Below, piece by piece: positions 1-64,000 of a DNA stretch of 64,000 bases. The stretch is from assembly GCA_029906195.1 (NCBI GenBank), contig JARWSJ010000001.1:310001-374000 (forward strand), given 5' to 3'. Each line of letters begins with the position of its first letter. The first letter of the stretch is position 1. The stretch is from Chitinophagaceae bacterium 26-R-25 (GTDB lineage: Bacteria > Bacteroidota > Bacteroidia > Chitinophagales > Chitinophagaceae). A model generated the notes under the pieces. It ran no database searches. It saw only the letters and a program-made list of their open reading frames with translations, and was not told where the DNA came from. The position numbers and the translations under genes were made by a program.

Positions 1-499
1 TTGCGCTGGCATCGCGGGTATAAAAAGGCACATCACCAAACATGCTTGTAAGTATGTAATAATACATGGCCCGCAGTGTAGCCGCTTCGCCAATCAATGC
101 AGGCTTCTTTGCTTCCGGGATCGTGGTGGAGTTTTGAATACCTGCAATCGTAGCATTACAAGTCATGATAGCATTGTAAGCATTCGACCATATATTGGCT
201 CCAAACCCTGGATTACCCGCACTTATCGCAAAGGTTTGGTCCACACTGCCTGCATTAAGATACGCAAGGTCGCTTGTGTATTCTGTTGCACATATCAATC
301 CGCCATTGACACCGTCGTAAATGTTGTTGAGTTTTATGTAACATGCATTCAACGCAGACTGTGCTTCTGCTTCGGTTTTATAGAAAGTTTTGGCAGAGGT
401 AAAACTCAATGGCGTTTCATCCAAAAACTTACTGCACCCGCTGATGCACAAAGCGATAACGACGAGCAGGGATATTGAAAATATTTTTATTCGTTTCAT
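1..499 (-). CDS. SusD/RagB-family outer-membrane lipoprotein, N-terminal part
   Basis: This is the start of a SusD-like nutrient-binding lipoprotein; the 3' end lies beyond the window. The reading frame opens with a basic N-terminus and hydrophobic core followed by a lipobox ending in Cys22 (ISGC), so the mature protein should be a surface lipoprotein. After it come the SKFLDE motif and the Ala/Tyr/Asn-rich helical stretch usual at the start of SusD proteins. Only 5 bases separate it from the end of the SusC gene, the classic susCD order, and the pair should be co-transcribed. SusD proteins cap the SusC channel and bind the substrate at the cell surface. The substrate cannot be told from this fragment. 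Family assignment is by motif and context, not by search. Confidence 0.9.
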   Translation of the reverse strand, partial: MKRIKIFSISLLVVIALCISGCSKFLDETPLSFTSAKTFYKTEAEAQSALNACYIKLNNIYDGVNGGLICATEYTSDLAYLNAGSVDQTFAISAGNPGFGANIWSNAYNAIMTCNATIAGIQNSTTIPEAKKPALIGEAATLRAMYYYILTSMFGDVPFYTRDASA

Positions 500-504
500 G
501 ATTT

Positions 505-3500
505 TTAGAATTTAATTTCAGCTGTAAAGGTGATGGTTCTGTTGGGAGGGTATGATCCGTTGTCGATACGGCGAAGGGTAGAAGAGGTGCCGCTTGTATT
601 TACTTCCGGGTCATATCCGATATAATTTTTCAACAAAAACAAATTGCTTCCATTGAGGGAGAGTGCCAATGACTTCAATTTTGAACCGGTAATTTTTGTA
701 AGATCGAAAGTGTAACCAATGGATGCTGCTTTCAGGCGCAAGAAACTTGCATCATATAAAAATCTATCGCTCGGAATATTGTCTTGTGAAGTTGGACGAG
801 GCAAGTCTCCGTCCGGGTTACGCACCGGTTGCCAACGGTTTACCATGTACTCAAACCCTGTAGTCAGGTTCGACGCGTTTCCCAGGAAGTTTCCTGCGGG
901 GAAGTATATTACACCGCCCAATGAATAGTTGAAATAGACAGATAAGAATAGTTTTTTATAGCGCAGTGTGTTCTGCCAACCGCCGTATACGGCCGGATCT
1001 GCATTACCTAAATAAATATCGTCATCCGCATTCAATACACCATCGTGGTTTTGGTCTATATAACGCTGGCGGCCCGGAGCGTAGACAGAGGATACATATT
1101 TTTTGTCTTTTTTATCCTGGTCAATTTCAGCCTGGTTATGCCATACACCGGCGTAACGGAAACCGAAAGCAGCATTCACGGGATATCCTTTCAGGTAACC
1201 ATTGATCATGTAGCTCGCACCGTATGAGAGTGTGTTGGTCACCACTCTTCCCACCAAACCTATGTCATCCACCATTTGTTTGTCGTGCGCGGCGGTAAGG
1301 CTTGTGGACCAGCTAAAATTACGGCTGCGGATAACATCGTAGTTTACGGTAAGCTCAATCCCTTTGTTAGATGTTTTGCCAAAGTTCATCAGCCTTGAAG
1401 AAAAGCCTGTCTGTGTAGGCAATTGTACGGAGAGCAACAAGTCGGAAGTATAACTTTTATAAACTTCAAGTGTTACGTCAAGGCGCTTATTAAATAATGA
1501 AAGGTCAACACCTAAATTATAACTGGTTGTTTTTTCCCATTTCAAACCATCATTGGCAATGTTCGAAGGATAAAAAGCCACAGGCTGCGTTCCGCCAAAT
1601 AGATATCCTGTTGTCGTGGAGCTGAGTCGATCTAATGATTGATAACGTGCAATAGCATCATTGCCTGATGTGCCTGCACTCAAACGAATAGCAAATTCAT
1701 CAAGGTTCACATTCTTCATAAACTTCTCCTTCAACATATTCCAGCGGATGGCAGCGGAAGGAAAATAGGCCCATTTGTTATCGGCGGCAAAGTTGGAAGC
1801 GCCGTCTTTGCGCACAGTGGCCGTGAGATAATATTTCTGGTTATAGTCGTAATTAACACGAGCCAGGTGTGACATACGGGTTTGAATTTGTTTTGAACCG
1901 CTGACACCCAGGTTTGCTTTGTTGGGAATGGAACCTATGTCCCACAAAGCGGTGTTATCGTCATAATAACCACTACCGGTTATGGATATGGCGTTGAAAT
2001 TTTGCTGCTGAACAGTGAACCCGTACATGGCATTTAAATGATGCGTGTCGTGAAATGCATGTTTGTATGAAATGGTATTTTCATTCAGGAGATTATCGTT
2101 CTTGTTGACATTTTTCGCAATCGCATCTCCTGCAGTTCCGCGGCTTGGCATGGTTGCAGGTATCAGTACATCCTGGTTTATACCGGAGTTGGAATATGAA
2201 AGGGAGGAATGCAATACGAGATCATTGATCGGCTGTATATCAAGATATATCATGGCGTTGTTGGTGCCGGTATTCGTGGTATTCTTTCTTAACGTAGCAT
2301 CAAACAAGGGTAGATCTGATACTCCTCCTGAATAGTTTTGCGAGTTCCAGCTGTTCAGTGATCCATCTTCATTATAAATCGGAACAATGGGTGCAACCAT
2401 GGTAGGGGATACACTCCAGTTGTTATATGCGCCGAGGTAGCGCATGGGTTGCTCCTGTTTGGTATTGGAATAAGATAAACGAACACCTGCTTTTGCGTAT
2501 TTACTTAATGTCTGGTCGAGGTTGAGGCGAAACAGGAAACGTCTCATGCTGCTGTTCAAAATAACGCCCTGGTCATTGTCATAACTGCCGGAAAAAAAAT
2601 ACCTGGTGGTTTTACTGCCGCCGGAGGCTGTGAATGAGACATTGGCAAACGGTGCTCTGCGGGTTATGGCTCTTTGCCAATCGGAGCCTTTACCTAAGGA
2701 AAGCGGATCAGGGAAAGGATAATTTTCCAACGGCTGCGTTGCGTTGGCAGCGCTGGTTAAATAAAAATTATCATTTAGCATTTGTGCATATTCAGTAGCA
2801 CCCATCAATGGAAGGTAACTGGGCTGTTCCGCAAAACCCAGTGATGTTTTGAGATTGAAATTGGTTTTACCGCCCAGGTCCTTACCCATTTTAGTGGTAA
2901 TGATGATTACGCCATTTGCACCACGTGAACCGTAGATAGCAGTAGACGAAGCATCTTTCAATACACTGATGCCGGCAATATCCGATGGATTCAAATCGTT
3001 GAGGTTGTTAATGCCATCTATTACGCCGTCTACAACATACAGGGGTTCATTACTGGCAGAGATAGATCTCGTACCCCGAATGCGCACGGTAGTACCAGAA
3101 CCGGGCGCTCCGTCAACACTCATAAACTCTGCACCGGCTATTCTTCCTGCAAGCATCTGGTCGACACGTGTCACCGGTATATTCTGCAAGTCCTGCATTT
3201 TAACCGTGGAAACAGCACCCGTGATATCTTGTTTACGCACCCGACCGTAACCTACCTCGACCTGCACTTCTTCCAGTTTCTCTATTCTCGTGCTCAGTTT
3301 AACCCTGGACGGTACGCTATTGGCGTTCATCCTTTTCTCTTCATACCCTATACTGGAAAATACCAAAACATCCGAACCTTTTGCACTGATGGAAAATTCA
3401 CCAGTGGCATCGGTTTGTACAGCTTTTTGGGTTCCGGCAACAGCTACAGTAGCCCTTGCAAGAGGATTGCCGAGTGAATCAGTGACTGTCCCTCTTATTG

Positions 3501-3897
3501 TATCTACCGGTAATGCTACATCGGCAGTTGCATTTATGGGAAACGCAATTGCCTTCCCTGCATCGAGTTGCGCTTCAACTACAACCGTCCTGCCTTTAAT
3601 AATATAATCGAGTGGTTGTTTGCTGAAAACCTCTCGCAGGGCGTCGGCAATCCTTATCTTTTTCAATTCAACGGTGACAGGTACGGATTTCTGCATGTCT
3701 TTATCGTTGTAGATAAAGAGATAGCCTGTCTGTTTTTTGAATTCGTTTAATACATTCTCAAGAGTTCCGTTCTTTACTTTGTAAGAAACTTCCTGGGAAT
3801 TAACACGTGCGCTGACTTGCAGGCAGAAGCAAAACAAAAACAAAGCTGTAAGTCTCATAATGATGAGCAGTTTTGGTTTTTTGGTTCGAAATTTCAT
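505..3897 (-). CDS. SusC/RagA-family TonB-dependent receptor with N-terminal STN domain
   Basis: Outer-membrane TonB-dependent transporter that works with the SusD partner downstream. Domains in order: signal peptide (about residues 1-35), a secretin/TonB short N-terminal (STN) signalling domain (about 40-110), a carboxypeptidase-regulatory-like beta domain (about 133-205, starting DTIRGTVTDSLGNPLA), a plug with the usual YVVDGV and SVLKDASSTAIYGSRGANG motifs (about 215-340), and a long beta-barrel ending in aromatic Phe. The STN domain marks it as a transducing receptor: family knowledge says it passes a substrate signal to FecR in the periplasm, and a FecR gene and an ECF sigma gene lie directly upstream on the same strand. 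The length of 1130 residues is normal for the transducer subtype. Substrate unknown. Confidence 0.95.
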   Translation of the reverse strand: MKFRTKKPKLLIIMRLTALFLFCFCLQVSARVNSQEVSYKVKNGTLENVLNEFKKQTGYLFIYNDKDMQKSVPVTVELKKIRIADALREVFSKQPLDYIIKGRTVVVEAQLDAGKAIAFPINATADVALPVDTIRGTVTDSLGNPLARATVAVAGTQKAVQTDATGEFSISAKGSDVLVFSSIGYEEKRMNANSVPSRVKLSTRIEKLEEVQVEVGYGRVRKQDITGAVSTVKMQDLQNIPVTRVDQMLAGRIAGAEFMSVDGAPGSGTTVRIRGTRSISASNEPLYVVDGVIDGINNLNDLNPSDIAGISVLKDASSTAIYGSRGANGVIIITTKMGKDLGGKTNFNLKTSLGFAEQPSYLPLMGATEYAQMLNDNFYLTSAANATQPLENYPFPDPLSLGKGSDWQRAITRRAPFANVSFTASGGSKTTRYFFSGSYDNDQGVILNSSMRRFLFRLNLDQTLSKYAKAGVRLSYSNTKQEQPMRYLGAYNNWSVSPTMVAPIVPIYNEDGSLNSWNSQNYSGGVSDLPLFDATLRKNTTNTGTNNAMIYLDIQPINDLVLHSSLSYSNSGINQDVLIPATMPSRGTAGDAIAKNVNKNDNLLNENTISYKHAFHDTHHLNAMYGFTVQQQNFNAISITGSGYYDDNTALWDIGSIPNKANLGVSGSKQIQTRMSHLARVNYDYNQKYYLTATVRKDGASNFAADNKWAYFPSAAIRWNMLKEKFMKNVNLDEFAIRLSAGTSGNDAIARYQSLDRLSSTTTGYLFGGTQPVAFYPSNIANDGLKWEKTTSYNLGVDLSLFNKRLDVTLEVYKSYTSDLLLSVQLPTQTGFSSRLMNFGKTSNKGIELTVNYDVIRSRNFSWSTSLTAAHDKQMVDDIGLVGRVVTNTLSYGASYMINGYLKGYPVNAAFGFRYAGVWHNQAEIDQDKKDKKYVSSVYAPGRQRYIDQNHDGVLNADDDIYLGNADPAVYGGWQNTLRYKKLFLSVYFNYSLGGVIYFPAGNFLGNASNLTTGFEYMVNRWQPVRNPDGDLPRPTSQDNIPSDRFLYDASFLRLKAASIGYTFDLTKITGSKLKSLALSLNGSNLFLLKNYIGYDPEVNTSGTSSTLRRIDNGSYPPNRTITFTAEIKF

Positions 3898-4025
3898 AAT
3901 TTCACTTGTTTGTGGGTTTGTCGATATGTCCTCGCCGGACTTTTATATTGCCTGACTCAGAAACTTATGCCGGCTTTCTGTTACCGCAGGAAACCGGTTT
4001 TTCATTTCTGAGCAATACACATTGT

Positions 4026-5186
4026 TTATGGCAGCACTACAATCCGCTTGTCTTCTTCGATCCTGAACCTTACGTGCATCCTTTTAAGATTATCCAATGC
4101 ATCGGCCAGCGTCATGCCTCTTTCCATTTCTCCCGTAAATGTCTCATCGGGTACATTACCTTCATAACGCACTTCCACATCATACCATCTTGTAAATTGC
4201 CGAAGCACCGTTGTTAAATCAGCATGATCAAAACTGAACAACCCGTTGCGCCATGCGATAGCCTGTTCCACATTACCATTACCCAAACGAAGCAGTCCGT
4301 TTTTATTGACAGATTCTTTTCCTTTTGTAAGCACTACTTTATTTCCCGCAACAGTAACGCTTGCGGTGCCTTCTATCAATGTTGTACGGATCACCTCTTC
4401 ATCATCATAGGCATTAATATTGAACTCTGTGCCTATGTCTTCCACCAGCTGGTCTTTTACCTGCACTCGAAACGGCTTACGGTCATCATGTATAACACTG
4501 AAACTCGCTTCACCTGTCATACTCACCAGCCGCTCATCGCCCGTAAATTGTAAAGGATAGCGCACAGAAGAACCTGCATTAACCCAAACGGTAGAACCAT
4601 CCGGTAATACAGCGGTAGTCTTACGGCCTTTATCCGCAATAATTTCATTGTAGAGAATAGTTGGTGTGTTATTATTACCGTTACCCTTGTAAATAATTTT
4701 ACCAGCCTCTTTAAATATGCTCATGTTCTCATCCCTGGCGATAAGGCCGTCTTTCAAAGAGTCAATGGTAACAATATTCCCGTTGCTTAATCGGAGTTTT
4801 GCACCATCGCGACCAGGCATCACATTGCCGGTATAACTGGTTGCAACGGGCTTGGTTTTATTTTGATTTATAACATAAAAAGTTGCAGTGCCGGCAAGCA
4901 ATAAAAGGATAGCCGCGGCAATCCGGCGAACCGGGTAAAGTATAAAAACTTTTTTGCGATTTTCTTCTTTACGTGGACTAGCCTGCAATCTGGCCCATGC
5001 TTTATCGGCATTGTAGCCATCCATTTTTTTAAGAAAGGAGGCAATTATCTCAGGGTGTTGAAGTTCATCCAACAATACTTGATGGCCAGCGTCTGCGTCG
5101 GCCCATTCCTGTAATAGGATTTGTTCTTGTATGGATATATCCTCGCGGAGGGAGCGTAAAAGGATATCTTTAATTTTTTCGTTCAT
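4026..5186 (-). CDS. FecR-family anti-sigma factor
   Basis: Inner-membrane anti-sigma/signal-relay protein of 386 residues. A cytoplasmic N-terminal region (1-85) is followed by one membrane segment (about 88-107, IAAAILLLLAGTATFYVI), a periplasmic FecR domain (about 185-285, with TTAVLPDGSTVWVNAGS) and a C-terminal DUF4974 domain (about 315-386) of the kind that contacts the STN domain of SusC-type receptors. It lies between the sigma gene and the SusC gene, all on the minus strand, with 36 and 128 bases of spacing. This is the FecI-FecR-FecA relay layout: substrate binding at SusC relieves inhibition of the sigma factor. The ATG start is supported by the intact N-terminal domain. Confidence 0.93.
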   Translation of the reverse strand: MNEKIKDILLRSLREDISIQEQILLQEWADADAGHQVLLDELQHPEIIASFLKKMDGYNADKAWARLQASPRKEENRKKVFILYPVRRIAAAILLLLAGTATFYVINQNKTKPVATSYTGNVMPGRDGAKLRLSNGNIVTIDSLKDGLIARDENMSIFKEAGKIIYKGNGNNNTPTILYNEIIADKGRKTTAVLPDGSTVWVNAGSSVRYPLQFTGDERLVSMTGEASFSVIHDDRKPFRVQVKDQLVEDIGTEFNINAYDDEEVIRTTLIEGTASVTVAGNKVVLTKGKESVNKNGLLRLGNGNVEQAIAWRNGLFSFDHADLTTVLRQFTRWYDVEVRYEGNVPDETFTGEMERGMTLADALDNLKRMHVRFRIEEDKRIVVLP

Positions 5187-5222
5187 CGGTTGTATTGCTA
5201 TACCGACAACCGAAATGAGATT

Positions 5223-5873
5223 TTATCCAAAGAGATTTCCGGAGTTTACAATTTCTTCATATTGGGGGCTATGGAGGCTGACTAACCAAACAAGTATTAT
5301 CATGAACGCTTCTAACTTACCCAACTTCAACAAGCGTGTACGCAAGAGCTCTATGGCTCTTGCTTTTTGGCTTCGTACAGTCTGAACATTAATATGCAAT
5401 TCTTCCGCGATGTCCTTGTTGCTGCGCCCTTCCAGGAAGATCATTGTAAATATTTTGCGACATTGATCCGGAAGGCCCTCTATTTCCTGATAAATCGCTT
5501 GTATAACCTCTGCTCTCATTATTTCTGTTGTCAACGGATTATCAGCAGATTCACCCTGTTGAAGGTATTTGATCTTTTCGTGTATATCGGACCTGGTTTT
5601 AAGTTGTGACAGGTAATTGACGGATGCATTGTAAACAGAGCGATACAAGTAACGTTTGATGTTTTCTTTTGCAGCAAACTGATTTCGAATATTAAAAGCT
5701 GCTATCATTGATTCGGTAACGATATCCTCCGCCTGTGCTTTATGTTGGGTAATCCGTTCTGTGTAGAAGCATAAAGAGTAGAATAGCTCATCGAAAACAA
5801 TTCTTTCAGCCACAGGCTCTTTGCGCAGAAATGCTTCCCAGATATCGGTATCACTTTGGTTTATAGTCTTCAT
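5223..5873 (-). CDS. ECF sigma factor (FecI/RpoE-like) of the susCD locus
   Basis: Extracytoplasmic-function sigma factor of 216 residues. Region 2 is seen in the first half (AEDIVTESMIAAFNIRNQF), and region 4 with its helix-turn-helix in the second half (LEGRSNKDIAEELHINVQTV). It should direct RNA polymerase to the susCD operon when released by the neighbouring FecR. A TTG codon one triplet upstream is open, but the ATG used here is the more likely start. The protein carries a C-terminal tail of about 30 residues beyond region 4 with a hydrophobic run (AFMIILVWLVSL), which is longer than in simple ECF factors and could tether or regulate it; that role is inference. Confidence 0.92.
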   Translation of the reverse strand: MKTINQSDTDIWEAFLRKEPVAERIVFDELFYSLCFYTERITQHKAQAEDIVTESMIAAFNIRNQFAAKENIKRYLYRSVYNASVNYLSQLKTRSDIHEKIKYLQQGESADNPLTTEIMRAEVIQAIYQEIEGLPDQCRKIFTMIFLEGRSNKDIAEELHINVQTVRSQKARAIELLRTRLLKLGKLEAFMIILVWLVSLHSPQYEEIVNSGNLFG

Positions 5874-6490
5874 CAAACAGATTTATCATTCCCCCGGAAA
5901 AGCTGTAAGGTTATGCAACGCAATTCATCACTTATGAAACAAAGCATCGCCAACATTTGTACTCAAAGCACAAAGCACTAAACCTAATCTTAATAACGGG
6001 GAATACATTGTTGGCAAAGTATCAAAAGATTGTTTGCCTGGCAAGGTTAAGTTTGTATTAAGAGATAGAAGTGATTGAGATATTACCCAACGGGCACAGT
6101 CATGCTGCAGTGTACTTAGTGCAACTGCATCTGTTCTTTTTCAGGGTAGGTGATGAATTGAATCACTCGCTGCACAATTTAATTTGACATTTTTGACTCT
6201 CCCTCAAAGCATTGCTACAGGATTGACATTGCCAATTTAGCAGGCAAACTTTCTGGTAATGCTACAAGACATTAAAGCCTATTTGCAATTAAGAAGAGTC
6301 CGGATATATTTGATATCATTCATTCTAACACCAGAGCCTTTCTTTTGCCAAGCTTTTCGTGTGTCCTGAAATGAACATTGTGATAAGATGTTCAGTGCTG
6401 AATAAGTGATGGCAGACGGCCTGCCGCACACGTCATGCAGTTGAAGTGTGCAAACCACCCAAAGGTGCTTTATTCAAAAGATATGGTATT
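5874..6490. other. Gene-free spacer between ECF sigma gene and intron
   Basis: About 600 bases with no open frame that looks like a gene. It should contain the promoter of the minus-strand sigma operon; no exact TAnnTTTG element is placed with confidence. The end next to the intron is its 5' exon, and it shows no coding frame, so the intron sits in intergenic DNA. Confidence 0.5.
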
Positions 6491-6941
6491 GAGCGTTTGG
6501 GTTAAAAGGCTAGCGATGAGCTGGTCAGGTGCGTGTAGTGAAGCTGAATGTAAATGAACCGTTTATTTAATGTGTCGAAAGCAAACAAATGTTGGTAAAA
6601 CTGTCAGCGAGAAAAGTATGGCAGGATAACTGTAACGGGCGTACTGCTTACTGGTTACGGACCAACCGGCATAAAGACGGCAGGAGCACTACACAGGCGC
6701 TTATTCGGAACAGGAGAGGCTACTTGTCGGTGTGCTATTATGCTTTGCAGAATGTTTCTTTTAGAAACAGGCGATATAAGAAACTTATAAGGGCAATACT
6801 GCAACTCAATCTCGGCGAAGTCGGGAGATACGACAAGTAGCGTCGGACGAAGTCATAGTAGTGATGACCTTCTGTGAAAACAGAAACGAGCGAAGGACTT
6901 CGGTTATCTAGTCAAAGTATTTTATCACAACTTAATGGTTG

Positions 6942-8231
6942 ATGTTTAAGCTGGAAAGCAGTTTATGCAACCAGCAAGGAAGACGAAGAAAGAAAATGAC
7001 AAAATCATTGCCAATTACTCAGGAGATGGTAATGAATAGTTATCTGAAGGTGGATGCCAAAAATGGTGGCGCAGGTATAGATAAACAAAGTATAGAAATG
7101 TTTAACAAAGACCTGTCAAGTAACCTGTACAAAATTTGGAATCGCATGACATCAGGAAGCTATTTTCCTCCGCCTGTAAGAACTGTACTTATTCCCAAGA
7201 AACAAGGAGGGATAAGACCGTTAGGAATTCCGACAGTAAGTGATCGTATTGCACAAGGAGTAGTAAAGGACTACATTGAGCCTACTTTGGAAGCCACCTT
7301 TCATAACAGCTCTTATGGGTACAGACCCGACAGAAGTGCACATGATGCGCTTAGCCAATGTCAAGACAACTGCATTAGGTATGCATGGGTGATAGATGTT
7401 GACATTAAAGGGTTCTTTGATAATATCAATCATGACGTAACGAAGCAGCTGTTACAGAAACATATCCATGAAAATTGGGTATTGATGTATATTGATAGAT
7501 GGCTCAACGCTGGTGTTGAACAAGATGACGGAACCATTGTTGCAAGAACGAAAGGTACGCCACAGGGAGGTGTGATAAGTCCTGTGCTGGCAAATTTGTA
7601 CCTGCATCATGCTTTTGACACATGGATGGATGAAAACAATTCGCAATGCCCTTTTGAGCGCTATGCGGATGACATAGTAATTCATTGTCGTACTAAAGCA
7701 GAAGCAGAGCAGTTAATGTTTAAGATTGCGAAAAGAATGGAAGAATATTCTCTTACTCTTCATTCCGAAAAGACAAAGATTGTATACTGCAAAAACTACC
7801 TTAGAACTGAACAACATGTCAACGAGAGCTTTACATTCTTAGGCTATAGTTATCAGCCGAGAAGAAAGAGAGACAGGTTTGCCAGAGGTAATAAATCGTA
7901 TATGATCTTTGCTCCGGCTATCAGTAACAACGCTAAGACAAGTATTCGGAAGGCACTTAAAGCATCATTAAATACCAGAAATATTAACATGACGCTAAAA
8001 GGCTTTGCCACTATTCTTAATCCAAAAATTAGGGGATGGGTGAATTACTACACAAGATTCTATAGAGAGCTTACTCTCGAGATTTTTCATTATCTGAATA
8101 CCCTTATTAGGAAATGGATTAGGAACAAATACAGGACAAAGCGAAGACCTAAGATGTTTGAAAAATATCGTGCGATACAAAAAGCGGAACCTACTTTGTT
8201 TTATCATTGGAGATTGGGCATAATTGAATGA
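6942..8231 (+). CDS. ltrA: Group II intron-encoded reverse transcriptase/maturase
   Basis: Intron-encoded protein of 429 residues that helps the intron splice and reverse-transcribes it during retrohoming. The reverse-transcriptase palm is seen with IRPLGIPTVSDRIAQ, YGYRPDRSAHDAL, DVDIKGFFDNINHD, GTPQGGVISPVLANLYLH and the catalytic YADD (about residue 240). After it comes the maturase (GIIM/X) domain, with FLGYSYQPRR and NPKIRGWVNYYTRF. The protein ends shortly after, so no HNH endonuclease domain is present; such introns usually home at replication forks rather than by second-strand cleavage (family knowledge). An ATG three bases after a TTG is used as start. The gene symbol follows the common name of the family; orthology to lactococcal LtrA is not claimed. 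Confidence 0.93.
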   Translation: MFKLESSLCNQQGRRRKKMTKSLPITQEMVMNSYLKVDAKNGGAGIDKQSIEMFNKDLSSNLYKIWNRMTSGSYFPPPVRTVLIPKKQGGIRPLGIPTVSDRIAQGVVKDYIEPTLEATFHNSSYGYRPDRSAHDALSQCQDNCIRYAWVIDVDIKGFFDNINHDVTKQLLQKHIHENWVLMYIDRWLNAGVEQDDGTIVARTKGTPQGGVISPVLANLYLHHAFDTWMDENNSQCPFERYADDIVIHCRTKAEAEQLMFKIAKRMEEYSLTLHSEKTKIVYCKNYLRTEQHVNESFTFLGYSYQPRRKRDRFARGNKSYMIFAPAISNNAKTSIRKALKASLNTRNINMTLKGFATILNPKIRGWVNYYTRFYRELTLEIFHYLNTLIRKWIRNKYRTKRRPKMFEKYRAIQKAEPTLFYHWRLGIIE

Positions 8232-8245
8232 TGATTAGATAACAA

Positions 8246-8279
8246 GAGCCGTGTGAGGTGAGAGTCTCACGCACGGTTC
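8246..8279 (+). ncRNA. Group II intron domain V
   Basis: 34-nt catalytic hairpin starting GAGCCGUGUGAG and ending CACGCACGGUUC, with the AGC catalytic triad near its 5' end and a GAGA-type tetraloop region. Its position 15 bases after the maturase stop codon is standard. This is the strongest evidence that the ribozyme is intact at its 3' side. Confidence 0.9.
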
Positions 8280-8400
8280 CGTGAGCGGCTTGGGCTGAAA
8301 TGCCCAGGCCTACTCGACTTTGGCGCTTGAAAAGAAAAGCGCGACGAAAAAAGCCACCTCCTTACAGAGATGACTTGCATTAACAGGTAGTTTATTATTG

Positions 8401-9447
8401 TTAGCTGAGTGACATACGATCCATGCAAAGATTAAAAGCTGTTTGTGTTCGCAATTGCGCCACGCCTCCAAGTAATACGGATTTTAGTTTTGTTTCGTCA
8501 TTTTTATATTGTTTCACATTTTGAAAATACCCTGTGATGCCGTTGTATACACCAAACAAAGTTCCTTTGGTTGTCTCCAGTTGTTGGGAAGTCGCGGCCA
8601 ATGTGTATTCAAAAGTCTTGTCGCAAATGTTGATGAATTGAGTGGAGAGTTCGTCCTCTTGTCCGGCCTGTACTTTTTGAAGGACTTCTTTATTAGGAAC
8701 CATAGCGAGTTGAATCAGCTTCTTAATTTCCTGATCTTCTATTTTAATTTTCGCCCACTGGTTAAAGATGTCGTTCATGTCAGCGGAGAGCCTGCTCGTG
8801 ATACCCATTAATGTGTGCGCCTGTACGAGTCTTTCCTTTGCACTAGGTGTGTGACGTATTTTAAATGAATTGCTGCAGTTGTTCAGTGCAGCGGCTAAAG
8901 TGTTCGCACAGACTACGCGTATAGGCGTGAAGGCGGCCGTAATGCTTCCAAAACCATCATGCGAAGTGGTCAGGAAAAGATATTGTTCAATTAAATCATC
9001 GCGTCCTACCTTGATATAGGAGGGCAGTTTGGCAGTAATAAAAATTCTTTCACCATTGCCGAGTGCGCCCGCTGTTTCATACTGGATGCCGTCTCCTCCA
9101 ACAATCTCGTCAAAGAAAGTAAAAGCATCAATGTTTTGCACGATCTCGTAATCTTTGCCCACTACACCCAACACTTGCTCTGTATCAGTGCGAACCTTTG
9201 CATAGTAATTTGGCACTTCAATTTCAGGGATTTTGATTTCTACATCGGGGTTAGCTTCTTCGCTTTCATTGTCGTAAGTAAACAACTTTCTTTTTTCAAC
9301 TGTATAATTAAGGCCTGCAAACTCAATCGCTTCTTTACTGGTGGGATAATTTTCAACAATGGTTCCAAGGCCGTGCCAGGCCTTTTGCTGTACATTAAAG
9401 AAACTGTGATTACCTGTTGTTTCATTGAAATTAATGTTGTGTGCCAT
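8401..9447 (-). CDS. DUF932 domain protein (phage/plasmid-like)
   Basis: A 348-residue cytoplasmic protein of the DUF932 family. The N-terminus AWHGLGTIVENYPTSKEAIE and later FLTTSHDGFGSITAAFTPIRVVCANTL are typical. Biochemical role is unknown; relatives are found on phages, plasmids and integrative conjugative elements of Bacteroidota. An upstream in-frame ATG would add 15 residues, but the start chosen gives the family-like MAHNINF beginning and has a purine-rich run before it. The SSB gene lies 86 bases upstream on the same strand and is probably co-transcribed. Together with the SSB it suggests a remnant of a mobile element; no integrase, relaxase or Tra gene is present in the window. Confidence 0.85.
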   Translation of the reverse strand: MAHNINFNETTGNHSFFNVQQKAWHGLGTIVENYPTSKEAIEFAGLNYTVEKRKLFTYDNESEEANPDVEIKIPEIEVPNYYAKVRTDTEQVLGVVGKDYEIVQNIDAFTFFDEIVGGDGIQYETAGALGNGERIFITAKLPSYIKVGRDDLIEQYLFLTTSHDGFGSITAAFTPIRVVCANTLAAALNNCSNSFKIRHTPSAKERLVQAHTLMGITSRLSADMNDIFNQWAKIKIEDQEIKKLIQLAMVPNKEVLQKVQAGQEDELSTQFINICDKTFEYTLAATSQQLETTKGTLFGVYNGITGYFQNVKQYKNDETKLKSVLLGGVAQLRTQTAFNLCMDRMSLS

Positions 9448-9514
9448 GTTCTTAGTATTTAAAATGTTTGAGTGACAAATTGAGTAAAGCATTGAAAAAG
9501 CGTGACGCAGTGAA

Positions 9515-9529
9515 TCCGCGCCACGCGGA
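9515..9529 (-). terminator. Short GC-rich hairpin between SSB and DUF932 genes
   Basis: Perfect 6-bp stem (TCCGCG/CGCGGA) with a 3-base loop, just after the SSB stop codon. There is no U-run right behind it, so it may be an attenuator or mRNA-stabilising hairpin rather than a full terminator. Confidence 0.3.
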
Positions 9530-9533
9530 GGTT

Positions 9534-9914
9534 TTAGAATGGTAAATTTTCCTTCGGTTCTTTTGCTGCTGGGTTTTCGTCAATGGAATTGTTCTCCTCA
9601 TAACGCGAAGGAGTAAAAAACTTCAACTGTTGCACGTGCATGTTGAGTGCGCCTTTCGGTTGGCCGTCCAAGTTCAGCCAGACATTCAACCCTATTTTTC
9701 CAAAAAGTTCGACTACTGAACCTTTTTTCAAATAACCTGCAACGGTGGTGTTGTTCCAATAGGAACAACTTACATAGGTTACTTTTTTTACTACTTCTGT
9801 TTGACCTTTTGGTTTGTAGTGGTCATTGATCGCTATTGAGAAATTGAGTACTTCACGACCGTCTTTTAAAGTTGCGGTGGTTGCGTCTGCTGTTAATCTG
9901 CCGGTGATTTCCAT
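9534..9914 (-). CDS. ssb: Single-stranded DNA-binding protein (accessory SSB)
   Basis: SSB-family OB-fold protein of 126 residues, slightly short. It opens with MEITGRLTADATTATLKDGR, then VLNFSIAIND, the YVSCSYWN strand and a GSVVELFGKIGLNVW strand, and ends with an acidic tail finishing ENLPF, the C-terminal tip that binds partner proteins in SSBs (usually DDxPF). It binds single-stranded DNA during replication or transfer. The divergence from housekeeping SSB and the neighbouring DUF932 gene suggest the plasmid/conjugative-transposon type. Start supported by the strand-1 sequence directly after ATG. Confidence 0.88.
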   Translation of the reverse strand: MEITGRLTADATTATLKDGREVLNFSIAINDHYKPKGQTEVVKKVTYVSCSYWNNTTVAGYLKKGSVVELFGKIGLNVWLNLDGQPKGALNMHVQQLKFFTPSRYEENNSIDENPAAKEPKENLPF

Positions 9915-10299
9915 AACTGTATATTTAAAAGTGAATAAACGCTTAGTGATGAAAAAGGATGAGGTCCTGCGTTTGGATCTGTTGGGATAATTCGCATGAT
10001 TAAATTTTTTTGTTAAGTGATATCTTCATTTTGAAGAATCGCCCATGCCGAAAGAAGTGCCTTTGTCCGGTGCTATTTCTTTTTCGTTGAATCTCCCAGG
10101 AGAGATACATGAGTTTTGATAATTGTTGCGTGTTGTACATGATCTTCGCGATTTACAGGTGACTATTTAATGAGGATCGCTGAATTCTTACTTTCTTGAA
10201 TCGATTTATAGAAGTCGGCTATATCACCTCGTTCATATACCTGTAGCAACCCGGCATTAGGACTGCCGGAACGAAAGCAAGGCTTGAAAGGAAAATACG

Positions 10300-10412
10300 C
10301 TCCCGCTAACCTGCACGCCGAAGGCGGCTACACGGGAGGAAGATTTTCTGCATCAACGGTAACCGCGGGCGAAGTGTAACGAAGCGAAGGCCTTGCTTTT
10401 GGGAAGCAGGCC
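10300..10412. other. GC-rich foldable island
   Basis: Nested inverted repeats: CTCCCG (10300-10305) with CGGGAG (10333-10338), enclosing CGCC-GAA-GGCG (10316-10326). These are followed by an imperfect hairpin with arms GGCC-T-TGCTT and AAGCA-GGCC (10389-10412). Base composition is much richer in G and C than the flanks. It could be a structured RNA, a transfer origin or an attachment region of a lost mobile element. Nothing in the sequence decides between these. Confidence 0.4.
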
Positions 10413-10617
10413 AATAACTTTGTGATAGGGTGGCAGAAGGAGAGGGATAATAAAAAGAAAATAGGTGCGGTTGATTACGGGAGAGGATATGAATGGATGT
10501 TTTACACCGATACAAATTGTCTCTAACCATTGGGTTTAGTTCTTACAGTCAAAGTAAGCAGACGGAATATCTTGCGACTATTTTGGGATCAATTTTTGTC
10601 CTATTGTATGTGATTTA

Positions 10618-10632
10618 TCGGATTAGTTCCGA
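10618..10632. promoter_or_regulatory. Dyad TCGGA-N5-TCCGA, copy 1
   Basis: Inverted repeat of two 5-bp half-sites around a 5-bp spacer (TTAGT). The same half-sites and spacing recur 62 bp further on, which suggests a pair of operators for a dimeric regulator. No gene starts close by. Confidence 0.4.
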
Positions 10633-10674
10633 AAAATTACGGATATATGGACAATATAAGTCTTAGAAATGAGG

Positions 10675-10699
10675 ATATATCGGAAAATATCCGATATAT
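10675..10699. promoter_or_regulatory. Perfect 10-bp inverted repeat containing TCGGA-N5-TCCGA, copy 2
   Basis: Perfect dyad: ATATATCGGA and its complement around a 5-bp centre (AAATA). Its core repeats copy 1 exactly in half-site and spacing. It looks like an operator, probably left from a regulator circuit of a mobile element. Confidence 0.5.
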
Positions 10700-10770
10700 G
10701 CTATATAAATGTACAGGTGATATTAAAATAGATGAAATACTGTTCCTATGAAACAGTCAAATAATAGATA

Positions 10771-10791
10771 ATCCGAATTTACTGTTCGGAT
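10771..10791. promoter_or_regulatory. Inverted repeat ATCCGAA-N7-TTCGGAT
   Basis: Perfect 7-bp arms with a 7-bp loop, about 80 bp after the stronger dyad. The arms share the TCCGA/TCGGA core but in the opposite order, so it may be a further site or a small hairpin. Confidence 0.35.
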
Positions 10792-11213
10792 GACGTTGTC
10801 AATTTTGATCAGCAATGCATAAATGTTATACAAGTGGAGAGAAGGGATGAAGGAAGCTGGCAGCGGGAATGTTAAGAAACATATGCAACCGGTCGAAATG
10901 ATTTAACATCCGGATTTAATTGTCGACAAACACATGTTAAGGAAACAAAATAGGCGAGCCGAAGAAATCGACTCGCTCTTTTAGCACGGCAGTGCATTCT
11001 TAGAAATTGGATCTTCTATTTCGCTGTTTATGTTGGCTACTGCCGTAGGTCTTCATCCGGATTTGACAAAATTACTTTAACCGAATTACCTGCTTTTTTT
11101 AAAAATGACATATTCCTGGTAAATCCGACATTTCTACCTCTGCCACGAGGTTGTCAAGGTGTTTTTTGAAATTGTAACCAGAAAAATTTAAGCAAAACAT
11201 TATTACCTGCTTC

Positions 11214-14200
11214 TTAATTTTTAATTACTTTGAAGTTGCTGACACTTTCATTATCAACTACTACCTTCAATATATATACGCCAGACGGTAAATAGTTCAA
11301 ATCAATTGCTTGTGTAGCATTTGATGCGCGTACCACCTGTAAAAGCCTGCCATCATCACTTTGCACATAAATGACTTCTTTGCCTCTTAATCCGCTTATA
11401 TATGCGGTACCCGTTGTTGGGATAGGATAGATCACGGGTTTCTTGTTGCAGTCATTGTTTATCGTTGCGATGAAGCTGTATTTTATACCACCGTCATAAT
11501 TGATCATTTTCAGGCGATAGAAATACTTACCATTGCCTGCCGTTTTATCATCATAGCTGTAGCTGGTATTATTCGTTCCTTTAGGTGCAACAGATGCAAT
11601 TTTTCCGAAGTTTATTCCATCAACACTGCGTTGGAGTTCAAAGTGATCAAGGTTATCTTCCATTGCCATGTTCCATATAATATGCGATGTACAGTTTACG
11701 TTCAGCACTTTGAAATCAGACAACACAACAGGCAAAGTAATTAAAGGTTGAATCAACACCGTTACCGTGGCTACATTGCACAGTGGCGATACCAGCTGCG
11801 GACATCCTGATCCTGACGGTGGGATGGTATTGCAAAGACGGTATTGGAATTGATCAACGCCTGTATAATTGCCATCTGGTTGATACAAAACGGTTCCATT
11901 TAGAAGTACGGTAACCGTACCGTGTGCCGGTAATTGCAAACTGCCGCCGAGACTCACAACCAGTTCGTTGCCTTCAGGATCGCTGTCATTGTACTCCACG
12001 TCAAGATATAGATCCTCGTTGGGTAGGGTCACGCCATCGCCAGTCGTTGTATTGTAAGGATCATCCTGCGCAATAGGAGGCTGGTTAGCCGGAGGCGGTG
12101 CTATATTTAAAGTGATGGTCTGCGTCGCGCTTGACAAGCCACCCGGGTCCACCACATGGTATTGGATGACATCCGTGCCGGTGAATCCATTTTCAGGTGT
12201 ATATGTGTAAGTGCCGTCAGGATTGGATATTAGCGTGCCATGAGATGCTGCTACATCGAAATCAATTGTACATGGTTCTCCTTCAGGGTCAGTAAATGAA
12301 GTAGTTGAAAAATTGAATGGTCTGCATTCATTGATCTGAAGTGCCGTATCCCTGGCTGTCGGCGGCTGGTTTAATACGGTGAATTTTACAAGGGCCGTGT
12401 CGCTGAGTCCTGTGCCGCAACCAGAAACAATCTGGGTTCGCTGATAGATCATTGTGTCGGTGCCATACCATCCTGCATTGGGTATATAGGTAAGTATATT
12501 GCCGTTCAAAGAATAGGTGCCGTTTGCGGGTGATTGTTTAATCACTGCATTCGCCAGTGTGTAGTTGTTTGGATCATTGTCGGCACCAATCGGATTGGTA
12601 TTATTTTGCAGGTCTATTACCTGTGTAGTACCACTCAATGCCTCGCTATAATCTGCATTAACATTTGGTGGGCCAGCTTTGACCTTCACATAAACATAAG
12701 CGACATCCGTAAGACTTCCGTCACTCACTACATATTGTATAGTGTCTGTGCGCGGTATCAATGAACTATTGTTAGGCGTGTAGGTAAGCGTTGTACCATT
12801 CACCATCAATGTACCCCTGGATGGTGTGAGCATTGTTGCTGATTGAATGGTAAGTGTTGTGCCGGCATCCGCATCGCCGTCATTGGCCAATACATTAATA
12901 GTTAAGGGCTGTGCTACAATGGTAGATGCGGTGTCCGGATTGGCCAGCGGGGCCCGGTTTGGTATATTTTGGCAGGAAAGTGGCAATACATAAGTAATGG
13001 TAAACAGCGGTCGGTAAGCTACCGTACCATTTTCAGAAGTGCCAAAAATAAGACGCTTATCCACTTGAGTGCTGTCAACAAACTGTCCAATCATGATACC
13101 ACGGTTGTCGGCAATATTATTTTGCCAATCGGTGACAGCGCTTGATATATTGAAAACAGGCTGGCTACCATTGGCTCCATTGTTGGGTGCTGTGCCACGT
13201 GCAAGGTACAGGGATGACAAAGCGCCAGCAGCAAAGTCACTACCGGGATTGGTCCAGCTATTGCCTGTTGCACGGATATTCCAGGTTACCTGAGCTTCAT
13301 TCCACATCGGATTGCCGGTAGATTGGTAGGCGCCCATTTTATAGGTAGCATTATCTCCACCGGTTATGGTAAGACGTAGTGAAGCACTTTGTATAATGGC
13401 ATTGGCTGGTATCTTGGCCTGGTATTGAGCATCGGGTATAGCCAGCAGGAACCGGCGGCGGGTAGTGGTTTTTTTGCCGATTTCGGTAGTGGTAGCATTG
13501 CCAAAGTTCGTGGTGGCATTTCCTCCATCTTCCCTTATCATGGCATCTATTGTTTCCGTTGTTCCTGTAAATGTTGCAGAAATAGGGTTGCCTGTATCAA
13601 TGGGTTTATACTGACCAGCGCTGCAACCATCGTCTTTAATGTTGATGGTCACCGTACCTGATGAGCAACTGCCTTGCGAATTACATATTCGATATACAAA
13701 CTGGTCGGTGGCATTTCCACCGGAGGGATAGTCGGTGTTATTCAAATAGGTAATGGTATTGTCCGTATTGATACTTACCCGGCCATGAGCAGGCTGGTTA
13801 AGGATTGTCAATGTAAGCGGCAGGTCGCCGGGATTATTGTCATTGGCCGTAACAGCAATCGTTACCGGCACATCTTCTGGTGTGGAAACATTATCGTCAT
13901 TGGCTGTAAGCACCGCGGGTGTACAATCCCAGTTTTCCAATTCAACAGCATCGACCAATAATGTAGCAGAACCTGCAGAGCGTTGAATTCTTATGTAGCG
14001 CAAGCCTCCGGAAGGCATTGCAAAACGAAATGATGCCCCATTGGAATTGGAAGTAGTGGCAGAAGTTCCCGCTGATGTGAAATTGACCCCATCGGCACTA
14101 TACGAAATGGCAGCAGTAATAGAACTGCCTTGTGTGCCGCTTGCAAAATATACCACGGAAGTATCGTAGTTGGTTGAAGTAAACACCGCACCATAGTCAA

Positions 14201-16409
14201 GAGTGAGGACGTCGTTGTTTGCATTTATTACGGCATAAGTTGTATTGACAGCCGGATCATAATCGGGAGAACCAAGTGCGTTAACTGGATTGGTAACGCC
14301 TGTATTGGTTTGTGCCGTAGCATTGTCCGTGCCAGCAATATCCCAGGTACTGCCTGGGTAACAGCCATGTACATCCGGAGAACCTACAGCAGCCGTCAGG
14401 GTAGCAGTTGCACACAGTGGCCCCAGGAAAGGTGCCGTACCTGTATTGGGTGTGTTGTCGCAAATCTTGTAGGTAATGCTTGCTGAGCCATAGAAATTTT
14501 GGTCCGGCACAAAGGTTACATTGGTGCTATCGGTTGTCCATTTGCCAACGTTTGCTGCCGTAAAGGAAGTTCCATATTGACCGGCATTGGCGGGATTTTG
14601 CAACAATACAGAACTTGTATTTAGGTCACCATCCGGATCAGTGTCATTTGTTGTAACATTTACCGTAGTACTCATTCCCTGGACAATACATTGCGTCTGT
14701 ATGGTTGCCAAATCATTCTGTGGTACAGGTGGATGCGGCGGCGGCATAAGCGTAGCCGTTTGAACAGAGGTAGTAGTGCGGCCACATTGATCAGTTACAG
14801 TGACTTTAAAAATAACCGGCGTAGGTTCGGTAACGTTAGTTGGTAAGAAGACCGTGTTAGCTGCACTGCTGTTGTTATTTGGCGAAAAAGATCCAATGGA
14901 TGAGCCGTCGCTAACCTCGATGCAGGCCCATGTATAACTGGTCAGGGCGCTGCCTGCCGGAGAAGATGCACTCACTGAAAGATTGGTGTTGGTGTACACT
15001 TTGCTATCTGCCAGTATGCCTTTTATATTGCCTACCTGTACAGCTTTTTCCTTTGCTGCAACAAAACTCCAATTGAAAAAAGCTCTTTGGGCAGGCACGT
15101 CACCAACTGTTCCTTTGTTAAGTGAATGCCCGCTTTCGTACATTACAAGACCGCGGTTGGGATCACCCAGGCCACGACCATAAGCGATAACAGCAGGCAC
15201 TCCCGGAGACCTGCCAGGTACGTCGGGGGCAGAGGGATCGTATGTAATGATTTTGGTAGTAGAAAGCCAGCCGCCGCCTACCACCGGCATATATATTTGC
15301 TCGCTGCCGTTTAACGTTGCCGCGTCGGGCACACCTATAAACTGGGATACCCAATCATCCGCCGGGGCTATATTGCCTGTTTGAGGAGAAGGCGCTGGAC
15401 TTGTATTGGTATTGAACGGCGGAGTGCCATTTCCATGGTTACCGAATAACACGAGCGAGTTTTGCGCATAATTGGTGGAGCCTGCTACAGGTGCAATATA
15501 GTTGCCACCCGAACTAACCTTATTCACCAAAAAATTCATTTGCTGGCTAACATTGTTTGGATTGTATGTATTTGACAAGGTACTACCGGCATGACAACCC
15601 ACCCAAATGGCTCCTTTGGCGTTAAGGTTCCAACTATAGAGATTGCCATGTGTTGCCCAGGTTGGATTAGAATGTGGCAGGACGAAAATGTCGTTGCATG
15701 TTGAGAGTTGGGCCGGACTGGTCCAATTGTATTGCGAGGAAGGTATGCCTGCATTGGTAAAAAATGGTTGTATCATGCTACCATTTTGCGCGTCAAGCGT
15801 CCATACAGGCGCTACGTTGAGTGTTTCTACGTTGGCGCCGTTAAACGTATACGCCGAACTAAGAACAGGGGCCGTAACCAGGCCGCGGGTATAACCATTA
15901 CTGCTTGTTACAGATGTAGCCGCGGTCCATTGGGTAATAGCCGTTTGCACAGGTCCGGTAATATAGTTTTTGGAAATGATAAACAGGCCTCCTTTGTACG
16001 CATGACCTTCTATTGTATAGTCCACAGCATCTTTCGCTTTACCGGCACGCACCACCCACATGACAGGCACGTTATAATATTTGATCAACTCGTCAACGAT
16101 GCCGTAGGGCCTAAGTCCATTGGGTTTGATCCCCGCATTTGCCCCCATATCTATGATGTATGAACCGGACGGAACGGTTACCTGGGCAGATACGGGAAGT
16201 ATCCACATCATGCACAATACAAGGGTTAATCTTGCCAAAAGCTTTAGAACCCCGGTCCGATTTTTTCTACTCTTTCCTTCTTTTAAAAAGATTAAATGTT
16301 GTAGAAATAAGGCCACAAATTGGGGAACAGAGATCATAGTTATTTTCATGAAGCGAGGTTTGCAATTAAAAAAATACATAGTATAATGAAGGACTACGCT
16401 TGTAAGCAT
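11214..16409 (-). CDS. Giant secreted T9SS cargo protein with Ig/cadherin-like repeats and DNRLRE domain
   Basis: Very large secreted protein of up to 1731 residues, likely surface-attached or released through the type IX secretion system. Order of parts: signal peptide (core LLARLTLVLCMMWILPVSAQ, ending near residue 76), an unrecognised globular domain (about 77-460), a PKD-like domain with TDQCGRTT, several Ig/cadherin-like repeats each with NDxDPDGD-type calcium motifs and YTPN-type strands, a DNRLRE domain (about 955-1130, with WNEAQVTWN), more repeats, and a T9SS type A sorting domain in the last 75 residues (YPIPTTGTAYI, LPSGVYILKV, SNFKVIKN). The translation start is unsure: ATGs at 16409, 16379 and 16349 are all in frame and upstream of the signal peptide. 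It stands alone. Adhesin or glycan-binding roles are possible but unproved. Confidence 0.9.
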   Translation of the reverse strand: MLTSVVLHYTMYFFNCKPRFMKITMISVPQFVALFLQHLIFLKEGKSRKNRTGVLKLLARLTLVLCMMWILPVSAQVTVPSGSYIIDMGANAGIKPNGLRPYGIVDELIKYYNVPVMWVVRAGKAKDAVDYTIEGHAYKGGLFIISKNYITGPVQTAITQWTAATSVTSSNGYTRGLVTAPVLSSAYTFNGANVETLNVAPVWTLDAQNGSMIQPFFTNAGIPSSQYNWTSPAQLSTCNDIFVLPHSNPTWATHGNLYSWNLNAKGAIWVGCHAGSTLSNTYNPNNVSQQMNFLVNKVSSGGNYIAPVAGSTNYAQNSLVLFGNHGNGTPPFNTNTSPAPSPQTGNIAPADDWVSQFIGVPDAATLNGSEQIYMPVVGGGWLSTTKIITYDPSAPDVPGRSPGVPAVIAYGRGLGDPNRGLVMYESGHSLNKGTVGDVPAQRAFFNWSFVAAKEKAVQVGNIKGILADSKVYTNTNLSVSASSPAGSALTSYTWACIEVSDGSSIGSFSPNNNSSAANTVFLPTNVTEPTPVIFKVTVTDQCGRTTTSVQTATLMPPPHPPVPQNDLATIQTQCIVQGMSTTVNVTTNDTDPDGDLNTSSVLLQNPANAGQYGTSFTAANVGKWTTDSTNVTFVPDQNFYGSASITYKICDNTPNTGTAPFLGPLCATATLTAAVGSPDVHGCYPGSTWDIAGTDNATAQTNTGVTNPVNALGSPDYDPAVNTTYAVINANNDVLTLDYGAVFTSTNYDTSVVYFASGTQGSSITAAISYSADGVNFTSAGTSATTSNSNGASFRFAMPSGGLRYIRIQRSAGSATLLVDAVELENWDCTPAVLTANDDNVSTPEDVPVTIAVTANDNNPGDLPLTLTILNQPAHGRVSINTDNTITYLNNTDYPSGGNATDQFVYRICNSQGSCSSGTVTINIKDDGCSAGQYKPIDTGNPISATFTGTTETIDAMIREDGGNATTNFGNATTTEIGKKTTTRRRFLLAIPDAQYQAKIPANAIIQSASLRLTITGGDNATYKMGAYQSTGNPMWNEAQVTWNIRATGNSWTNPGSDFAAGALSSLYLARGTAPNNGANGSQPVFNISSAVTDWQNNIADNRGIMIGQFVDSTQVDKRLIFGTSENGTVAYRPLFTITYVLPLSCQNIPNRAPLANPDTASTIVAQPLTINVLANDGDADAGTTLTIQSATMLTPSRGTLMVNGTTLTYTPNNSSLIPRTDTIQYVVSDGSLTDVAYVYVKVKAGPPNVNADYSEALSGTTQVIDLQNNTNPIGADNDPNNYTLANAVIKQSPANGTYSLNGNILTYIPNAGWYGTDTMIYQRTQIVSGCGTGLSDTALVKFTVLNQPPTARDTALQINECRPFNFSTTSFTDPEGEPCTIDFDVAASHGTLISNPDGTYTYTPENGFTGTDVIQYHVVDPGGLSSATQTITLNIAPPPANQPPIAQDDPYNTTTGDGVTLPNEDLYLDVEYNDSDPEGNELVVSLGGSLQLPAHGTVTVLLNGTVLYQPDGNYTGVDQFQYRLCNTIPPSGSGCPQLVSPLCNVATVTVLIQPLITLPVVLSDFKVLNVNCTSHIIWNMAMEDNLDHFELQRSVDGINFGKIASVAPKGTNNTSYSYDDKTAGNGKYFYRLKMINYDGGIKYSFIATINNDCNKKPVIYPIPTTGTAYISGLRGKEVIYVQSDDGRLLQVVRASNATQAIDLNYLPSGVYILKVVVDNESVSNFKVIKN

Positions 16410-17343
16410 CAGCGATTGCCGTTTGCATCCTTAAAGAAAGCGCCACTTTTGACGTTCAGGTTTCTATCAATATGAAAGTAACCACAGGCCGGGTAAGTGC
16501 AGAAGCGCAGCAGCGGATCGAAAACCAGTGATCCGATCCTTTTTGTGAATAGATTTCGTGTCATAGTTCAGGGATAATTCTTCAACAAGCACAATACACC
16601 AGCAAGCAATACCATTGGGCATTACCAGATAAGCGTTTTGTTGCTGTTTTACTTGTTTATGTACTTAGATAATTAATGAGTCGACGAGCAAACTTTACAC
16701 TCAATGGAGGTGTTAAAAAAGATTCTAAGGCTATAGCAGACCCTTTTATTTTCAAGGCAAAGGTAAACGCAGTGTGCGGAGTACGTTAATTATAAAAGAC
16801 ATTTGTTTAAGAAAAAAGACCAGTGTTAAAAAGAGGGGAGACATTGCACGTAGGAACTTTTGTCACTCCGGATGATGTAGCTGGTGAATGTTCGCGTAAG
16901 TATATATACTATTTTTTCAAAACGCCAATTCGCGTGATCAGGTTGTAGTTCCTTCTCTTACCGCAGTGTATGGGCTTCGAATGCAGGGAGCACAAACTCA
17001 TTTAATTTAATGCAAATTTTTCTATTGTTTGCATACGATTTGTTATGTCGCAAAATGACATCCGTAGGGCCTTGACTGTGGTCTAATTTTTGTGATTGAA
17101 CTATAAAACATGTAGTGAAGTCTGGATCAAAATGACTTTCAATAACAGTAGCGATTGCGAAATGCTATTGAAGGAAACTTGCGGCTGTTAGTAGTTTTAG
17201 TAGCTGTTGCCATGTTTACATGTGCGCCTGGCATACCAAAAAATTTCATAGTACGCGTTGCTATTCTTTGGAACCAGTGGTGTTCATCCCTAGAAATGTT
17301 CATGCCTCTAGTAAATAATTCTTCCTGTTTAAACAAAACGCTT
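16410..17343. other. Gene-free stretch
   Basis: Over 900 bases with no convincing gene. A 37-codon plus-strand frame starting MSRRANFTLNGG at about 16676 has no visible homology or ribosome site. A dyad CGGATC...GATCCG at about 16514-16535 is followed by a short T-run and may be a leftover terminator. Confidence 0.4.
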
Positions 17344-17601
17344 ATGATAAACCACTACTATCTGGCAATGTATAAGGCTACGGAAAATGGCAACAACATT
17401 GAAGATGCAACCTATTTTATCCAATCGCCAAAAGTCATGGACAGGGAACAGATCAAAGACTTAATAAAGACTAGAGAAAAGTATACCACGGAAAATATTG
17501 TGCATTCCAGTGTAATAGCGATTGAGGAAGAAATGTTTAAAGGACTCGCCGATAAACAAGTTTTGACCTATGATCGGACACAACGACCGCTACTTTTGTA
17601 G
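17344..17601 (+). CDS. Small hypothetical protein
   Basis: An 85-residue soluble protein, MINHYYLAMYKATENG..., rich in charged residues and without signal peptide or membrane segment. An upstream in-frame ATG at 17155 would add 63 residues of different character (hydrophobic, Cys-containing), which looks like non-coding sequence, so the internal ATG is preferred. I do not recognise the family. The composition, with TYFIQSPKVMDREQIKDLI, reads like a real protein. It precedes an AraC-type regulator on the same strand, 153 bases away. Confidence 0.45.
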   Translation: MINHYYLAMYKATENGNNIEDATYFIQSPKVMDREQIKDLIKTREKYTTENIVHSSVIAIEEEMFKGLADKQVLTYDRTQRPLLL

Positions 17602-17754
17602 ATTATAAAGAAGTGCATCGACATGTCAGGTCTTGAACAAAGGCACCGTAATAAATGAGGTTGTTTATGCTTACGAATATGAATGTCCTAGCCAACATAT
17701 ATTCTCACCTGAACATTTCACAGGAAATAGATGTTAAACTGAAACAGGTATGAT

Positions 17755-18792
17755 ATGAAAGAAATTATAACAGACTGGGGTGTAGACCACGCTCATTTTA
17801 ATGCCTTGTATGAAACCATTAAAGATGCTTTTGGCCGGGGCGTTGAGTTGATCCAGGACCAGATCCACATGGATAATGATTTTGCTAAAGGCAATGTCGA
17901 CTTCTTTCCTTTGGAAAATAAAATCGCACTTGTTCGGGTAAATGTTTCGTTTGCGGAATCAATCAATTTCAGTCGGGTTCTTGAGGTCGGACCAGATTAT
18001 TATGCATGTTTGTTTTCCCTGAAAGAAGGAGTCGATCTGCATGTATTTGATGGCCTGGACGATCAGGAAATGAATAAAATGGGTATGTCTGCAACACAAT
18101 CGGTGCTCTATTTTTCTTCAGACGTTCAAACTCTTTTCCGTGTCATACCTGGTGAGCAAACCAAAATGGTGATCCTTGTTTTTTCAAGCGATGCGCTAGT
18201 TGACGTTCTCCCAAGAATTAAAAATATTGAACGATCCAGGTTTCGCATTGGCCAGTCCCTAAAGGGGTATACAACCATGAGTTCGGCAATGGTTGACAAG
18301 GTGACGGGTATATTTGAGCATTCTTCTGCCGAACATATCCAGCCACTGTATTTGTTGGGAGCCGTCTATGAGTTGCTTGCGATCTTATTCCTGCAACTGG
18401 AAGAGGAGCGTGAACTACTAGAGCAATCCACAGGTGTAGCGGAGGTTGCCAGAATGGTGCAAATAAGAAATTTATTGATCGCTGATTTTTCAAATGAATG
18501 CCCTTCTCTTAATGAGATGGCAAAAAAAGCTCAGTTGAGTGCCACAAAATTTAAGATCTTATTTAAAACACTATTTAAACAATCGTACTACCAGTATTAC
18601 CAACGCCACCGCTTACTGGCTGCCCGTCATGCTCTAATTCTGGGTAAATCAGTGAGTGATACAACTTACGCATTCAGTTTTAACTCAGTCGGCAACTTTA
18701 CTGTGGCGTTTAAAAAAATGTTCAATATGTCGCCAAAGGAACTTGAAAATCAATCAAAGGACTTTCTGATCCGCGTATTAATAAACGAATGA
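17755..18792 (+). CDS. AraC-family transcriptional regulator
   Basis: A 345-residue DNA-binding regulator. The C-terminal ~100 residues form two helix-turn-helix units of the AraC/XylS type: LNEMAKKAQLSATKFKILFK followed by SVSDTTYAFSFNSVGNFTVA and the conserved FKKMFNMSPKE end. The N-terminal 230 residues are a poorly conserved sensing/dimer domain with no recognised fold motif. Target genes are unknown. The gene stands alone, with the next gene convergent 300 bases away. A start at this ATG is favoured because the preceding in-frame sequence is interrupted shortly upstream. Confidence 0.88.
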   Translation: MKEIITDWGVDHAHFNALYETIKDAFGRGVELIQDQIHMDNDFAKGNVDFFPLENKIALVRVNVSFAESINFSRVLEVGPDYYACLFSLKEGVDLHVFDGLDDQEMNKMGMSATQSVLYFSSDVQTLFRVIPGEQTKMVILVFSSDALVDVLPRIKNIERSRFRIGQSLKGYTTMSSAMVDKVTGIFEHSSAEHIQPLYLLGAVYELLAILFLQLEEERELLEQSTGVAEVARMVQIRNLLIADFSNECPSLNEMAKKAQLSATKFKILFKTLFKQSYYQYYQRHRLLAARHALILGKSVSDTTYAFSFNSVGNFTVAFKKMFNMSPKELENQSKDFLIRVLINE

Positions 18793-19092
18793 AACGCGGC
18801 GAGGGGTCTCAGTTTGCGGTGCGGTCAGGGGGTTAATTTACGCGCATTTTCCACCAATAATTTACTACGCCAGATTGTCAAGGCGGAAGTATTTGTCGCA
18901 AGGTGAAATCATAATACCACACCTGTCTTGATCACTACACCATTCGCGGGGGCGTTGTGCGATGGCTTCGTCCCCAACAAAAAGTGGGAGCATGTAGTTT
19001 ATTGATAGTCGTCTTATTTGTATAATAGACCAAAGTCTTTGATCCTATATAACGGGTTTGCCTATTTGTTTTTGAGACCGTTTTTTTTGAAA
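18793..19092. other. Spacer holding a decayed repeat segment (copy A)
   Basis: No gene. Positions about 18929-19000 resemble 24881-24953: in both, the minus strand read in one frame gives CS-x-F-x-LG-x-K followed by a VV-x-x-IK/N stretch. Copy A contains an in-frame stop. It looks like a remnant of a small repeated gene. Confidence 0.3.
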
Positions 19093-20634
19093 TTATTTGT
19101 ACGTACTTATTTTAAAAACAAAGGTTTTGTATTTGTCACTTAGTAATGAAATCGGTAGCTCATTACTTTGCTCAGATGTGGTTACCGGTATCTGATCTTC
19201 TTCCGGTAACATGGCAATCAGGTTTTGCAGAAGATTAACTTTGATCGCGTAGTTAACATTTTGCACATTGGTTTTAACAGCTTCAGGGTTAAGTGTTGAA
19301 GAGGTAATCCCGATCAAGCCACCCTTTAAGTCAAATAGAGCGCCACCGCTATTTCCCGGCTGAATAGGAACAGATACCTGGTAATACCTGCTATCGTCCT
19401 GAATACCTGTCAATGCGCTAATAATCCCATTGGTTACCTTTTGATTGTTACCCATTACATCATTGAGTGGATAGCCAATGGTAAAAACACTCTGACCGGT
19501 TTTCCCTTTGGATGAAAGCGCATAAGGAATATGCGGAAGAGGTTGTTCCAGGTTTTTTATCCTGAGAATCGCCAGATCGTTGGTCTTGTCTTTCTGGATC
19601 AGTTCAAGCTCGTACGTTTTTTCACTGTCGGTATTTGTTGCTGTAAACCGGTTGCCGGAAGCGATGACATGATAGTTTGTAACAATGAATCCTTTTTCCG
19701 AAATAATGAAACCAGTACCTGTTCCCACCAGGGTATTACCGCTCCCTCCAATGGGAATGTTTCCGGGGTTGGGAGACGTATTAAATGGATACGTTTTAAC
19801 AAATGTGGCGATGCTATTTTCTTTATTCTTTGTTGCGTTCGCAAAATCTATTTTTATGGTGTTGTTGCCAAAGGAAGCAAAGGTTTCAACCTTAGTCTTA
19901 TCATGCATATAATACCGGGCAGAAAAAATGTCATTTATTGCCGTGTTTTCCAAAATCATTTTTATCTCCCCGGTTTTCCATACGGGTGTTTCCGATTCCA
20001 AAATAACCGCCTGGTATTGGCCCGATGATTTCTTTATAACAGCAAATTTATATGACGGAGAAATGTCTTCTGCCTGGCGGTAAGATTTGTAAATCCCTTC
20101 AACCTGGTCCAACTTTGTATTGTCCAGGTACTTCCTTACACTATCTTCTGTTAGCCCAGTATTCGGAAGGTTATAATTTAAGTCAAAGTCTGCTCTGGGA
20201 AGAGGGGTCAGCGATGAATTAAAGAAGTAGGTCGTTCTATCTATTGATTTGGTAATCCCATTGATCGCCTTTTCATAAGCCCTGGAGCCTGATTCGACAA
20301 CGTCCGTTGAAAGGACCGTTACATTATCACAGTTTTGAACATCGATACTTAGACTGACTGACATTGTTCCGCTGGAGAACCTTGGTGTTACCGTAAGCAA
20401 TAAGCAGGCATTGTTTTTCAGGTCTTGTGGTATTTCGTTTGCGGTAAAATGATTTGCCACCATCAACCCTTTAGCAGTAAAGGCACTAGCGATAGACGAT
20501 GTTATGCCGTAGGAGGCATCTATGACCCGGTGGTTGAGTGGTTTGATAAAAACATATTTATAGCCACTCAGATCCACCTTTTGACCCAATACAAGATGAG
20601 GTATAAAAAAGATACATACTAACAGGTTTTTCAT
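19093..20634 (-). CDS. Secreted trypsin-like serine protease (S1C/HtrA-like) with novel N-terminal half
   Basis: Exported protease of 513 residues. A signal peptide (1-17) precedes an unrecognised region (about 18-295) with mixed strand and helix content. The chymotrypsin-fold domain (about 300-480) carries the full triad: His322 in TNYHV, Asp353 in TNDLAILRI and Ser429 in PGNSGGALF. There is no PDZ domain after it, unlike DegP. It should cleave or sense proteins in the periplasm. A small KTSC-domain gene and a decayed gene lie upstream on the same strand, the KTSC stop being 67 bases before this start, so they may share a transcript. The first half may supply substrate recognition; that is inference. 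Confidence 0.88.
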   Translation of the reverse strand: MKNLLVCIFFIPHLVLGQKVDLSGYKYVFIKPLNHRVIDASYGITSSIASAFTAKGLMVANHFTANEIPQDLKNNACLLLTVTPRFSSGTMSVSLSIDVQNCDNVTVLSTDVVESGSRAYEKAINGITKSIDRTTYFFNSSLTPLPRADFDLNYNLPNTGLTEDSVRKYLDNTKLDQVEGIYKSYRQAEDISPSYKFAVIKKSSGQYQAVILESETPVWKTGEIKMILENTAINDIFSARYYMHDKTKVETFASFGNNTIKIDFANATKNKENSIATFVKTYPFNTSPNPGNIPIGGSGNTLVGTGTGFIISEKGFIVTNYHVIASGNRFTATNTDSEKTYELELIQKDKTNDLAILRIKNLEQPLPHIPYALSSKGKTGQSVFTIGYPLNDVMGNNQKVTNGIISALTGIQDDSRYYQVSVPIQPGNSGGALFDLKGGLIGITSSTLNPEAVKTNVQNVNYAIKVNLLQNLIAMLPEEDQIPVTTSEQSNELPISLLSDKYKTFVFKISTYK

Positions 20635-20701
20635 GTCAAGGATTTAAGTTAAAACAATTCAATACAAGGCATATTCGTTAGACATGCTGAACCAGGAGTT
20701 T

Positions 20702-21064
20702 TCATTTTCCCACCAATTTGAGTGGAAATTTATGTTTTAAGTAATGGTCATAAAATGAACCATAGGAATCTGCGGCAACAAAGCCCTTCCAGATGGTCAG
20801 TGGAACATCCTGGTGAATGTATGTTTGGTTGTTGGTTTTAAATAAGAAGAAACCGGTTTTTCCATCACAGCTATAATAAGTCGCTTCGCGGATCCAACTG
20901 CTTTTCGTGGTCATAATCGTTTGCCTGAAGGGAAAACTGGCAGCCGTGACAATTTGTTTAGCCTGCTCATAACTATTGAATACCGATGGAATACTTTTAC
21001 AGTTTTGCGCATCACAAACAGTCAGGATCGAACAAAACATTAAAAGAAAGGCTAGTTTGTACAT
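20702..21064 (-). CDS. Small secreted protein with KTSC-like domain
   Basis: A 120-residue exported protein: signal peptide 1-19 (ending in CDAQ), then SSWIREATYYSCDGKTGFFL and a DHYLKHKFPL end, matching the compact KTSC fold in which a short strand pair is followed by a helix. KTSC domains are about 60 residues and of unknown function. It lies just downstream of a decayed coiled-coil gene (5-base gap) and upstream of the secreted protease on the same strand. Assignment rests on the pattern of the second half and is moderately sure. Confidence 0.7.
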   Translation of the reverse strand: MYKLAFLLMFCSILTVCDAQNCKSIPSVFNSYEQAKQIVTAASFPFRQTIMTTKSSWIREATYYSCDGKTGFFLFKTNNQTYIHQDVPLTIWKGFVAADSYGSFYDHYLKHKFPLKLVGK

Positions 21065-21068
21065 TTGA

Positions 21069-21378
21069 TTAATTTTGATCGTTCAAAGTTTGGATATCAT
21101 CCATTTCTCCTTCCAGCTTATCTACTTTGTCCTGCAAGCCTGATCTTTCATAAAAATTGTCATCAATGTCATTTCTAATCTCCCAATTTTACATCCCAGA
21201 TCGTCATTTTCTGGCTGCATTATTTGGTCTCTCCCAATTGTGGCATCTGGTCTTCCAGATCGAAAACCTTCGAATTGAGTTCGGTGATGGTTTTGTATGA
21301 TTTAATCTTTTGCCGTTGTTGTCCGAGGCAAAAAGACACAGAAGCGATTAAAATGTTTTACAAAATCATTTTGAACAT
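21069..21378 (-). pseudogene. Decayed gene for a small secreted coiled-coil protein
   Basis: The minus strand shows pieces of one protein in different frames. The first is a start MFKMIL that hits a stop. One base out of frame it continues as ILIASVSFCLGQQRQKIK, a signal-peptide-like stretch, and on to TITELNSKVFDLEDQMPQL. Near the 3' end a further frame gives LQDKVDKLEGEMDDIQTLN and a stop. Heptad-like Leu/Ile spacing suggests a coiled coil. Frameshifts and stops make a full product impossible. The last stop is 5 bases before the KTSC gene, so the pair was probably one operon. Confidence 0.6.
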
Positions 21379-21671
21379 TAATTGCATAGTCATGTTTTCA
21401 AGTGCCAAGCTGCGTTGACAAGATGCTTCAAAACGTACAATAGTTGTTTGGTCATGAAAACAGATACATCATGGCCACAAAAAAATCTTACAGCGTTATT
21501 TGGTTGCGTGGATGATGAATGTAGCCCTTTTTCGAAATTCATTTGCCTCTTTTTGAAACTGAATGGATGAAGGGTATGATAAATTTACGTCGTCAATCGA
21601 ACAAACAAACGGAGTTGCCAGATGCACTTTCTCTGGATTGCAATAAAGTTTTTAAAAGCCATCATTACAAC

Positions 21672-22862
21672 ATGCGACCTTTATTTTTATGCCTGATGTT
21701 AACCATAGGTTCTGTTTTGTCATTTGCTCAAATCCAAAAGAAAGCAGCCTATTCTTTTGCCCACGACAGAACTACCTTTAAATGGAAAGAGTTTTCCTAT
21801 AACCAATCATGGAATAGTATTCATCACCTTTGTCAACTTCAAAGGTTGGATCATTATGATGAGTCATACATGTCATTTTTCTTAGGAGATCCTGCACGCA
21901 TGAAGATCTATAAAATCAATAATGCAACATATAAAGCGATAGATAATATCCAATTTGGTGATGCCTTCATAGCACTTAGCGGTAATGAAGCTTCCACTAG
22001 CAATGCATTGTTTTTTATAAAGAAATTTGATAGCTATCAAGATGCAAAATTGTATTACGTTGATGCTTTGAAGAAACTCACTGCCAGGTATGGTGACGGG
22101 AACACTGAACATGTAACGAAGGAAGCTGACAATTCGCAATCAGACCTACCGGTAAGCAGGCAGTTTTTAACCCCGGCCAATGCAGAATATCATTCAAAAT
22201 CTACCCCATTCAACGAAGATCAGAAAGTGTTGGCAGAAGAGTGTCCCTATCAATTCATGGAGGATTCAGAATGGAGTAATTTTGAAATCAACATTAACTT
22301 TTCCTTTTTCCCTGAGGAGAATCTTTTATTAATGAGGATTTATAAACCAGCTTCATTGGAAGTCAAATCGAAGGCAATAGACTGGCTGCATGAATCAAAT
22401 TACAATGAAGATTTAACAGAAGCTTTCAGGGAGTTTGATCGTAAGGCTTCCTATAAGGACTTGCCATTGGGAAGTACCTTAGCTTACGTTCAGAGCCATG
22501 TGAAACTAGGTCCATCTAATGATCCCAAAACATTTTGGGTGAAGAACTATAATTATCGGTTCTGGTATGACATTGAGTTTGAAAATTGCTTTCTGCAGTT
22601 TAATAAGAAACACCAACTTTTTTGCATAAACTTAGAAACCAGCCGGTTTGACGAGGAGGCTTATAATTCCTTCATTTCTGATTTGTCCCAGCTCTTTGGT
22701 CCGCCAGGCGGAACTTTTGCAAAAGATGGGGACACCAAGGGCGTTATTTATACCGGGAAGAATATAACGATAGATATTATGTTCGATGACAAGCATGTCT
22801 TAACCGTATTCATCATGTTTCCAAAGGTCAATGATTATTCGCCGACCGACAAACTGTACTAG
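21672..22862 (+). CDS. Secreted protein of unknown function
   Basis: A 396-residue exported protein I do not recognise. The start at MRPLFLCLM gives a clear signal peptide ending at FAQ (about residue 20); an upstream in-frame ATG would bury it. The mature part is rich in aromatic and charged residues, with no transmembrane segment, Cys pattern or known catalytic motif. It is followed after 46 bases by a gene for a secreted helical-repeat protein on the same strand, and the two probably form an operon. Confidence 0.75.
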   Translation: MRPLFLCLMLTIGSVLSFAQIQKKAAYSFAHDRTTFKWKEFSYNQSWNSIHHLCQLQRLDHYDESYMSFFLGDPARMKIYKINNATYKAIDNIQFGDAFIALSGNEASTSNALFFIKKFDSYQDAKLYYVDALKKLTARYGDGNTEHVTKEADNSQSDLPVSRQFLTPANAEYHSKSTPFNEDQKVLAEECPYQFMEDSEWSNFEININFSFFPEENLLLMRIYKPASLEVKSKAIDWLHESNYNEDLTEAFREFDRKASYKDLPLGSTLAYVQSHVKLGPSNDPKTFWVKNYNYRFWYDIEFENCFLQFNKKHQLFCINLETSRFDEEAYNSFISDLSQLFGPPGGTFAKDGDTKGVIYTGKNITIDIMFDDKHVLTVFIMFPKVNDYSPTDKLY

Positions 22863-22908
22863 AAAGATATTCACGGAAATTAATTCGATTCTAAAAAAAT
22901 AAAATCCA

Positions 22909-23610
22909 ATGAGGTATATTTTTTTGATTGTACTTGTTGCGGCATGCCCTTATTTATATGCTCAAAAACTTGACAAAATTAAAGACCTGGCAAAAAGCTA
23001 TAGATACGAAGAAGCAAAATTTCAGATTGACCAGTACCTCGCAGATGGGAAGAACAGTAATGATCAGGATGCGTGGTATACAAAGGCCAGGATCTACAGT
23101 GATATTACCAATGATGTTAATCTTTTTCTGAAATATCCAACAGCCCGGATAGAAGCTTTTGACGCAATCAAAAAGTATGTTGCAATGGATAGTAAAAAAC
23201 AATATTTGCAACTTCAAATTGACAATTACAAACCAGTAATGTCTATTTACCAGGGGTATTTTCAAGCAGGGGTGCACGCCTATAATAACGGAGATTATGT
23301 GTCGGCCTTATTTAATTTTAAAGATTGCCTGGCTGTTGGCGCTTATATGTATGAAAATAAATGGTCTACTGTTGCCCTTGATACTAATGTAGTATTATAT
23401 GCAGGCATAAGTGCCCAAAAGTCAGGGTTTGACGACCAGGCCGCCTATTATTTTGGAAAATTAGCAAATGCCAAAACTGGGGGCAAAGGAGGAAATACTT
23501 TGTACCAGTGGCTGATTGAATTTTATGATAAAAAGGGAGATAAAGAGCAAAAGGCATGGTTTTTTAAAATCGGCAAAGAAGTATATCCAGATGAAAAATT
23601 CAGGTATTAG
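22909..23610 (+). CDS. Secreted TPR-like repeat protein
   Basis: A 233-residue exported protein: signal peptide 1-18 (LVAACPYLYAQ), then helical pairs with TPR character, such as YEEAKFQIDQYLADGK, YNNGDYVSALFNFKDCLAVG and YYFGKLANAKTGG. TPR folds mediate protein-protein contacts, so it may be a partner of the unknown secreted protein encoded just upstream. Length is typical for short TPR proteins of Bacteroidota. Confidence 0.75.
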   Translation: MRYIFLIVLVAACPYLYAQKLDKIKDLAKSYRYEEAKFQIDQYLADGKNSNDQDAWYTKARIYSDITNDVNLFLKYPTARIEAFDAIKKYVAMDSKKQYLQLQIDNYKPVMSIYQGYFQAGVHAYNNGDYVSALFNFKDCLAVGAYMYENKWSTVALDTNVVLYAGISAQKSGFDDQAAYYFGKLANAKTGGKGGNTLYQWLIEFYDKKGDKEQKAWFFKIGKEVYPDEKFRY

Positions 23611-23761
23611 GAAGGTGATTCTATATTATCATCCACTTACAACTGATTAGAAAATAATCCAGTCAAGGCGTTGCTTTTTGAGGAACAGGCTTATTCTGGG
23701 CGATAACAGGAGTAGAAGGAAGTTACCAGATAATCTCTTCCTGCTTCTTATATTTGTGGTA

Positions 23762-24007
23762 ATGGAACATTATTTTGAAATACCAGTAAGTTGTGACGGA
23801 GACGAGCAAATATTGAAAGGACGACTGGTGACTTTTGGATACGACTACAAATTTTATATTGTCGTAAAAGGAGAGGAGCTTGTTTTCGAAAAAGATGAGC
23901 AGGGCGATTTTCGGGCGATCAGTCAGTCTCCGGTTGGCATCGGAGGAGTAGATACAAAACTGGTGGGTGCCATTGTAAACGCTTTGCAGCAGCTATCGGT
24001 GCATTAG
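23762..24007 (+). CDS. Small conserved-looking hypothetical protein
   Basis: An 81-residue cytoplasmic protein beginning MEHYFEIPVSCDGDEQ and ending LVGAIVNALQQLSVH. An upstream start would add 28 residues of poor quality. I do not recognise the family. The last 13 codons are nearly repeated at 44729-44776 as an isolated fragment, including 26 identical bases, which shows that a paralogue once existed. It is convergent with the next gene. Confidence 0.6.
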   Translation: MEHYFEIPVSCDGDEQILKGRLVTFGYDYKFYIVVKGEELVFEKDEQGDFRAISQSPVGIGGVDTKLVGAIVNALQQLSVH

Positions 24008-24056
24008 CATCGTTAGTAGTAGCTGTGTTTTTTTGTGGAGGTTTAATGATTGAAGA

Positions 24057-24329
24057 CTACATCAGTCGTTTACCCGATTCATCTCTAAATTTTTCCCTGA
24101 TCACTCGAATGGTATCTTCGGCAGCTTTCTCCGTGGTGAATATACCCATGAACTGAAACTCCGTATTGATATTCCAGGTAAAGCAAATCAGGTTATCGGT
24201 AAAGGCTTTGTCTGCCGGCACTACCCTGAACATATTTTGAGTGGGATTTCCTTCGAGTACAAACAAACCTTCGCCCGGGATAAAGCTGCCATTCATAAAA
24301 GCCGCATTGATGATATCGTCTGGTGTCAT
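24057..24329 (-). CDS. Small hypothetical protein
   Basis: A 90-residue soluble protein starting MTPDDIINAAFMNGSFIPG and ending in a basic helix (DTIRVIREKFRDESGKRLM). No motif is recognised. The amphipathic pattern and good start make it a likely gene. It is convergent with the 81-residue gene, 49 bases apart. Confidence 0.55.
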   Translation of the reverse strand: MTPDDIINAAFMNGSFIPGEGLFVLEGNPTQNMFRVVPADKAFTDNLICFTWNINTEFQFMGIFTTEKAAEDTIRVIREKFRDESGKRLM

Positions 24330-24622
24330 GAAGCAAAAGTAACAGGAGAGGAGGAATTGTTTGATTTTGGCAGTGCGTAATTTATTTTACAATACTGGTA
24401 ATTTACCAACCGGATTTTTGATAAGGATTTGAATATTAAATTATGATTACGCAGGTGTTAAGCTGAACCAGCCTTTAAATGATGAAAGAAATAGCTTATT
24501 TTCATAATTGTTTTGACGACGATAATAAGTCTATTTTTCCACCGAATAATTCTTCCCCATTGTAAATAATTTATCCCCGCTCATTTATTTTAAGAGCCCT
24601 TCCTTTTCTAATTTTATGATAC

Positions 24623-24856
24623 ATGAATTTGATTATTACAATGAATATTGTTTACCTGTTAGTAGCGATTCCCGGACTGCTGTGTGGAGGCTATATTGGA
24701 TGTGACGTGCTTTTTAAACAACATGAAAAACTGTCGAAAGCCAAGTGTAAGCAATTGATTAAAGAAATTAATAATTGTAGATTGGAATTACAATCATTGC
24801 GCAAAGAATTGGCTGCGTTGAAGGACCCAAAAACAATTGTGCGATCTTTGTGGTAG
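24623..24856 (+). CDS. Small membrane-anchored coiled-coil protein
   Basis: A 77-residue protein with one N-terminal membrane segment (about 5-27, IVYLLVAIPGLLCGGYIG) and a basic, Leu-rich coiled-coil tail (NNCRLELQSLRKELAALKD). Similar tiny anchor proteins are common and rarely characterised. Function unknown. It stands alone; its 3' end runs into a spacer with a decayed repeat. Confidence 0.45.
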   Translation: MNLIITMNIVYLLVAIPGLLCGGYIGCDVLFKQHEKLSKAKCKQLIKEINNCRLELQSLRKELAALKDPKTIVRSLW

Positions 24857-25391
24857 CACCGAGGCTGATATGCGCTACATTGATCCTATACACCACCCAC
24901 AAGGTCTGTGTGTCGGCTTTGTTCCCCAAAGAAAAGCGGGAGCATACATTGTTTTCGAGTTGTACGTTTAAATAAAAGTCTAATACCTTCGCAATGAGCA
25001 CAGGTGAAGCTGCCATCTAAAAAATAATCGCTCCATCCTGCTATAGTTTTTTCCATAAGTTATAAAGGACAGGATACATACGTCAGATACCACTCAGCTA
25101 AATCCTATCATCCTTTTGTTACGCAGTAGGACAGAAAGGAGCCATTACATTACAAGTTCAATGTTTTTTATTTTGCCAACATCCCATTTATGTATAACCG
25201 GCAACAAGTGAAGGTAAATATGGCTCCTGTAAAGAGAGAGGTCTCGTGGAATTTCTGTCGGGAATTTTAAAAGGAACATCTGATCGAAGAAGATGCGCCG
25301 GTACATAAAAACAACAATCGAGTAAATGAACACTTGCGGAAACTCCTAAAAAGGGACCTGGTTTCAGGTAGGTGGTGACACGTCTTTTCGA
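24857..25391. other. Spacer with decayed repeat segment (copy B)
   Basis: No intact gene. Positions 24881-24953 match copy A at 18929-19000. The minus strand frame here is open for about 80 codons (CSRFSLGNKADTQTLWVVYR) but lacks a good start and resembles a degraded fragment. A second minus frame at 25145-25333 is not convincing. Confidence 0.35.
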
Positions 25392-26801
25392 CTATCTAAC
25401 CACTTCAATTACCTGCATCATTCCTTTGTCTTCATGTGAAAGTATATGGCAGTGATAAACAAACTTGCCTAACATATAATCTTCCGTAAATGGCAAGAGT
25501 AGTTTGATAGTACTTTTAGGTGGCATATTTACAACGTCATTGTAGCCATTAAATTCTACCTGCTTCCCATCTATTTCTATTACCTGCATATTTATCTGGT
25601 GAATATGAAAACAATGCATTTCATCAGAAGCGTTTATTACGGTCCATTCCTCGAGACTACCTAATTTTACTTTGGTATCCACTGAATCCCGGTTGAACTG
25701 CCTGTCATTAATGTAAAAGCCCCCTTTCCCTTCAGTAAACGTAAAGGTTCTTCTCGCTGTTATTTTTTTTGTTCGGTAATCAACCAGTTGATCATTTATG
25801 GTAGATGGTATGGGTAAAGGCCGCACGGATGCATTGTTGCAAACCATTGTAGCCAAAGTAGCTTCAGGGTAATTATCTCCGTCAGATCCTGTACTCAATG
25901 CCAGTGTTTTTAATTTAAACTCACCTGCTATCCTGGCCTGTACAAGTAATTCGATTCTTGATCCCGGCGGCATTAGAATGCTGTCTCTTACTTTTACCCG
26001 TTTATAATAGACACCATCTTCCCCTATCTGGTAAAGCTGATGGCCTTCAAGGTGAATGTTATAATAAATATCAGCGCCAACATTAAATATTCTCCAGATT
26101 TGTGTTTCCCCTTGTTGTATACTTATGTAAGGATTCATTTGTCCATTTACTGTAATTTGTCTTGGCTTATTGCTGTCAAACTTATATACCTCTTTTACTC
26201 CTTTTTCAGCACTGCATAAAACTATTTTCTTCAAATCTTCAGTAGACTGAATATCTTTCAGCAGCATTAAATAATCCTTCTGCTTTTTAAATTCAGGTGG
26301 CAACTTAGAAAACAGGCCTTCCACAAGTACACCTCCACTCAAACCCAGGGCAACCTGCTGTTCACTATTGCCACAAGTATGCGGATGATACCAGAAAGTT
26401 CCGGCATCATGATTCACCGGAACAACCATTTCGTATAGCAAAGTATCTCCCGGGTTTGCAATTCTAAAAATGTTATCACCATTTGCGGAAGGTGAAATAT
26501 TCATACCGTGAAAATGCAGATTGGTTTCCATCTGCAAGCCATTTACTAATTTAATTTTTAACGTATCTCCCGGAATTAAGTGAAGCAACGGAGGCATATA
26601 GCTTCCATTGTATAGCCAGGCAGTGTAAGTTTTTCCTGCGAGTTGTATGTGTTCCTCTGTAGGTTTCAGCGTAATCTCAAGCAACCCATTTTTACTGAAA
26701 ATCTTTACAGGATTTTTTAAAGGTTCCGTAATGATTTTATTCTTTTGGTTGAAAGCAAGAAAGATGACAAAAGTGACAATAATTGCTTTTGTTTTCCTCA
26801 T
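25392..26801 (-). CDS. Multicopper oxidase
   Basis: Secreted multicopper oxidase of 469 residues that couples oxidation of Cu(I) or other substrates to reduction of oxygen to water. All four copper motifs are seen: HFHG (96-99), WYHPH (138-142) with His139 and His141, HCFHIHQ (about 401-407) and the C-terminal HCHILSHEDKGMM (450-462). In the last, Cys451, His456 and a Met near 461 are type-1 copper ligands. A hydrophobic N-terminus (1-18) is probably a signal peptide. It lies on the same strand as the CusA/CusB genes 3.8 kb upstream and may share a copper-handling role; that link is inference. Confidence 0.92.
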   Translation of the reverse strand: MRKTKAIIVTFVIFLAFNQKNKIITEPLKNPVKIFSKNGLLEITLKPTEEHIQLAGKTYTAWLYNGSYMPPLLHLIPGDTLKIKLVNGLQMETNLHFHGMNISPSANGDNIFRIANPGDTLLYEMVVPVNHDAGTFWYHPHTCGNSEQQVALGLSGGVLVEGLFSKLPPEFKKQKDYLMLLKDIQSTEDLKKIVLCSAEKGVKEVYKFDSNKPRQITVNGQMNPYISIQQGETQIWRIFNVGADIYYNIHLEGHQLYQIGEDGVYYKRVKVRDSILMPPGSRIELLVQARIAGEFKLKTLALSTGSDGDNYPEATLATMVCNNASVRPLPIPSTINDQLVDYRTKKITARRTFTFTEGKGGFYINDRQFNRDSVDTKVKLGSLEEWTVINASDEMHCFHIHQINMQVIEIDGKQVEFNGYNDVVNMPPKSTIKLLLPFTEDYMLGKFVYHCHILSHEDKGMMQVIEVVR

Positions 26802-27003
26802 TTCATTTTTTTGAAACTTTAAAGGAAGTTATTATCATCAGGTATCTGAAGCTGGCAATAGTTTATTCTTATTTCCAAATAGCTACCATAATTTAATAAA
26901 AAATTTGCAACTATCAATGATGCAGTGCCTTCTTTTTTAAGCCGGGATTGCCTGTAAAAGATCATTTTTTGTGGCATGCAATCCGAACTTTGGTCAAGCA
27001 TAG

Positions 27004-27864
27004 TTATTTCATTCTAAGGGTTTCGATAATACTTATGGCATCTCTTTCACCAAGACCCGTTTGTAAGGCAGCCTGGAAAGTGGCCTGCAATGGGAAAAAT
27101 AACGGTGATGCCAGGCCTTCATTATGAGCAAGGCGAAGGTCCTTTGTTATATGTTTAAGCGCGAAGGCGGGAGAAAAGTCATTATTAATAATTGGCTGCG
27201 ATTTCATTTTAGTGACACCGCTACCACAAGCGCTTTCATTAATAAGATTGAGAATGTCTGCTTTTTCCATGTTTAGGTGCTGTGCGAACAAAACCGTTTC
27301 GGCGAGCCCCTGGAAAGTAAGTGCCAAAAAATAATTTAAACATATTTTCGCGGCACTGGCTTTTCCCACTTCACCCATATAGATGCTTTGTTTGCCCAAT
27401 ATGCTAAACAGCGGTTGTATTTTTTGATAGTCTTGCATTTCCCCTCCGGCCAAGATCAACAACTGTCCTTCCTCTGCTGGCTTTACACTGCCTGATACTT
27501 TAGCTTCAAAAAAACGAACATTCTTTCTACTGCAATCACTGGCCAGTTTTTTTGAGGTTTGAACACCCACCGTGCTCATATCAACTAATAATACTCCTGG
27601 CTTCGGATGACTCAATAGGCCATTCTCGCCGTTGTAAACTTCTTCTACCGCCGCATCATCAGATACAATAGTGAAAACAATGTCACAGTCCTGGGAGAGT
27701 TGCTGCAAGCTTGTTGCTGCTGTTGCTCCTAACTTTAACAGGTTCCGTTCTTTTTCTTTGGTACGGTTATATACACAAACTGAAAGCCCTTTCCTGATTA
27801 GGTTAGTGACCATGGGTATTCCCATTTTTCCTAGTCCGACCCAACCAATTTTAATCATTGACAT
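27004..27864 (-). CDS. NAD(P)-dependent beta-hydroxyacid dehydrogenase family
   Basis: Cytoplasmic oxidoreductase of 286 residues, of the 3-hydroxyisobutyrate/6-phosphogluconate dehydrogenase type. The Rossmann motif GLGKMGIPM is at 10-18, DMSTVG at 95-100, a substrate loop VSGSVKPAEEGQL follows, and the catalytic Lys173 lies in GKASAAKICLN with Asn177 in place. The acidic/aromatic loop before VSG differs slightly from the common DAPVSGG. It should reduce a small aldehyde or oxidise a beta-hydroxy acid, substrate unknown. It is 202 bases upstream of the multicopper oxidase on the same strand, with no function obviously shared. Confidence 0.9.
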   Translation of the reverse strand: MSMIKIGWVGLGKMGIPMVTNLIRKGLSVCVYNRTKEKERNLLKLGATAATSLQQLSQDCDIVFTIVSDDAAVEEVYNGENGLLSHPKPGVLLVDMSTVGVQTSKKLASDCSRKNVRFFEAKVSGSVKPAEEGQLLILAGGEMQDYQKIQPLFSILGKQSIYMGEVGKASAAKICLNYFLALTFQGLAETVLFAQHLNMEKADILNLINESACGSGVTKMKSQPIINNDFSPAFALKHITKDLRLAHNEGLASPLFFPLQATFQAALQTGLGERDAISIIETLRMK

Positions 27865-28672
27865 AGTTTAATTTTTTTATTACTTTAATACTTATCTAAT
27901 TAATTTCAGAAATTAGAGCAAGGTGTCTAACGGATGTCCCTGACAGCATCCATTCTTTTCTAATCTTTCACATAAAGCTTTCTGCTCTCCAACCGTGCAA
28001 AACAAACATGATTACATTTTAAATTGATTAAATAATAGCAAACTTGTGATGTCTTTTTGGAGAATGGTTAGAGAAAAGTTGTGGCAATTCTGGATTTTCT
28101 AATAGCTATGGCAAAGGATTGTATTGTCTTGCAGGAAATTAATAACCAAATTGAAGAAGTTCTGAAAAAAAGGCATAATCGAACAAGCTGCCCGAGGTAA
28201 ACACAACGGGCGTTGTGAGTCTGTTTCCGTACCAAAGTGAGACCCCGAACCAAACTAAAATGTTTTATGCGAACTTGCTGTGTATTTTGTTTTGAAAGGC
28301 CACACAATCATATTTATCCTTCCAATAGATACTTCAACAATCTTCTTGCTCTTGCCAAAAGATAACTAATCAGGGTTAAAGTATTTTCGGAAATAGTCTT
28401 CTTTTAACCTACTTAATACCGAACTGACGCCTGCAATATCTTGAGCATTCGGACGCGACATTTTTGAACCAGCATTTAACTCCGATGTTAACAAATTATG
28501 ACTTTTACCATCAATGAAATCTCCAATCTTTCTCCAAAATCGTTTGGTAGTTTGCCGATGAGGTTGTGCTGTCAAAAATGAAATGTGCTTGAAACGATTG
28601 CCAGGATATTTTTGTTTCGACCGCCTGAGCACCATTAAGATTAATATTATATTATTCAATAGAATTCACCAT
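27865..28672. other. Mostly gene-free spacer
   Basis: About 800 bases with no firm gene. Minus-strand frames at 28068-28307 and 28366-28659 are open but show no motifs or ribosome sites. A short plus-strand piece near 28111 starting MAKDCIVLQEIN ends after about 30 codons. The region next to it holds a transposase relic, so this may be scarred DNA. Confidence 0.35.
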
Positions 28673-28927
28673 ATGATTACTTCTGTACTTAAGGACTCAA
28701 TACTAAATCACCTGATATTTGAGGGGCCTACGACTTCGTTTGGAAATGATGATGCAAAAAAACTTTTTGATATCGATCGCGATTATCTAAACATCATTCT
28801 TGATTATTTCGAGGAACTTGGGTTCGTAAAAGTTACCAAAACAACACCTAAAACAATCGTCGAATTAAAAATTAAAGCCTTCGATTTTTATGCTCATGGA
28901 GGATTCGCTTCTCAAGAAGAACGCTGA
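28673..28927 (+). CDS. Small winged-helix-like protein, possibly truncated
   Basis: An 84-residue protein beginning MITSVLKDSILNHLIFEG. Its middle reads like a winged helix (FGNDDAKKLFDIDRDYLNIILDYFEELGFVKV) and the end, FYAHGGFASQEER, matches a motif often followed by membrane segments in small Bacteroidota proteins. Here a stop follows at once, so the gene may have lost its 3' part, consistent with the transposase relic that starts 19 bases later on the other strand. Function unknown. Confidence 0.5.
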   Translation: MITSVLKDSILNHLIFEGPTTSFGNDDAKKLFDIDRDYLNIILDYFEELGFVKVTKTTPKTIVELKIKAFDFYAHGGFASQEER

Positions 28928-28945
28928 AATGATTTGGGTCTCATT

Positions 28946-29167
28946 TTAAAGCTTCGGTTTACTATTTACAATAAGAATAATGCCATTTTCGGAAATACGT
29001 ACTTCCAATGCTTTGAGACGGTTGGCAAATACTTCCAAACCATGGCGTTGCCAAACACTGCGTGCGCTGCCGGCTGAAATAAAAACGCCTTAGTTCCTGA
29101 ATTCATTGCTGTCTCTGCTTTGGGCGAAAGCAGGATAGTCAAACGCCATTTTTACAGCGGCTGTTTC
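28946..29167 (-). pseudogene. Relic of an IS481-like transposase N-terminus
   Basis: Two frames on the minus strand give consecutive pieces of an integrase-type transposase. The first is AVKMAFDYPAFAQSRDSNEF, then a frameshift and stop, then GVFISAGSARSVWQRHGLEV followed by FANRLKALEVRISENGIIL. The order and motifs (DYPAxGQ..., SNELRKQG, VFIS, RSVWxRH, RLKALE) match the helix-turn-helix region of IS481-type transposases as I know them. The catalytic DDE part is absent. It is a dead fragment. Confidence 0.6.
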
Positions 29168-29198
29168 AAATGAAGTCGCCAATCAGCGACTTCATTTG
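29167..29198. terminator. Perfect 13-bp hairpin downstream of the efflux adaptor gene
   Basis: CAAATGAAGTCGC and its exact complement around a 6-base loop. It lies about 48 bases past the stop codon of the minus-strand adaptor gene and could end the efflux operon transcript. The U-run is poor on both strands, so it might instead be the end of the decayed insertion element. Confidence 0.5.
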
Positions 29199-29245
29199 TT
29201 TAAAGTGTACTAATTCATCATCATCAACAATTATGAAGCGTTCTC

Positions 29246-30388
29246 TTACTCTTCGCTTGTATTTTTAAGGGCCATTAATAAATTGTAAGCACCTTTGGTA
29301 ACAATGGTTTGCGAATCCAATTCCCTGGCATTGATAATTTCTGTAAAACCGTTTTCCGTACTTCCTGTTTGTACTTCGTGCAGCGCAAACCTATTGCCAG
29401 GCTGCACGATAAATATGTATTGCTTATTCTCAAACCTAACAATGGCATCCTGCGGCAGGGCAGGTGTATTGGTTCCGGAAACTTCTACCTCTGCATTCAT
29501 AAACATTCCGGGCAACAATGAGTTGTCATATTTCTCAAAGTGGCAATGCAGTTCTGTAGCATGGTCGCTGGACAGACTTTTACTGATGAGAATAATCGTG
29601 CCGGGATATTTTTTCTCAGGATTACTATTGGTGTAGGCGATAACTTTTTGTCCAATAGATAGCCTGTTTATGTCCTTTTCAAAAACAGTGAGCGCCAGGT
29701 GTATATCTGCGGGATTTACCAGCTCAAACATTACATCCGCGGGGTTTACATATTTGCCGATGTTGATATTCACAGCTGAAACAAAACCATGAATAGGAGA
29801 ATATATGTTGATGCTTTTGGAAATATTATTAGGCACCACCTTTTCAGGATTTATGCCGATCAATTGTAGCTTTTGCTCCAGTGCTTTTAGTAACACATAT
29901 TGTTTTTCATAAGTCGCCTTTGATTGTTCGTACACCTTATCGCTGCTGGCTTTGCTGGCATTAAGTTCTTTTTGTCTGTTGTATTCTGCTTCATTGAAGG
30001 CGATCTCTGCCTTAGCGGTAAGATAATCCTGCTGCAACTGAATGTATTGCTGATCCTCTACTACAGCCAGTATTTCGCCTTTTCTTATCTGCATGCCTGG
30101 GAGCAGTTTTGATGACTTAAGGTAGCCGCCCAGCGGTATACTTACCGAAACAATATTTTGCGGAGGTACGTCTATCTTCCCGTTCACTTTAATTGTTGTG
30201 GCAATTGATTGGTTGGAAAGTGGCCCGGTTTGAATGCCTGCATTTTTATATTGTTCCGTGTTGAGTACAACGACATTGGTTTTGTTTGTTGCGGCCACTG
30301 TTTCTTCTCTTTTATTATTTCCACAGGCTATAAGAAAAAAGACAGGTATGATGAGTATGTATATCTTTTTGATTGTGTTGAAGATCAT
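29246..30388 (-). CDS. CusB/CzcB-type RND efflux periplasmic adaptor lipoprotein
   Basis: Membrane-fusion subunit of a heavy-metal efflux pump, 380 residues. The start at MIFNTIKKIY gives a lipoprotein signal with lipobox FLIAC; 36 more in-frame residues upstream are unlikely. A barrel-sandwich half-motif (PLGGYLKSSKLLPGMQIRKGEILAV) precedes a helical hairpin of about 90 residues, a second half-motif (IYSPIHGFVSAVNINIGKYV), then beta-barrel and membrane-proximal domains. It links the inner pump to the outer channel. It follows the CusA-TolC fusion gene by 73 bases on the same strand, so one operon. Metal choice cannot be read from the adaptor alone. Confidence 0.9.
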   Translation of the reverse strand: MIFNTIKKIYILIIPVFFLIACGNNKREETVAATNKTNVVVLNTEQYKNAGIQTGPLSNQSIATTIKVNGKIDVPPQNIVSVSIPLGGYLKSSKLLPGMQIRKGEILAVVEDQQYIQLQQDYLTAKAEIAFNEAEYNRQKELNASKASSDKVYEQSKATYEKQYVLLKALEQKLQLIGINPEKVVPNNISKSINIYSPIHGFVSAVNINIGKYVNPADVMFELVNPADIHLALTVFEKDINRLSIGQKVIAYTNSNPEKKYPGTIILISKSLSSDHATELHCHFEKYDNSLLPGMFMNAEVEVSGTNTPALPQDAIVRFENKQYIFIVQPGNRFALHEVQTGSTENGFTEIINARELDSQTIVTKGAYNLLMALKNTSEE

Positions 30389-30461
30389 TGTTTGAAATTT
30401 TAAAAGATAGTTTGAAAATAACAACCGCGTAAGCGCTGCAGCGAGTATTGCTTGCATCGCT

Positions 30462-33400
30462 TTAGTTTTGAATGAATGAATTGATGTCGACCACACTGCT
30501 GTTCCGGTTTCTCAACGCTTCTATGTAATCACTTTGAATGGTGATGGCCTGGGTAGTAAGCAATACCCATTCAAGGTAGTTTATTTCTCCATTCACAAAT
30601 TGCTTGTTGGCAGTGGTGGTGATTATCTCTGCATTTTTAAGGGCAGTGTGTGTGAAATATGCCACTGCTTTATCGTACTTGTAATAATTGGCCACAGCCA
30701 GTTTATAGGCGTTAGTAAAGGACTGAAGATTTACTTCGTAATCGTTGGTTGCGATGATCTGATTCGTTCGCGCAGCATTGATCCTTGCCTTTTGTCCGCC
30801 TGCAAAAATCGGTAACCCCACACCAACCTGCACAGATTGAAAACGCAGGGCGCTGTTATACTCTTTGTTATCGGCCCCCATTCCTTTCATGCCCATAATA
30901 TTATATCCTACAGAGAGGTCAGGCAGTAGCCTTGATCTCTCAACTGCCACGGCAGCGGCGGCAACCTCTCCCTGTTGACGGTAATATTGCATGACAGGAT
31001 GCGATGATAATTGGGTAGTATCAAGGTTCATGAGAGGGGTAAGCATTTCATTATCGTTCTCTGCAATAAAAACAGAAGGAGAGTTAAGCAGTAATTCAAA
31101 CTGTAGTTGCAACAGTTCCATATCCTGATCAAGTTGTGACAATTGCAGCGTGATCTGTCCGCGTTGGTTTTCTGCAGTTGTTTTTTCAAGCACATTGCTT
31201 TCTCCCTTATTGAAACGCAGGGTGGCTTTGTCGAGAAACGAAGCAAAGAGGCTATCGTTTTTTTGTAGCAGTTTCTTTTTTTGTTCGAGATAGAGCAGGT
31301 TCACAAATATCTCCGCTACCTTTTTTTTCAATGTAGTTTCAAGCATGCTTGCATTTAACACGCTGCTTTTCCATTCTTCTGTCAGGTAGGCTTTCTGGGT
31401 ACTATACACTTTTGGGAAATTAATGCTCTGGGCAACACTCAGTTTCGTATCTCCATAGTAACTGTTTATTTGTCCGTACTCCGCTGACACAGTCGTAGGC
31501 GGAATCATTTTCGCGGACTGAATCAATTTTTGCCTGTATTCGGCGCGCAGGCGCTCGTTACGCAGCGTCAGGTTGTTCTTTACGGCGGTATCAATGGCTG
31601 CCTTTAAGGTGATGGGCGTTTGTGCCTGTGTCTGTGTTTTGGAGAAAGCCATTAGTGCAGTCAACAATAAAAGTAACGTTGTTGTTGGCCCAGACTTTTT
31701 ATGAGTAACAACGTTTTTTTCAAACATGGTATAGAGTATTGGTAAAACAAACAGGGTGAGAAATGTTGCGATAAGTAATCCACCTATTACAACTGTAGCC
31801 AATGGTTTTTGCACTTCAGCCCCTTCTCCTGTGCTCAGGGCCATGGGCAAAAAGCCAAGAGAGGCAACAAATGCTGTCATTAACACGGGTCTTAATCTTA
31901 TTTTAGTTCCCTGCACTACGATGCGTTTGATATCAGTCAGGCCCTCGGCTTGTAACCTGTTAAACTCTGCGATAAGTACGATGCCGTTTAATACGGCAAC
32001 ACCAAACAATGCTATAAATCCTACACCTGCGGAAATACTGAACGACATGCCACGGGCAGCAAGGGCCAAAATGCCACCGATTGCTGACAATGGGATGGCA
32101 GTATATATGAACAATCCCTGTCTGATAGACTGAAACGTAAAATAAAGCAACACGAATATCAGGATAAGTGATACAGGAACGGCTATGTATAAACGCTTTT
32201 TTGCAGCTTCCAGGTTTTCAAAGGCACCTCCGTAACTAATATAATATCCGGGAGGTAATTTTATTTGTTGAGCAACTTTGGTTTGCAGCTCCTTCACGAG
32301 GCTTTGCACGTCACGGTCACGCACGTTAAAGCCCACGACAATTCTACGCTGCGAGTTTTCGCGTTGTATCTGGTTGGGGCCCTCAACAATATCTACATTC
32401 GCCACCGCACTCAAAGGAATACTTGCGCCCGAAGGTGTTTCGATTAAAAGATTCCGGACATCCACAATATCCTTTCTTTTGTTGCCGGTAAGCCTTACCA
32501 CAAGGTCAAATCTCTTTTCGCCTTCATATACTGTCCCACTTTTTTCGCCGGCAAAGGCGGCATTTACCACGCGATTAACATCGCTGATGTTTAAGCCATA
32601 CTGAGCGATCACGGCCCGGTTATACCGGATAACGATTTGAGGCATGCCGGTGATGGCTTCTATATATAATCCGCTGTTGCCTCGCACTGTGTTGCAGATG
32701 CGGCCAAGTTTATCGGCATAATGCGCAAGCGAGTCGAGGTCATCTCCAAATATCTTGCATACTACATCTTGTCTCGCACCGGAAATGAGTTCATTGAAAC
32801 GCATGGCAACCGGATATTGAAACCCGAATGTAACACCCGGTACCGCTTCCAGTTCTTTTGTCATTTTTGCCTCCAGCTCTTCATAGGTTTTTGCTGAGGT
32901 CCATTCCGTTCGATCTTTTAATATAATCATCATATCGGTGGCATCAACAGGCATCGGGTCCGTGGGAACCTCACTGCTACCGGTTTTTCCTACTATCTTT
33001 TGTATTTCAGGAAATTTTGCCAGCAAAATTTTTGATCCTTTTGATACTGCGTCAATGGAAGTATTAAGATTACTTCCAGGCAATACTCTTGTTTCCACTG
33101 CAAAATCTCCTTCGGGTAGTGATGGAATAAATTCACCGCCCAGCTGAAACAAAACAAAAACAGCAACAGCGAATAAAGCGAGGGTAACACCAATGATGCG
33201 TTTAGGAATTTTTAACGCCTTTTCTAATTTGTGCTGGTAAAAGCGTTCCAGTCGCTCCATCATTCTATCGGATAAAGTTTTTTTGTGGGATATCTTTTTG
33301 CTAATGAACAGTGCTGACATCATTGGAACGTAAGTAAGCGACAGTATAAAAGCGCCGGCCAGTGCAAACGCCACTGTTTGTGCCATTGGCTTAAACATTT

Positions 33401-34823
33401 TACCTTCTATGCCCTGTAATGTAAAGATGGGAAGATAAACGATGAGTATGATGGCTTCGCCAAAAACAGCGGCATTGAGCATTCTTGAGGATGTCCCAAA
33501 AACGATATTGTCCATTTGCGATTGCGATAATTCAGCAGTTTGGCTGAATTTTTTGCTGTGGTGAAGTCTGTGCATGACAGCTTCTACAATGATCACAGCA
33601 CCGTCAACAATAAGTCCAAAATCCAGTGCACCAAGTGACATGAGGTTACCGCTTACTCCAAACAGGTTCATCATGATGACTGCAAACAGCATTGCCAATG
33701 GAATCACCGAAGCTACCAGTAAACCGGCACGCAGGTTTCCGAGAAACAGCACCAGGACAAATATCACGATCAATGCACCTTCCAAAAGATTTCTAGAAAC
33801 CGTACTGATGGAATTATCTACCATTTTGGTGCGATCTAAAAATGGATCGATCATTACACCTTCTGGCAATGTTTTTTGAATTTTACCAATGCGCTCTTTT
33901 ATGTTTTTTATTACCTCGTTGCTATTGGCACCTTTCAGCATCATCACAACTGCGCCAGATACTTGTTGTTCTCCATTGTAGGTCATGGCTCCATATTGTG
34001 TAGCATTGCCAAATCTGACTTCGGCAACGTTGCCAATTAAAAGTGGCGCACCGTTGGGAAGGTTTTTAACGACAATATTTTTTATGTCATCCAGGTTGCC
34101 CACAAGTCCCTCGCTGCGAATAAACAATATGGTTGGGCCATTTTCAATGTAAGCACCTCCTGTGTTCGCATTGTTTTTTTCGAGAGCAGAAAATACATCG
34201 TTAATTGTAATATTGGCTGCCATCAGTTTGGATGGATCGACGGCGATTTCATATTGTTTTAAAAGTCCGCCAAAACTGCTAACCTCTGCTACGCCTTCAA
34301 CGCCCAGTAACTGACGGCGCACGATCCAATCCTGAATGGTACGGAGCTCCATTGCAGTGTACCGGTTTTCATATCCTTTTTTGGGCCTTACCGTGTATTG
34401 ATAGATTTCACCAAGGCCTGTAGTGACAGGCGCCAGTGTAGGGGTTCCAAAGCCTTTGGGTATTAGTTCCTGTACCTGTTGCAGGCGTTCGTTCACCTGC
34501 TGCCGGGCCCAGTATATATCTGTTGCATCATTAAAAACAATGGTTACCACGGAAAGACCGAAACGAGAAAAACTGCGCAGCTGTTTTAATCCGGGAATGT
34601 TATTGTTTACCTGCTCAATAGGAAAAGTGATTAGACGCTCTACATCGGGTGCGCCGAGAGCGGGTGCAATGGTAATTACCTGTACCTGGTTATTTGTGAT
34701 GTCCGGAACTGCATCTATTGGCAATCGCGTTAATTCATAAATACCGTATCCTACCAGTCCTAGCATAAAAAGGCTGACAATGAGTTTATTCTTTATTGAA
34801 AACTCAATAATTCTGTTAAACAT
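30462..34823 (-). CDS. CusA/CzcA-type RND metal efflux pump fused to a TolC-like outer-membrane channel
   Basis: One 1453-residue reading frame holds two normally separate proteins. Residues 1 to about 1040 are an RND heavy-metal pump with twelve membrane segments. FGLIVDGAVIIVEAV is the proton-relay motif of the CzcA/CusA class, and GVAVLNGIVLIAEF is its second repeat. A stretch near 1045-1065 (TTTLLLLLTALMAF...AQ) looks like an internal signal peptide. After it a TolC-family outer-membrane efflux protein of about 390 residues follows (ITLKAAIDTAVKNNLTL, VGVGLPIFAGGQKARI). Such fusions are known in Bacteroidota and the TolC part is probably cut off and exported. With the adaptor gene downstream all three pump parts are encoded by two genes. 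Confidence 0.93.
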   Translation of the reverse strand: MFNRIIEFSIKNKLIVSLFMLGLVGYGIYELTRLPIDAVPDITNNQVQVITIAPALGAPDVERLITFPIEQVNNNIPGLKQLRSFSRFGLSVVTIVFNDATDIYWARQQVNERLQQVQELIPKGFGTPTLAPVTTGLGEIYQYTVRPKKGYENRYTAMELRTIQDWIVRRQLLGVEGVAEVSSFGGLLKQYEIAVDPSKLMAANITINDVFSALEKNNANTGGAYIENGPTILFIRSEGLVGNLDDIKNIVVKNLPNGAPLLIGNVAEVRFGNATQYGAMTYNGEQQVSGAVVMMLKGANSNEVIKNIKERIGKIQKTLPEGVMIDPFLDRTKMVDNSISTVSRNLLEGALIVIFVLVLFLGNLRAGLLVASVIPLAMLFAVIMMNLFGVSGNLMSLGALDFGLIVDGAVIIVEAVMHRLHHSKKFSQTAELSQSQMDNIVFGTSSRMLNAAVFGEAIILIVYLPIFTLQGIEGKMFKPMAQTVAFALAGAFILSLTYVPMMSALFISKKISHKKTLSDRMMERLERFYQHKLEKALKIPKRIIGVTLALFAVAVFVLFQLGGEFIPSLPEGDFAVETRVLPGSNLNTSIDAVSKGSKILLAKFPEIQKIVGKTGSSEVPTDPMPVDATDMMIILKDRTEWTSAKTYEELEAKMTKELEAVPGVTFGFQYPVAMRFNELISGARQDVVCKIFGDDLDSLAHYADKLGRICNTVRGNSGLYIEAITGMPQIVIRYNRAVIAQYGLNISDVNRVVNAAFAGEKSGTVYEGEKRFDLVVRLTGNKRKDIVDVRNLLIETPSGASIPLSAVANVDIVEGPNQIQRENSQRRIVVGFNVRDRDVQSLVKELQTKVAQQIKLPPGYYISYGGAFENLEAAKKRLYIAVPVSLILIFVLLYFTFQSIRQGLFIYTAIPLSAIGGILALAARGMSFSISAGVGFIALFGVAVLNGIVLIAEFNRLQAEGLTDIKRIVVQGTKIRLRPVLMTAFVASLGFLPMALSTGEGAEVQKPLATVVIGGLLIATFLTLFVLPILYTMFEKNVVTHKKSGPTTTLLLLLTALMAFSKTQTQAQTPITLKAAIDTAVKNNLTLRNERLRAEYRQKLIQSAKMIPPTTVSAEYGQINSYYGDTKLSVAQSINFPKVYSTQKAYLTEEWKSSVLNASMLETTLKKKVAEIFVNLLYLEQKKKLLQKNDSLFASFLDKATLRFNKGESNVLEKTTAENQRGQITLQLSQLDQDMELLQLQFELLLNSPSVFIAENDNEMLTPLMNLDTTQLSSHPVMQYYRQQGEVAAAAVAVERSRLLPDLSVGYNIMGMKGMGADNKEYNSALRFQSVQVGVGLPIFAGGQKARINAARTNQIIATNDYEVNLQSFTNAYKLAVANYYKYDKAVAYFTHTALKNAEIITTTANKQFVNGEINYLEWVLLTTQAITIQSDYIEALRNRNSSVVDINSFIQN

Positions 34824-34928
34824 GAATGATCAGATTTGTCGTAAAAAAATCTTTACTTGATGCATGTAGCTATGCACAATCAAGGGCACAAGACATGGGT
34901 GTCCTATGCGACATTAAAAAAGGAGAAA

Positions 34929-35327
34929 TTAACTGATAAAACGGGGAGGCTGCCAGATACTTCCCAGGCAATTGGAAGCGTGTGAGGGTTGTTTATAGAT
35001 TGATTTATAGACGGATCGAAGTCCAAGAACAGTATGGCTGTTCTGACAGCCACTTGAAGGCAAAACACAAATACTGCCTGTATGATGGCCCATATTTTTC
35101 AGCGGCAGATTACTGTGGTCATGCCCGTTTTTTTGAGAGGTGGGGCTGTCTGCCGAATAATGTTTTTTAAGAAAGTCTAAAAAGCTATTGACATGATCAT
35201 CATTGTTTTTGTCAGCAAGGTGCAAATGGTAATGTTGCAGAAGCGCAGGCACTTTCAAAACCTGTCCAAATACTGTATTTGCACAAAGGAAAATAACTAA
35301 AAATGATATCGTGATTATTCTTTGCAA
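34929..35327 (-). CDS. Small His-rich secreted protein heading the metal efflux operon
   Basis: A short exported protein with a signal peptide (IITISFLVIFLCANTVFGQ) and a His/Asp-rich mature part (LQHYHLHLADKNNDDH, NGHDHSNLP, MGHHTGS). It lies 105 bases upstream of the pump gene on the same strand. Small secreted His-rich proteins often precede CusA genes in Bacteroidota and may bind metal in the periplasm; that role is inference. No ATG fits. The frame is open from a TTG at 35408, but a TTG at 35327 starts right before the signal peptide, and a TATATTTG promoter-like element at 35334-35341 would exclude the longer form. The start is therefore uncertain. Confidence 0.6.
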   Translation of the reverse strand: MQRIITISFLVIFLCANTVFGQVLKVPALLQHYHLHLADKNNDDHVNSFLDFLKKHYSADSPTSQKNGHDHSNLPLKNMGHHTGSICVLPSSGCQNSHTVLGLRSVYKSIYKQPSHASNCLGSIWQPPRFIS

Positions 35328-35615
35328 GTGGCGCAAATATAGACATTTATTTTCTAACGTATGACCCAATGCAACTCTTAAAAAATGGTCAGGCAGAGAT
35401 AATTTCAATGCTTGTGTATTTTAATGCAGACGTACAATCTTTGAATTTATGTTTTCCAGAAATTCAACAATTCTTCAGAATCGGTTGCGATTTTGGAGTC
35501 ATTACCTACGTGACTTTCCTATTGTATAATGAATGTTGTGTTCTCAAGTAGGCAACCTGTACATGCAAATGTTGCAGAAACGAAACAGATAATTTAAAAT
35601 CGAAAACAGCTATTA

Positions 35616-37235
35616 TTAAAAATAGATTTTCAATCCCGCTGCAATACTAAATGCATTTGGATAGGATTTTACAGCAGCATTATTATTGATTGTTCCCAAT
35701 GCAAAATTTGCTGAAGGCGTAATGTCGATGGCAAGTCGTTTTCCGGCATTGTACTGAAATGTGATACCGGTAATGGAATTTAGATACATTTTTTTCAATC
35801 CCTGGATTGATTTTATGCTCTGCTTATCATTGCTGGAACCGGTTTCAACATTGGTTTGTATTTTTTCGTCGATTAAAAAATTAACCATAGCACCAACTGT
35901 TGGAATGATATTGAATTTCCCATTTAGAAAACGATAATTAATTGCCACTGGAATACCGATGTATTGCAAAATGCTGCTATTTTCTGTCGCTAATATGCTG
36001 TCTCCTGCAGCTGGGGTGCCGTTCTTGGTTGACAAATAGGTATACCCGGATGAGAAATCAAACCGGTATTGTATACTGCCATTGTCGTTGCGGGCATAAA
36101 TTCTTTTGGGGTTAATTTCAGCTATTTTATAAATGTAGCTGACGCCAGATTGTAACGACCAGCGTTTCTTCAACGGAATGTCGATAAGCAGACCAAACGA
36201 GTACGAACGCTGATGGTTTTCTCCATTTTTTATATCGTCAGCGTCATCTTGTCGTTGTCCTCCCATGCCAATATCATCGTTATCTACAATGTGGTTAAAG
36301 TTAAATTGCGGGGCTACAAAAGGCATCAACGAATAATGAACAGTATTTTGTTTTTTGGCAACAACTGTAGGTGCGGATTGTATGTCAGGCTGTAGCAATG
36401 GTGCATGAGTATTTACGTCATAAACCAAACTGGAAGGCATGCGTTGTATATTGGCAGAATGCAAATTCTTTTCTTTTTTGCCAGCCTCAGTTTCGGTTGC
36501 TGATCGTTGGCCCATTAAAGCCTGGTGCGGCGAGGCAATAACATTCAACGTTGTTTCATTTGATGGCAATTGATCTTCTGCTGAATTAAAGTCCGTGTGT
36601 TTTGCAGGATTTTGTGCGTGAACAACGATGCCTGTTTTCACAGCGGGCGTCATTTTGTTTTTTATGAGGCCTGGATGAAAATTGCTGACAACTTTGATTT
36701 CAACAGCGTTGTTTATTTTCTCTTTTTTGTAATAGAGATTTGGTTTTGTTGCCGACACTGCATTGCTGGAATATTTTACAGCATCGGGCTTTGCAGTTGG
36801 ATTGGCTGCAGGCCGAATTTTATCGACCGGTTGTTTTGTATTATTGTCAACCGTATTGTTGGCAGCAATTTCACTGGAATCTTTTCCAGCTGTGTTATTT
36901 CTCCTGGTAAAAGGGACTGCGATGATATTGTCGTGCGCAGCTTCACTTTTGTTATTCATTTTATTTTTGGAAATATTTGTATTTCCAAAGTCCGCATTGC
37001 TACTAAACTTGTTTTTGTAAGTTGTTTGCAATTCATATGCAATTGTTCCCAGTAAAAATAAAAGCAGGACAGCAGACAACCTTTTCAAACGGTTGTATTT
37101 TCTTTTGGTGCTTGCTTCGCTTTTTTTATCGAGGGTGTGATCAATTTCGTTCCAGACTTTCTCTGGAGGCATTTCTTCATGCGCTTCAATTGAATCACGA
37201 AACAAATTTTCAATATCGAGTAAATTTCTACCCAT
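35616..37235 (-). CDS. Dual-membrane-spanning anti-sigma factor (Dma-like) with C-terminal beta-barrel
   Basis: A 539-residue protein with an unusual build. Residues 1-50 are a cytoplasmic, charged domain (MPPEKVWNEIDHTL), 53-68 a single inner-membrane helix (LSAVLLLFLLGTIAY), 70-300 a disordered Asn/Thr/Lys/Pro-rich linker, and 330-539 an outer-membrane beta-barrel ending in AAGLKIYF, with strand patterns like those of PorT/OmpW-type barrels. The linker is long enough to cross the periplasm. It starts 2 bases after the ECF sigma gene stop, so it is the obvious anti-sigma partner. Proteins of this design, called Dma, have been reported in Bacteroides as sensors of outer-membrane state. The present assignment is by architecture only. 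Confidence 0.82.
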   Translation of the reverse strand: MGRNLLDIENLFRDSIEAHEEMPPEKVWNEIDHTLDKKSEASTKRKYNRLKRLSAVLLLFLLGTIAYELQTTYKNKFSSNADFGNTNISKNKMNNKSEAAHDNIIAVPFTRRNNTAGKDSSEIAANNTVDNNTKQPVDKIRPAANPTAKPDAVKYSSNAVSATKPNLYYKKEKINNAVEIKVVSNFHPGLIKNKMTPAVKTGIVVHAQNPAKHTDFNSAEDQLPSNETTLNVIASPHQALMGQRSATETEAGKKEKNLHSANIQRMPSSLVYDVNTHAPLLQPDIQSAPTVVAKKQNTVHYSLMPFVAPQFNFNHIVDNDDIGMGGQRQDDADDIKNGENHQRSYSFGLLIDIPLKKRWSLQSGVSYIYKIAEINPKRIYARNDNGSIQYRFDFSSGYTYLSTKNGTPAAGDSILATENSSILQYIGIPVAINYRFLNGKFNIIPTVGAMVNFLIDEKIQTNVETGSSNDKQSIKSIQGLKKMYLNSITGITFQYNAGKRLAIDITPSANFALGTINNNAAVKSYPNAFSIAAGLKIYF

Positions 37236-37237
37236 GC

Positions 37238-37795
37238 TTACATAAAATTTTGTTGGGCAATCCTTTCATTTTTTTTAATGGCCTTTTGTAAAATTGCTTT
37301 TGCGTCGGATAAATTGGATTTAGACGTTCCCTCGGAAACGCCCAGGAGTTCTGCAATTTCCCGGTGTTTCATACCCTCAAAAACATACAGGTTGAAAACC
37401 ATCCTGTAGGCTGGGGGAAGCAACTGCACCAGTTTTACCATCTCTTTTACATCCAAGTGAGCATAGATGACTTCTGTGTCCGCCTGTTCGGTTTTCAAAT
37501 CCTCAATATTAACAACTGCGTGCAGCTGTGCTTTGCGACGATATTTATCCAAGGCGCAGTTAACCATTATTCTTCTGACCCATCCTTCAAAAGACCCGTT
37601 GAAACTAAATTCAGTCAAATGCTCAAACGCTTTGATAAATCCTTCCTGCAACACTTCTTCGGCATCTTCCCTGTTTCTTGAGTAGCGCAGGCATACTACA
37701 AACATTTTAGGCGCCAGCAGTACATAGAGATCCTTTTGAGAATGGCGCTCCCCTTTAATACACCTGTGTAAAAGTTTGTTTAGCTGTTCTTGCAT
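37238..37795 (-). CDS. ECF sigma factor paired with the envelope-spanning anti-sigma protein
   Basis: A 185-residue ECF sigma factor. Region 2 shows RYSRNREDAEEVLQEGFIKA and the DNA-melting segment FEGWVRRIMVNCALDKYRR; region 4 shows LLPPAYRMVFNLYVFEGMKH and the helix-turn-helix REIAELLGVSEGTSKSNLS. It probably controls envelope or outer-membrane homeostasis genes, including itself. The gene overlaps nothing but sits only 2 bases before the anti-sigma start, which implies translational coupling. Divergent from the lipoprotein/thioredoxin operon, with a 139-base shared spacer. Confidence 0.93.
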   Translation of the reverse strand: MQEQLNKLLHRCIKGERHSQKDLYVLLAPKMFVVCLRYSRNREDAEEVLQEGFIKAFEHLTEFSFNGSFEGWVRRIMVNCALDKYRRKAQLHAVVNIEDLKTEQADTEVIYAHLDVKEMVKLVQLLPPAYRMVFNLYVFEGMKHREIAELLGVSEGTSKSNLSDAKAILQKAIKKNERIAQQNFM

Positions 37796-37934
37796 TCGGT
37801 TATTGTAAAGATGCTAATCAGTTGTTAATTGGTTGGGCGAAGGATGAAATCTTTTTTTTGAACCCAACTGTTTCTCTAAAATGGTACATCTATCAGTTTG
37901 CATTGCTTTGGTAAAACGAAACATACCCTCATTT

Positions 37935-38180
37935 ATGAAGCCATTGATTGTTAATTGCCTGTTATCGGCCATTTTACTGTTACTGTTATCATGTGATGAA
38001 CAGGAAACAAATGGATGTGATCACAGCGAAGTCCAATTACCTGAGTTTTCACAATCCGGTAACTATATAGTTGGTGTAGGGGTAGCTGGTGGATCGTCAA
38101 CCGGTTTCACAAAGAGGATTGTAAAAGCGGAGTTGCTTCAATCCCTTTACACGTTACCGTTTGCCAGGAGTTTTTTTTGA
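37935..38180 (+). CDS. Small lipoprotein of unknown function
   Basis: An 81-residue protein starting MKPLIVNCLLSAILLL with a lipobox-like LLSCDEQ at about residue 20. The remainder, NGCDHSEVQLPEFSQSG followed by a Gly-rich stretch, has no recognised fold. It precedes the thioredoxin/ApbE group by 83 bases on the same strand and may belong to that operon. Confidence 0.55.
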   Translation: MKPLIVNCLLSAILLLLLSCDEQETNGCDHSEVQLPEFSQSGNYIVGVGVAGGSSTGFTKRIVKAELLQSLYTLPFARSFF

Positions 38181-38263
38181 TATTGGTGAATAGCAAGCCT
38201 GTTTTTTTTAGACCTGCTTTTTCTTACACATGATCCTTTTAAGTGTTACTAAATTTTGAATCC

Positions 38264-38707
38264 ATGAAATTTTTGGCATTGTTACTTTTGTCGTCCATTA
38301 CTGTTATTGATTTGTCGTGGCAGACAGATTTTGAAAAAGCAAAACAAACTGCACATGAAAAGCATCATCTTATCTTATTGAATTTTTCCGGCTCTGACTG
38401 GTGCGGCCCGTGCATCCGGTTGCACAAAGAAATATTTGACAGCGACGGTTTTAAAAAAGTTGCGGATGAGCAATTGGAGCTGGTGAATGCAGATTTTCCA
38501 AGACTTAGAAAAAACCAGCTCAGCAAAGAACAACAGCAACAAAATGACAAACTTGCTGACCGGTACAATGCACAGGGAAATTTTCCGGCGACAATTCTAC
38601 TGGACGCTGACGGAAAAGTGATCAAAGAATGGGATGGATATCCCAGTCATGGTATTACGGTTTTTATTGATGAACTAAATACGGCCATACATGCTGCCAA
38701 CCAGTAA
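38264..38707 (+). CDS. Secreted thioredoxin-fold protein
   Basis: Exported thioredoxin-like oxidoreductase of 147 residues. A signal peptide (1-17) is followed by the active site WCGPC at 46-50 within LLNFSGSDWCGPCIRL and the cis-Pro loop FPATILLDADGKV. It should reduce or shuffle disulphides, or serve ApbE-linked redox partners, in the periplasm. The 3' end overlaps the start of the ApbE gene by 17 bases, which indicates coupled translation. The family resembles thioredoxins that travel with ApbE, DUF4266 and DUF3570 genes. Confidence 0.9.
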   Translation: MKFLALLLLSSITVIDLSWQTDFEKAKQTAHEKHHLILLNFSGSDWCGPCIRLHKEIFDSDGFKKVADEQLELVNADFPRLRKNQLSKEQQQQNDKLADRYNAQGNFPATILLDADGKVIKEWDGYPSHGITVFIDELNTAIHAANQ

Positions 38708-39644
38708 ATGGGCAATGCCAGCCGTGTTGCATAAACAATCAATGAAACTGATGGGCAACCAGTTTGAGATAAGCGTAGTGGGCCGGTGCGTTGATTGGGC
38801 CAACAAAAGAATTGAAGCTGCCATTGCCGAAATTAGGCGAATAGAAGATTTGCTGACTACCTTCAGCGATACAAGTGAGACGTTTAAAATAAACAATGCT
38901 GCAGGTATTCATCCTGTTAAAGTAAGTGAAGAAACTTTCAGGCTAATTGAAAGATCTATTAGGATATCTGCGATAACACAAGGTGCATTTGACATCACGT
39001 ATGGCTCAGTAGACAAAAGCCTCTGGAATTTTGATACAAACATGAAGCAGTTGCCAGATGCGCGCACCGCTAAAAGAATGGTGCGGCTGATCAATTACCG
39101 CAATATTATACTGGATGAAAAAGAAAGCACCGTCTTTTTAAAGGAGAAAGGCATGCGCATTGGATTTGGTGGTATTGGTAAAGGGTATGCAGCAGAAAGA
39201 GCAAAAACCGTTTTGCAAGATATGGGTGTGTATAATGGCATCGTGAATGCGTCCGGCGATCTTACTTCATGGGGAAGACAGCCAGATGGAAATCTTTGGA
39301 CAATTGGCATTGTAAATCCAAACCTGTCGGGAAAAATATTCTCTTACATGAATGTAACCGATATGGCGGTTGCTACTTCCGGCAATTACGAAAAATTTAT
39401 TGTTGTAAATGGGGTAAAGTATTCGCATACCATTGATCCCCGTACCGGCCTGCCGGTTAAAGGAATTAAAAGTGTTACCATCATTACAACCAACGCCGAA
39501 ATTGCTGATGCGATGGCAACGCCTGTAACCATTATGGGAGTGCATGCTGGACTTGATATGATTAACCAGATAAATAATATGGAAGCGATCGTTATTGATG
39601 ACAGCGACGTGATTTATACAACCAAAAATTTACACTTCAAGTAA
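38691..39644 (+). CDS. apbE: FAD:protein FMN transferase (ApbE family)
   Basis: Enzyme of up to 317 residues that moves FMN from FAD onto a Thr or Ser of target proteins, with Mg2+. Seen: LMGNQFEISVVG start of the fold, FSDTSETFKINN, GAFDITYGSV (normally AFDPTVGP), GIGKGYAAERA, VNASGDLTSWG, SGNYEKFIVVNG and HTIDPRTGLPV, the last being the conserved HxIDPxTG motif. No signal peptide or lipobox is visible, while most ApbE proteins act outside the membrane; export may rely on another start or the enzyme may be cytoplasmic. The start overlaps the thioredoxin gene. No flavinylation target with a clear DGATxxT/SGAT motif was found nearby. Confidence 0.92.
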   Translation: MLPTSKWAMPAVLHKQSMKLMGNQFEISVVGRCVDWANKRIEAAIAEIRRIEDLLTTFSDTSETFKINNAAGIHPVKVSEETFRLIERSIRISAITQGAFDITYGSVDKSLWNFDTNMKQLPDARTAKRMVRLINYRNIILDEKESTVFLKEKGMRIGFGGIGKGYAAERAKTVLQDMGVYNGIVNASGDLTSWGRQPDGNLWTIGIVNPNLSGKIFSYMNVTDMAVATSGNYEKFIVVNGVKYSHTIDPRTGLPVKGIKSVTIITTNAEIADAMATPVTIMGVHAGLDMINQINNMEAIVIDDSDVIYTTKNLHFK

Positions 39645-39656
39645 TACAACAACAAT

Positions 39657-39881
39657 ATGAACAAAAGCACCTCATTATTATCTGTGCTGCTTCTGGCCGG
39701 CTCACTCTTTACCATTTCATGCGTACATGTAAAAGAGTACCAAAAAAGCAAGATCAACGATGCAGACATGTCACTAAGTGCACGAAAAAGTCAAAAGACA
39801 GAATCTAATTTTCAAAATTACCGAGAGGGTGCAGCAGGGGCAAATGGCGGCAAAACAGGCGGTGGCTGTGGTTGCAATTAA
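39657..39881 (+). CDS. DUF4266 small lipoprotein
   Basis: A 74-residue lipoprotein with lipobox FTISC (Cys at about residue 22), the VHVKEYQKSKINDADM segment and a Gly-rich end with GGKTGGGCGCN. These features are those of DUF4266, a small family of unknown role that is almost always encoded beside DUF3570 and ApbE genes. Only 12 bases separate it from apbE and 25 from the DUF3570 gene. Confidence 0.88.
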   Translation: MNKSTSLLSVLLLAGSLFTISCVHVKEYQKSKINDADMSLSARKSQKTESNFQNYREGAAGANGGKTGGGCGCN

Positions 39882-39906
39882 TTCCATAAAAATTATCTGA
39901 GTAGCT

Positions 39907-41148
39907 ATGAAAAAAATCTGCCTTACACTGATAGGTATTTATATAATGTTTATTGGCGCATTTGCGCAAAAAGCAACCAGGCCCGATACAGTTTATGAAG
40001 TAAAGCCACTTCACCTGGATGAAATAAATCTTGTATCCAGTTATTACAAGCAGGAAGGTATTCATTCTGCCGTAACAGGTGGTATTGGAAACGAGCATGT
40101 GGTAGATCTTTCAAATGGCCTTGATGTTAAATTTGTTGGTTGGGATGCCCGTCATAACAAACACAGTCTGGATTTGGGTTTGGGTTTCGATCATCATACC
40201 TCTGCATCGTCCGCCTATGTTTCAAAATCTGGCGCTTCTAAAACCGATGGCACACGCATTTACCCTTCTGTAGAGTACACAGTTGAAAATGTCAGGGGCA
40301 ATAGTTTCGGGTTCGGCGCGTATTATTCCACCGAGTACAATTACAAGTCAGTGGGATTGGACCTGCACGCAGGAAGAAAGCTAGGCACCAATACAGAAAT
40401 CGACGGAAAAATTTCCGGTTTTTTTGATAAAGTAAAAATGATTTATCCTTCGGAACTGATTCCTGCTCCAACTATTGTTTCACCAAGTACTTATACAACG
40501 GCCAGCGGCAGAACTATTACTATTGATGGACAATCTTCCAAAGACAACATTCCTTCAAGTCCAAGAAATACGTATTCTGCATCACTTACACTTTCACAAA
40601 TTGTCAATACGCGCATGCAGTTCAGCGTGATGCTTGACATGGTGGCGCAGAACGGGTACCTCGGGTTGCCATTTCATCGGGTATATTTTGCTGATGGCAG
40701 CGTACATGTAGAGAACCTGCCTGAAACGAGAAAAAAGTTGCCAATAGGAGTTCGGTTAAATTATTTTTTGGGTGACAAAGTTGTCCTGAGAAGTTACTAC
40801 CGTTATTATATGGATGACTGGGGATTGCGTGCGCACACTGCTGAGCTGGAGATACCGGTTAAAGTTACTTCGTTCTTTTCTATTGCTCCATTTTACCGGT
40901 ATTATACGCAAACAGCCATTAAATATTTTGGCGCATATGGTACCCATACTGCCAATGATCAATACTATAGCAGCAACTATTCTTTGTCTGCATTAACGAG
41001 CCAGTTTGTAGGTGCCGGCATTCACCTTGCACCGCCCAAGGGAATACTGAACCAGCATTTCAGTGCTCTTGATGCACGGTTTGGCCATTATACGCAATCA
41101 ACTGAATTGTATGCAAACGTACTTTCTTTTGCCTTCACCTTTAAATAG
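39907..41148 (+). CDS. DUF3570 outer-membrane beta-barrel protein
   Basis: A 413-residue exported protein with signal peptide (1-20, ending GAFAQ) and a long run of amphipathic strands ending VLSFAFTFK, typical of an outer-membrane barrel. EVKPLHLDEINLVSSYYKQ, DVKFVGWDARHNKHSLDLG and HHTSASSAYVSKSGASKTDG are motifs of DUF3570. Family members co-occur with thioredoxin, ApbE and DUF4266 as a redox or transport module whose purpose is not established. Last gene of the operon; the spacer after it has no clear terminator. Confidence 0.9.
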   Translation: MKKICLTLIGIYIMFIGAFAQKATRPDTVYEVKPLHLDEINLVSSYYKQEGIHSAVTGGIGNEHVVDLSNGLDVKFVGWDARHNKHSLDLGLGFDHHTSASSAYVSKSGASKTDGTRIYPSVEYTVENVRGNSFGFGAYYSTEYNYKSVGLDLHAGRKLGTNTEIDGKISGFFDKVKMIYPSELIPAPTIVSPSTYTTASGRTITIDGQSSKDNIPSSPRNTYSASLTLSQIVNTRMQFSVMLDMVAQNGYLGLPFHRVYFADGSVHVENLPETRKKLPIGVRLNYFLGDKVVLRSYYRYYMDDWGLRAHTAELEIPVKVTSFFSIAPFYRYYTQTAIKYFGAYGTHTANDQYYSSNYSLSALTSQFVGAGIHLAPPKGILNQHFSALDARFGHYTQSTELYANVLSFAFTFK

Positions 41149-41287
41149 CCGACGCTCAAAAGATTCGTTTAAATTTCAGGGTGAATAACCAAACGAAAAA
41201 AAATATATGCTGAGTTTTCAGGAACATCAATAATTCGTCAGAATCGGACAGGAAAACTGTACAATTTCTTCCGCAAATTTTCTACAT

Positions 41288-41785
41288 ATGAACGATGTAA
41301 TGTTTTCAATACTGGCAATCTGTTTCGTTATGGCAATTGCTTTGGTCGGAGTAGGAGAGAATCCTCCCTCGTTCATTGAGCTTGCTTTTAGAGCAAATTT
41401 CAAAAAAGCTTCAAAGGTAACCTGGCGGGCCACCTCTTCAACATACACTGCGAAATTCGTGCTCGATGGTGTAAAAAAGTACGCAGTTTATTCAACCAGG
41501 GGGAAGCTCGTTGTTATCAAGTCGGCAATATCACAATCTGAACTTCCGGTCAATATAATGACGAGCTTTGGCAGCGAATTCAACGGACGAACAGTAATAG
41601 CGTCTTTCGTGATGACCAAGCCAGATAACTCCAGGCAATATTTAGTGGAGGGCACTAAGGTGAAAGCTACCTATACTGATGATGGCAAATTGATTAAGGT
41701 GGAAATGAAAAGCAAAAACAGTTCAACCGGGATCAAAGAACCAATTCAAACTTTGACGACACTTTCTAAACCAAATGTATTGTAG
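41288..41785 (+). CDS. Secreted PepSY-like (BLIP-fold) protein
   Basis: A 165-residue exported protein. After an N-terminal hydrophobic segment (5-22) comes the pattern F-x-x-A-x-x-VTW (NFKKASKVTWRATSSTYTAK) and VKKYAVYSTRGKLVVI, which is the strand-turn repeat of periplasmic PepSY-like/beta-lactamase-inhibitor-like proteins of Bacteroidota. Such proteins are small binding modules of unknown ligand. It stands alone between the DUF3570 gene and an HxlR regulator. Confidence 0.7.
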   Translation: MNDVMFSILAICFVMAIALVGVGENPPSFIELAFRANFKKASKVTWRATSSTYTAKFVLDGVKKYAVYSTRGKLVVIKSAISQSELPVNIMTSFGSEFNGRTVIASFVMTKPDNSRQYLVEGTKVKATYTDDGKLIKVEMKSKNSSTGIKEPIQTLTTLSKPNVL

Positions 41786-42064
41786 ATAATTTGCAAATTC
41801 AATGACTTGAAGGTACTTAATGAGACGATCACTCCGCGACATAAAATATTGCGCTTCTTAAGTTACTTGTCTGTATGTATGAATGATAATGCGCTGTCGG
41901 GTTGATCCAGGTCGAAATATTTTTCTTCGAAAGCAGCATTGGCAAGATGCAGTACTTTACTTTCAACGTTTACGATTGCTTTGATAATATCGGAGTGAGC
42001 TACCACCGCGCGTTTCCGGCGTCTTATATTAACTATGAACGTGTTGTGCTGAACAAGAAAATAA

Positions 42065-42415
42065 CTATTTACTCTTTTGCTTTTTCTTTAAATCTCCAAG
42101 TCCCCATTGCTGAATAACTACAATAGTAGGCCATATTGAATTGCCATAGTGGGTTACCTTGTATTCTACCCTGGGCGGGACTTCAGCAAAAACCGTCCTG
42201 TGGATAATATTATCTTCTTCTAATTCACGAAGCTGGTTGATCAGCATTTGTTTACTTATTTGCGGGATTACTTTTTGTAAAGTGCTGACGCGATTATATC
42301 CCATTTTAATTCCGTAAATGACTAAAACTTTCCACTTGCCACCCATTAGGTTCATAAAATGGGTAACAGGACAATTGTTGGGATTAAAATCCTTATTTTT
42401 TCTATTTGTGGCCAT
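42065..42415 (-). CDS. HxlR-family transcriptional regulator
   Basis: A 116-residue winged-helix regulator. Cys15 in NNCPV heads the MNLMGGKWKVLVIYGI helix; LQKVIPQISKQMLINQLREL is the recognition part and WGLGDLKKK the dimer helix. HxlR proteins with a Cys at this place (QorR, YodB and HypR types) sense quinones, diamide or hypochlorite through that Cys. It is divergent from a plus-strand cluster of NTF2-like, GlcG-like and SDR genes and probably represses them and itself through the inverted repeat between the two start codons. Confidence 0.92.
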   Translation of the reverse strand: MATNRKNKDFNPNNCPVTHFMNLMGGKWKVLVIYGIKMGYNRVSTLQKVIPQISKQMLINQLRELEEDNIIHRTVFAEVPPRVEYKVTHYGNSIWPTIVVIQQWGLGDLKKKQKSK

Positions 42416-42429
42416 AAGTCTATAAAAAT

Positions 42430-42467
42430 GTACTATGTATTGATAATGGTACTTATTGTATAGTTAC
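42430..42467. promoter_or_regulatory. Putative HxlR operator
   Basis: Half-sites GTACTAT (42430-42436) and ATAGTTAC (42460-42467) form an inverted repeat with one inserted base, and a third GTACTTAT lies between (from 42449). HxlR-type sites are commonly built on GTAC/AGTAC halves. It is 15 bases before the regulator start and 47 before the divergent gene, the right place to repress both. Confidence 0.45.
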
Positions 42468-42513
42468 AACTAAGTTATCAAATTTGTTATTGTTAATTAC
42501 TAAATGGTAAAGC

Positions 42514-42885
42514 ATGAATAACAAGGACCTGGCTTTAACTGCAATTATGGATGTTTTTGTAAAAAGAGATATTACAACATTCGACAAGTATTTTTCTGAT
42601 AATTACAAGCAACATAATCCCACTTTTCCAAATGGAACAGAAGTATTGAAACAGATTGTACCAAACTTACCCGCCGATTTAACTTATGAACCGGGGTTAG
42701 TAGCAGAAAATGATGATTTTGTAATGATACACGGCCGCTATCAGAACTGGAATGGTAAAAATATGATCGGGGTGGATATTTTTAAAATTGAAAAGGGCAA
42801 GATAGTAGAGCATTGGGATGTTCTCCAGGAAGAAGTACCTCCAACACAATCTGCTAATGGCAATGCGATGTTCCCTATTAAATAA
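42514..42885 (+). CDS. NTF2-like SnoaL/ester-cyclase-family protein, paralogue 1
   Basis: A 123-residue protein of the NTF2-like fold: helix pair MNNKDLALTAIMDVFVKRDITT, YKQHNPTFPNGTEVLKQIV, FVMIHGRYQNWNGK and the strand EKGKIVEHWDVLQE that lines the pocket. Members act as small cyclases or isomerases, or only bind ligands; the reaction here is unknown. A paralogue with the same plan lies at 44315, and both flank a GlcG-like gene and an SDR gene. Likely under control of the divergent HxlR. Confidence 0.88.
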   Translation: MNNKDLALTAIMDVFVKRDITTFDKYFSDNYKQHNPTFPNGTEVLKQIVPNLPADLTYEPGLVAENDDFVMIHGRYQNWNGKNMIGVDIFKIEKGKIVEHWDVLQEEVPPTQSANGNAMFPIK

Positions 42886-43058
42886 AACCCACGGAACTTG
42901 ACAATAGAGTAAACCAGAGAACAATCAGCAGGTCTATAAGAGCGATTGAATTTCTATTCTAACTCATGGTGTAAACATTTTCCTTTTGCGACAATCAATT
43001 TTATCTCGATAGATTAATAAGTCTAAAGCATTATTTACTACCAAATCAATAATAAAAT

Positions 43059-43457
43059 ATGGACATCACACTTGACCAGGCAGAAAATTTATTGGCAATG
43101 GCCAAAGGAAAAGCCAGGGAAATTGGTATTCCTATGAACGTAGCTATTTTGGATACAGCAGGTCATCTAAAAAGTTTTATGCGAATGGATAATGCATTCC
43201 TTGGTTCTATTGACATTGCGATAAAAAAGGCAAAAACTGCTATGCTATTCCGGATGAATTCGGAAGCAGTGGGAGAATTTTTGAAACCTGAAATAGGAGC
43301 ATTTGGTATGGAAGCTTCAAGCGGAGGATTGATGGGATTTGCCGGTGGAATACCAATAAAAGATGGTGAAGAAATAGTTGGCTACATTGGCGTTTCAGGA
43401 GGACCGGTTCCTATGGATTTCCAGGTCGCTTCCGCAGCGTGTAATATTTTAAAATAA
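43059..43457 (+). CDS. GlcG/HbpS-family (heme-binding-like) protein
   Basis: A 132-residue protein with the full GlcG/HbpS (DUF336) pattern: MDITLDQAENLLAMAKGKARE, MNVAILDTAGHLKSFMRMD, SIDIAIKKAKTAMLF, GGIPIKDGEEIVGYIGVSGG and the C-terminal ASAACNIL helix. Family members bind heme or small organics and assemble as octamers. There is no signal peptide, so it acts in the cytoplasm. It lies 18 bases before the SDR gene, so co-transcribed. Confidence 0.9.
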   Translation: MDITLDQAENLLAMAKGKAREIGIPMNVAILDTAGHLKSFMRMDNAFLGSIDIAIKKAKTAMLFRMNSEAVGEFLKPEIGAFGMEASSGGLMGFAGGIPIKDGEEIVGYIGVSGGPVPMDFQVASAACNILK

Positions 43458-43475
43458 AAATAAAGCTACAATAAA

Positions 43476-44288
43476 ATGGCAACTACTAAAACAATTTTGA
43501 TAACTGGAGGGGGGACGGGTTTTGGTGAAGGCGTATCCCTGGGATTAGCAAAGGCAGGATACAATGTGATCGCAGGCGTACACATCTCTCCGCAGGTTAC
43601 TTCGCTTCGAAGGAAAGCAAAAGAGGCTGGGGTAGAGAATAAACTCAGGGTAGAGAAACTTGACATACTGGATGCTTATGATGTTAAGAATGCGCTCACC
43701 TGGGATGTAGATATCCTGTTCAATAACGCAGGGTATGGGGAATCGGGACCGGTGTTTGAGATCCCTGTAGATTTACTCAGGAAGAATTTTGAAACGAATG
43801 TATTTGCGCCACTTGAACTGTCACAAAAGTTCGCCGCAAAATTTATTAAAGAAAAGAAGAAAGGGAAAATTGTTTTTACATCTTCAATGGGTGGTCTCGT
43901 TGCCCCGGTTGGACTTGCGCCCTATTGCACGACCAAGTTTGCACTTGAAGGCGTAGCTGAGGCGCTTCAACAGGAATTAGCCCCATACGGCATCCAGGTA
44001 CAAACCATCAACCCCGGTGGTTATTTTACCGGATTCAATGAAAGAGTGGGTGAAACAGCTTTCCGCTGGTTGGATGACACGAAAAATTTCACAAAGAAAG
44101 CAGACTTGACTGGACAGCTCGATTTACTCCTTGGGAATGATTCAGGAAGGCTCGATCCTGAAGAAATGATAAGTGCAATGATAAAAATTATTCCTGCAGA
44201 TACAGGCAAATACAGGAATGTCCTTCCCCAATTTATTGAAGACTTCCTAAAAGATCATCAACAAAAAGTCTGGCAGAAAACCATTTGA
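43476..44288 (+). CDS. Short-chain dehydrogenase/reductase (SDR)
   Basis: Cytoplasmic NAD(P)-dependent oxidoreductase of 270 residues. The cofactor motif TGGGTGFGEG starts at residue 10, NNAGYGESG is at about 89, and the catalytic Ser and Tyr-x-x-x-Lys are seen in FTSSMGGLVAPVG and YCTTK. PGGYFTGFNE follows. The C-terminus is long and includes ISAMIKIIPADTGKYRNVLP. The substrate is unknown; with the NTF2-like and GlcG-like neighbours it may detoxify a carbonyl or quinone compound, an inference from the HxlR context. Confidence 0.92.
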   Translation: MATTKTILITGGGTGFGEGVSLGLAKAGYNVIAGVHISPQVTSLRRKAKEAGVENKLRVEKLDILDAYDVKNALTWDVDILFNNAGYGESGPVFEIPVDLLRKNFETNVFAPLELSQKFAAKFIKEKKKGKIVFTSSMGGLVAPVGLAPYCTTKFALEGVAEALQQELAPYGIQVQTINPGGYFTGFNERVGETAFRWLDDTKNFTKKADLTGQLDLLLGNDSGRLDPEEMISAMIKIIPADTGKYRNVLPQFIEDFLKDHQQKVWQKTI

Positions 44289-44314
44289 TAATATTCTTCA
44301 AATAAAAATACCTG

Positions 44315-44713
44315 GTGACACTACAAGAGAGAAATAAACAACTGGTTCTTGAAGCATTTGATGCCGCTTTCAACAGGAAAGAAACAGATGCGCTTGAACG
44401 TTTCTGGTCACCCAACTATATCCAGCATAGTACGACAATTCCACCAGGCAGGGAGGGATTAAAAAAAGCTATTGCATCAAGGCCTCCTGAATTTCACTAT
44501 GAACATGGACTCATTGTTAGCGAGGGGGATTTTGTAATGGTACACGGAAGGTTTTCAAACATAGGGGAACCAAGAGCAATTATTGTGGTTAATATTCTGC
44601 GAATTGAAAATGGATTGCTCGCCGAACATTGGGACGTTATTGAGAAAGAAGTTACAAAGGAGGAATCGAAAAGCGGGCTTCCAATGTTTAAAGATTATTT
44701 TGCCAATTCATAA
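44315..44713 (+). CDS. NTF2-like SnoaL/ester-cyclase-family protein, paralogue 2
   Basis: A 132-residue NTF2-like protein, similar in plan to the paralogue at 42514: YIQHSTTIPPGREGLKKAI, EGDFVMVHGRFSNIG and IENGLLAEHWDVIEKEV. It uses a GTG start, 26 bases after the SDR stop; no ATG fits the first helix. Two such proteins in one operon may act on different intermediates or form a heterodimer. Last intact gene of the HxlR-linked cluster. Confidence 0.87.
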   Translation: MTLQERNKQLVLEAFDAAFNRKETDALERFWSPNYIQHSTTIPPGREGLKKAIASRPPEFHYEHGLIVSEGDFVMVHGRFSNIGEPRAIIVVNILRIENGLLAEHWDVIEKEVTKEESKSGLPMFKDYFANS

Positions 44714-44728
44714 AGATACAACTATCAT

Positions 44729-44776
44729 TTGGTAGGGGCCATTGTAAACGCTTTGCAGCAGCTGCCGTTTGTTTGA
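44729..44776 (+). pseudogene. Fragment of a paralogue of the 81-residue gene at 23762
   Basis: Sixteen codons, LVGAIVNALQQLPFV and a stop, repeat the C-terminus of that gene. Bases 44738-44763 and 23968-23993 are identical over 26 positions. No start or upstream coding part remains, so this is the 3' stub of a deleted copy or an old recombination scar. Confidence 0.65.
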
Positions 44777-44960
44777 CTCAGTTGATTTGTTAGTTAGTAT
44801 GTGTATTACCGTTAGATATGTTGGCTTCAGCTTCTTGTTTTATTAAGTATTTTTCTTCAAAGCAGTCTCCTGGTTTTCTGGATGATTTTCTCTTGAACTT
44901 TCAGTTATCAAATTATTAAGCTCAGTCAGTTACCGATCATATATTCGTTACACTCAATGA

Positions 44961-45149
44961 GCCTGCCCAGAAGAAATTGCAATTGCTGTCAAACGGCTTT
45001 TGCTTTATACCGACCGATCTCTATAACATATTACGTTTGAACTTGGGTTTAAAGACGTGCCCTAGTTCTCTAATTTCTTCAAGAAGAATGAGGGCGAGTC
45101 TCCCTGCGATTTCAGAGATGCTTCGGAAATATCCAGGGGAGGGAAATAA
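44961..45149 (+). pseudogene. Relic of an AraC-family regulator, C-terminal DNA-binding part
   Basis: One continuous frame gives EEIAIAVKRLLLYTDRSL, a stop (TAA), HITFELGFKDVP, a second stop (TAG, where Tyr is expected), then FSNFFKKNEGESPCDFRDA. This is the second helix-turn-helix of an AraC regulator (family pattern FELGFKDVPYFSNFFKK...GESP). Both stops sit in otherwise well-kept codons, so the decay is recent. It lies just upstream of an alpha/beta-hydrolase gene that it may once have controlled. Confidence 0.75.
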
Positions 45150-45245
45150 TCACAACTAATCGGGTAATATGCTCACCGGCGGCGCCTGCTTTTCGGCCCA
45201 TCTTTGTATCGTTGATTCAAACAAAAAACTTCAACAACAATAAGG

Positions 45246-46025
45246 ATGAAAAAGCAAACTTTTATCAGCACATTAAAAAGCGGTCTTATAGCATTAGTAG
45301 CCATTCTTTTTCTTGCAACCGCATCAAACGCTCAAGCCATAAAGAATGTGGTATTGGTACACGGCGCCTTCGCCGATGGTTCCGGTTACAAGGGCATCTA
45401 TGAGGTGCTGACGAAACAAGGTTATCACGTAACAATTGTTCAAAATCCGCTGACGTCTCTTGAGGACGATGTAGCAGCCACAAAGCTGGCACTTGATGCA
45501 CAGGACGGCCCAACCATCCTTGCCGGTCACTCATGGGGAGGCGAAGTTATTACGCAGGCAGGAAATCATCCTAAAGTTGCAGGGCTGGTGTATATAGCAG
45601 CCTTTCAACCTGATAATGGCGAATCTGCCCTTACATGGTTCCAAACAATGAAACCTGCCCCAGAGAACGGTGTTTTGCCTCCGGACGAAAAGGGTATCGT
45701 TTACTATGACAAAGCAAAATACCATGAAGGCTTTTGTGCTGATCTAAGCAAGGAAGATGCAGACTTCATGTATTCGTCACAGGGAGCTTTTTACGGAAAA
45801 TCTTTTGCAACGCCTGTTACAGATGCTGCATGGAGACATAAACCTACATACGGAATCGTAGCAACTGAAGATAAAAGCATCAATCCGGAAATTCAGCACA
45901 ACATGTACAAACGTTCCAATACAAAGGTTACAGAGATTAAAGGCAGCCACGCTGTATATATTTCCCAGCCTCAAAAAGTTGCAGCAGTAATAATGCAAGC
46001 GGCAAAGGAAGTAGCTGCCAAATAA
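45246..46025 (+). CDS. Secreted alpha/beta hydrolase
   Basis: Exported alpha/beta-hydrolase of 259 residues. Signal peptide 1-30 (ATASNAQA), then VVLVHGAFADGSGYKG (oxyanion HG), the nucleophile elbow GHSWGGE with Ser96, and a C-terminal KGSHAVY His at about residue 240. The small cap and the ADGSGY motif are those of esterases near the salicylate/methyl-ester (AB hydrolase 6) group. The natural substrate is unknown. Followed by a strong shared terminator with the convergent hydrolase gene. Confidence 0.9.
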   Translation: MKKQTFISTLKSGLIALVAILFLATASNAQAIKNVVLVHGAFADGSGYKGIYEVLTKQGYHVTIVQNPLTSLEDDVAATKLALDAQDGPTILAGHSWGGEVITQAGNHPKVAGLVYIAAFQPDNGESALTWFQTMKPAPENGVLPPDEKGIVYYDKAKYHEGFCADLSKEDADFMYSSQGAFYGKSFATPVTDAAWRHKPTYGIVATEDKSINPEIQHNMYKRSNTKVTEIKGSHAVYISQPQKVAAVIMQAAKEVAAK

Positions 46026-46108
46026 TTATAGAAAAATGTGAAAGGTCAATTAAAGCCCAACATGCCACCAGGCTTTTCCCAGCACTCTTAGACCTTGCTT
46101 TTTGCACA

Positions 46109-46155
46109 AAAAATGACAAGGACCAGTTTTAAGAAAACTGGTCCTTGTCATTTTT
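46109..46155. terminator. Strong bidirectional terminator
   Basis: Perfect 22-bp arms (AAAAATGACAAGGACCAG... and complement) with a 3-base loop between two convergent hydrolase genes. It has A-runs before and T-runs after on each strand, so it should stop transcription both ways. Confidence 0.9.
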
Positions 46156-46170
46156 AAAACTTCTGATCAT

Positions 46171-47109
46171 CTACTGCTTAATAAAAGCCAGTAATGCTTC
46201 ATTTGTTTTGTCTTTTTCCTCCAGGAAGGCAGCGTGGCCACTATTCTCAAAAGGAATCAACGTTGAATTCTTAATACCAGCTTTCATCTGTTCAGCAAGT
46301 GCAAAAGCAACGATTGAATCTTTTCTTGAATGAAGAATCAATGTTGGTATGTTTATCTTCGGCAAGTCTTCTCTCAGGTCTTCATCACGCAATGCGATGA
46401 GCGCCTGCTCTGTGGCGTAAGGAGATGACTGCGCCTCTATTCCGCCGAGCCAATTGCCCAATCCGGCCGTAAGCGACGTTGGTGATAATGTAAACCTGGC
46501 TCCAACCGCATCAAAGAAAGTTGGCCTGTTGTTGTTATGCAATTCAACCCAGGATGAAATTTGTTCTTTAGTAAAAAGAGGGTATGGGTAATCATCTGTT
46601 TTTGTATGGCGCGGTGCGGCTGCATTGAACAACACTAGTTTTTTTACATGCGCTGCATCAAACTTTGCCACATAATGCAGCGAGATTGCTCCTCCCATTG
46701 AATGGCCCCCGATTACGGCATCTTTGATATCGAGTTTGTCAAGCACCGCTTTAATATCTGTTGCAAATTGGTCATAATTGTATTTTCCATAAGGTTTGTC
46801 CGACTGACCAAAACCGCGGAGTGTGATGCCAATAACACGGTACCCAGCTTTTACTAAAGCATGATACTGGTATTCCCAACATGCATCGCTCAAAGGATAA
46901 CCATGTATCAGTACAACCGGTGTTCCTTCACCAAGATCGGTAACGTGCAGGCGAACGTTGGGTTCTACCTCTATATACTCGGCTCGTGCCACCGAGAAGG
47001 CAGAGTCCTTTATAGTAGTTGCCGGTTCTGAAGCCTTGTTTTGGCAAGCCTCCAAAGTTATTAATGATAAAAAAAGCATAGCTGCAATAAGCCTGTTGAT
47101 TTGTTTCAT
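46171..47109 (-). CDS. Alpha/beta hydrolase lipoprotein (haloperoxidase/epoxide-hydrolase-like)
   Basis: A 312-residue lipoprotein with lipobox ITLEAC (Cys22). The fold motifs are VVLIHGYPLSDACWEYQ, the RGFGQSDKP loop, nucleophile elbow GGHSMGGAI, acid in LHSRKDSIV and the catalytic His in ENSGHAAF. Family relatives include non-heme haloperoxidases, esterases and epoxide hydrolases; the missing Asp nucleophile argues against a true haloalkane dehalogenase. It is divergent from the sigma54 activator with 429 bases between and may be part of the same stress response, but no palindrome lies near its start. Confidence 0.9.
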   Translation of the reverse strand: MKQINRLIAAMLFLSLITLEACQNKASEPATTIKDSAFSVARAEYIEVEPNVRLHVTDLGEGTPVVLIHGYPLSDACWEYQYHALVKAGYRVIGITLRGFGQSDKPYGKYNYDQFATDIKAVLDKLDIKDAVIGGHSMGGAISLHYVAKFDAAHVKKLVLFNAAAPRHTKTDDYPYPLFTKEQISSWVELHNNNRPTFFDAVGARFTLSPTSLTAGLGNWLGGIEAQSSPYATEQALIALRDEDLREDLPKINIPTLILHSRKDSIVAFALAEQMKAGIKNSTLIPFENSGHAAFLEEKDKTNEALLAFIKQ

Positions 47110-47468
47110 GTGTCGTAATTTTTAAAGCAATTTTTAATTAAGTAGGGTGACTACCTGTGCCGGTAACTTGTTTAGATTGTGATGTTTCATTTCATAGTTT
47201 AGTAACTACTGCCATCTGTAAAAGAGCCCGGAACAATAATCAGCCTGTTGTTGGTGACGAAAGATTTTGGATGTTGTTTCTCATTGTAGTGTTACAAGGG
47301 CTGCTGTTTGTATGGAACAGGCGGATCGTTTGCGACTGGAATTACTTCCCGGGTCTTGCATCTGGGGCACATAAGCAGAATTGGTTTTTTATATTTATCC
47401 AAACCCTGTGCCGTCTATTCAAATAATTTATTTTCAATAACTTACAATCTTATTGATCACTGAGTCGG

Positions 47469-47484
47469 TTACGATATTTCGTAA
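47469..47484. promoter_or_regulatory. Palindrome TTACGA-TATT-TCGTAA, copy 1
   Basis: 6-bp arms around TATT. The identical 16 bases recur 45 bp downstream, and a close variant lies at 49268. Likely binding site of the activator encoded at 47539. Confidence 0.7.
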
Positions 47485-47513
47485 AATTATTGTCCATAAC
47501 AACTCCCTGGCAG

Positions 47514-47529
47514 TTACGATATTTCGTAA
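47514..47529. promoter_or_regulatory. Palindrome TTACGA-TATT-TCGTAA, copy 2
   Basis: Identical to copy 1 and ending 9 bases before the activator ATG, so a bound protein should block its own expression. The 45-bp spacing is about four helical turns. Confidence 0.7.
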
Positions 47530-47538
47530 ATTCGTCCC

Positions 47539-49179
47539 ATGGCTAAAGCGAACAATGAGAAAAAAACGAGTGGTAACATCGGTTTGGTAAACCAATTGAA
47601 TCAAAAAGAAAACGAGCAATCTATCCTTCTCTGCGTTGCTGCGAGAATTGCGGCAGCACGCACAAGGGCTGATCTATGGAATATCATTAACGAAGAAATC
47701 CTGGCGCTTTTTGGTGCATTGTATTACACGTTGTGCTTATTACAGGATGATGGGCGTACCCATGCCCCTTTCCTACACAGCAAGGATAAGCGCTTTGAAA
47801 GCGATCATGAAAGCAATCCTATTAAACGTACCGTACACCCGGTAGAGGATGGCATTTTTAATCTTGCGATGGATACTGCAGAACCGGTCATATTAGAAAT
47901 AGCGGATTTGTTGCATCAAGATGGTATTCCCCAATACATCCATTATTGGGCAAAAATGGGTATCCAGGAAATCCTGCTCATCAAAATCACGAATGGCAAT
48001 GAACATAAAGGCGTGCTCTATCTTTACGCAAACAGAAAGGATGCATTTTCGAAAAAGCAATTCGAAATGTTGAGTGGTATTGCAGACTTGCTGGGTACAG
48101 GTATATGCAATATACTGGCGAATGAAAAAATAGAACAGCAGATAGCTGAAATTGACCGATATAAACAACGGCTGGAGGAGGAAAAAGCATACCTGGTGGC
48201 GGAACAAAAATCTGCTGAAGGATTCTCTAACCTGGTAGGCAACTCGTCTGAAATGAAACAGGTGTTTAATCTTGTTTCGAAAGTGGCAGATTCGCCGACA
48301 ACAGTCCTGTTGCTCGGGGAAACAGGAACCGGCAAAGAACTCGTAGCCCGTGCGATTCACGAGGGCTCTTCCCGCCGCGATAAACTTATGATCAAAGTGA
48401 ATTGTGCGGCCATGCCGGCAAGCCTCATCGAAAGTGAATTATTCGGGCATGAAAAAGGCAGCTTTACGGGCGCATCAGAACGCCGGATTGGTAAATTTGA
48501 ACTTGCTCATAACAGCACTTTGTTTTTAGATGAAATAGGTGAGTTACCGCTCGAACTCCAGGTTAAACTTTTACGTGTCTTACAGGAAAAAGAGATAGAA
48601 CGGATCGGAGGCAAAACGACAATAAAAGTGGATGTCCGCATTATAACAGCTACTAACCGGCACCTCGAAAAAGAAGTCGCCCAGCATCGCTTCCGAAGTG
48701 ATCTTTATTACCGGCTAAATGTATTCCCGATTACCTTGCCACCGTTGCGCAAAAGAAAAGAAGATATCGGTTCCCTTGCTATGCATTTTGTCGAACGATT
48801 TGCCCGCAACAATGGGAAAAAGATCACCGGGCTAAGTCAGAAAGCTTTGAACAAACTTATGTCTTATGATTGGCCGGGAAACGTACGCGAACTCGAACAT
48901 TTGTTGGAACGCAGCGTACTTCTTACTACCGGGACGATTATTAAAGAGGTACAACTTCCCGGTAAAAATAATATGCCACTTATGGCCCACCTGGCAGAGT
49001 TACAGGTAAGGCCGCTCGAAGAGGTAGAACGGGAATATATTCTTGCGGTCCTCAAGCTTTTTAAAGGCCGGATCTCCGGTCCCAATGGAGCAGCCGTTAA
49101 ACTCAATATGCCGCCAACGACACTCATTTCGAGGATGCAAAAGCTGGGTATTTATAAAGAACACTTCGTTAAGGAATAA
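47539..49179 (+). CDS. Sigma54-dependent activator (GAF-AAA+-Fis)
   Basis: A 546-residue enhancer-binding protein. Residues 25-200 form a GAF-like sensor domain (LLCVAARIAAARTRADLWNI, KGVLYLYANRKDAF), then a coiled linker with RYKQRLEEEKAYL as in FhlA/NorR relatives. The AAA+ domain (about 230-455) has Walker A GETGTGKE (260-267), the sigma54-contact loop GSFTGA (307-312, usually GAFTGA) and Walker B TLFLDE (327-332). A Fis helix-turn-helix ends the protein (GAAVKLNMPPTTLISRMQKLGI). It should activate sigma54 promoters when its GAF domain senses a small signal. Palindromes before it and before the next operon are the likely sites. Confidence 0.94.
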   Translation: MAKANNEKKTSGNIGLVNQLNQKENEQSILLCVAARIAAARTRADLWNIINEEILALFGALYYTLCLLQDDGRTHAPFLHSKDKRFESDHESNPIKRTVHPVEDGIFNLAMDTAEPVILEIADLLHQDGIPQYIHYWAKMGIQEILLIKITNGNEHKGVLYLYANRKDAFSKKQFEMLSGIADLLGTGICNILANEKIEQQIAEIDRYKQRLEEEKAYLVAEQKSAEGFSNLVGNSSEMKQVFNLVSKVADSPTTVLLLGETGTGKELVARAIHEGSSRRDKLMIKVNCAAMPASLIESELFGHEKGSFTGASERRIGKFELAHNSTLFLDEIGELPLELQVKLLRVLQEKEIERIGGKTTIKVDVRIITATNRHLEKEVAQHRFRSDLYYRLNVFPITLPPLRKRKEDIGSLAMHFVERFARNNGKKITGLSQKALNKLMSYDWPGNVRELEHLLERSVLLTTGTIIKEVQLPGKNNMPLMAHLAELQVRPLEEVEREYILAVLKLFKGRISGPNGAAVKLNMPPTTLISRMQKLGIYKEHFVKE

Positions 49180-49267
49180 CCTGTCGCCGGTATTAAATAA
49201 CCAGCAGCAAACATTGCAGTTCTGCAGGCTATACTATTTATTAGCCAAAACCTGGCTGTTCATAATT

Positions 49268-49283
49268 TTACGGTATATCGTAA
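49268..49283. promoter_or_regulatory. Palindrome TTACGGTATATCGTAA, copy 3 (enhancer)
   Basis: Variant of the activator palindrome with arms TTACG/CGTAA. It lies about 55 bp upstream of a -24/-12-like element, a normal place for an enhancer site. Confidence 0.65.
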
Positions 49284-49338
49284 ATTAAGTGTCGTTAAGT
49301 TCGCTTATAATAAGCTGATATTCAATTGATTTAGATAA

Positions 49339-49354
49339 TGGCATGCCAATTGAC
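49339..49354 (+). promoter_or_regulatory. Putative sigma54 promoter of the stress operon
   Basis: TGGCAT-GCCAA-TTGAC fits TGGCAC-N5-TTGCW with the -24 GG intact and the spacing exact, but the -12 C is A. Transcription would begin about 49366, just before the ATG at 49379. The AGGGG at 49369-49373 would serve as ribosome site. Confidence 0.5.
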
Positions 49355-49378
49355 TACATAGGGGTAAACATACCATTT

Positions 49379-50011
49379 ATGAAACCATCTCCAGATCTGC
49401 TTGCTCCCGACAACCATGCTTTAGTACTGATCGATTTTGAGGGCCAAATGGGTTTTGCAACCAAGAGTATTGCTTTAAGTGAATTGAGAACCAACGCTGC
49501 CATTATTGCGGGCACATCCAAAATCTTTAACGTTCCAACGGTTGTAACGACTGTTGCAGAGCAAACTTTTTCAGGGCCAGTGTTCCCCGAAATTGAAGAG
49601 TTCTACCCGCAGGCCAGTTCCGGTTACATAGACCGTACATCTATGAACACATGGGAAGATGCAGCTGCTTATAAAGCGATCAAAGCAACCGGGCAGAAAA
49701 AATTAGTGATGGCAGGTTTATGGACCGGTGTATGTATCGTGGGCCCCGCGCTATCTGCAATCGCCGAAGGACATATCGTTTATGTGGTGACGGATGCGTG
49801 CGGAGATGTAAGCACGGAAGCGCATGAAAGGGCCATTCAGAGAATGGTGCACGCTGGTGTTAAACCTATTACATCCATCCAATATTTACTCGAACTGCAA
49901 CGTGATTGGGCAAGACAGGAAACTTATGTCCCTGTGTCTAACCTGATGAAGAAGTATGGCGGCGCTTACGGTATCGGTATTCAGTATGCGCACAACATGC
50001 TTAAACACTAA
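49379..50011 (+). CDS. Isochorismatase-family hydrolase
   Basis: A 210-residue cysteine hydrolase of the isochorismatase/nicotinamidase superfamily: ALVLIDFEGQMGF (catalytic Asp), then TVAEQTFSGPVFPEI, a central region, and GLWTGVCIVGPAL with the nucleophilic Cys. ERAIQRMVHAGVKP and SIQYLLELQRDWARQE follow, a pattern of a subgroup common in stress operons. The start MKPSPDLLAPDNHAL is preferred to an ATG 36 bases upstream because it follows the promoter-like element and matches the family's N-terminus. First gene of the operon. Substrate unknown. Confidence 0.9.
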   Translation: MKPSPDLLAPDNHALVLIDFEGQMGFATKSIALSELRTNAAIIAGTSKIFNVPTVVTTVAEQTFSGPVFPEIEEFYPQASSGYIDRTSMNTWEDAAAYKAIKATGQKKLVMAGLWTGVCIVGPALSAIAEGHIVYVVTDACGDVSTEAHERAIQRMVHAGVKPITSIQYLLELQRDWARQETYVPVSNLMKKYGGAYGIGIQYAHNMLKH

Positions 50012-50046
50012 ATCATTCAAACTTGCCAGATCACTCTTTGCACCTT

Positions 50047-51423
50047 ATGGGCAGGGCAATACTATCGTTATTGCTATGGAGCCTGTTTTCGTGCCTCACA
50101 CAACCTGCCTTTGCTCAGGGTTTTAAACTGATGCGTTTTGACGAAAACTATACATCCCTTGCGGACTCGCAGCGAAATGCATACGAGCAGCTAAAGTATA
50201 TCCCGCTGACAGGTCGTGGGCATGTGTACGTATCATTGGGTGGTGAAGCGCGTATTGAATATGTTGATTTTAATAATGAAGACTGGGGCAGGTTGGGCAT
50301 AGGGCATAATAATTTCCTGCTCCAGCGCTACGATCTGCACACCGATATTCATCTCGGTGGCAGGATACGGGTATTTGCACAGCTTCGCAGCGCGTGGGAA
50401 AGCGGCAGGAAGAACGGCCCGCGTCCTATTGATGAAGACAAGTTAAACATGCAGAATCTCTTTGCTGATGTCGCCGTTATAAAAAAAGAAAAACAAACGC
50501 TTATAGCGCGTATCGGCAGGCAGGAACTGGATTACGGCAGTGGTCGATTGATCTCCGTCAGAGAGGGGCCTAATCTCCGGTTATATTTCACGGGCGCAAA
50601 GCTGATGTATAATAAAGCCTCTCTATCGGTAGATGCTTTTGTAATGAAAGCAGATACTGTTAACCCCGGCAGTTTTGATAATAAGATCAGTAAATCGATC
50701 AACCTCTGGGGTGTATACGGACGCAAGATAATCCAGCGGATGGGCAACCTGGATTTCTATTATCTCGGTATCAAACGGCCAGCCAGTTTATTCGAGGAAG
50801 GTATTGCGACGGAAACAAGACATACGATCGGCGGACGTTTCTGGAAATATGGCGGCGGCTTTATTTACAATCTGGAAGCCGCCTACCAGTTCGGTCATTT
50901 TGGTAGTGGTACCATACACGCATGGACCGCTTCGGCAGACATCGGCTATATGTTTGAAGAGGTCAAAGGGAAACCAACCATTAACCTGCGCAACGATTAC
51001 ATTTCGGGAGATAAGAAACAAGGAGACGGAGACCTGGAAACATTTAATCCACTCTACCCGAAAGGCGGCTATTTTGGTTTTAACCCGCAGATAGGTCCTG
51101 TTAACTTGATCGACATACATCCATATGCCACCATCAATTTCACCAGCAAGTTACTGGTCCAGGGAGATGTTGTTTTTAACTGGCGCTATTCATTGCAGGA
51201 TGGCGTTTACCGTCCCAGCGGAACGATTAATCTTAAGGGCGCAGGTTCCGCCAAACGATATATTGGCACGGCATACCTCGCCAGCGCTGCTTATACGTTC
51301 AATAAGTTTCTTTCGTTTACCGGCGGTATCCAGTTTTTTCAAACAGGCGCCTTTATCAATGATGTGATAAGTGATCATAAAAACGGAGTGTTTATTAATT
51401 CAAGAATCGCTTTTAAATTTTAA
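50047..51423 (+). CDS. Alginate-export-like outer-membrane porin
   Basis: A 458-residue outer-membrane protein: signal peptide (1-25, TQPAFAQ), then a beta-barrel with many alternating strands and end motif NSRIAFKF. The region VSLGGEARIEYVDFNNEDWG, LLQRYDLHTDIHLG and IGRQELDYGSGRLISVREGPN is typical of the alginate-export (AlgE-like) porin family, many members of which carry small organic molecules. A TTG frame 24 bases earlier also exists, but the ATG gives the better signal peptide. Gap to the next gene is 4 bases, so tightly coupled. Confidence 0.9.
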   Translation: MGRAILSLLLWSLFSCLTQPAFAQGFKLMRFDENYTSLADSQRNAYEQLKYIPLTGRGHVYVSLGGEARIEYVDFNNEDWGRLGIGHNNFLLQRYDLHTDIHLGGRIRVFAQLRSAWESGRKNGPRPIDEDKLNMQNLFADVAVIKKEKQTLIARIGRQELDYGSGRLISVREGPNLRLYFTGAKLMYNKASLSVDAFVMKADTVNPGSFDNKISKSINLWGVYGRKIIQRMGNLDFYYLGIKRPASLFEEGIATETRHTIGGRFWKYGGGFIYNLEAAYQFGHFGSGTIHAWTASADIGYMFEEVKGKPTINLRNDYISGDKKQGDGDLETFNPLYPKGGYFGFNPQIGPVNLIDIHPYATINFTSKLLVQGDVVFNWRYSLQDGVYRPSGTINLKGAGSAKRYIGTAYLASAAYTFNKFLSFTGGIQFFQTGAFINDVISDHKNGVFINSRIAFKF

Positions 51424-51427
51424 AACT

Positions 51428-52195
51428 ATGTTCCATACAAAAAACCATACAGCCACATTACAGAAACTGTTGCACCGTTCGTTAAGGATGATCGTAATGC
51501 TTTGCCTGGCCACAATAGTAACGGTTGCCCAGGCACAACAGGCCCCACCGACACCTTCTGCAACGACTGCGGTCGGCACTTCAAAAATATGGGGCAATGT
51601 TGATGGCATGGCTATCGAAGGTTTAGTGCAGGGGCCTTCCGCTGCAGACGCGCAATTACAAGTGGCCTGCGTATTTGAATATACAGAAGGCGATATTTTC
51701 AATCCTCCCGCCTTGCCCGCACCACTTAACGGGATGGTTCATCTTGACCACGCATTAAATGGCCTTATTACTGACATCCGCAAAAGCGGAAAATTTTCTG
51801 GACATGCGCTCGAGACAATATTGATTACACCACCTGCCGGAACGCTCAAAGCAAAAAAATTATTACTCATTGGATTGGGTGATCGCAGCAAGTTCAACAC
51901 AGATCTAATGATACAGGTAGGAAGCGTTGCGCTGCGGGAAGCATTAAATATTGGCGTTACCCATTTTGCATTTGCAAGTGATATTAAAGACGCAGGTATA
52001 GACTCCCCGACAGCACTGGTAGCAGGTAATGTGACCAAGGGGATAATTGCTGCTTACCGTACACAGGCATTTCTGAAAAGCAAAAAGATGGCTGCTTACA
52101 AACCGGTCACAAAAGTAACGCTGCTTGCAGGCCCTTCTTTCTTTACAACAGCCGGCGAAGGCATAAAGGAAGCCATTGCTTCATATCACAATTAA
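51428..52195 (+). CDS. Secreted stand-alone M17 peptidase N-terminal domain
   Basis: A 255-residue exported protein. Signal peptide (about 1-36, VTVAQAQ) then a domain like the non-catalytic N-terminal part of leucyl aminopeptidases (M17_N, macro-like fold): ALETILITPPAGTLKAKKLLLIGLGDRS and ALREALNIGVTHFAFASDI. The catalytic metal-binding half (NTDAEGRL and so on) is absent. Such orphan domains may bind ligands rather than cut peptides. A start at 51371 inside the porin gene is less likely. It sits between the porin and the amidohydrolase, 17 bases before the latter. Confidence 0.78.
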   Translation: MFHTKNHTATLQKLLHRSLRMIVMLCLATIVTVAQAQQAPPTPSATTAVGTSKIWGNVDGMAIEGLVQGPSAADAQLQVACVFEYTEGDIFNPPALPAPLNGMVHLDHALNGLITDIRKSGKFSGHALETILITPPAGTLKAKKLLLIGLGDRSKFNTDLMIQVGSVALREALNIGVTHFAFASDIKDAGIDSPTALVAGNVTKGIIAAYRTQAFLKSKKMAAYKPVTKVTLLAGPSFFTTAGEGIKEAIASYHN

Positions 52196-52212
52196 CGTAC
52201 AAAAGAGGCACT

Positions 52213-54096
52213 ATGAATTATGCAGATTTAATTTTACATAACGGAAGGATACATACGGTGAATGAATCGAATCCCTTTGCAACTGCAGTTGCTATTAAAG
52301 ACGGGCTGTTTGTTGCAGTAGGCGATGATGGCCCGATATTATGTCAATACGAAGGTGCAACAACGCAGGTAATTGACCTGAAAGGCAAAACGGTTATTCC
52401 CGGTCTTAATGATTCTCACATTCACCTGATTCGTGGCGGACTCAACTACAATCTTGAGCTTCGATGGGATGGTGTTCCTTCTTTAGCAGATGCATTACGG
52501 ATGTTGAAAGAACAGGTTGCCCGCACGCCATCACCTCAATGGGTACGTGTTGTTGGCGGATGGACGGAGCACCAGTTTGCAGAAAAAAGAATGCCTACAC
52601 TTGATGAACTCAACGCCATTGCACCGGACACCCCTGTGTTTATTATGCATTTGTATGACCGGGCATTGCTTAACCGCGCCGCATTAAGAGCGGTTGGCTT
52701 TACAAAGGATACACCTGCTCCTCCGGGCTCCCAGGTACAGAGAAATGCGAGTGGCGAACCAACGGGCTTGCTTATAGCTTCCCCTAATGCAATGGTATTG
52801 TATGCAACACTTGCCAAAGGGCCCAAACTTTCTTACGAACACCAGGTGAATTCTACGCGGCATTTTATGAAAGAGCTGAACCGCTTTGGCATTACCAGCG
52901 TCATTGACGCAGGTGGCGGCTTTCAGAACTTTCCTGATGACTATAAAGTGATCAGTGAGTTAAACGAACAAAAACAACTAACGGTACGCATTGCGTATAA
53001 TCTTTTTACCCAGCGGCCAAAACAGGAGTATGAAGATTTTGAACACTGGACGAGTAGTGTTACACTTCACCAGGGAGACAATATGTATCGCCATAACGGC
53101 GCAGGCGAAATGCTGGTGTTCTCTGCTGCTGACTTTGAAGATTTTCTGCAACCCAGGCCGGACCTGCCCGAAACAATGGAAGCAGAGCTTGAAAAAGTGG
53201 TTAGGCTCCTGGTAGAAAAAAGATGGCCGTTTCGATTGCATGCAACCTATAATGAAAGCATCGCCCGTTTCCTCAATGTATTTGAAAAAGTAAATCGTGA
53301 TATTCCTTTTGATGGGCTGCATTGGATATTTGATCACGCAGAGACAATTGATGAACGGAATATAGACCGTGTAAAAGCATTGGGTGGTGGTATTGCCATA
53401 CAAAGCCGTATGGCCTTCCAGGGAGAATATTTTACGGACCGTTATGGTGCGCAGGCAGCTGCTCATACCCCTCCTGTAAAACGTATGATTGAAATGGGCG
53501 TGCCTGTTGGCGCTGGTACCGATGCTACAAGAGTGAGCAGCTATAATCCGTGGGTAGCACTGTACTGGTTAACGGCGGGCAAAACAGTTGGCGGTATGCA
53601 ATTGTATGATGACACCAATTGTCTCAGTCGCGAAACAGCACTGGCGTTATATACGAGAGGTAGTGCCTGGTTCTCTGGCGAACAGGGTAAAAAAGGAAGT
53701 ATCCAGGCTGGGATGCTGGCGGACCTTGCTGTACTCGACCGCGATTATTTTTCAGTAGACAGGGAAGCCGTTAAAGCAATTGAATCCGTGTTGACAATTG
53801 TTGGTGGCAAGATAGTTTACGGCAAAGATGATTTCGCATCCTTTGGTCCTTCGTCCATTCCTGTTTTGCCGGACTGGTCGCCGCTGCACAACTATCCCGG
53901 CTACTATAACGAAAATGCTCATGCGATACGAGGTGATGCCTCCCCAGCGGCATTAGTAGCTGACAATGTTCACTGTTGCGCAGGGAGTTGTGACGTGCAT
54001 GGACACAACCACGATATCGCAAGAAAAAGCACTATCCCTATTAATAATTACACTGCGTTCTGGGGCGCATTTGGTTGCTCTTGTTTTGCATTTTAA
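52213..54096 (+). CDS. YtcJ-type metal-dependent amidohydrolase with Cys/His-rich tail
   Basis: A 627-residue amidohydrolase (Amidohydro_3). It starts LILHNGRIHTVNESNPFATA, a beta-sandwich motif, then the metal-binding pair His69 and His71 in LNDSHIHLIRGG. Further metal motifs follow in RLHATYNESI and HWIFDHAE, and GAGTDATRVSSYNPW in the barrel. Beyond about residue 560 is a tail with HCC (587-589), C593, His596, His598 and His600, ending GCSCFAF. The usual family length is about 540, so the tail is extra and looks metal-binding. No signal peptide. The substrate is unknown; the reaction would be hydrolysis of a C-N bond. Confidence 0.88.
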   Translation: MNYADLILHNGRIHTVNESNPFATAVAIKDGLFVAVGDDGPILCQYEGATTQVIDLKGKTVIPGLNDSHIHLIRGGLNYNLELRWDGVPSLADALRMLKEQVARTPSPQWVRVVGGWTEHQFAEKRMPTLDELNAIAPDTPVFIMHLYDRALLNRAALRAVGFTKDTPAPPGSQVQRNASGEPTGLLIASPNAMVLYATLAKGPKLSYEHQVNSTRHFMKELNRFGITSVIDAGGGFQNFPDDYKVISELNEQKQLTVRIAYNLFTQRPKQEYEDFEHWTSSVTLHQGDNMYRHNGAGEMLVFSAADFEDFLQPRPDLPETMEAELEKVVRLLVEKRWPFRLHATYNESIARFLNVFEKVNRDIPFDGLHWIFDHAETIDERNIDRVKALGGGIAIQSRMAFQGEYFTDRYGAQAAAHTPPVKRMIEMGVPVGAGTDATRVSSYNPWVALYWLTAGKTVGGMQLYDDTNCLSRETALALYTRGSAWFSGEQGKKGSIQAGMLADLAVLDRDYFSVDREAVKAIESVLTIVGGKIVYGKDDFASFGPSSIPVLPDWSPLHNYPGYYNENAHAIRGDASPAALVADNVHCCAGSCDVHGHNHDIARKSTIPINNYTAFWGAFGCSCFAF

Positions 54097-54106
54097 ATAA
54101 GAAGAT

Positions 54107-54541
54107 ATGAACGAGATACTAAATTGGATATTTTATTCGGACCTCGGTAGCACTTTAAACAATGCGGCTATCCTGGTTTTCCGTTGCCTGCTGGCGCTGG
54201 AGTTGTTCCGTGTGCACGGCCTTAAAAAATTCCGTTTGACGAACGGACAAAGGGAGCAAGTGCCTAACCCGCTGCATCTGCCGGAACAATTGAATAAAAC
54301 GGTGGCCACGTTTTCCGATACCGTTGTTCCATTCCTGGTAATGATGGGCTTTGCTACAAGATTGGCGATCCTGCCAACAATAGGTGTAACAGCGATCGGG
54401 TATTTTATAGTGCATCGAAAAGATGATATAGAAATACGGGACGTGCCTTATATGTATACGCTTTCATTATTGTTGTTGCTTGCACTCGGAGCGGGCACTT
54501 ATTCGCTGGATAATTTAATTTTTCACAAAATCATTAATTAA
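54107..54541 (+). CDS. DoxX-family membrane protein
   Basis: A 144-residue protein with four membrane segments and the DoxX layout: AAILVFRCLLALELFRVHGLKKF in the first helix, FSDTVVPFLVMMGFATRLAI in the second, then VTAIGYFIVHRKDDIEI and LLLLLALGAGTYSLDNLIF. DoxX relatives are linked to oxidative stress and thiol-quinone redox. It follows the amidohydrolase by 10 bases and precedes Dps by 5, fitting a stress operon. Confidence 0.9.
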   Translation: MNEILNWIFYSDLGSTLNNAAILVFRCLLALELFRVHGLKKFRLTNGQREQVPNPLHLPEQLNKTVATFSDTVVPFLVMMGFATRLAILPTIGVTAIGYFIVHRKDDIEIRDVPYMYTLSLLLLLALGAGTYSLDNLIFHKIIN

Positions 54542-54546
54542 AAAAC

Positions 54547-55020
54547 ATGACTGCAAACATTGGTATTAAACAGGAACATTTAACGAATGTAGCCCACTCG
54601 CTTGGTAAAATACTTGCGGATGAATTTGTATTGTACACGAAGACACGCAAAGCGCACTGGTGCGTTACCGGCCCTGACTTTCACAGCAAGCATCTTTTCT
54701 TCGAAGCACAATACACCCAACTGGAAGAAATTGTTGATGAAGTGGCAGAACGCGTTAGAGCGCTCGGCCATTTTCCGCCAGCCACACTTAAAGAGTTTCT
54801 TGCGCTCACACACCTGACGGAGCAGTCGAGAGAAAAAAACGATGCTGCGGGGTTTATCAAAGAACTGTTATCCGACCATCAAAGTATTTTGCTTCATTTA
54901 CGGGAAAATATTGATGGGTATGCAACAGCATTTCATGACGCGGGTACAAGTGATTACATCACAGGGCTAATGGAAAAACACGAAAAAATGGCGTGGATGC
55001 TCCGTGCCCATCTTGAGTAA
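54547..55020 (+). CDS. dps: Dps-family ferritin-like protein
   Basis: A 157-residue DNA-binding protein from starved cells, a dodecameric iron store that removes ferrous iron and peroxide. The family pattern is complete: KTRKAHWCVTGPDFHSKHLFFE, QYTQLEEIVDEVAERVRALGHFP and a C-terminal EKHEKMAWMLRAHLE helix. The His and Asp/Glu residues of the inter-subunit ferroxidase site (AHW, H..FE, DEVAE) are present. It lies between DoxX and YoaK genes and strengthens the view that the operon answers oxidative stress. Confidence 0.93.
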   Translation: MTANIGIKQEHLTNVAHSLGKILADEFVLYTKTRKAHWCVTGPDFHSKHLFFEAQYTQLEEIVDEVAERVRALGHFPPATLKEFLALTHLTEQSREKNDAAGFIKELLSDHQSILLHLRENIDGYATAFHDAGTSDYITGLMEKHEKMAWMLRAHLE

Positions 55021-55064
55021 ATACGGCAATAGAAATCAATAAGGATCATTAAAAAGAAACGAAG

Positions 55065-55769
55065 ATGACAGAGCAAAAGCATAGTATCAATTGGGTTACT
55101 TTTTTACTCGCATGGGTTGCGGGTTTTTGTGACACCGCCACATTTGTTTCCGGCGATTCAATATTTTCTGCGCATGTGACGGGCAACTTCATTGTATTTG
55201 CGGCCCAAATTGTTAGTAACAGTTTTAACCCTGCAGGCTGGTTAAAATTATTAACCTTCCCGGTTTTTGTATTTGCCGTAATGATTGGCGGATGGTTGGC
55301 CGAAGACCCCCAGCGTAAATACAAATTATTAGTGGTAGAAGGGATACTGTTGATGTTGTGTGGCATTACGGCCATGTTACTGCCAATGCTTAGTGGTGAA
55401 TTCGAAAAAACGTTGATGTACATTGTCGTCATGAGTACAGTACTTGCCATGGGCTTGCAAAATGCTTTTGGGCGTTTATTTGCGAAGGAAACACATGGCC
55501 CAACGACAATGATGACGGGCAACGTAACACAGGCATCCCTGGATTTAGGAAACCTGGTACGTAAAGGTTTTGCCAACGGCATCACATCGACTGATAGTTT
55601 ACGGAAACTTTCTGTAACGATTGGAGGCTTCCTCGCCGGATGTATAATTGGTGCGTTATTTGCTAAATGGCTCGGGCTTAGTGCTATAATTATGCCCGGT
55701 GTTGCAATTATAATCTGCTATCTGAATGGAGAAGCTGCCAATTCTAAATCGGACAATGACAAAGCATAA
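55065..55769 (+). CDS. YoaK/DUF1275-family membrane protein
   Basis: A 234-residue membrane protein with about six segments. WVTFLLAWVAGFCDTATFVSGDSIFSAHVTGN is quoted only in part here as GFCDTATFV and HVTGNF; together with TTMMTGNVTQASLDL they are the paired hallmarks of the YoaK (DUF1275) family. Function is unknown; it may move a small solute. It overlaps the histidine-kinase gene by 14 bases, so translation is likely coupled. Confidence 0.88.
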   Translation: MTEQKHSINWVTFLLAWVAGFCDTATFVSGDSIFSAHVTGNFIVFAAQIVSNSFNPAGWLKLLTFPVFVFAVMIGGWLAEDPQRKYKLLVVEGILLMLCGITAMLLPMLSGEFEKTLMYIVVMSTVLAMGLQNAFGRLFAKETHGPTTMMTGNVTQASLDLGNLVRKGFANGITSTDSLRKLSVTIGGFLAGCIIGALFAKWLGLSAIIMPGVAIIICYLNGEAANSKSDNDKA

Positions 55770-58035
55770 ATATAGACATAGTAGTGGTAGCGTACATTTA
55801 TCAATGGTGTTAATAATACTGTTCCCTTTTGTTGCAAAAGCACAGTCTGAGCCGAACATTGAAAATTTGAATCGGTTGTTAACCACCAGGAATGCAGATA
55901 CTTCAACGATCAGTAAATTGGAGCAGGCCGGAGAATTTTTTCTTTATAAACCCGGTGCCTTTAACTCCGATATGGAAATGGTGCACCGCTTCGCGGAGAA
56001 GATGGAAAATGCAAGTTTACAAATCAATTTTTTGCAAGGTGTTGCAAGAAGTAAACTCCTGCATGCAAAGGCTTACCGCGAAGCAGGTGATACTAATAAA
56101 GGCAGGCAAATTTGCGAAGAGGCAATCGCTATATTCAATGTTTGTGGAACACCCGAGTTGCAAGCTCAGGCTTTAATTGAACTTGGTGGAACGTATTCCA
56201 ATTCCAGAGAGGACCTTCCGCGTAAAATAGATCTTTACAAGCGGGGGGTAACCATCTATCACCGTTTAGGTAAGAAGTCGTCGGAAGCACAGATCAATGA
56301 GTTTGTTGGCGAACTATTACAACTTGAAGGCAAGTATGCAGAATCACTGACACTGTTGCAGGAAGTGTTATCGCTTTACCAATCGCAAGGTTATTCAAGG
56401 CTTCATGGTATTTATTCACTTATGGGTGAAAACTATCACAAGCAGGGCGATTTTGTAGCGTCCCTTAGATACAATCTTATGGCGGTGGATGTGGGAGAAA
56501 AAGTGCACGAGACCGGCCCCTTGATGGCAACCGTATACAACCGGATTGGTATTAACTACTACGGCATTCAATACTTTGACCAGGCGCTCAGGTACTTTAA
56601 CAAGGCACTAGAAAATGCACGTGTCAACAAGGACACTTCTACCATTACAACAATGCTGGAAAATATGGCTGACGCCTTTCGCGGAAAAAAGATGTATAGA
56701 CAGAGTTTGCACGCACTGACAACCGTGGCCAAATACGGGAAAGAATCGGATGGTGAAAGCAGGCTCCAGGAATACATTACTTATTTAAAAAATTACCTGG
56801 CCTTAAAGGAATATCACAACGCGGAACCATATTATAAAAAGCTGCTGGCAATTTATCAACAGCACAAACTATCTATTTCGATAACACAGGTTGTCCGGTT
56901 GACACTTGTCGATTATTTACAAGAAACCGGGCATTTTGATGAAACCTTACCCTTGTTTCGTTCATTTGAACAGGATAAAAAACTGGCGCCCATTTCACTT
57001 AACAGGCGTATCGAATCTGAATATCTTTTTTTTCGGACAGATTCGGCTTTAGGTAACCTGTCTTCCGCCATTAACCACTACCAGGCATACAAAATGCTTT
57101 CCGATTCATTAACAAGCCTGAGCCAGGCGCGTCAATTGGGTGTGCTGCAGTTACAATTTGAAACAGAGCAAAAAGATAAAAACATAGAATTGCTCACTCA
57201 GAAGAGTAAACTACAGGAAGTATCTCTTCATGAGGAAAGGACATTTCGCAACGTTTTTGTAGTTGGCGTAGGCATGTTGCTCATATTTTCAGCGCTCATG
57301 TACAATCGCTACAGGCTGAAGAAACGCTCAAACATGGATCTTGAAAAAAAACAGAAGGAAATTAACGAGCAAAACCAGGTTCTGAAAAAATTGTTAGATG
57401 AAAAAGAATGGCTGGTAAAAGAAGTGCACCACCGGGTTAAGAATAATTTACAGATTGTCATCAGCCTGCTCAATACGCAGTCAGAATATTTAGATAATGG
57501 AGATGCTATCGCAGCTATCCGTAATAGCCAGCATCGCATGTATGCCATGTCGCTCATTCACCAGCGCCTCTACCAGGTGGAGAATTTAGGTAAGATTGAT
57601 ATGGAATGGTACGTAAGGGAGTTGATCAACTACATGAAAGATTCCTTTGAGGGAACAAACAATATCCAGTTTATTGTAAACACTACCTCCATCTGCCTCG
57701 ATTCGTCACAGGCAGTACCAGTCGGCCTTATTATCAATGAGGCGGTAACCAATGCAGTCAAATATGCATTTCCCCGTGGCAGACGGGGTTGTATCGACGT
57801 TTCACTGCTGCCCGCGACAGAGGGTAACTGCCTGCTATGCATTATGGATAATGGAGTGGGGTTACCGGACGGGTATGATGTTACCGAAAGTTCATCGCTT
57901 GGCATGAGCCTGATGCATGGCCTTGCTGACCAGCTTGAAGGAACACTACACGTTAGCTCCGACAACCGGGGTGTATGCATTACACTGGATTTTAGATGTA
58001 GATTTTTAAATTCAGATACCAACGAAATAAATTAA
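55756..58035 (+). CDS. Sensor histidine kinase with TPR sensor region (HisKA_2)
   Basis: A 759-residue kinase: signal peptide/anchor (HLSMVLIILFPFVAKAQ), about ten TPR-like repeats in the periplasm (40-490), a membrane helix (FVVGVGMLLIFSALMYN), a coiled coil and a HisKA_2 domain with phospho-acceptor His in VKEVHHRVKNNLQIV, then a GHKL ATPase domain (INEAVTNAVKYAF, IMDNGVGLPDG, LGMSLMHGLADQL). The start at MTKHKYRH is preferred; an ATG 30 bases earlier lies further inside the YoaK gene. Its stop is 3 bases before the sigma54 response regulator, so they form the two-component pair of the operon. Confidence 0.93.
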   Translation: MTKHKYRHSSGSVHLSMVLIILFPFVAKAQSEPNIENLNRLLTTRNADTSTISKLEQAGEFFLYKPGAFNSDMEMVHRFAEKMENASLQINFLQGVARSKLLHAKAYREAGDTNKGRQICEEAIAIFNVCGTPELQAQALIELGGTYSNSREDLPRKIDLYKRGVTIYHRLGKKSSEAQINEFVGELLQLEGKYAESLTLLQEVLSLYQSQGYSRLHGIYSLMGENYHKQGDFVASLRYNLMAVDVGEKVHETGPLMATVYNRIGINYYGIQYFDQALRYFNKALENARVNKDTSTITTMLENMADAFRGKKMYRQSLHALTTVAKYGKESDGESRLQEYITYLKNYLALKEYHNAEPYYKKLLAIYQQHKLSISITQVVRLTLVDYLQETGHFDETLPLFRSFEQDKKLAPISLNRRIESEYLFFRTDSALGNLSSAINHYQAYKMLSDSLTSLSQARQLGVLQLQFETEQKDKNIELLTQKSKLQEVSLHEERTFRNVFVVGVGMLLIFSALMYNRYRLKKRSNMDLEKKQKEINEQNQVLKKLLDEKEWLVKEVHHRVKNNLQIVISLLNTQSEYLDNGDAIAAIRNSQHRMYAMSLIHQRLYQVENLGKIDMEWYVRELINYMKDSFEGTNNIQFIVNTTSICLDSSQAVPVGLIINEAVTNAVKYAFPRGRRGCIDVSLLPATEGNCLLCIMDNGVGLPDGYDVTESSSLGMSLMHGLADQLEGTLHVSSDNRGVCITLDFRCRFLNSDTNEIN

Positions 58036-58038
58036 GCA

Positions 58039-59400
58039 ATGTCACAAGGCAAAATATTAATAGTAGAAGATGAATTTATTGTTGCCAATGATTTACGCAT
58101 CATATTGGTAAAGGCCGGTTATACGGTATGTGGCATTGCCTCATCGGTTGAAGGTGCCCGCAAATTGATCGAAACCAAAAAACCGGATTGGGTATTATTA
58201 GACATTACGCTGAAAACGCCGCTTTCCGGTATTGAACTAGGCAAGGAACTTTCTGAACAGAAAAAACCCTTCCTGTACATCTCTGCAAATACCAGTCAGA
58301 GTGTACTTGCAGAAGCTAAGGCAACACAGCCATATGGGTTTCTTGTTAAACCCTTCCGGGAAAAGGACCTGCTGGTGATGCTGGATATTGCGCGCTACCG
58401 CCATGACGTTGAAACGGGAACCATTCCAATACAGGAAAAACCGGATGCAGGCAACAAAGATTTTTCTGAAATCGTAGGCAGGGGTCCCGCGGTCATGAAA
58501 GCGCTGAGCAAAATAAGGACGGTCGCACCTACAAACACTTCAGTGTTATTGCTTGGCGAAAGCGGTACCGGTAAAGAGCGTTTCGCCCAGTCTATTCACA
58601 GGCATTCACCCCGGAGCGGTAACATCCTTGTAATCGTTAACTGCGCCGCGTTGCCATTGTCTTTGTTGGAATCAGAGTTGTTTGGCCATGAAAAAGGGGC
58701 GTTCACCGGAGCCAGTCAAAAGCGGACAGGCAAATTCCAAATGGCAGATAAAGGGACCATTTTTCTGGACGAGATCGGGGAACTGCCGCTTGACGCACAG
58801 GCAAAATTATTGCGCGTATTACAGGAGAAAGAAGTGCAGCGTGTAGGCAGCGATGTAGTTGAAAAAGTGGATGTACGCATCATCGCAGCGACCAACCGCA
58901 ACCTTGAAAAAGAAGTAGCAGAAGGCAGGTTCAGGTTGGATCTGTATTACCGGCTCAATGTCTTCCCGATTGATCTGCCCCCTTTGCGTGAACGCACGGA
59001 AGACATCGAACCATTGATGCAACATTTCCTGGTCAAATTTTCAAAACTGACCGGTAAACCAACTCCTCGTGTCAGTGCCGATATAATGGAAGCGTTACTG
59101 AGGTATAAGTGGCCGGGCAACATACGGCAACTGGAGCATATGGTGGAGCGTATCGTGCTAATGGCAGGTGGAGCCGACGTTACCGAGTTTGAGTTACCCT
59201 TCGAACATGAAATCAGCAGGCCACAGAATAGTGATTTCGAAACCATGGAAGAGATGGAGCGCAATCATATCATGCGCGCTTTGCAGCTTAGCAAAGGTCG
59301 GGTAGCAGGCAAGGGTGGTGCGGCAGAACTCCTGGGTATGCCGGCCCAGACTGTTTATTCCAGGATGAAACGCCTTGGTATTTCATCAACATACAAGTAA
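58039..59400 (+). CDS. Sigma54-dependent response regulator (NtrC type)
   Basis: A 453-residue response regulator. The receiver domain (1-125) has acidic DE at 11-12, phospho-acceptor Asp55 in WVLLDITL and Lys in FLVKPF. The AAA+ domain has GESGTGKE, the sigma54 loop GAFTGA and Walker B TIFLDE. The C-terminal helix-turn-helix reads GGAAELLGMPAQTVYSRMKRLGI. It should answer the histidine kinase encoded just before and activate a sigma54 promoter. Its AAA+ domain is clearly related to that of the activator at 47539 but carries the canonical GAFTGA. Whether it binds the same palindrome is open. Confidence 0.94.
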   Translation: MSQGKILIVEDEFIVANDLRIILVKAGYTVCGIASSVEGARKLIETKKPDWVLLDITLKTPLSGIELGKELSEQKKPFLYISANTSQSVLAEAKATQPYGFLVKPFREKDLLVMLDIARYRHDVETGTIPIQEKPDAGNKDFSEIVGRGPAVMKALSKIRTVAPTNTSVLLLGESGTGKERFAQSIHRHSPRSGNILVIVNCAALPLSLLESELFGHEKGAFTGASQKRTGKFQMADKGTIFLDEIGELPLDAQAKLLRVLQEKEVQRVGSDVVEKVDVRIIAATNRNLEKEVAEGRFRLDLYYRLNVFPIDLPPLRERTEDIEPLMQHFLVKFSKLTGKPTPRVSADIMEALLRYKWPGNIRQLEHMVERIVLMAGGADVTEFELPFEHEISRPQNSDFETMEEMERNHIMRALQLSKGRVAGKGGAAELLGMPAQTVYSRMKRLGISSTYK

Positions 59401-59442
59401 CAATCTTACAAAGTTTTCGCATTGTCAAAAACCCATGATCAA

Positions 59443-60081
59443 ATGGAAAAAGAAACATCGAGAATAGAGGCTTTTAGCGACGCCGTTTTTGCAATCGCCA
59501 TCACACTGCTTGTGCTTGACCTGCATGTACCCATGCGTGATTCAATGAATGACAGCATTGGGTTGTACAAAACGCTGGCATTGCAATGGCCCTCTTACCT
59601 GGCTTTCGGTCTTTCTTTTTTTAGCATTTACATTATGTGGGTTAATCATCATAAGTTATTCAAACAAATATATAAGCGCAACACAGCACTTATGTTTACC
59701 AATGGCCTCATCTTGTTTCTTGCCACCTGTATCTCATTTCCAACAGCCCTGCTAGCCGAATACTTTAACACGACTTACGCCGGCAAGGCAGCTACTTTGT
59801 ACACAGGCTTATTTGTATGCATCAACCTTGCGTTTAATCTTCTTTGGTGGACGGCCACAAGAGACCGGGCATTGTTAAGACCAGATATAACAGACAAAGC
59901 CATTCTTGAAATCAAACGCAATTATCAATATGGTCTTCCTGTACATCTGCTGGCTTGCGCATTGTCTTTCTTTTTACCGGTTGTAGCCCTATTGATATGC
60001 GCATGTTTATGGACTTACTGGGCCTTTACTTCCGGCAAGTTGGAACTCAGCATCCAACCCAAACAACCAAACAAACCTTGA
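59443..60081 (+). CDS. TMEM175-family potassium channel-like protein (DUF1211)
   Basis: A 212-residue membrane protein with about six segments and the family's hallmark RIEAFSDAVFAIAITLLVLD near the N-terminus (R-x-x-x-F-S-D). Bacterial TMEM175 proteins are potassium channels (family knowledge); a second motif pattern is seen in the IMWVNHHKLF helix. A TTG frame 21 bases earlier is open, but the ATG used gives a normal start. It follows the response-regulator stop by 42 bases and probably belongs to the transcript. Confidence 0.88.
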   Translation: MEKETSRIEAFSDAVFAIAITLLVLDLHVPMRDSMNDSIGLYKTLALQWPSYLAFGLSFFSIYIMWVNHHKLFKQIYKRNTALMFTNGLILFLATCISFPTALLAEYFNTTYAGKAATLYTGLFVCINLAFNLLWWTATRDRALLRPDITDKAILEIKRNYQYGLPVHLLACALSFFLPVVALLICACLWTYWAFTSGKLELSIQPKQPNKP

Positions 60082-60130
60082 TTACCGAATACAAACCATT
60101 CTTAATTATTCACCAGTTAAATTAAAAAAC

Positions 60131-60952
60131 ATGAACAAGATTACAGTAAAAGACGGAACAGAAATTTATTACAAAGATTGGGGAACAGGCCAGCCTTTGG
60201 TTTTCCATCATGGATGGCCACTGTGCAGCGATGATTGGGATGGCCAGATGATTTTCTTTTTAAACAAAGGCTATAGGGTGATTGCCCTTGACCGCAGGGG
60301 ACATGGCAGGTCGAGCCAAACAGCGATTGGCCACGACATGGAGACCTATGCATCAGACGTTGCAGCGCTCACTGAAGCACTTGATCTTAAAAATGCAGTG
60401 CATATCGGACATTCAACGGGAGGTGGTGAAGTGATCCGCTACGCAGCTAAATACGGCAAGGGCCGGGTTGCAAAAGCCATTCTTGTAAGTGCCGTAACAC
60501 CCATCATGGTGCAAAATGAAAACAATCCGGACGGTGTTCCATTATCTGTGTTCGACGATATTCGCAATAGCACAGCTACAAACAGGCAACAATTCTTCCA
60601 GGATTTCACGATCCCTTTCTATGGTTATAATCGCGAAGGCGCTAAAATATCGCAGGGCGTTCGGGACAATTGGTGGCGCCAGGGCATGATGGGTGCCATA
60701 AAAGCACATTATGATTGCATCAAAGCATTTTCAGAAACAGATTTCACAGAAGACTTAAAAAGTGTAGATATTCCGGTGCTTGTTTTGCACGGAGAAGATG
60801 ACCAGATTGTTCCGTTTGCTATTTCAGGCGCTAAAGCTGTCAAGCTCTTAAAAAATGGCAAACTAATTTCTTATCCTGGCTTCCCACATGGTATGCCTAC
60901 TACAGAAGCGGCAACCATCAATGCAGACATCCTCGCTTTTATCCAGGGTTAG
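60131..60952 (+). CDS. Alpha/beta hydrolase, non-heme chloroperoxidase/arylesterase type
   Basis: A 273-residue alpha/beta hydrolase without signal peptide. LVFHHGWPLCSDDWDGQM holds the oxyanion HG and Trp, RRGHGRSSQ the loop, GHSTGGGE the nucleophile elbow with Ser95, LHGEDDQIVPF the acid and FPHGMPTTEA the His. The spelling GHSTGGGE with SxxT is usual in cofactor-free haloperoxidases/perhydrolases and arylesterases. It may form peracid or cleave esters; the natural substrate is unknown. Followed by a GC-rich hairpin terminator. Confidence 0.92.
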   Translation: MNKITVKDGTEIYYKDWGTGQPLVFHHGWPLCSDDWDGQMIFFLNKGYRVIALDRRGHGRSSQTAIGHDMETYASDVAALTEALDLKNAVHIGHSTGGGEVIRYAAKYGKGRVAKAILVSAVTPIMVQNENNPDGVPLSVFDDIRNSTATNRQQFFQDFTIPFYGYNREGAKISQGVRDNWWRQGMMGAIKAHYDCIKAFSETDFTEDLKSVDIPVLVLHGEDDQIVPFAISGAKAVKLLKNGKLISYPGFPHGMPTTEAATINADILAFIQG

Positions 60953-60992
60953 CCTAACTATGTTCACAACTAAGCCACATTAAGACACACGC

Positions 60993-61013
60993 GGCCCGGG
61001 TCACTCCCGGGCC
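60993..61013 (+). terminator. GC-rich hairpin terminator
   Basis: Perfect 8-bp stem GGCCCGGG/CCCGGGCC with 5-base loop TCACT and a short T-rich tail. It lies 41 bases after the hydrolase stop and probably closes the long operon. Confidence 0.7.
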
Positions 61014-61135
61014 TATTTGCTCCGATCTGAGTTGACAGCACGATAGCCCTTGATGACACAGCCTGCCAAACATTCCCGGGCCGGAGGTATATTAAATCCA
61101 ATTGGATATCTAATACTAAACAACGACGAAAAACG

Positions 61136-62275
61136 ATGAAAATAATCATTATTGGCGGCTCTATTGGCGGACTCGGTGCAGGCATTGCACTTCACTGCAA
61201 GGGCTATGACGTTGAAATCTATGAACGTTCTGCAAACCATATGCAGGACAGAGGGGCGGGCCTGGTCATTCAGCCGGATATGATGAACTATTTACAGGAG
61301 CACCATATATCAACAAAAGAAGTTTTTGGTGTTCCTGCTTATGAAAGGCAGGTGCTTAGCAGTAGTGGCACCCCTTCTCACACATTCCGGAACGACACCT
61401 CATTTACTTCCTGGAGCTACATCTGGCAGCAGCTTAAGGATTACTTCCCGAAAGACCGTTATTTTTTTGGGCACCAACTGGAGACGATAGATGAGAAAGA
61501 CAAACAGGTGACAGTGACTTTTGCCAATGGCATGAAAAAAACTGCAGACCTGGTTGTGGGTGCAGATGGTTACGGATCTGTAACAAGGGCACATTTTTTA
61601 CCCGGCTTGACACCCGCTTATGCTGGCTATGTTGCCTACCGTGGACTAATACCAGAGAATAAAATGACGGATGATGAAGTCGCGTTCTTTGAAAATAAAT
61701 TTTCCATTTATCCCTACAAGCATTCTCACTTGCTTTGTTACATGGTACCAGGAACAAAGGGGGAACTGAACAAAGGACAACGCTTGTACAATTGGGTTTG
61801 GTATCTCAATAAATCAACCCAGCAATTAGATGAAATTCTTACCGATAAGGATGGCCAAAAGCGACGTTATGCTGTGCCGACAGCCTTTCTTAGCAGTAAG
61901 TCCGTCGACGACCTGCATCAACTCGCCAATAGGGAACTGCCCCAGGTTTTAAAGGACAGGGTACATCAAACGGACAATCCTTTTGTGCAGGTAATTGTTG
62001 ATCTGGCGGTACCCAAAATGTATAGTGGACACATTGCATTACTCGGTGATGCCGCTTTTGTTGTAAGACCACATACCGCCTCCGGAACTGCCAAAGCCTA
62101 TCGCGATGCCATTGCACTTGCCAATTGCTTGTATTACCACAAAGACGATATTGACAAGGCACTGCCTCACTGGAATGATCTACGAATAAGAGAAGCATCT
62201 CATCTCGTTCAGTACGGCAAACAACTGGCACTAAGGAGTGGACTTGGAATAGATATTAATAGGACCGGAGTTTAA
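61136..62275 (+). CDS. FAD-dependent monooxygenase (salicylate-hydroxylase-like)
   Basis: A 379-residue flavoprotein monooxygenase. The FAD motif GGSIGGLGAG starts at residue 7, VVGADGYGSVTR is the second nucleotide motif, and HIALLGDAAFVVRPHTASGT with DAIALANCLYYH the third. The 62-residue insert usual for group A is short. It would hydroxylate an aromatic or related compound with NAD(P)H and oxygen. It starts 183 bases after the previous gene, with a palindrome TCCAATTGGA about 40 bases before it, and is followed after 60 bases by an ABM-domain gene, suggesting a small oxidation unit. Confidence 0.92.
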   Translation: MKIIIIGGSIGGLGAGIALHCKGYDVEIYERSANHMQDRGAGLVIQPDMMNYLQEHHISTKEVFGVPAYERQVLSSSGTPSHTFRNDTSFTSWSYIWQQLKDYFPKDRYFFGHQLETIDEKDKQVTVTFANGMKKTADLVVGADGYGSVTRAHFLPGLTPAYAGYVAYRGLIPENKMTDDEVAFFENKFSIYPYKHSHLLCYMVPGTKGELNKGQRLYNWVWYLNKSTQQLDEILTDKDGQKRRYAVPTAFLSSKSVDDLHQLANRELPQVLKDRVHQTDNPFVQVIVDLAVPKMYSGHIALLGDAAFVVRPHTASGTAKAYRDAIALANCLYYHKDDIDKALPHWNDLRIREASHLVQYGKQLALRSGLGIDINRTGV

Positions 62276-62335
62276 GTATTTGTAAATAAATTGTTTTAAA
62301 TAAACAGGAGCGTATACATTTTTAATTTCAGTGTT

Positions 62336-62887
62336 ATGGAAAAAGACGGAGCAACGGTAGTCATATCGCATCATATCATTGAAGGCAAACACCAGGAGTA
62401 TGAAAACTGGCTGAATGAGATAGGACCAATCGGCAGAAATGCTGTGGGGCATGTTGACTGGCAAATCATTCGCCCGATTCCCGGCCTGACTTATCAGTAC
62501 ACTGTCATTATCCGGTTTGACACAATAGATAACCTCAAGCTTTGGATGGAATCAAATGACAGAAAGCGATTAATCGAAAAAATCCGCCCATTATTGGAAA
62601 AGGAGGATAACTACTATATAAAAACCGGTTTGGATTTTTTGTTTACACCTGGAAATGATAAAACCAAACAACCTACACGTTGGAAACAATTTCTTGTAAC
62701 CTGGTCGGCCATTTATCCTTTATCCACCATTATTCCGTTGATTTTAATTCCGACGTTAAGAGCCCTGAAAGTTCCCTCCATGCGATTAATTGATTCGTTT
62801 TTCGTATCGGGTGTTATTGTGCTGCTGATGGTTTACCTGGTCATGCCACACTATACCAAATGGATTAAAAAATGGTTGTATAAATAA
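62336..62887 (+). CDS. Antibiotic-biosynthesis-monooxygenase (ABM) domain membrane protein
   Basis: A 183-residue protein: residues 5-100 form an ABM ferredoxin-like domain (VVISHHIIEGKHQEYENWL, GHVDWQIIRPIPGLTYQYTVI, FDTIDNLKLWMESND). The C-terminal part has two membrane helices (WSAIYPLSTIIPLILIPTL, VSGVIVLLMVYLVM). ABM domains bind quinone-like or heme-like compounds or act as cofactor-free oxygenases; this two-helix version is a known subgroup of unknown role. Follows the FAD monooxygenase and ends at a strong terminator. Confidence 0.88.
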   Translation: MEKDGATVVISHHIIEGKHQEYENWLNEIGPIGRNAVGHVDWQIIRPIPGLTYQYTVIIRFDTIDNLKLWMESNDRKRLIEKIRPLLEKEDNYYIKTGLDFLFTPGNDKTKQPTRWKQFLVTWSAIYPLSTIIPLILIPTLRALKVPSMRLIDSFFVSGVIVLLMVYLVMPHYTKWIKKWLYK

Positions 62888-62963
62888 CTTGAAGATGCCT
62901 GCAGACACCGCTTCTGAATTGGCGATTTGGGAATGCATCAAAAATTCGAACTGATAGATATGC

Positions 62964-63000
62964 AAATAAGGAAAGAGATGATTGATCTCTTTCCTTATTT
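62964..63000. terminator. Strong hairpin terminator
   Basis: Perfect 16-bp stem (AAATAAGGAAAGAGAT and complement) with a 5-base loop and a T-run on the plus strand. It ends the FAD monooxygenase/ABM transcript and, on the minus strand, the phosphoesterase gene. Confidence 0.9.
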
Positions 63001-63020
63001 TTTTAAAGCTTTGCCTGTGT

Positions 63021-64000
63021 TTAGTGCGTAATTACAAACTGATCTATCTCTTTTCCGTCTGACGTCAATTGACTCACAGTAAGTTTTTTACCATCAATAC
63101 ACGCCAATGTAAAGCTATGCATTTGTGATATTAGTTTATACGTAAACCCTTGCCAGGTGTCCTTTTCGTGCTGTTGCTTAGGGTCGTATAATTCCTGTCC
63201 GCCAGCGCCGGTTACAAGGTATATTACGCCGTTTGGTTTTGTGTTTGCTTTGCCATCGTAGGTTAGGTCATTTTTCCAAAAACCACTTACTAACTTTCCG
63301 CGCGGGCTTTTGTTATCTCGTCCGCCAAGCAATTGCACGCCTCGCCCCTGTGGTTGAAAAGTCAAAGGATAGGAGCGTTGATAATTGTGCACGTGTCCGG
63401 AAAATACCACGTCCACTTTTTCTTTTTCAAAAATAGGAGCCAGCAATCTTGTTTGCTGCTGCTCGTAATGTTCCACCGAAGAATTGAAGCCTGGATGATG
63501 ATACATTACAAATTTCCATTCGTAATTTTTTGCAGCTTCCAAATCTCTCGATATCCAATTGGTTAGAGCGGTGTCTGTTACATCAATGTAGTTATCCGCG
63601 TCTATAATCAACAAGTGAGCATTGCCATAGTTGTAGGAAAAATTGGTCATTGATGGATAAGCTTTTCCTGCTGCTTCTATAAAGGCGTTTCTGTTCGTGT
63701 CATTGGCTTTCAACAAAGGAACCAAACCGCTTCCTTCCTTGCATTCTGGCCCGTTTAGTGGTTGCTGCCAGTAATAGTAATAAGCCAATGCATCGGGAGA
63801 TTTGTCAAGATCCCTTGTATCTGCATCGTGATTACCAGTTGCTGCAACAAATAGGGATCTGCTCATGATTGGCATTCCTGATGAGTCGGGCCTGGCGGCG
63901 TTGTAAATTGGCCAAAAATGATCGGTGTACTCTCTTGCCAATCCGTCTTCGTACACTATGTCTCCCGGTATAAGAACTAGATCAGTGTTTGCTTTGTACA
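63021..64000 (-). CDS. Metallophosphoesterase, 5' end outside window
   Basis: C-terminal 326 residues of a calcineurin-like phosphoesterase; the frame runs through the window edge. Metal-binding motifs are in order: LIPGDIVYEDG (GD), ATGNHDADTRD (GNHD), KFVMYHHPGF (H) and VFSGHVHNYQRSYP (GHxH). The layout and spacing resemble purple acid phosphatase-like proteins. YSFTLACIDGKKLTVSQL-type strands end the protein. Signal peptide and first metal motif lie outside. It should hydrolyse phosphomonoesters or diesters in the periplasm; the substrate is unknown. Confidence 0.92.
   Translation of the reverse strand, partial: YKANTDLVLIPGDIVYEDGLAREYTDHFWPIYNAARPDSSGMPIMSRSLFVAATGNHDADTRDLDKSPDALAYYYYWQQPLNGPECKEGSGLVPLLKANDTNRNAFIEAAGKAYPSMTNFSYNYGNAHLLIIDADNYIDVTDTALTNWISRDLEAAKNYEWKFVMYHHPGFNSSVEHYEQQQTRLLAPIFEKEKVDVVFSGHVHNYQRSYPLTFQPQGRGVQLLGGRDNKSPRGKLVSGFWKNDLTYDGKANTKPNGVIYLVTGAGGQELYDPKQQHEKDTWQGFTYKLISQMHSFTLACIDGKKLTVSQLTSDGKEIDQFVITH

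Follow-up and report, generated by a model that had tools for sequence, protein, structure and literature searches.

Two described systems are among the closest to the locus that we report here. The Dma2/Das2 and Dma1/Das1 systems of Bacteroides thetaiotaomicron: in the parts of the published account covered here, their Dma proteins combine, as is predicted for the protein of our locus, an N-terminal sigma-binding segment, one membrane helix, a long disordered tether and a C-terminal barrel, and likewise have an ECF sigma gene adjoining their own (PMC13088901). The EcfO/Reo systems of Bacteroides fragilis and Phocaeicola vulgatus: these share the architecture and the cognate sigma gene, and the available portions of the two reports describe loss of the anti-sigma factor as turning on the sigma regulon, with oxygen exposure and antibacterial toxins as cues and outer-membrane stress as a proposed one (PMC9308784, PMC13114119). 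In Phocaeicola and Bacteroides, then, the accounts, as far as covered, have loss of Reo or Dma freeing EcfO or Das (PMC9308784, PMC13088901, PMC13114119); by homology to these proteins, ours should release its sigma factor likewise when lost. The outputs differ from the one predicted here. Those published for Dma/Das, in the sections covered, are vesicle formation, NigD1 and polysaccharide utilisation genes, whereas the predicted output of our locus is a flavin/thiol operon (PMC13088901); our locus also differs from EcfO/Reo, the regulon of which includes NigD proteins and, in the portions of the reports at hand, goes without mention of a flavin operon (PMC9308784, PMC13114119). An available passage citing earlier work treats EcfO of B. 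fragilis as an oxidative-stress factor (PMC13114119), which makes a redox output less odd. Dma is a recent class, and the literature covered, itself partial, describes its outputs only in gut Bacteroidales.

The predicted output, too, has a described counterpart: clusters of thioredoxin-like (Trx), ApbE, DUF4266 and DUF3570 genes, which the operon of our locus resembles in having the same four families in one gene run, the CXC end and the flavinylation motif (PMC8238504, in the sections covered). Those sections present DUF3570 as an ApbE substrate with two conserved flavinylation motifs, versus one in our locus, and DUF4266 as a small CXC protein; they describe clusters both with and without the electron donor DsbD, and call the function of the DUF3570/DUF4266 flavinylation system uncertain (PMC8238504). 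They name no regulator for the clusters, whereas we propose an ECF/Dma switch (PMC8238504). Among the papers listed in a literature search, no title or opening of an abstract mentions a Dma-type regulator of ApbE/DUF3570 clusters. With our locus, the DUF3570/DUF4266 system gains a candidate regulator.

The locus lies in a stretch of 64,000 nt, hereafter the window, of contig JARWSJ010000001.1 (assembly GCA_029906195.1) of Chitinophagaceae bacterium 26-R-25, the genome of which measures 6.5 Mb. We consider it quite likely that the locus as a whole is a Dma-class sigma/anti-sigma switch, with two back-to-back promoters serving the sigma-dma genes and a redox operon. The ECF sigma gene (Das-like, 185 aa; 37238..37795, minus strand) encodes a protein matching PF08281 (E 7e-16) and PF04542 (E 5e-13) in Pfam, and a gap of 2 bp separates it from the gene of a 539-aa protein (35616..37235, minus strand), which we assign to the Dma-family anti-sigma factors on the basis of PF13568, an AlphaFold2 model and profile matches to Dma-type proteins. 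The ORFs, their spacing and the Pfam domains bear out the direct coupling of an ECF sigma gene to a barrel protein that the first-pass annotation had claimed. The sigma factor is 38.7% identical to that of a dma2-type locus of Bacteroides finegoldii. In a search of the genome with a clade profile that includes this sigma itself, it ranks first among 65 sigma-like ORFs, ranks 2-5 being held by those with the Dma-like partners L043, L059, L039 and L098.

The 539-aa protein is predicted to be made up of four parts, all encoded on the minus strand. Residues 1-52 (37080..37235), the most conserved part, are the proposed cytoplasmic sigma-binding segment. Residues 53-77 (37005..37079) are the predicted inner-membrane helix: the hydropathy peak begins at residue 53, and AlphaFold2, run on a 59-row alignment of the window protein and 58 relatives, places helices at 9-16 and 25-77. 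Residues 78-301 (36333..37004) are the predicted disordered periplasmic tether; in the model, residues ~78-300 have low confidence and no secondary structure. Residues 302-539 (35619..36332) are the predicted outer-membrane beta-barrel, modelled as eight long strands spanning 302-538 with pLDDT mostly >90, and comparable in structure to OmpA, NspA and OmpW (Z ~15, rmsd 2.6-3.1, 154-170 residues aligned); Pfam finds PF13568 (OMP_b-brl_2) over residues 338-504 with E 1e-7. Mean identity of the 58 relatives to the window protein is 40% in residues 1-52, 27% in the helix, 11% in the tether and 34% in the barrel. The AlphaFold2 model, Pfam and structure comparison hence agree with the reading that a single protein joins a cytoplasmic segment, one membrane helix, a linker and a barrel; the structure prediction suggested at that time as a check gives the helix, a disordered stretch and an eight-stranded OmpA/NspA-like barrel, and the disordered linker, then put at 230 residues, measures 224 by the boundaries used here, with low pLDDT and 11% identity. 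The prediction is thus of a protein that extends from the cytoplasm as far as the outer membrane and restrains the gene switch. Across 59 clade proteins the tether varies between 111 and 266 residues (median 195), and proteins of 737-1050 aa exist that carry the same N-terminus, which would argue against a ruler-like tether of fixed length.

Signalling of the FecR/TonB-dependent kind passes an outer-membrane event to an ECF sigma factor. In it the receptor and the anti-sigma factor are separate proteins, whereas here one chain is predicted to run from the cytoplasm to the outer membrane. The N-terminal profile of our clade weakly matches two FecR proteins of the window's genome (L068 and L100, both Pfam-confirmed), at scores similar to those of Bacteroidales Dma-type proteins; these matches agree with an anti-sigma role but are not specific to Dma. 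A search of the 539-aa protein for PF04773, the FecR domain, gave no match even at E 1.

Pfam found no anti-sigma domain in the N-terminus of the 539-aa protein, and its binding to the sigma factor is something that we infer, so that one could instead see in it a barrel protein with an unusual signal-anchor N-terminus that never regulates the sigma factor, the gene order reflecting co-expression only. We regard this as highly improbable, because no part of the protein is better conserved than the N-terminus, the profile of which also matches Bacteroidales Dma-type and FecR proteins, because pairing of the two genes is pervasive, and because, in the parts of the reports covered, the sigma regulon of Phocaeicola vulgatus and of Bacteroides thetaiotaomicron is switched on when an architecture-matched anti-sigma factor is lost (PMC9308784, PMC13088901). 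As to the pairing, a sigma-based scan of genome contigs confirmed 216 relatives, and among the best 80, which we analysed, a Dma-type gene directly follows the sigma gene in 80/80, a scan that favours paired relatives since the query sigmas were themselves Dma-paired. Starting from the relatives of the Dma protein, the sigma gene lies immediately upstream in 20 of 21 loci, the exception being a locus truncated by the end of its contig. A plasmid collection yielded 519 records with a sigma match, of which the first seven, all from Bacteroidota, were examined: in the six annotated loci the gene after the sigma carries the annotation outer membrane beta-barrel or porin family protein (6/6), and in the seventh, unannotated one the next ORF also matches the Dma profile. 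In this collection, the Bacteroidales records seem to be chromosome fragments that bear a plasmid label.

Assignment to the Dma class, and with it to a known kind of protein, is well supported. A profile of 21 Dma proteins, the window's included, matches all seven proteins from other Bacteroidota with E 1e-18 to 3e-5 (7-sequence set), among them the barrel protein of the B. finegoldii locus (L128). That locus consists of the sigma gene, the barrel protein gene, DUF4943, DUF4858 and nitronate monooxygenase, an order that matches the dma2 operon, BT_1559 to BT_1555, as given in the portion of the report covered (PMC13088901); kinship to Dma2 was judged via this B. finegoldii dma2-type protein in place of the B. 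thetaiotaomicron sequences. Among 618 proteins, four from Bacteroidales rank in the first 10 by the N-terminal profile and in the first 7 by the barrel profile. The earlier comparison with Dma proteins is upheld by these profile results, by the pairing and by the structure. Chance or mis-annotation of the locus was considered as well and rejected on the same pairing, profile and structure results.

The protein had further been put forward as a candidate in another family of the phylum. The host does belong to Chitinophagaceae, but Dma-like pairs outside Bacteroides turn out to be widespread and by no means rare: within the family, 105 of 294 genomes have a match to the Dma profile (E <=0.001), many only to the N-terminal or barrel part, in a scan that scored at most five candidates per genome; the two genomes of the window's own genus gave none (0/2). 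Segetibacter koreensis and Ginsengibacter hankyongi are Chitinophagaceae, the same family as the host, and S. aerophilus is also among the family members. The window's genome itself holds about four long Dma-like partners, including the window's. Among the partners of the other sigma ORFs, that of L059 has a barrel match just below the Pfam cut-off and that of L098 one above it; that of L039 is long, with no Pfam match and weak N-terminal and barrel profile matches; and that of L043 has 284 aa and a strong N-terminal match, without a Pfam family.

The divergent Trx/ApbE operon described as adjoining the pair is real, and longer than had been stated: a lipoprotein-like ORF, DUF4266 and DUF3570 are to be added. 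All its genes are on the plus strand. The first after the predicted plus-strand promoter is a small lipoprotein-like ORF of 81 aa (37935..38180), the LLSC of which we take to be lipobox-like; a longer version of the ORF, from 37881, has no Pfam family, and relatives have a DUF4382 lipoprotein or a Rieske protein in its place. Then follow a secreted thioredoxin-like protein (38243..38707, ATG at 38264; PF13899, E 2e-11), the ApbE flavin transferase (38691..39644; PF02424, E 1.5e-81), the small DUF4266 protein with a C-terminal CXC (39657..39881; PF14086, E 1.4e-18) and a DUF3570 protein of the flavinylation substrate family (39907..41148; PF12094, E 1e-33), the position of the Trx and DUF4266 genes being conserved in order. 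The DUF3570 protein has one [S/T]GA[S/T] flavinylation site, SGAS at residue 108. By Pfam, Trx, ApbE, DUF4266 and DUF3570 together are the flavinylation cluster of PMC8238504.

The regions upstream of the sigma genes have a common predicted promoter, CCCAACC-TTT-(spacer)-CATCT. In 78 such regions (77 relatives and the window), the dyad CCAA-18-CATC occurs in 34, whereas across five shuffles no dyad occurs in more than 11. CCAAC-(16-18)-CATC with at most one mismatch, counted without a shuffle control, faces the sigma gene in 54/78, mostly 27-60 bp before the called start, and points away from it in 25/78. A weight matrix trained on sigma upstream regions only, with the window left out, places 58/77 above the 99th percentile of shuffles. 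This count is partly circular, as those 58 sites were the training set, a problem that the dyad count does not share. In the window, the matrix's top minus-strand site (at 37836, 23.3 bits) and top plus-strand site (at 37864, 20.1 bits) lie back to back in the sigma/operon intergenic region. They correspond to the predicted promoter of the sigma-dma genes (CCCAACC...CATCTT; 37808..37837, minus strand), the CCAAC block of which begins 41 bp before the sigma ATG, and to that facing the divergent operon (CCCAACT...CATCTA; 37863..37892, plus strand), both also exact pattern matches. As would be expected of promoters, sites that point away from the sigma gene are more frequent where the upstream neighbour is divergent (20 of 52 loci) than where it is co-oriented (2 of 22; Fisher p 0.009, not a strict value as the loci are related), after 6/80 loci with no upstream gene or too short an interval were dropped. 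Sites of at least 17 bits, a limit fixed before the trans test below, number 142 across 83 loci (1.08 Mb) versus 13 in shuffled DNA, the 142 including the training sites and one locus counted twice, as L106 and L133, with one site each.

With about 65 sigma-like ORFs in the genome and a motif tied to our sigma factor purely by computation, another ECF sigma of the genome could be the one that reads the motif and governs the sigma-dma genes as well as the redox operon. This is very unlikely in our estimate: the motif was learnt upstream of the window's sigma clade in many genera, and it stays below 17 bits before the four other sigma genes with Dma-like partners in the same genome (best 14.5) and before the sigma genes of seven Dma-type pairs from other Bacteroidota (best 0.7), which also sets our locus apart from the Das-like genes tested. 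ECF sigma factors, moreover, usually autoregulate.

Assigning the motif to the window's own sigma factor leaves the question of what lies downstream of it. In 10 of 82 loci the flavin operon falls within the flanks examined around the pair: the window, L112, L138, L140 (of Segetibacter koreensis), L142, L154, L155, L195, L196 and L212; inside L142 only Trx and ApbE are present, and L155 and L195 have the set in incomplete or broken form. DUF3570 occurs in 7 of the 80 genome-contig loci versus ~0.09 expected, by our own estimate from a rough family frequency, an expectation that the relatedness of the loci makes loose. Of these linked loci, six (the window, L112, L138, L140, L142 and L154) have a site of at least 17 bits leading to the operon, and four (L155, L195, L196 and L212) have none in that position. 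On a quick tree, linkage to the operon requires 8 changes versus 9.6 with shuffled labels, and 22 of 500 shuffles were as low; being barely below the shuffled labels, it is neither one clade nor clearly independent gains.

These linked loci admit a reading in which the divergent operon is a mere neighbour, the site serving the lipoprotein gene alone and Trx, ApbE, DUF4266 and DUF3570 having a housekeeping promoter of their own. The first gene does vary among genomes (orphan ORF, DUF4382, Rieske), four of the ten linked operons go without a site, ~600 bp separate the first gene from Trx in L138, and the outputs published for EcfO and Dma1 in Bacteroidales include, in the sections covered, NigD lipoproteins (PMC13088901, PMC13114119). 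We nevertheless hold it to be unlikely. In L112, L140 and L154 the gap between first gene and Trx is only ~20-100 bp; in the window, no terminator was seen between the 81-aa ORF and Trx; and in L142 the site lies 143 bp before Trx and 7 kb from the sigma gene.

The strongest result for the operon as a target is, however, that of operons lying away from the pair. We took 16 non-adjacent DUF3570 places from genomes with a strong Dma match, dropping L267, which is cut at a contig end, and keeping L254 with 625 bp upstream; the controls were one DUF3570 place from each of 20 family genomes with DUF3570 and without a Dma match, a few of which may hide one, as the Dma scan scored at most five candidates per genome. 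A site of at least 17 bits is present in 6/15 loci with the Dma clade versus 0/20 without (Fisher p 0.003 by loci, not a strict value given the relatedness of the loci), and absent upstream of the remaining 9/15. The six sites lie 60-289 bp before the first core gene and score 25.6 (L253), 22.6 (L255), 24.3 (L257), 19.7 (L258), 22.7 (L260) and 27.8 bits (L265), versus a best score of 13.2 bits among the 20 loci without Dma; as L257 and L258 belong to one genome, they represent 5/13 genomes. The distance of 300 bp was read off the result, and without a distance limit the counts stay 6/15 and 0/20. The divergent redox operon is thus probably a target of the sigma factor rather than a mere neighbour.

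From the computed architecture, pairing, promoter motif and position of the motif, before the operon here and in some relatives, we infer the following course. The barrel would sit in the outer membrane, the disordered tether would cross the periplasm and the single helix would pass through the inner membrane, so placing the N-terminal segment to hold the ECF sigma factor. This hold would end upon a disturbance of the outer membrane or envelope, probably one linked to redox, and the freed sigma factor would transcribe from the two back-to-back CCCAACC-(spacer)-CATCT promoters: one leading to the sigma and anti-sigma genes, the other to the lipoprotein, Trx, ApbE, DUF4266 and DUF3570 genes, where transcription through the orphan first ORF is assumed. 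The divergent operon may encode a system that transfers electrons outside the cytosol by means of thiols and flavins. What is new here is the predicted output, the protein itself being of a known kind; regulon and promoter motif form a new and specific prediction in which we have fair confidence. If true, it would equip a class associated with vesicles and glycan genes with both a promoter code and a redox function. Now that a second family offers a promoter motif, a small predicted regulon and a plausible redox output, the class can be tested with simple reporters.

We think it fairly likely that Dma in Chitinophagaceae controls extracytosolic flavin/thiol electron transfer, with a regulon of essentially one divergon in this genome and, in relatives, a regulon that includes the same operon in trans as well as secreted proteins of the Rieske, DUF4382 and PepSY-like kinds. 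The pattern CCCAACYNWTT-N13-CATCTW has two exact matches in the whole genome, both in the sigma/operon intergenic region, their exactness being partly built in as the patterns were drawn up after the window sites had been seen. One mismatch adds two further matches; at up to two mismatches the genome has 38 matches versus 45 for the reversed control, with spacing one base shorter and at most one mismatch 3 versus 0, and with a looser pattern 7, one of them the window's, versus 9. Six further genome matches were considered as targets and none was taken: five fall within opposite-strand ORFs (two share a gene), and the sixth, L252, is outside all called ORFs and is followed by no same-strand ORF within the 1.5 kb covered. 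In many relatives, sites precede genes that include those for DUF4382 lipoproteins, Rieske, PepSY-like and DUF5686 proteins and LytTR regulators; TonB-plug proteins and one protein bearing a secretion-tail domain are further cases. For most of these groups a single example was examined with Pfam. The flavin operon would hence be one target among several. The first gene of the operon, lipoprotein-like in the window and a DUF4382 lipoprotein or Rieske protein gene in relatives, recalls the NigD lipoprotein theme.

Proteins of 737 to 1050 aa at a set of loci from the same family (L289-L295 and L301) also begin with the N-terminal segment (residues 1-52) of the window Dma, which is a far shorter protein. 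By eye, the C-termini of these proteins look barrel-like; a Pfam search of two of them, those of L289 and L291, found no family. For the 492 aa protein of a further locus, L296, Pfam gives only a weak barrel match. An ECF sigma gene lies immediately upstream of the proteins with the Dma N-terminus at 14 of the 14 loci inspected, a count that takes in shorter variants besides the 737 to 1050 aa proteins.

The sigma gene scoring second best in the window's genome is found together with its partner at L043:4920-6341. This partner, of 284 aa, strongly matches the Dma N-terminal segment; it is without a recognised barrel, since a Pfam search of it gave no family. At L302:2915-4379, a 300-aa partner protein adjoins an ECF sigma gene: it possesses two tandem copies of the N-terminal anti-sigma-like motif APP..W..I...LD, and a Pfam search of it likewise returned no family.

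A response-regulator-like gene coding for 235 aa is located behind the dma gene in L185, L187 and L190, with a separate copy of the promoter motif for these genes; the L185 protein combines Response_reg and LytTR domains. On the Emticicia plasmid pEMTOL02 (L132), genes for Rieske, YceI, CcsA and c-type cytochrome proteins adjoin a Dma-type pair, another redox setting for such a pair. In the window itself, an RND pump (PF00873) and an outer-membrane efflux domain (PF02321) are fused in a single-frame ORF of 1453 aa (30462-34823), the pump at residues 5-1034 and the efflux domain at residues 1270-1448.
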